Shown here in pieces: positions 1 through 15,581 of a DNA stretch of 15,581 nucleotides. Positions within the stretch are counted from its first letter, which is position 1; each line of letters opens with the position of its first letter. The notes below the pieces were generated by a model. The model was not told where the DNA came from and did not search any database. It saw only the letters and a list, made by a program, of their open reading frames with translations. The position numbers and the translations under genes were made by a program. The stretch lies in contig JADGGM010000009.1 of assembly GCA_019689955.1 (NCBI GenBank), positions 1-15,581 on the forward strand. Direction: 5' to 3'. Origin of the DNA: Gemmatimonadaceae bacterium. GTDB taxonomy: Bacteria > Gemmatimonadota > Gemmatimonadetes > Gemmatimonadales > Gemmatimonadaceae.

Positions 1-1
1 G

Positions 2-841
2 ATCGCCGAGCAGCTCGTGGCGATGGGGTACACGCTGTGCATCCTCGATCTCGAGGGGGACCACCTCGCGATCGGCGAGCTGCACGGCGTCATCGCCGCC
101 GGCGGGCGCGAGCGGCTGCCCACGCCGGAGCACGTCGGGCGGTTGCTGCGGCAGGGGTTCACGTCGGTGGTGATCGACCTCTCGCTGCACGACGACCACG
201 CGAAGCGGAGCTACGCGGCCGCCGTGCTCGAGGAACTCCGCCGCACGCGCGAGGAGCGCGGGCTCCCGCACTGGATCATCGTGGACGAGGCGCACGTCCC
301 GATGACGCGGGAGCTCCGCGGGTGGTGGTGCGGCGGCACGGGGGAGCGGGGGTTCTGTCTCGTGACGTACCGCCCCGACCTCCTCTGCCCCGGGACCGCG
401 GAGGAGGCCCAGATCATCCTCACGTTGGGCACCGACGGGTCGGCGACGATCGAGCGGCGCGGGAGCGGCGCGCCGCGCCCATTCACGTCGGCCGCGCGCG
501 CGACGGCGCACGTCCGGCACTGGCACAAGTACACTGCCGGACAGCTCCCGGTGCACCGGCGCTTCTACTTTCGCGATCCCGGCGGGCTGACGGGACGCAC
601 GGCGGGGAACATCCCGGAGCTCCGCGACGAGCTGCGCCGGGCGAGCTGGGCCACGCTCCGCCACCACGCCGCGGGGCACGAGCTCTCTCGCTGGCTCGGG
701 GATCTCACTGCCGACCCCACGACCCGCGCCGCGATCGAGGCGATCGAGGACGCCATCTCGGCGTGCCCCGACTCGACGTGCGCCGAGCCGCTGCGCGCGC
801 GCCTCGTCACCGCCATCGAGGAGCAGCTACGCCCGCGATAG
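2..841 (+). CDS. P-loop ATPase (HerA/DUF853-like), C-terminal part, 5'-truncated by window edge
   Basis: The reading frame is open from base 2, so the real start lies to the left; an internal GTG at 17 is not a credible start. 279 residues are visible. The fragment begins with IAEQLVAMGYTLCILDLEGD, which resembles the stretch just after a Walker A motif, so the P-loop itself should lie upstream. A hydrophobic strand (VVIDLS) and a Walker B-type HWIIVDEAH follow, then a VTYRP segment. The C-terminal third carries VRHWHKY, a RFYFRD strand, GRTAGN and SRWL. From memory this order is typical of ATPase domains of the DUF853/HerA type that are often fused to an N-terminal HAD-like phosphatase. Such a fusion cannot be seen here. 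The substrate and role are unknown. The gene converges on the permease gene at 900, with 58 bases between the stop codons. ATPase assignment is fairly safe; the subfamily is a recollection. Confidence 0.6.
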   Translation: MAEQLVAMGYTLCILDLEGDHLAIGELHGVIAAGGRERLPTPEHVGRLLRQGFTSVVIDLSLHDDHAKRSYAAAVLEELRRTREERGLPHWIIVDEAHVPMTRELRGWWCGGTGERGFCLVTYRPDLLCPGTAEEAQIILTLGTDGSATIERRGSGAPRPFTSAARATAHVRHWHKYTAGQLPVHRRFYFRDPGGLTGRTAGNIPELRDELRRASWATLRHHAAGHELSRWLGDLTADPTTRAAIEAIEDAISACPDSTCAEPLRARLVTAIEEQLRPR

Positions 842-907
842 CGGGGTGACGATACCGCCCCGAGCACGCGCGCATCGAACGCCGCGCCCGCGGCGCGATT
901 CACCCCG
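842..907. terminator. Nested inverted repeat between convergent stop codons (candidate bidirectional terminator)
   Basis: An outer 8-bp inverted repeat (CGGGGTGA at 842-849 with TCACCCCG at 900-907) encloses an inner hairpin, CGCCGCG at 880-886 and CGCGGCG at 889-895. The structure covers the gap between the TAG of the + strand ATPase gene (839-841) and the TGA of the - strand permease gene (900-902). No clear run of T follows on either strand, so this is not a classical intrinsic terminator. Its placement between convergent genes is the main argument for a transcription-ending role. GC-rich DNA also produces such repeats by chance. Confidence 0.35.
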
Positions 908-1934
908 GGCGCTGGTGCGCCACTCCCTCGCCGTGCTCCCGCTGGTAGATCTGCAGGAGCTCGAAGAAGTACGAGATCGCGAGCGGGCCGAGGAGCACGC
1001 CGATCAACCCGAACGCCTCCACCCCGGCGAACGCGCCGACGAGCGTGGTCATGGGGTGGAGGTTCGACACGCGCCGGTACACGATCGGCCGGACCACGTT
1101 GTCGATGTTCGACGCCACGACCGCCCCGATGAGCGCGAGCGCGATCGCCGGGCCGTAGCGCCCCTGGAGCAGGAGGAAGAGCGTCCCCGGCACCCACACC
1201 AGCGCGCTCCCGAGCACGGGGAGGATCGACGCGAAGCCCGTGACCACCCCCCAGAACAGCGCATTGGGGAGCCCCACGCCCCAGAACGCGATCCCGACGA
1301 TCGATCCTTGCAGCAGCGCGGTGACGAGGATCCCGATCACCATTGCCTGCGTGACGCTGAAGAAGCGATCGCGCAGGAGCTGCGTGTTCGCGTCGCCGAA
1401 GGGGATGAGCGGGGCGAGGCGGTCCCACGTGTGGGTGCTGGGGAGGAGGAGGTAGTACAGCTCGAAGAGCGCGATGACGAGGTTGAGCGCCGCGCGCGTG
1501 AGGTGGGCGAAGACCTGGAGCGTCTGGAGCGAGGCCCACGAGAGGAGCGCGTCGGCCGCCTGGGCGAGGTGCGCGCCGACGGCCACGCCGCCCACGTGGA
1601 GCGCGGAGAGCCGGCCGAGCGCCCCGCTCCCGAGGACGTTGCGGACCACGGACGGCGTCTGCCCGATCGCGACGGTGATCACCCACACGCCGGGGGTGAG
1701 GACGAGCACGAACACGCCGATGACGACCAGGAGGGCCGCGAGGCGTGGCGGCATCCGCGCGGCGAGCCGTTTCTGCAGCGGCGCGCAGAGGACGTACAGC
1801 ACGACGCCGCCGAGCAAGCCGACGGCGAAGGGGAGGAGCGCCCAGAGAAGCCCGAGGCCGAGCGCGACGAGCAACACGAGCGCCGGCCGGCGCGTGGCGT
1901 CCGCGCCTCCGCTCCCCCACCAGTCGCCGGTCAC
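900..1934 (-). CDS. AI-2E family transporter (PerM/YdiK-like membrane permease)
   Basis: 344 residues from a GTG start at 1934; family members are usually about 340-400 residues. The protein is highly hydrophobic. Near the N-terminus there are two membrane segments (ALVLLVALGLGLLWALLPFA, then LAALLVVIGVFVLVLTPGVW). A long amphipathic central region follows, then a C-terminal membrane bundle containing IGILVTALLQG, FWGVVTGFASILPVLGSA, LALIGAVVASNIDNVVRP and a final GLIGVLLGPLAISYFFEL. The loop with P-x-L-G-S-A and the NIDNVVRP motif are characteristic of the AI-2E/UPF0118 family. Members have been reported as autoinducer-2 exporters or Na+/H+ antiporters, so the substrate cannot be read from the sequence. 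The GTG overlaps the TGA of the fumarylacetoacetase gene by four bases (1931-1934) and no good Shine-Dalgarno precedes it, suggesting translational coupling. It is the last gene of the tyrosine-degradation operon. Longer in-frame extensions upstream only shadow fahA. Confidence 0.85.
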   Translation of the reverse strand: MTGDWWGSGGADATRRPALVLLVALGLGLLWALLPFAVGLLGGVVLYVLCAPLQKRLAARMPPRLAALLVVIGVFVLVLTPGVWVITVAIGQTPSVVRNVLGSGALGRLSALHVGGVAVGAHLAQAADALLSWASLQTLQVFAHLTRAALNLVIALFELYYLLLPSTHTWDRLAPLIPFGDANTQLLRDRFFSVTQAMVIGILVTALLQGSIVGIAFWGVGLPNALFWGVVTGFASILPVLGSALVWVPGTLFLLLQGRYGPAIALALIGAVVASNIDNVVRPIVYRRVSNLHPMTTLVGAFAGVEAFGLIGVLLGPLAISYFFELLQIYQREHGEGVAHQRPG

Positions 1935-3244
1935 GGTGCCGCGAGCACGATCCCGCTGCACGCGCCGAGGCCGATGCGCACCGCCCCTTCGCGCTCGCAG
2001 TAGCCGCGCAGGATGACCTCGTCGCCGTCCTCGAGGAAGCGGCGCACCTCCCCGCCCGGCAGCTCGAGCGGCTCCTGCCCGCGCCACGTCCGCTCCAGCA
2101 AGCACCCGCGCGAATCCGGCGCCTCCCCGGAGACGGTGCCGCTCGCGATCAGGTCGCCCGGACGGAGGTTGCACCCGTTGCTCGTGTGGTGCGCGAGCAT
2201 CTGCGCGAAGGTCCAGTACATCGTGGTGAAGCTCACGCGGCTCACGCACGCCGGCGGCGCGCCCTGCTCCCGCATGCGCGCGGTGCGGAGATGCACCTCG
2301 AGCGTGAGCGCGATCCCGCCGCGCGCGCGGTCGCCATCATCGCGCAGATAGTCGAGGAGGGGTGGATCGCCGGCGGGGCGCACGGGGCCGGGCCCCCGGA
2401 AGGGCTCCAGCGCCTCCATCGTCACGACCCACGGGGACACGGTCGTGGCGAAGCTCTTCCCGAGGAAGGGGCCAAGCGGCTGATACTCCCACGCCTGGAT
2501 GTCGCGTGCGGACCAGTCGTTGACGAGGCAGATGCCGAACAGGTGCTCCTCCGCGCGCGCGAGCGGCACGGGGGTGCCGAGCGGGTTCCCTCGCCGGACG
2601 AACGCGCCGACCTCGAGCTCGTAGTCGAGCGACTGGGTGCGGTCGACGCGCGGCACGTCGGCCGATGGGGGCTTGATCTGTCCGCGCGGGCGCACGACGG
2701 GGGTCCCGCTCACCACGAGCGAGGAGGCGCGGCCGTGGTAGCCGATCGGGACCCACTTGTAGTTGGGGAGGAGAGGGTTGTCGGGGCGAAACATGCGCCC
2801 GACGTTCGTCGCGTGGTGCACCGAGGCGTAGAAGTCGGTGTAGTCGCCGACCTGGGCCGGGAGCTGCAACTCGGCCTCCGCCATCGGCACGAGGAGCGAC
2901 GCGCGCGCCCGCTCCGCGCGCGCGTCGCCGCCCACGCGGAGCAGGCGGCTCACGGCGTCGCGGAGCGCGCGCATCGCGCTCGCGTCGAGCGCCATGAGCG
3001 CGTTGAGCGCCGGCACGCGGCACGCCGCCGCCACCTCGCGCGCCTCGCCGGTGAAGAGCCCCGCGTCGAGGCACGCCGCGACGTCGAGGATCGCGTCGCC
3101 GATCGCGACGCCCACGCGCCCCGCCTCGCTCGTCCCGCGCCGGCGGAAGACGCCGACCGGGAGGTTCTGGATCGGGAAGTCGGCGCCGGCGACGTTCGCC
3201 GACTCCACCCACGAGCGCAGCGCGGGATCGTGCGTCTCGTTCAC
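1931..3244 (-). CDS. fahA: Fumarylacetoacetase
   Basis: Hydrolyses fumarylacetoacetate to fumarate and acetoacetate, the last step of homogentisate degradation in the cytosol. 437 residues from the GTG at 3244, close to the roughly 420 of the animal enzyme. An N-terminal SH3-like domain (about 1-125) carries SWVESAN and FPIQNLPVGVF. The catalytic FAH fold follows. By alignment from memory with the mammalian enzyme, metal ligands are D137 (GDYTDFY), E209 and E211 (LDYELEVG) and D243 (VNDWSARD). The catalytic histidine is H144 (HHATNVG), K263 lies in LGKSF, and the GTVSGEAP stretch supplies E374. All key residues are present, so the enzyme should be active. The start overlaps the aminotransferase stop by four bases (GTGA) and is preceded by a GGAGG seven bases upstream. 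The gene in turn overlaps the downstream permease gene. Gene identity is near certain. Confidence 0.96.
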   Translation of the reverse strand: MNETHDPALRSWVESANVAGADFPIQNLPVGVFRRRGTSEAGRVGVAIGDAILDVAACLDAGLFTGEAREVAAACRVPALNALMALDASAMRALRDAVSRLLRVGGDARAERARASLLVPMAEAELQLPAQVGDYTDFYASVHHATNVGRMFRPDNPLLPNYKWVPIGYHGRASSLVVSGTPVVRPRGQIKPPSADVPRVDRTQSLDYELEVGAFVRRGNPLGTPVPLARAEEHLFGICLVNDWSARDIQAWEYQPLGPFLGKSFATTVSPWVVTMEALEPFRGPGPVRPAGDPPLLDYLRDDGDRARGGIALTLEVHLRTARMREQGAPPACVSRVSFTTMYWTFAQMLAHHTSNGCNLRPGDLIASGTVSGEAPDSRGCLLERTWRGQEPLELPGGEVRRFLEDGDEVILRGYCEREGAVRIGLGACSGIVLAAP

Positions 3245-4572
3245 CCGCGCGCCTCCGGTGTGCCCGTGAGCTTCTCGAGCGCGGCCGAAACTTTCGGCAG
3301 CACCGCGGTGATGTCGGCGAGGGAGACGGCGCCCACCGAGAGCCGGAACCACCCGGTGTCCGCCTCGACCCCGAACGCCTGGAACGGCACGGCGGCGAAG
3401 TCGGCGGCAGTGAGCAGGTAGCGGCGGATCGCCTCGTTGTCGCGCAGGACCTCGCCGTCGGGGGTGCGCATGCCGCGCACGTTGAAGCGCGCGCTCAGGT
3501 AGATCGCGCCGGCCGGGGGTACGGCGTCCACGGCGAGCCCGCGCTGCTTCATCGCCATGATCCCGTCATACAGCGCGCCGAGGCGGCGCTGCACCTCGTG
3601 CTTCATCGTGCGGTGGTAGTCGGTGATCGCCTGGCGCGAGGCGAGGAGCTTCGCCGTGGCCACCTGCTCCGGGCGCGGCGCCCACGCGCCGACGTGGCCG
3701 ACGAGGTCGGACATGGGCCCGATGACGTCAGCCGGCCCGAGCGCCCACCCCACGCGCAGCCCCGTGGCCGCGAACGCCTTGGAGATCCCATCGACCAACA
3801 CCACGTACGGCGCGATCTCCGGGCGGAGCCCGGCGGGGGTGACGTGCGCGCGGTCGCCGAAGGTGAGCATCCAGTAGATCTGATCGTAGAGCAAATACAG
3901 CGGCCGCTCGTCGGGCCCGCGCCTGGCGTTCTCTTCGAGCACGAGGTCGCAGATCTCGCCGAGCGCCGCGGCGTCGAGCACCGACCCCGCGGGGTTGAGC
4001 GGGGAGTTGACCACGAGCAGCCGCGCGCCGCGGATCACGGGCTCCAGCATCGTCCGCGTGGGGAGGAACGACGTCGCCGCCTCGCACACCACCGGGACGC
4101 CCTGCGCGCCGATGAGCTGCACGTAGTACGGGTTGTTCCACGACGGCACCGGGTAGACCACGCGATCCCCGGGGTCGACGAGCGTGCGATACGCCGCGTA
4201 GAGCGCCGGCCGCGCCCCGCCGGTGACGAGCACCGACTCTGCGGGGAAGTCGAGGCCGAGCCACTCGCGGGTGAAGCTCCGCACGGCGTCGCGGAGCGCG
4301 GGGATCCCGGACGACGGGGGGTAGTTCGTCTCCCCGTTGGCGAGCGCGTCCTGTGTGGCGCGCACGAGGAGCTCGGGGACGGGGAACTCGCGCGGGCTGA
4401 AGTCGCCGACGGTCAGGTTGCACACCTGGCGTCCGCTGGCGGTGAGGGCGCGGATCTCCCCCGCGATCTTGAGAATCGCCGAGCCGAGGAGCTCGGAGGC
4501 GAGCGTCGACACGCGCCGCGCGCGCCGTCCCGCGCGCGCTGGCACGTCGACCGAATCAGGAACGAGTGGCAT
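3241..4572 (-). CDS. Class I/II PLP aminotransferase, probable tyrosine/aromatic aminotransferase
   Basis: 443 residues, fold-type I PLP enzyme of the aspartate aminotransferase family, cytosolic. Visible motifs in order: NLTVGDFSP (about 52-60), NYPPSSGIPALRDAV (83-97, the usual Y-P-x-x-G-x-P-x-L-R element), NSPLNPAG with N194, LYDQIYW with D230 and Y233, the Schiff-base lysine K265 in DGISKAFAATGLRVGW, and the substrate-carboxylate arginine in WFRLSVG. The family covers many substrates. The proposal that it makes 4-hydroxyphenylpyruvate from tyrosine rests on its place between the conserved unknown gene and fahA, and is inference. An ATG at 4572 is used; no clear Shine-Dalgarno precedes it, and about 20 N-terminal residues look non-conserved, so a later start such as the GTG at 4512 is possible. 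Its TGA overlaps the fahA GTG. Confidence 0.85.
   Translation of the reverse strand: MPLVPDSVDVPARAGRRARRVSTLASELLGSAILKIAGEIRALTASGRQVCNLTVGDFSPREFPVPELLVRATQDALANGETNYPPSSGIPALRDAVRSFTREWLGLDFPAESVLVTGGARPALYAAYRTLVDPGDRVVYPVPSWNNPYYVQLIGAQGVPVVCEAATSFLPTRTMLEPVIRGARLLVVNSPLNPAGSVLDAAALGEICDLVLEENARRGPDERPLYLLYDQIYWMLTFGDRAHVTPAGLRPEIAPYVVLVDGISKAFAATGLRVGWALGPADVIGPMSDLVGHVGAWAPRPEQVATAKLLASRQAITDYHRTMKHEVQRRLGALYDGIMAMKQRGLAVDAVPPAGAIYLSARFNVRGMRTPDGEVLRDNEAIRRYLLTAADFAAVPFQAFGVEADTGWFRLSVGAVSLADITAVLPKVSAALEKLTGTPEARG
3252..3256 (-). promoter_or_regulatory. Ribosome binding site that fixes the fahA GTG start
   Basis: On the - strand GGAGG lies seven bases before the GTG at 3244, inside the last codons of the aminotransferase gene. 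It supports the GTG start over the longer in-frame alternative beginning at 3352, whose extra residues are low-complexity shadow of the aminotransferase gene. The arrangement allows both re-initiation after the overlapping stop and independent loading. Confidence 0.7.
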
Positions 4573-4606
4573 CGATCAAGTCTGGTGAAAGCGTGAGTCC
4601 CGCCGG

Positions 4607-4624
4607 CCGTGCCTCGCGGCACGG
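4607..4624 (-). other. Intercistronic stem-loop with a GNRA tetraloop
   Basis: In the 65-base gap between the conserved unknown gene and the aminotransferase gene, the - strand transcript can form a perfect 7-bp stem, CCGTGCC / GGCACGG, closed by GCGA, a GNRA-type tetraloop. No U-run follows. A role in mRNA stability, processing or partial termination is possible. The gap is the longest inside this operon and the downstream gene lacks an obvious ribosome binding site. The structure is seen directly; the function is inference. Confidence 0.45.
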
Positions 4625-4637
4625 GGCCGCGGGGCGA

Positions 4638-5537
4638 TCACAACAGTCCGAGCGCCCGCAGATCGGTCACGGGCTCGCGGAAGGAGCACGACCCGAACGC
4701 GATCGCCCCGCGCGCGCGCAGCGCCGCGAGCTCCGCGCTCGAGAAGCGGCGTCCCTGCCAGGTCACCCCGGCGTCGTCGAAGCAGAACGCGCCGGGCGCC
4801 CCCTCGACGAGGAGCGCGGCGACCTCCGATTCCGCCGCGCCCTGCCGCGCGGCCGCGGCCGCGAGGAAGACGTTCAGGAACCCGAACATCGTGCCGCACG
4901 CGCTCCCGGTCTCGTACGTCAACGGATACTCGCCGCGCAGGGGGTGATGCAACCCCGCGGTGGCCTTGAAGGGGAGCTGCAGCGCCGCGCAGGCCACGAG
5001 GAAGCGGGCCACCGCGGCGGGCGCGGGGAACTGCTCGGGGGTGACGCCGCCGGTGCGCACCTTCGCGCGGAGGCCGCGCATGGCGATCCGCTCGAGCAGC
5101 GCGGGCATGGTGTCGTCGAGCGCGACTTCGACGTACGTGGTGAACCCGCGCGGCGTCACGTCGGCCGCGGCATCGACGTCCGTCGGCGACGCGGCGCGCG
5201 TCTCCACGGTGTCGACCGCGAGGTCGTGCGCCGCCGCGTGGCGCTCGTTGAATGCGGGGAGCGCGGCGATCTCCTCCCACTTCCCGAGCGGGACGAGCAC
5301 GCTCAGCGACCACCCGCGCGCCGCGCCCGCGCCGAGCGCGGTGACGGCCTGCTCCATCTCCCCCAACCGCGCGGCGGGGACCACGAAGCGGCCGAGCGCC
5401 CACCGGTCCTCGCTCGCGCGCACGCGCGCGTACTCGCGGACCGCGGAGGGCATGTCGAGCGCCGCCGGCGGGAAGAGGCCGGCGTAGTCGACGATCGCAT
5501 CCAGCAGGATGCGGAGCGATGGGACGGGGTGCGGCAC
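4638..5537 (-). CDS. Conserved protein of unknown function in the tyrosine-degradation operon
   Basis: 299 residues from a GTG at 5537, two bases after the stop of the acetoacetate-CoA ligase gene, so it is almost certainly co-transcribed. I recognise it only as a conserved bacterial hypothetical family. Distinct blocks are LLDAIVDYAGLFPPAALDM (11-29), ASEDRWALGRFVVPAARL (41-58), FTTYVEVAL with E137, LRAKVRTGGVTPEQFP with K159 (156-171), LPFKATAGLHHPLRG with K191, H197 and H198 (188-202), GTMFGFLNVFLAA (215-227), WQGRR and IAFGSCSFREP with C284. Alternating hydrophobic strands ending in charged residues (E137, K159, K191/HH) suggest a TIM-barrel-like enzyme; this is an inference from pattern only. 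No signal peptide or membrane segment is seen. Because maleylacetoacetate isomerase is missing from the operon, an isomerase or accessory role in that pathway is worth testing. A much longer in-frame extension upstream to 7016 is a shadow of the ligase gene. Confidence 0.85.
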   Translation of the reverse strand: MPHPVPSLRILLDAIVDYAGLFPPAALDMPSAVREYARVRASEDRWALGRFVVPAARLGEMEQAVTALGAGAARGWSLSVLVPLGKWEEIAALPAFNERHAAAHDLAVDTVETRAASPTDVDAAADVTPRGFTTYVEVALDDTMPALLERIAMRGLRAKVRTGGVTPEQFPAPAAVARFLVACAALQLPFKATAGLHHPLRGEYPLTYETGSACGTMFGFLNVFLAAAAARQGAAESEVAALLVEGAPGAFCFDDAGVTWQGRRFSSAELAALRARGAIAFGSCSFREPVTDLRALGLL

Positions 5538-5539
5538 GG

Positions 5540-7606
5540 TCAGCTCGCGAGCTCGGGGAGGTTGCGGTACAGCTCCAGGCTCTCGGGGTTGGCGAGCGCG
5601 TCGGCGTTCTTCACCGGACGCCCGTGGATCACCTCGCGCACGGCGATCTCGCTCGTCTTCCCGTTGATGGTGCGCGGGATGTCGCGCACCTGGACGATCA
5701 CGCGCGGCACGTGGTGCGGGCTCGCGTTCTCGCGGATCGTGCGGCGGATCCGCTCGCGCAGCGCATCGTCGAGCACGTGCCCGTCGCGCATGCGGACGAA
5801 GAGCACGACGCGCACGTCGCCGTACGCGTCGCCGGTCTCCTGCCCCACGGCCACGCACTCGACGACTTCGTCGAACGACTCCACCTGGCGGTAGATCTCC
5901 GCGGTCCCGATGCGAACGCCGCCGGGGTTGAGCACGGCGTCGCTGCGCCCGTAGATGACGTACCCTCCATGCGCGGTCTCGGCGCACCAGTCGCCGTGGC
6001 GCCACACGCCGGGGAAGCGCTCGAAGTACGCGCCGCGGTACGCCGCGCCCTCGGGGTCGTCGGCGAAGGCGATGGGCATGCTCGGGAAGGGGCGCGTGCA
6101 CACGAGCTCCCCGGGCTCGCCGCGGAGCCGCGCGCCCGACTCGTCCCACACCTCCACGGCCATCCCGAGCCCGGGGACCTGGATCTCCCCGCGCCACACG
6201 GGCGCCGTGGGGTTCCCGAGCACGAAGCAGGAGATGATGTCGGTGCCGCCGCTGATGCTCGCCAGGTGCACGTCGCGCTTCACGTCGCGGTACACGTAGT
6301 CGAAGCTGTGCGGCGCGAGCGGGCTCCCGGTGGAGAGGATGGCGCGGAGCGCGGACAGGTCGTGCGTGCGCGCGGGGGCGAGCCCCGCCTTCTCGGCGAG
6401 CGCGAGGTACTTCGCGCTCGTCCCGAACACCGTCACCCGCTCCGCCGCCGCCATGTCCCACAGGATCTCCGCCGACGGCGCGAGCGGCGCGCCGTCGTAC
6501 AGCACGACCGTCGCCCCCACGGCGAGGCTGGAGATGAGCCAGTTCCACATCATCCACCCGCAGGTGGTGAAGTAGAAGATCCGGTCCTCGCGCCGGAGAT
6601 CGGTGTGCAGCACGAGCTCCTTCACGTGCTGGAGCAGCGTCCCCCCGGCCCCGTGGACGATCCCCTTGGGGAGCCCGGTGGTGCCGGAGGAGAACATGAC
6701 GAACAGGGGGTGATCGAAGGGGAGCATCGCGCACTCGAGCGCCGCGGGCGCGGCGGCGAACGCGTCCCACGACACGGCGCCGCGCACGCGGTCGAACCCC
6801 GGCGCGAGCGCCGCGCCGCACTCGGCGACGTACGGCACGACCACGGTGCGCTCGATGCTCGGGATGCGCTCGACGATCTCGCGCACGCGATCGGCGCGGT
6901 CGTGCACCTTCCCCGCGTAGCGGTAGCCGTCGGCGACGACGAGCACCTTGGGCTTCACCCGCGCCACGCGGTCGACCACCGCCCCCACGCCGAAGTCCGG
7001 CGAGCACGACGACCACACCGCGCCGATGGCGCTCGTGGCCAGCATCGCGATCACCGTCTCCGAGATGTTCGGCATCACCGCGGCCACGCGGTCGCCGGCG
7101 GTGACTCCGGCCGCACGCAGCGCCGCCGCGACGCGCGCGACACGGTCGGCGAGCTCGGCGTACGTGACCGCGTCACGCCGCCCGCGCTCGCTCCACCCGA
7201 CGAGCGCCGGGTGCACGTCGCGCCAACGGAGCGCGTTCGCGGCGTAGCTGAGCCGGACGCCGGGGAACCATCGCGGCCCGACGCCTGGTGCCGGTGGGGC
7301 CATGCGATCGAGCCCGACGCCCACGCGCTCGGCCGGGGCCCCGGGCTCCGGCCACCCATCGCCGAGCACGTCGCAGAACTCCGCGACGAGCGGCCAGAAT
7401 TGCTCGCGATGCGCGATCGACCAGCGGTGGAGCGCGGCGTAGTCGGGGAGCCCGTCGGCGCGCACCACGCCCGGCGCGCCGCGCTCCGCGGCCAGGCGCG
7501 CGAAGGCCGTGAGGCGCGCCTGCGCCGCACGGCCCGGCGCCGGGACCCAGAGCGGAGGCTCGGCCCCGGCGGCCATCGTCTCGCGGACCTCGCTGGAGTG
7601 CGCCAT
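5540..7606 (-). CDS. aacS: Acetoacetate-CoA ligase (acetoacetyl-CoA synthetase)
   Basis: 688 residues from ATG 7606; the family is about 640-680. It activates acetoacetate, the product of fumarylacetoacetase, to acetoacetyl-CoA with ATP, feeding thiolase and central metabolism. The N-terminal element PLWVPAPGR (about 19-27) and [20 protein letters not shown] are typical of this ligase rather than plain acetyl-CoA synthetase. The ANL-superfamily motifs are complete: [15 protein letters not shown] with SSG at 306-308 (AMP-binding P-loop), [36 protein letters not shown], and the C-terminal adenylation lysine K650 in RTINGKTSE. The start has a GGGG six bases upstream; an inner ATG ten codons later is an alternative. 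It lies 40 bases after hmgA and two bases before the conserved unknown gene. Substrate choice is supported by both sequence style and neighbours. Confidence 0.93.
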
Positions 7607-7646
7607 CACGTGCCCCGTGCACTCCGTCGTGCCATACCGCGAGCGC

Positions 7647-8840
7647 TCACGTGGTCGGCGGTGAGAACGCCGGCCCCTTGTCGTCGATCCAGCTCCGGTG
7701 GTACGCCGGATCTTCGTACGGGAGCGCCGCCTTCGCCACACGCAACGGACGGAAGCTGTCCATCATCACGGCCAGCTCGTTCGTCGCCTTCGCGCCAATC
7801 GACGCCTCTGTGCGCCCCGGGTGCGGCCCGTGCGGGATCCCGTCCGGGTGGTGCGTGATGCTCCCGAACTCGATCCCCTTGCGGCTCATGAACTCGCTCG
7901 ACGCGTAGTACAGCACCTCGTCCGAGTCCACGTTGCTGTGGTGATACGGCGCCGGCACCGCGTCCTCGCCGAAGTCGTACGGACGCGGGCAGAACGAGCA
8001 GATCACGAAGCCGTCCCCCTGGAACGTCTGGTGCACCGGCGGCGGCTGGTGATAGCGCCCGACGATCGGCTCGAAGTCGTGGATGTTGAACGCCCACGGG
8101 TAGAAGTAGCCGTCCCACCCGACCACGTCGAACGGATGGTGGTCGAGGATGACCTCCGTGATCCGGTCGTACTGCTTGACGAGAATCGGGAAGTCGCCGC
8201 GCTCCTCGTGCGTGCGGAGCTCCGTGGGGCGGCGGATGTCGCGCTCCGAGAACGGGGCCCCCTCGATGAGCTGGCCGAACTCGTTCCGGTAGCGCTTGGG
8301 CCAGCGGACGTGCCCGCGGCTCTCGAAGATGAGGAGCTTCGCCGGATCGGCCTTGGGGTCGAAGCGGTAGCGGTGGAGGATCCCGCGGTGGATCACGAGG
8401 TAGTCCCCCTCCCGGAACGGGAGGTCGCCGAACGGCGACTCCAGCACCCCGCCCCCCTTGCTCACGTACACCACTTCGTCCGCCTGGGCGTTGCGGTACG
8501 CGTGCTCGTCCTCGCGATCCGGCTCGACGTAGAGCATCGCGATGTCCTGATTGAAGAGGAGCGGGATGCGGTCGAGCGTCGGGCTCCCGCCGCGCTTCAC
8601 CTGCGAGGTGCGGAAGTGGCGGTGGCGGAGCGTCTGGTCCTCATCGGCTTCGATGACCATGGGACGGATGCACTGCACCGAGCGCACCGCGGTGGGTGGG
8701 TACACGTGATAGAGGAGCGACGAGGTCCCGGTGAACCCTTCGTGCCCCATGAGCTGCTCGGAGTACAGCCCGCCATCCGGCTTGCGGAAGGCCATGTGGC
8801 GCTTCCGCGGGATGCGGCCGAGCGTGTGATAGATGGGCAT
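7647..8840 (-). CDS. hmgA: Homogentisate 1,2-dioxygenase (short bacterial form)
   Basis: Fe(II) ring-cleaving dioxygenase that opens homogentisate to maleylacetoacetate. 397 residues, shorter than the roughly 430-445 of the canonical mammalian or Pseudomonas enzyme. A cupin core is visible: [32 protein letters not shown] and a later [16 protein letters not shown]. The metal site region reads [15 protein letters not shown] followed 36 residues later by IPHGPHPG. By position, H301 and H337 match the two histidines of the human enzyme (H335 and H371). The residue in the place of the human glutamate ligand E341 is D307, with E308 next to it. The gene begins with ATG 14 bases after the hppD stop and is followed by the ligase gene, so function is well supported by context. 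I remember the HSNVDSDE form from other short bacterial homologues. Confidence 0.92.
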
Positions 8841-8854
8841 GGTCGACCCGCCGT

Positions 8855-11029
<2,175 letters not shown>

Positions 11030-11031
11030 TC

Positions 11032-12429
11032 ATGACGACAGACCCGGCGCTCCTGGACCTCCGCACGCTCGTGCGCTCGGTCCACACCCGCACCCTCTCC
11101 CCCACCGAGATCGCCGACACCACCCTCCGCCGCATCGCGCGCCTCGAGCCCGAGCTGAACGCCTTCATCCGCCGCAGCGACACGGTCCGCGATGAGGCCC
11201 GGCGCGTCGAACGCATCCTCGGCCGCCGCACCGCGCGCACGCGCGATCCCCTCCCCCTCGCCGGCGTGCCCATCTCGATCAAGGACCTGATCCTCACGCG
11301 CAACGCCCCCACGACCGCGGGCTCGCGGACTTTCGGCGAAGGGCTCACTTCGACGCACGACGCCCCGGTCGTCGCGCGGCTCCGCCGGGCCGGGGCGGTG
11401 ATCGTCGGCAAGACGAACCTGCACGAGATCGCGATGGGCGTCACCACGGTGAACGAGCACTTCGGGGCGTCGCGCAATCCGTGGGACCGCACGCGCATCG
11501 CCGGGGGGTCGAGTGGCGGGTCCGCGGTGGCGGTGGCGGCGCGGATGGGCGCGGCGTCGATCGGGACGGACACGCGCGGTTCGATCCGCATCCCCGCGAG
11601 CTGCTGCGGGATCACCGGGCTCAAGCCCACGCGCGGGCTCGTCCCCACGGCGGACGTCATCCCGCTGAGCTGGACGCTCGACCACGTGGGGCCGATGACG
11701 CGCACCGTGGAGGACGCGGCGCTCCTGCTCGGCGTCCTCGCCGGCTCCACGCAGCGCGCGCGACGGTGGCTCGCGGCCGTCGATGCGCCGGTCCGCTCGC
11801 TCCGCGTGGGGCTCTCGCCGTACTACTTCACCGACGTCGACGCCGAGATCGAGCGCGCGGTGCGGGAGGCGATCGCGGTCATCGAGCGGCTCGCCGGTCC
11901 CGCGCGCCCGGTGGCGATCGAGGGGCTGGGCGAGGCGCAGCCCGCGTCGGCGGTGATCACCGGCGCGGAGGCGATCGCATACCACGACGCGCGGCTCCGG
12001 GCCAACCCCGAGGGGTTCGGCCCGCTCGTGCGCCAGCGCCTGGCGCGCGGGGCCGAGCTCACGGCGATGGCGCTCGTGCAGGCCGAGCGAGCGCGCGCGG
12101 CGCTCGGCGAGGGGTTCGCGCGGGCGTTCCGGGAGGTCGACGTGCTCGTCGCGCCGACTGTCGCCGCGCTCCCGCACCGGATCGGGGAGCACGCGGTGCG
12201 GATCAACGGGCGCGAGGCGAACACGCTCGACGCCTTCACGCGCCTCAACTCGCCGCAGAGCATGGCCGGGCTCCCTGCCCTCTCGATCCCCTGCGGGTTC
12301 TCCGCGAGCGGGCTCCCCATCGGCATGCAGCTCATCGCCGCGCACGGGCGCGACGACGTCGTGCTCGCCCTCGGCGCGGCGTACCAACGCGAGACCGACT
12401 GGCACCTCCGCCGGCCGCCGATCGACTGA
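11032..12429 (+). CDS. Amidase-signature family hydrolase (GatA-like amidase)
   Basis: 465 residues. Hydrolyses an amide (substrate unknown) by the Ser-cisSer-Lys mechanism. K84 lies in the VPISIKDLI motif, the cis-serine is S160 in AGGSSGGSA, and the nucleophile is S184 in GTDTRGSIRIPAS. The spacing (76 and 24 residues) fits the family. The usual DTGGS is DTRGS here, so R182 replaces a glycine beside the oxyanion hole; the catalytic serine is intact. The C-terminal FTRLNSPQSMAGLPALSIPCGF and GLPIGMQLIA are standard. ATG 11032 is preceded by GAGAGGG five bases upstream; an in-frame GTG at 11026 overlapping the lysR stop is possible. It is the only other gene of the lysR transcript. No GatB or GatC gene is adjacent, so a tRNA amidotransferase subunit is unlikely. 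Confidence 0.9.
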   Translation: MTTDPALLDLRTLVRSVHTRTLSPTEIADTTLRRIARLEPELNAFIRRSDTVRDEARRVERILGRRTARTRDPLPLAGVPISIKDLILTRNAPTTAGSRTFGEGLTSTHDAPVVARLRRAGAVIVGKTNLHEIAMGVTTVNEHFGASRNPWDRTRIAGGSSGGSAVAVAARMGAASIGTDTRGSIRIPASCCGITGLKPTRGLVPTADVIPLSWTLDHVGPMTRTVEDAALLLGVLAGSTQRARRWLAAVDAPVRSLRVGLSPYYFTDVDAEIERAVREAIAVIERLAGPARPVAIEGLGEAQPASAVITGAEAIAYHDARLRANPEGFGPLVRQRLARGAELTAMALVQAERARAALGEGFARAFREVDVLVAPTVAALPHRIGEHAVRINGREANTLDAFTRLNSPQSMAGLPALSIPCGFSASGLPIGMQLIAAHGRDDVVLALGAAYQRETDWHLRRPPID

Positions 12430-12433
12430 CAAT

Positions 12434-12491
12434 CCGGCCGGCGTACGCGCGCGTTCATCGTGCAACCGGCCGGCCGTCACGCGCCGGCCGG
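12434..12491. repeat. Three copies of the palindrome CCGGCCGG just after the amidase stop
   Basis: Copies lie at 12434-12441, 12466-12473 and 12484-12491; the third is part of a 10-bp palindrome GCCGGCCGGC (12483-12492). Each copy can self-pair or pair with either other copy, so alternative hairpins are possible in the 3' untranslated region of the lysR-amidase transcript. No T-run is present. Confidence 0.5.
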
Positions 12492-12554
12492 CTCTGCGCG
12501 CGCCGCGACGATGGCGCGCTCAGCATTCTCGCATACCCGCGCTCGCCCCGGCCG

Positions 12555-12578
12555 CGCTCCGCTGCACTGCGCGGAGCG
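12555..12578 (+). terminator. Strong hairpin without T-run, possible terminator of the lysR-amidase transcript
   Basis: A perfect 8-bp stem CGCTCCGC / GCGGAGCG closes an 8-base loop (12563-12570). It lies 126 bases after the amidase stop. The lack of a following T-run argues against a classical intrinsic terminator, although very GC-rich genomes often show such hairpins at transcript ends. Confidence 0.35.
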
Positions 12579-12615
12579 TGACGGCGACACAGCGGAACGG
12601 CCAGCGCATTGCAGC

Positions 12616-12629
12616 ACGACCGCGGTCGT
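12616..12629. promoter_or_regulatory. 14-bp perfect palindrome upstream of the CBS gene
   Basis: ACGACCGCGGTCGT is a perfect 14-bp palindrome lying 143 bases before the CBS-domain gene. Length and symmetry are compatible with a binding site for a dimeric regulator, but nothing in the window identifies that protein. Chance occurrence is not excluded at this base composition. Confidence 0.3.
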
Positions 12630-12772
12630 CGCCGCGCGTGTGCACGGCACGCGAGCCGCGTCCGCGAATGCCGGACAGCGGCTTCGCCATCCGCTGACAC
12701 CGCGGCCGCCCGGGATGCCGTACCGTGTGCACGTGCCAGCTTCATCACGACCGTCCCAGCACGGGAGGACTT

Positions 12773-13222
12773 ATGAAAGCCAAGGAGATCATGACGCCCG
12801 ACCCGGTGACCGTGACCCCGAGCGACACCATCGCTCGCGCAGCAGAGCTCATGCAATCGTACGGCATCGGCATGGTCCCGGTGATCGACGGCGCGGCCAA
12901 GCAGCGCGTCGAGGGAGTCATCACGGACCGCGACATCACGGTTCGGTGCGTGGCCGAGCATCACGGGACCGACTGCCACGTCGCGGACCACATGACCAGT
13001 GCAAAGCTCGCCACGGTGCGCCCGGACGACGACATCAGCGCCGTGATGGACAAGATGGAGCGCGAGCAGGTCCGCCGCGTGCTGGTCGTCGATGAACGTG
13101 GGATGCTCGCCGGGGTCATCGCGCAGGCCGACCTGGCGACGAAGCTGGGCCCGAAGGAGCCGGCGCGCGTCGAGCACGTGCTGGAGCGCATCTCGGCGCC
13201 GCGCGGCATCCCCGTGGCGTAG
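12773..13222 (+). CDS. Two-CBS-domain protein
   Basis: 149 residues, consisting of a tandem pair of CBS domains that normally binds adenosine nucleotides such as AMP or ATP and senses energy state. CBS1 is about 1-60 (MKAKEIMTPDPVTVTPSDTI, then GIGMVPVID and GVITDRDIT). CBS2 is about 70-135 (HVADHMTSAKLATVRPDDDI, then VRRVLVVDERGMLAGVIAQADL). No catalytic or DNA-binding domain is attached, as in many small stand-alone stress-associated CBS proteins. The start is fixed by GGGAGGA (12763-12769) directly before ATG 12773. It precedes the hsp20 gene by 124 bases in the same direction, so it may be a separate transcript with a related stress role. Function beyond ligand sensing is unknown. Confidence 0.9.
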   Translation: MKAKEIMTPDPVTVTPSDTIARAAELMQSYGIGMVPVIDGAAKQRVEGVITDRDITVRCVAEHHGTDCHVADHMTSAKLATVRPDDDISAVMDKMEREQVRRVLVVDERGMLAGVIAQADLATKLGPKEPARVEHVLERISAPRGIPVA

Positions 13223-13333
13223 TCGTGCAGGTCGGACGAAGCCCGACGCGTCGCCTGAGATGTTCCGACAGACGGCGGGCTCGCGACGCCGCATCATGGT
13301 CGGTGCTTCACCACACGTGACTCATCTGTACAC

Positions 13334-13341
13334 GGAGGAGG
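13334..13341 (+). promoter_or_regulatory. Very strong ribosome binding site of the hsp20 gene
   Basis: GGAGGAGG ends five bases before ATG 13347. It fixes the start and predicts high translation, fitting a stress chaperone. No CIRCE-type inverted repeat (TTAGCACTC-N9-GAGTGCTAA) is present in the 124-base gap before the gene. Confidence 0.75.
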
Positions 13342-13346
13342 TCGTT

Positions 13347-13862
13347 ATGCCACGCACCAAACTCATCCGCCGCCAACCGGCCACGTTCACGCCGATGTTC
13401 CCGACGCCGTTCCTTTCCCGCACGCTCTCTCCGCTCACCGCGACCGCGGACGAGCTGCTGGCGCAGGCCGACGAGATGATGCGTGCAGCGTTCGGGACGC
13501 TCCCGATCGCCACGCGCGGTGAATGGTTCCCGGCGGTCAACGTGAGCGAGACGAAGGACGAGCTCACGATCACCGCCGAGCTCCCCGGGATGTCGGCGAA
13601 GGACATCTCGGTCGACTACACCGACGGCGTGCTCACGATCAAGGGGGAGAAGGAGCAGGAGACGACCAAGGAAGAGGAGGAACGGAGGTACTACATGTGG
13701 GAGCGCCGCTTCGGCTCGTTCCAGCGGTCGCTCCCCTTCCCCGGCGGGATCGCGGAGGACAAGATCTCCGCCGAGTTCAAGGATGGCGTGCTGACGGTGC
13801 ACCTGCCGAAGACCGAGGAGGTGAAGGCGACACCGCACGCGATCCCGATCACCGAGAAGTAG
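13347..13862 (+). CDS. Small heat shock protein, Hsp20/alpha-crystallin family
   Basis: 171 residues. ATP-independent holdase chaperone that forms oligomers and binds unfolding proteins in the cytosol. A variable N-terminal arm (1-58, with FPTPFLSRTLSPL) precedes the alpha-crystallin domain at about 60-157. Landmarks are WFPAVNVSETKDELTITAEL, the ELPGM turn, GVLTIKGEK, the RRFGSFQRSLPFP strand and AEFKDGVLTVHLPK with the conserved G-V-L signature. The C-terminal I-x-I motif is I166-P-I168, used for oligomer assembly. The archease gene starts seven bases after the stop, so this chaperone is probably co-expressed with the RNA-repair genes. Regulation by heat is expected for the family but no known heat-shock operator is seen. 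Confidence 0.95.
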   Translation: MPRTKLIRRQPATFTPMFPTPFLSRTLSPLTATADELLAQADEMMRAAFGTLPIATRGEWFPAVNVSETKDELTITAELPGMSAKDISVDYTDGVLTIKGEKEQETTKEEEERRYYMWERRFGSFQRSLPFPGGIAEDKISAEFKDGVLTVHLPKTEEVKATPHAIPITEK

Positions 13863-13869
13863 CGACGCC

Positions 13870-14289
13870 ATGCGCCCGCGGGCGGAGACCGTGGAGCACG
13901 TCGGCGAGTGGAAGGTCGCGCTCACGGCCGACTCGCTCGAGGAGCTGTTCGGCGAGGCCGCGCGCGTGATCGCGCGCGCCGTCGGCCCCACTGGCGCTCC
14001 GCCCGGGGCATGGGAGCGGGTCGCGCTCGCCGCGCGCGATCTGCCGACGCTGCTCGTCGACTGGACGAACGAGCTGCTCGGCCGATCGGAGGCGAACGCT
14101 CGGGCGTACGCGGAGGTGCGGAACGTGCGCATCCGCGTACGCCCGGACGGCGCCGCGGAGGTCTCCGCGATGGTGCGGGGCTCGCCGGTCGAGGAATGGC
14201 AGTCCCCGATCAAGGCGGCGACCTATCACGCGCCGACGGTCACGCGCGATGACGGCCGGTGGCGCGCCACGCTCCTGCTCGATGTCTGA
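13870..14289 (+). CDS. Archease (RtcB ligase activator)
   Basis: 139 residues, typical archease length. Archease promotes guanylylation and multiple turnover of the RNA ligase RtcB. Visible conserved parts are EHVGEWKV near the N-terminus, SLEELFGEAARVIA (22-35), LLVDWTNELLGRSE (61-74), PIKAATYHAPTV with K115 and H120 (113-124) and the C-terminal LLLDV with D138. The usual N-terminal HTAD metal-binding motif appears as H10-V-G-E13, so one acidic ligand may be Glu. The gene sits seven bases after hsp20 and eight bases before rtcB, and the partner gene confirms the identity. The Shine-Dalgarno is weak, suggesting coupling to hsp20 translation. Confidence 0.9.
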   Translation: MRPRAETVEHVGEWKVALTADSLEELFGEAARVIARAVGPTGAPPGAWERVALAARDLPTLLVDWTNELLGRSEANARAYAEVRNVRIRVRPDGAAEVSAMVRGSPVEEWQSPIKAATYHAPTVTRDDGRWRATLLLDV

Positions 14290-14297
14290 GGTGCACC

Positions 14298-15581
14298 ATG
14301 ACGTCCGGGCCACCAGGCACGACCATCGAGCGGGCGCCATCCCCGGCCGCGGCATCGCTCGTCCGGCGTGACCCGTACACGGCCGACATCCCGACGTCGT
14401 TCCGACCGGACATGCGCGTGCCGGCGCGCATCTATGCCGATGACGCGCTGCTCGCGGCGATCTGCGACGGGGAGGCGCTGACGCAGCTCGTGAACGTCAC
14501 GACGCTCCCCGGGATCGTGGGCTTCGCGTACGGGATGCCCGACATGCACGAGGGGTACGGCTTCCCCGTGGGCGGCGTCGCGGCGACGCTCCTCCCCGAC
14601 GGCGTGGTCTCGCCGGGGGGCGTGGGGTTCGACATCAACTGCGGCGTGCGCCTCCTCGCCACGCCGCTCACGCGCAGCGCGCTCGGCGACCGCCACACGA
14701 CGCTCACGCACGAGATCTCGCGCAGCATCCCGTCCGGCACCGGACGCGGAGGGCACTGGCGGCTTACCGACGCCGAGCTGGACCAGGTGCTCGCCGAGGG
14801 CGCGCGATTCGTCGTGCACGAGCGCGCGCTCGGCCTCGCGGACGACCTGCTGCACACCGAGTCGGGCGGGTGCCTCCCCGACGCGGAGCCGGGGACGGTG
14901 TCCGCGCGCGCCCGCGATCGCGGGCGCGGGCAGCTCGGGACGATCGGCGCGGGGAACCACTTCGTCGAGCTGCATCGCGTCGACAAGCTGTTCGACGACG
15001 ACGCCGCGCGCGCGTTCGGGCTCGCCGTCGACCAGATCACGGTGCTGATCCACACCGGGTCGCGAGGGTTGGGGCACCAGGTGTGCACGGACTACGTGCG
15101 CATGTTCGACGCCCGCCTCGCGTCCTTCGGCATCACGCTCCCCGACCGCCAGCTCTCCTGCGCGCCGGCCTCGTCGGATGTCGGGCTCGCCTATCTGCAC
15201 GCGATGGCCGCGGCGGCGAACTTCGCGTGGGCGAACCGCCAGACGATCGCGCACCGAGTGCGGGACGTCATCGTCCGCATGTTCCCCGAGGTCGCGCCCG
15301 AGCAGGTGCGCACGGTGTACGACGTCGCGCACAACATCGCCAAGCGCGAGCACCACGACGGGCGCTGGCTCTGCGTGCACCGGAAGGGGGCGACGCGCGC
15401 GTTCGGGCCCGGACACGAGGACGTGCCCGCGGACTATCAGCGAGTCGGACAGCCGGTGTTCATCCCCGGCAGCATGGGGACCGCGACATACGTGATGGCG
15501 GGGGTGGCGGAGGCGGCGGCCCGCGCCTTCGGGAGCGCGTGCCACGGCGCGGGGCGCACGTTGAGCCGGGGGGCGGCGAAG
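14298..15581 (+). CDS. rtcB: RNA-splicing ligase RtcB, 3'-truncated by window edge
   Basis: 428 codons are visible; the family is about 480 residues, so roughly the last 50 are outside. RtcB joins RNA ends carrying 2',3'-cyclic phosphate or 3'-phosphate to 5'-OH using GTP and Mn2+, in tRNA splicing or RNA repair. Metal ligands by comparison with the Pyrococcus enzyme are D112 and C115 (GVGFDINCGVR), H221 (GAGNHFVE), H252 (IHTGSRGLGHQ) and H345 (YDVAHNIAKREHH). The guanylylated histidine is H416 in CHGAGRTLSR. GSMGTATYVM is also standard. All ligands are present. Start ATG 14298 lies eight bases after the archease stop; MRVPARIYAD near residue 38 is where many homologues begin, so this one has a longer N-terminal lead. 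The frame continues to the final base of the window. Confidence 0.96.
   Translation, partial: MTSGPPGTTIERAPSPAAASLVRRDPYTADIPTSFRPDMRVPARIYADDALLAAICDGEALTQLVNVTTLPGIVGFAYGMPDMHEGYGFPVGGVAATLLPDGVVSPGGVGFDINCGVRLLATPLTRSALGDRHTTLTHEISRSIPSGTGRGGHWRLTDAELDQVLAEGARFVVHERALGLADDLLHTESGGCLPDAEPGTVSARARDRGRGQLGTIGAGNHFVELHRVDKLFDDDAARAFGLAVDQITVLIHTGSRGLGHQVCTDYVRMFDARLASFGITLPDRQLSCAPASSDVGLAYLHAMAAAANFAWANRQTIAHRVRDVIVRMFPEVAPEQVRTVYDVAHNIAKREHHDGRWLCVHRKGATRAFGPGHEDVPADYQRVGQPVFIPGSMGTATYVMAGVAEAAARAFGSACHGAGRTLSRGAAK

Follow-up and report, generated by a model that had tools for sequence, protein, structure and literature searches.

Introduction

The isomerase described for the maleylacetoacetate step of tyrosine degradation is MaiA, a zeta-class glutathione transferase that uses glutathione in the reaction. 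Cis-trans isomerisation of a maleyl compound can also proceed without glutathione, as in the mycothiol-dependent maleylpyruvate isomerase, which belongs to the DinB family, and in the cysteine-dependent maleate isomerase. Among barrel enzymes, deoxyribose-phosphate aldolase (DeoC, DERA) bears its Schiff-base lysine on strand 6 and a helper lysine on strand 7.

The DNA studied here (the window, the whole stretch of 15,581 nucleotides from a member of Gemmatimonadaceae) carries a tyrosine operon in which a gene of 299 codons, called X below, stands where maiA would be expected. The original prediction read X as a possible glutathione-independent isomerase or another accessory enzyme of this route. 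In our judgement, X, which is unrelated to MaiA, is likely to isomerise maleylacetoacetate independently of glutathione. The isomerase reading is supported, as the tests that genomes could answer went its way, and the enzyme function itself is what we infer from them.

Gene X and its operon

Six genes on the minus strand make up the operon. In the order of transcription they encode 4-hydroxyphenylpyruvate dioxygenase (HPPD, which makes homogentisate; 8855..9970, 466 bits to TIGR01263), a short, divergent cupin resembling homogentisate 1,2-dioxygenase (HGO; 7647..8840, 43 bits to TIGR01015, the cut-off of which is 511), acetoacetate-CoA ligase (5540..7603, 887 bits to TIGR01217), X (4638..5537), a class I/II aminotransferase that is perhaps aromatic to judge from the operon (3241..4572), and fumarylacetoacetase (FAH; 1931..3271, start codon uncertain, 546.5 bits to TIGR01266). 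Annotation may miss this cupin (7647-8840). A divergent LysR-type regulator gene at 10133-11029 adjoins HPPD and is possibly the regulator of the operon.

X is an open frame on the minus strand (5537..4638), with a GTG start at 5537 and a stop at 4640-4638; the plus strand over 4638-5537 holds shadow frames only. The coordinates of this 299-residue gene were correct in the original prediction, from which the strand was absent, and so was the two-base gap to the ligase gene, X beginning two bases past the ligase stop (last base 5540). X had no match to Pfam or NCBIfam at E <= 1, nor did 32 diverse relatives at 0.01. A protein search gave at least 7,996 homologues at E 0.001, and among the best 120 of these the names given by the sources were all 'hypothetical protein' with one exception, 'nitroreductase' (P0092), which is apparently a misannotation. 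In the open-access literature no paper on the family was found by title or abstract opening, a search that mostly did not cover subscription papers and preprints. Judged from sequence, this unnamed, FAH-linked family would be new as a protein family, having neither a Pfam nor an NCBIfam model, and the reaction proposed for it would be of a known kind. The possibility that X is a phage gene was rejected because no match was found in phages.

The blocks AKVRTGG, FKATAGLHHP and FGSCSF, picked out earlier as conserved, all contain residues that are invariant in 32 relatives from several phyla, namely K159, R161, G163, G164, K191, T193-H197, G282, C284 and S285. The structure model of X is an eight-stranded, alternating, aldolase-type (beta/alpha)8 barrel (pLDDT 95.1), and the invariant residues are predicted to lie at or just past the C-terminal ends of its strands. 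Along the predicted barrel, with codons given on the minus strand, they include Asp17 on strand 1 at the start of a DYAGLFPP block (5487..5489), Glu112 on strand 4 (5202..5204), Glu137 on strand 5 (5127..5129), Lys159 of AKVRTGG on strand 6 (5061..5063), Arg161 (5055..5057), Lys191 of FKATAGLHHP on strand 7 (4965..4967), His197 (4947..4949), and Cys284 of FGSCSF just past strand 8 (4686..4688). Profile searches of the PDB gave no relative of X; the best match was 3gbh, a flavin oxidoreductase, for the first alignment (E 0.035, 58 positions) and 1mzh for the second (E 0.49).

Co-occurrence of X and FAH

FAH was scored as present when TIGR01266 was over its cut-off. Among 150 genomes of the own phylum, Gemmatimonadota, FAH was present in 73 and X in 72, and every genome with X also had FAH. 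The association with fahA, which had been proposed as a check, was borne out, X occurring in 72/73 genomes with FAH and in 0/77 without it (Fisher 9e-43, a value blind to shared descent, by which such counts are inflated); by genus, FAH was found in 31/75 and X in 30/75. In the sole genome with FAH and without X (G198), FAH starts at base 3 of its contig on the plus strand, so that its upstream neighbour lies off the contig. X stands directly upstream of FAH, on the same strand and with a gap of at most 337 bases between matches, in 70 of the 72 genomes. The two exceptions are the window, in which the aminotransferase gene lies between, and G099, in which the two genes are on different contigs.

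The second phylum is that of G038 and is called Acidobacteriota because the labelled genomes G007, G021 and G045 fall in it. Here FAH was found in 42 and X in 34 of 199 genomes, with 33 of the 34 having FAH; X was thus present in 33/42 genomes with FAH and 1/157 without (Fisher 3e-28, again blind to shared descent), leaving nine genomes with FAH and without X. The single genome with X and without FAH is G389, in which X lies at 141-1106 of its contig. X is upstream of FAH by at most 400 bases in 22/33 genomes, by at most 800 in four more and by 2.8 kb in two (G304 and G387), and is away from FAH in five (G369, G348, G293, G320 and G361). FAH of G369 begins at base 87 of its contig, and X of G348, G293 and G320, which are rows of the 32-member alignment, retains every invariant residue.

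A scan of named genomes confirmed at least 580 relatives of X, from which 80 loci were kept; they represent Gemmatimonadota, Acidobacteria, Chloroflexota/Herpetosiphon, Planctomycetota, Chlorobiales, Ignavibacteria and others. FAH is directly downstream of X in 65/80 loci and within 1 kb in three. In L027 it is on the opposite strand at a distance of some 3.4 kb, in seven loci the contig ends within 1.5 kb, and in four (L032, L033, L042 and L053) the 8 kb downstream of X contain no FAH. In several Phycisphaerae (L032, L033, L037 and L042) X lies amid genes unrelated to the pathway, with no FAH within the stretch examined.

X is also carried on plasmids. Two tblastn searches gave 17 + 7 = 24 records, in five of which, all from Streptomyces, half of the query was matched. 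The records come from Streptomyces (11), Priestia (6), Pseudonocardia (2), Rhodococcus (2), Tsukamurella, Nonomuraea and Kovacikia, and span Actinomycetota, Bacillota and Cyanobacteriota. FAH follows X on the same strand in 24/24, with no more than 162 bases between it and the end of the X match. In the annotated records the surrounding order varies: hppD-X-fahA-hisC-HGO in Priestia, HGO-X-fahA-CoA transferase in one Streptomyces plasmid and X-fahA alone in another, HGO-X-fahA in Pseudonocardia, cupin-X-fahA in Rhodococcus, and hppD-HGO-X-fahA in Tsukamurella, where X stands at the place at which the step of MaiA falls.

Protein F and the decay of X in Bacteroidota

The third phylum, that of G037, is called Bacteroidota and includes G003 (Chlorobiales) and G005 (Thermochlorobacteriaceae). 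FAH was found in 90/247 genomes, and X was detected at E <= 1e-5 in 32 of the 80 FAH-bearing genomes examined, with 27 strong matches (at least 206 bits; G003, G005 and G037 among them had X by choice) and five weak ones (111-128 bits). Strong copies are at most 400 bases upstream of FAH in 22 genomes, at 3.0 kb in four and on another contig in one (G463), and all five weak copies are far from FAH.

In several Bacteroidota without X, FAH is adjoined by a flavin-reductase-like protein of 300 aa (PF01613), called F below (L118:6099-6998, L125:6095-6955, L129:7227-8132, L115:8656-9510 and L120:8289-9212); the order in L118 and L129 is HGO-FAH-F-ligase-HPPD. F was searched for in 80 genomes, comprising 48 Bacteroidota without X, 22 of the 32 with X, the nine Acidobacteriota with FAH and without X, and the own genome. 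The result was bimodal, with 46 full-length matches of at least 343 bits and the remainder at or below 176 bits. Full-length F was present in 40/48 Bacteroidota genomes without X, 5/5 with weak X and 1/17 with strong X (G463), and absent from the nine Acidobacteriota and from the own genome. Strong X and F are therefore complementary in Bacteroidota (Fisher 4e-9, blind to descent). The original prediction did not foresee such complementarity with an unrelated protein, which also fits the isomerase reading. F resembles X in this distribution and in adjoining FAH (L118, L125 and L129), although downstream where X is upstream; it differs in belonging to an unrelated family and in lying, by coordinates, within 1 kb of FAH in only 17/46 full-length cases. 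The surroundings of F in 12 loci where it is away from FAH contained no gene for HPPD, homogentisate dioxygenase or FAH, which makes F weaker as a dedicated pathway enzyme and its role less sure than that of X.

The five weak copies keep K159 and K191. They have lost H197, R161 and C284 (replaced by Thr), and their RTGG and TAGLHH blocks are mostly gone, whereas none of the 23 invariant residues is missing from the four strong copies inspected in Bacteroidota. The weak copies (L128, with its positional orthologue at L128:6001-6990, and L134-L137) are syntenic with the intact X of G432, in the order hemN, HU-like gene, small gene, X, large gene; in the stretch of L134 no hemN was found. The intact X of G463 likewise has hemN and the large gene next to it. 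The same locus thus occurs with X intact and F absent (G432), with X intact and F beside FAH (G463), and with the motif lost and F beside FAH (five genomes). On the simplest reading, F took over the task of X, which then drifted or gained another role. As a tentative proposal, to which we would give a little less than an even chance, there may be at least three unrelated maleylacetoacetate isomerases, namely MaiA, the barrel X with its own thiol, and F in many Bacteroidota, with F having replaced X in one lineage of Bacteroidota, where the syntenic copy of X afterwards lost its active-site motif.

Proposed reaction of X

X would convert maleylacetoacetate, the product of homogentisate dioxygenase, into fumarylacetoacetate, the substrate of FAH. 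The proposed nucleophile is Cys284, which would probably take the part of the glutathione thiol and attack the cis double bond, after which the bond would rotate and the cysteine thiol leave. Arg161, His197, Lys159 and Lys191 could hold the carboxylates and the enolate, and one of the lysines might form an iminium with a ketone, loosening the double bond further.

The same step could instead be isomerised by X acting as a Schiff-base enzyme, with Lys159 or Lys191 condensing with a ketone of maleylacetoacetate, the dienamine rotating, and Cys284 being structural or polarising. Lys159 lies on the predicted strand 157-161 and Lys191 on strand 190-193, and their placement relative to DeoC is by strand order only. 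X is no more similar to E. coli DeoC than shuffled sequences are (175/300 score as high; hhalign probability 0.3%). The five weak copies, which are not linked to FAH, retain both lysines despite the loss of C284, R161 and H197, so that the lysines may not be specific to the proposed reaction. A Schiff-base mechanism is thus regarded as unlikely.

X might also be an accessory of FAH that, for example, acts as a keto-enol tautomerase on its substrate, clears away a toxic by-product or stabilises FAH as a partner. This would agree with the tighter linkage of X to FAH than to one type of homogentisate dioxygenase: clear relatives of the divergent cupin of the window occur near X in 5/80 loci (L018, L020, L045, L050 and L067), and canonical HmgA was found within the stretch examined in 12 other loci of the 80. 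Under this reading, however, the isomerase step would stay unfilled in all these genomes, and the one MaiA operon that was read, from Sphingobium (phenylalanine hydroxylase-hppD-hmgA-fahA-maiA), has no X. An accessory role is for these reasons considered rather unlikely, and isomerisation of maleylacetoacetate by X is preferred.

Absence of MaiA

A MaiA encoded elsewhere, which had been offered as the simpler alternative, or another glutathione transferase could act at the step and leave X unrelated to it. MaiA was searched for with TIGR01262 at its cut-off of 171 bits; in the control for this search, one of 14 named genomes was over the cut-off. The own genome gave no match at E <= 1, which is by itself weak because the assembly is 88.7% complete. 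No match over the cut-off was found in the 150 genomes of the own phylum (own included), of which 146 reach 90% completeness or more with contamination no higher than 5%, in 50 genomes with X chosen for spread from the 80 X loci, in the 42 FAH-bearing Acidobacteriota or in the 80 FAH-bearing Bacteroidota. Matches below the cut-off (27-74 bits) occurred in 3/150, 1/50, 4/42 and 0/80 genomes, respectively, and six of these eight genomes have X (G019, G194, G279, G266, G230 and G348), which together with the incomplete assembly is what speaks for a MaiA elsewhere. With the Sphingobium MaiA as query, no relative was found in any of the 80 X loci over the stretch examined. None of the 24 plasmid records with X was among the best 60 of 229 MaiA-like plasmid records, and we take these 60 to belong to Pseudomonadota. 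Moreover, pairing with FAH across phyla would be unexpected for a protein unrelated to the step. The check for a maiA gene elsewhere thus gave none over the cut-off in the own genome or its phylum, and the simpler alternative appears very improbable.

Genomes with FAH and without X

Seventeen FAH-bearing genomes have no X, full-length F or MaiA: eight of the 48 Bacteroidota without X and all nine Acidobacteriota without X. In addition, a record of Nocardia farcinica (L132) has HGO and FAH adjacent, with no X detected. These genomes and the Nocardia locus indicate that the step can be met in another way or go unaided, and because of the 17 exceptions X was rejected as the sole explanation for MaiA-less genomes with FAH. 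That isomerisation is spontaneous or aided by a small thiol, with X hydrolysing maleylacetoacetate directly or by-passing it in another way, would agree with the same 17 genomes, but FAH would then become dispensable, yet X occurs without FAH in only 0/72 and 1/34 of the X-bearing genomes of the first two phyla, and this reading is given hardly any weight.

The genes tested beside FAH in the Acidobacteriota without X gave no common substitute; they include phenylalanine hydroxylase (L082 and L084) and one DinB protein (L084). The DinB-family gene follows FAH at L084:7278-7784 in a genome without X or MaiA and is a candidate for a further isomerase, hinting at one more solution to this step. 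In L111, L113 and L114, from genomes without X, full-length F or MaiA, FAH itself is at the hemN/HU locus where relatives carry X.

Significance and comparison with known systems

Many tyrosine degraders lack MaiA and carry X beside fahA, and in them X probably performs the missing step without glutathione. If this is true, the maleylacetoacetate hole in the tyrosine route would be filled for Gemmatimonadota, Acidobacteriota and some Chloroflexota, Planctomycetota and Bacteroidota, as well as for Priestia, Streptomyces and related Actinomycetota, in the annotated records of which the gene is a 'hypothetical protein'. A function could then be assigned to thousands of genes, and cis-trans isomerisation, a chemistry otherwise tied to glutathione, would have a new solution in an aldolase-type barrel that brings its own thiol.

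DeoC is the enzyme to which X is most alike in fold, the nearest folds to the model being those of barrel enzymes. X differs from it in having Cys284, in an extra hairpin after strand 7 and an insertion before strand 8 of the model, and in its genomic setting. Identification of X as a DeoC by sequence was rejected on the shuffle, hhalign and PDB (1mzh, E 0.49) results given above, together with the absence of any Pfam family. No relatives of DeoC from which a profile of that family could have been built were found among viral contigs.

With MaiA, X shares the slot beside fahA and a homogentisate dioxygenase gene and presumably the reaction. It has no sequence match to MaiA, and its model is a barrel rather than the thioredoxin-like and all-helical fold of glutathione transferases, so that X as a distant MaiA or other glutathione transferase was rejected; where MaiA uses glutathione, the invariant cysteine of X is proposed to act. 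The mycothiol-dependent maleylpyruvate isomerase and the maleate isomerase come closest in the kind of glutathione-free chemistry that is proposed for X. They differ from it in family, as neither X nor its 32 relatives match any Pfam model at the thresholds given above, that of DinB/MDMPI included.
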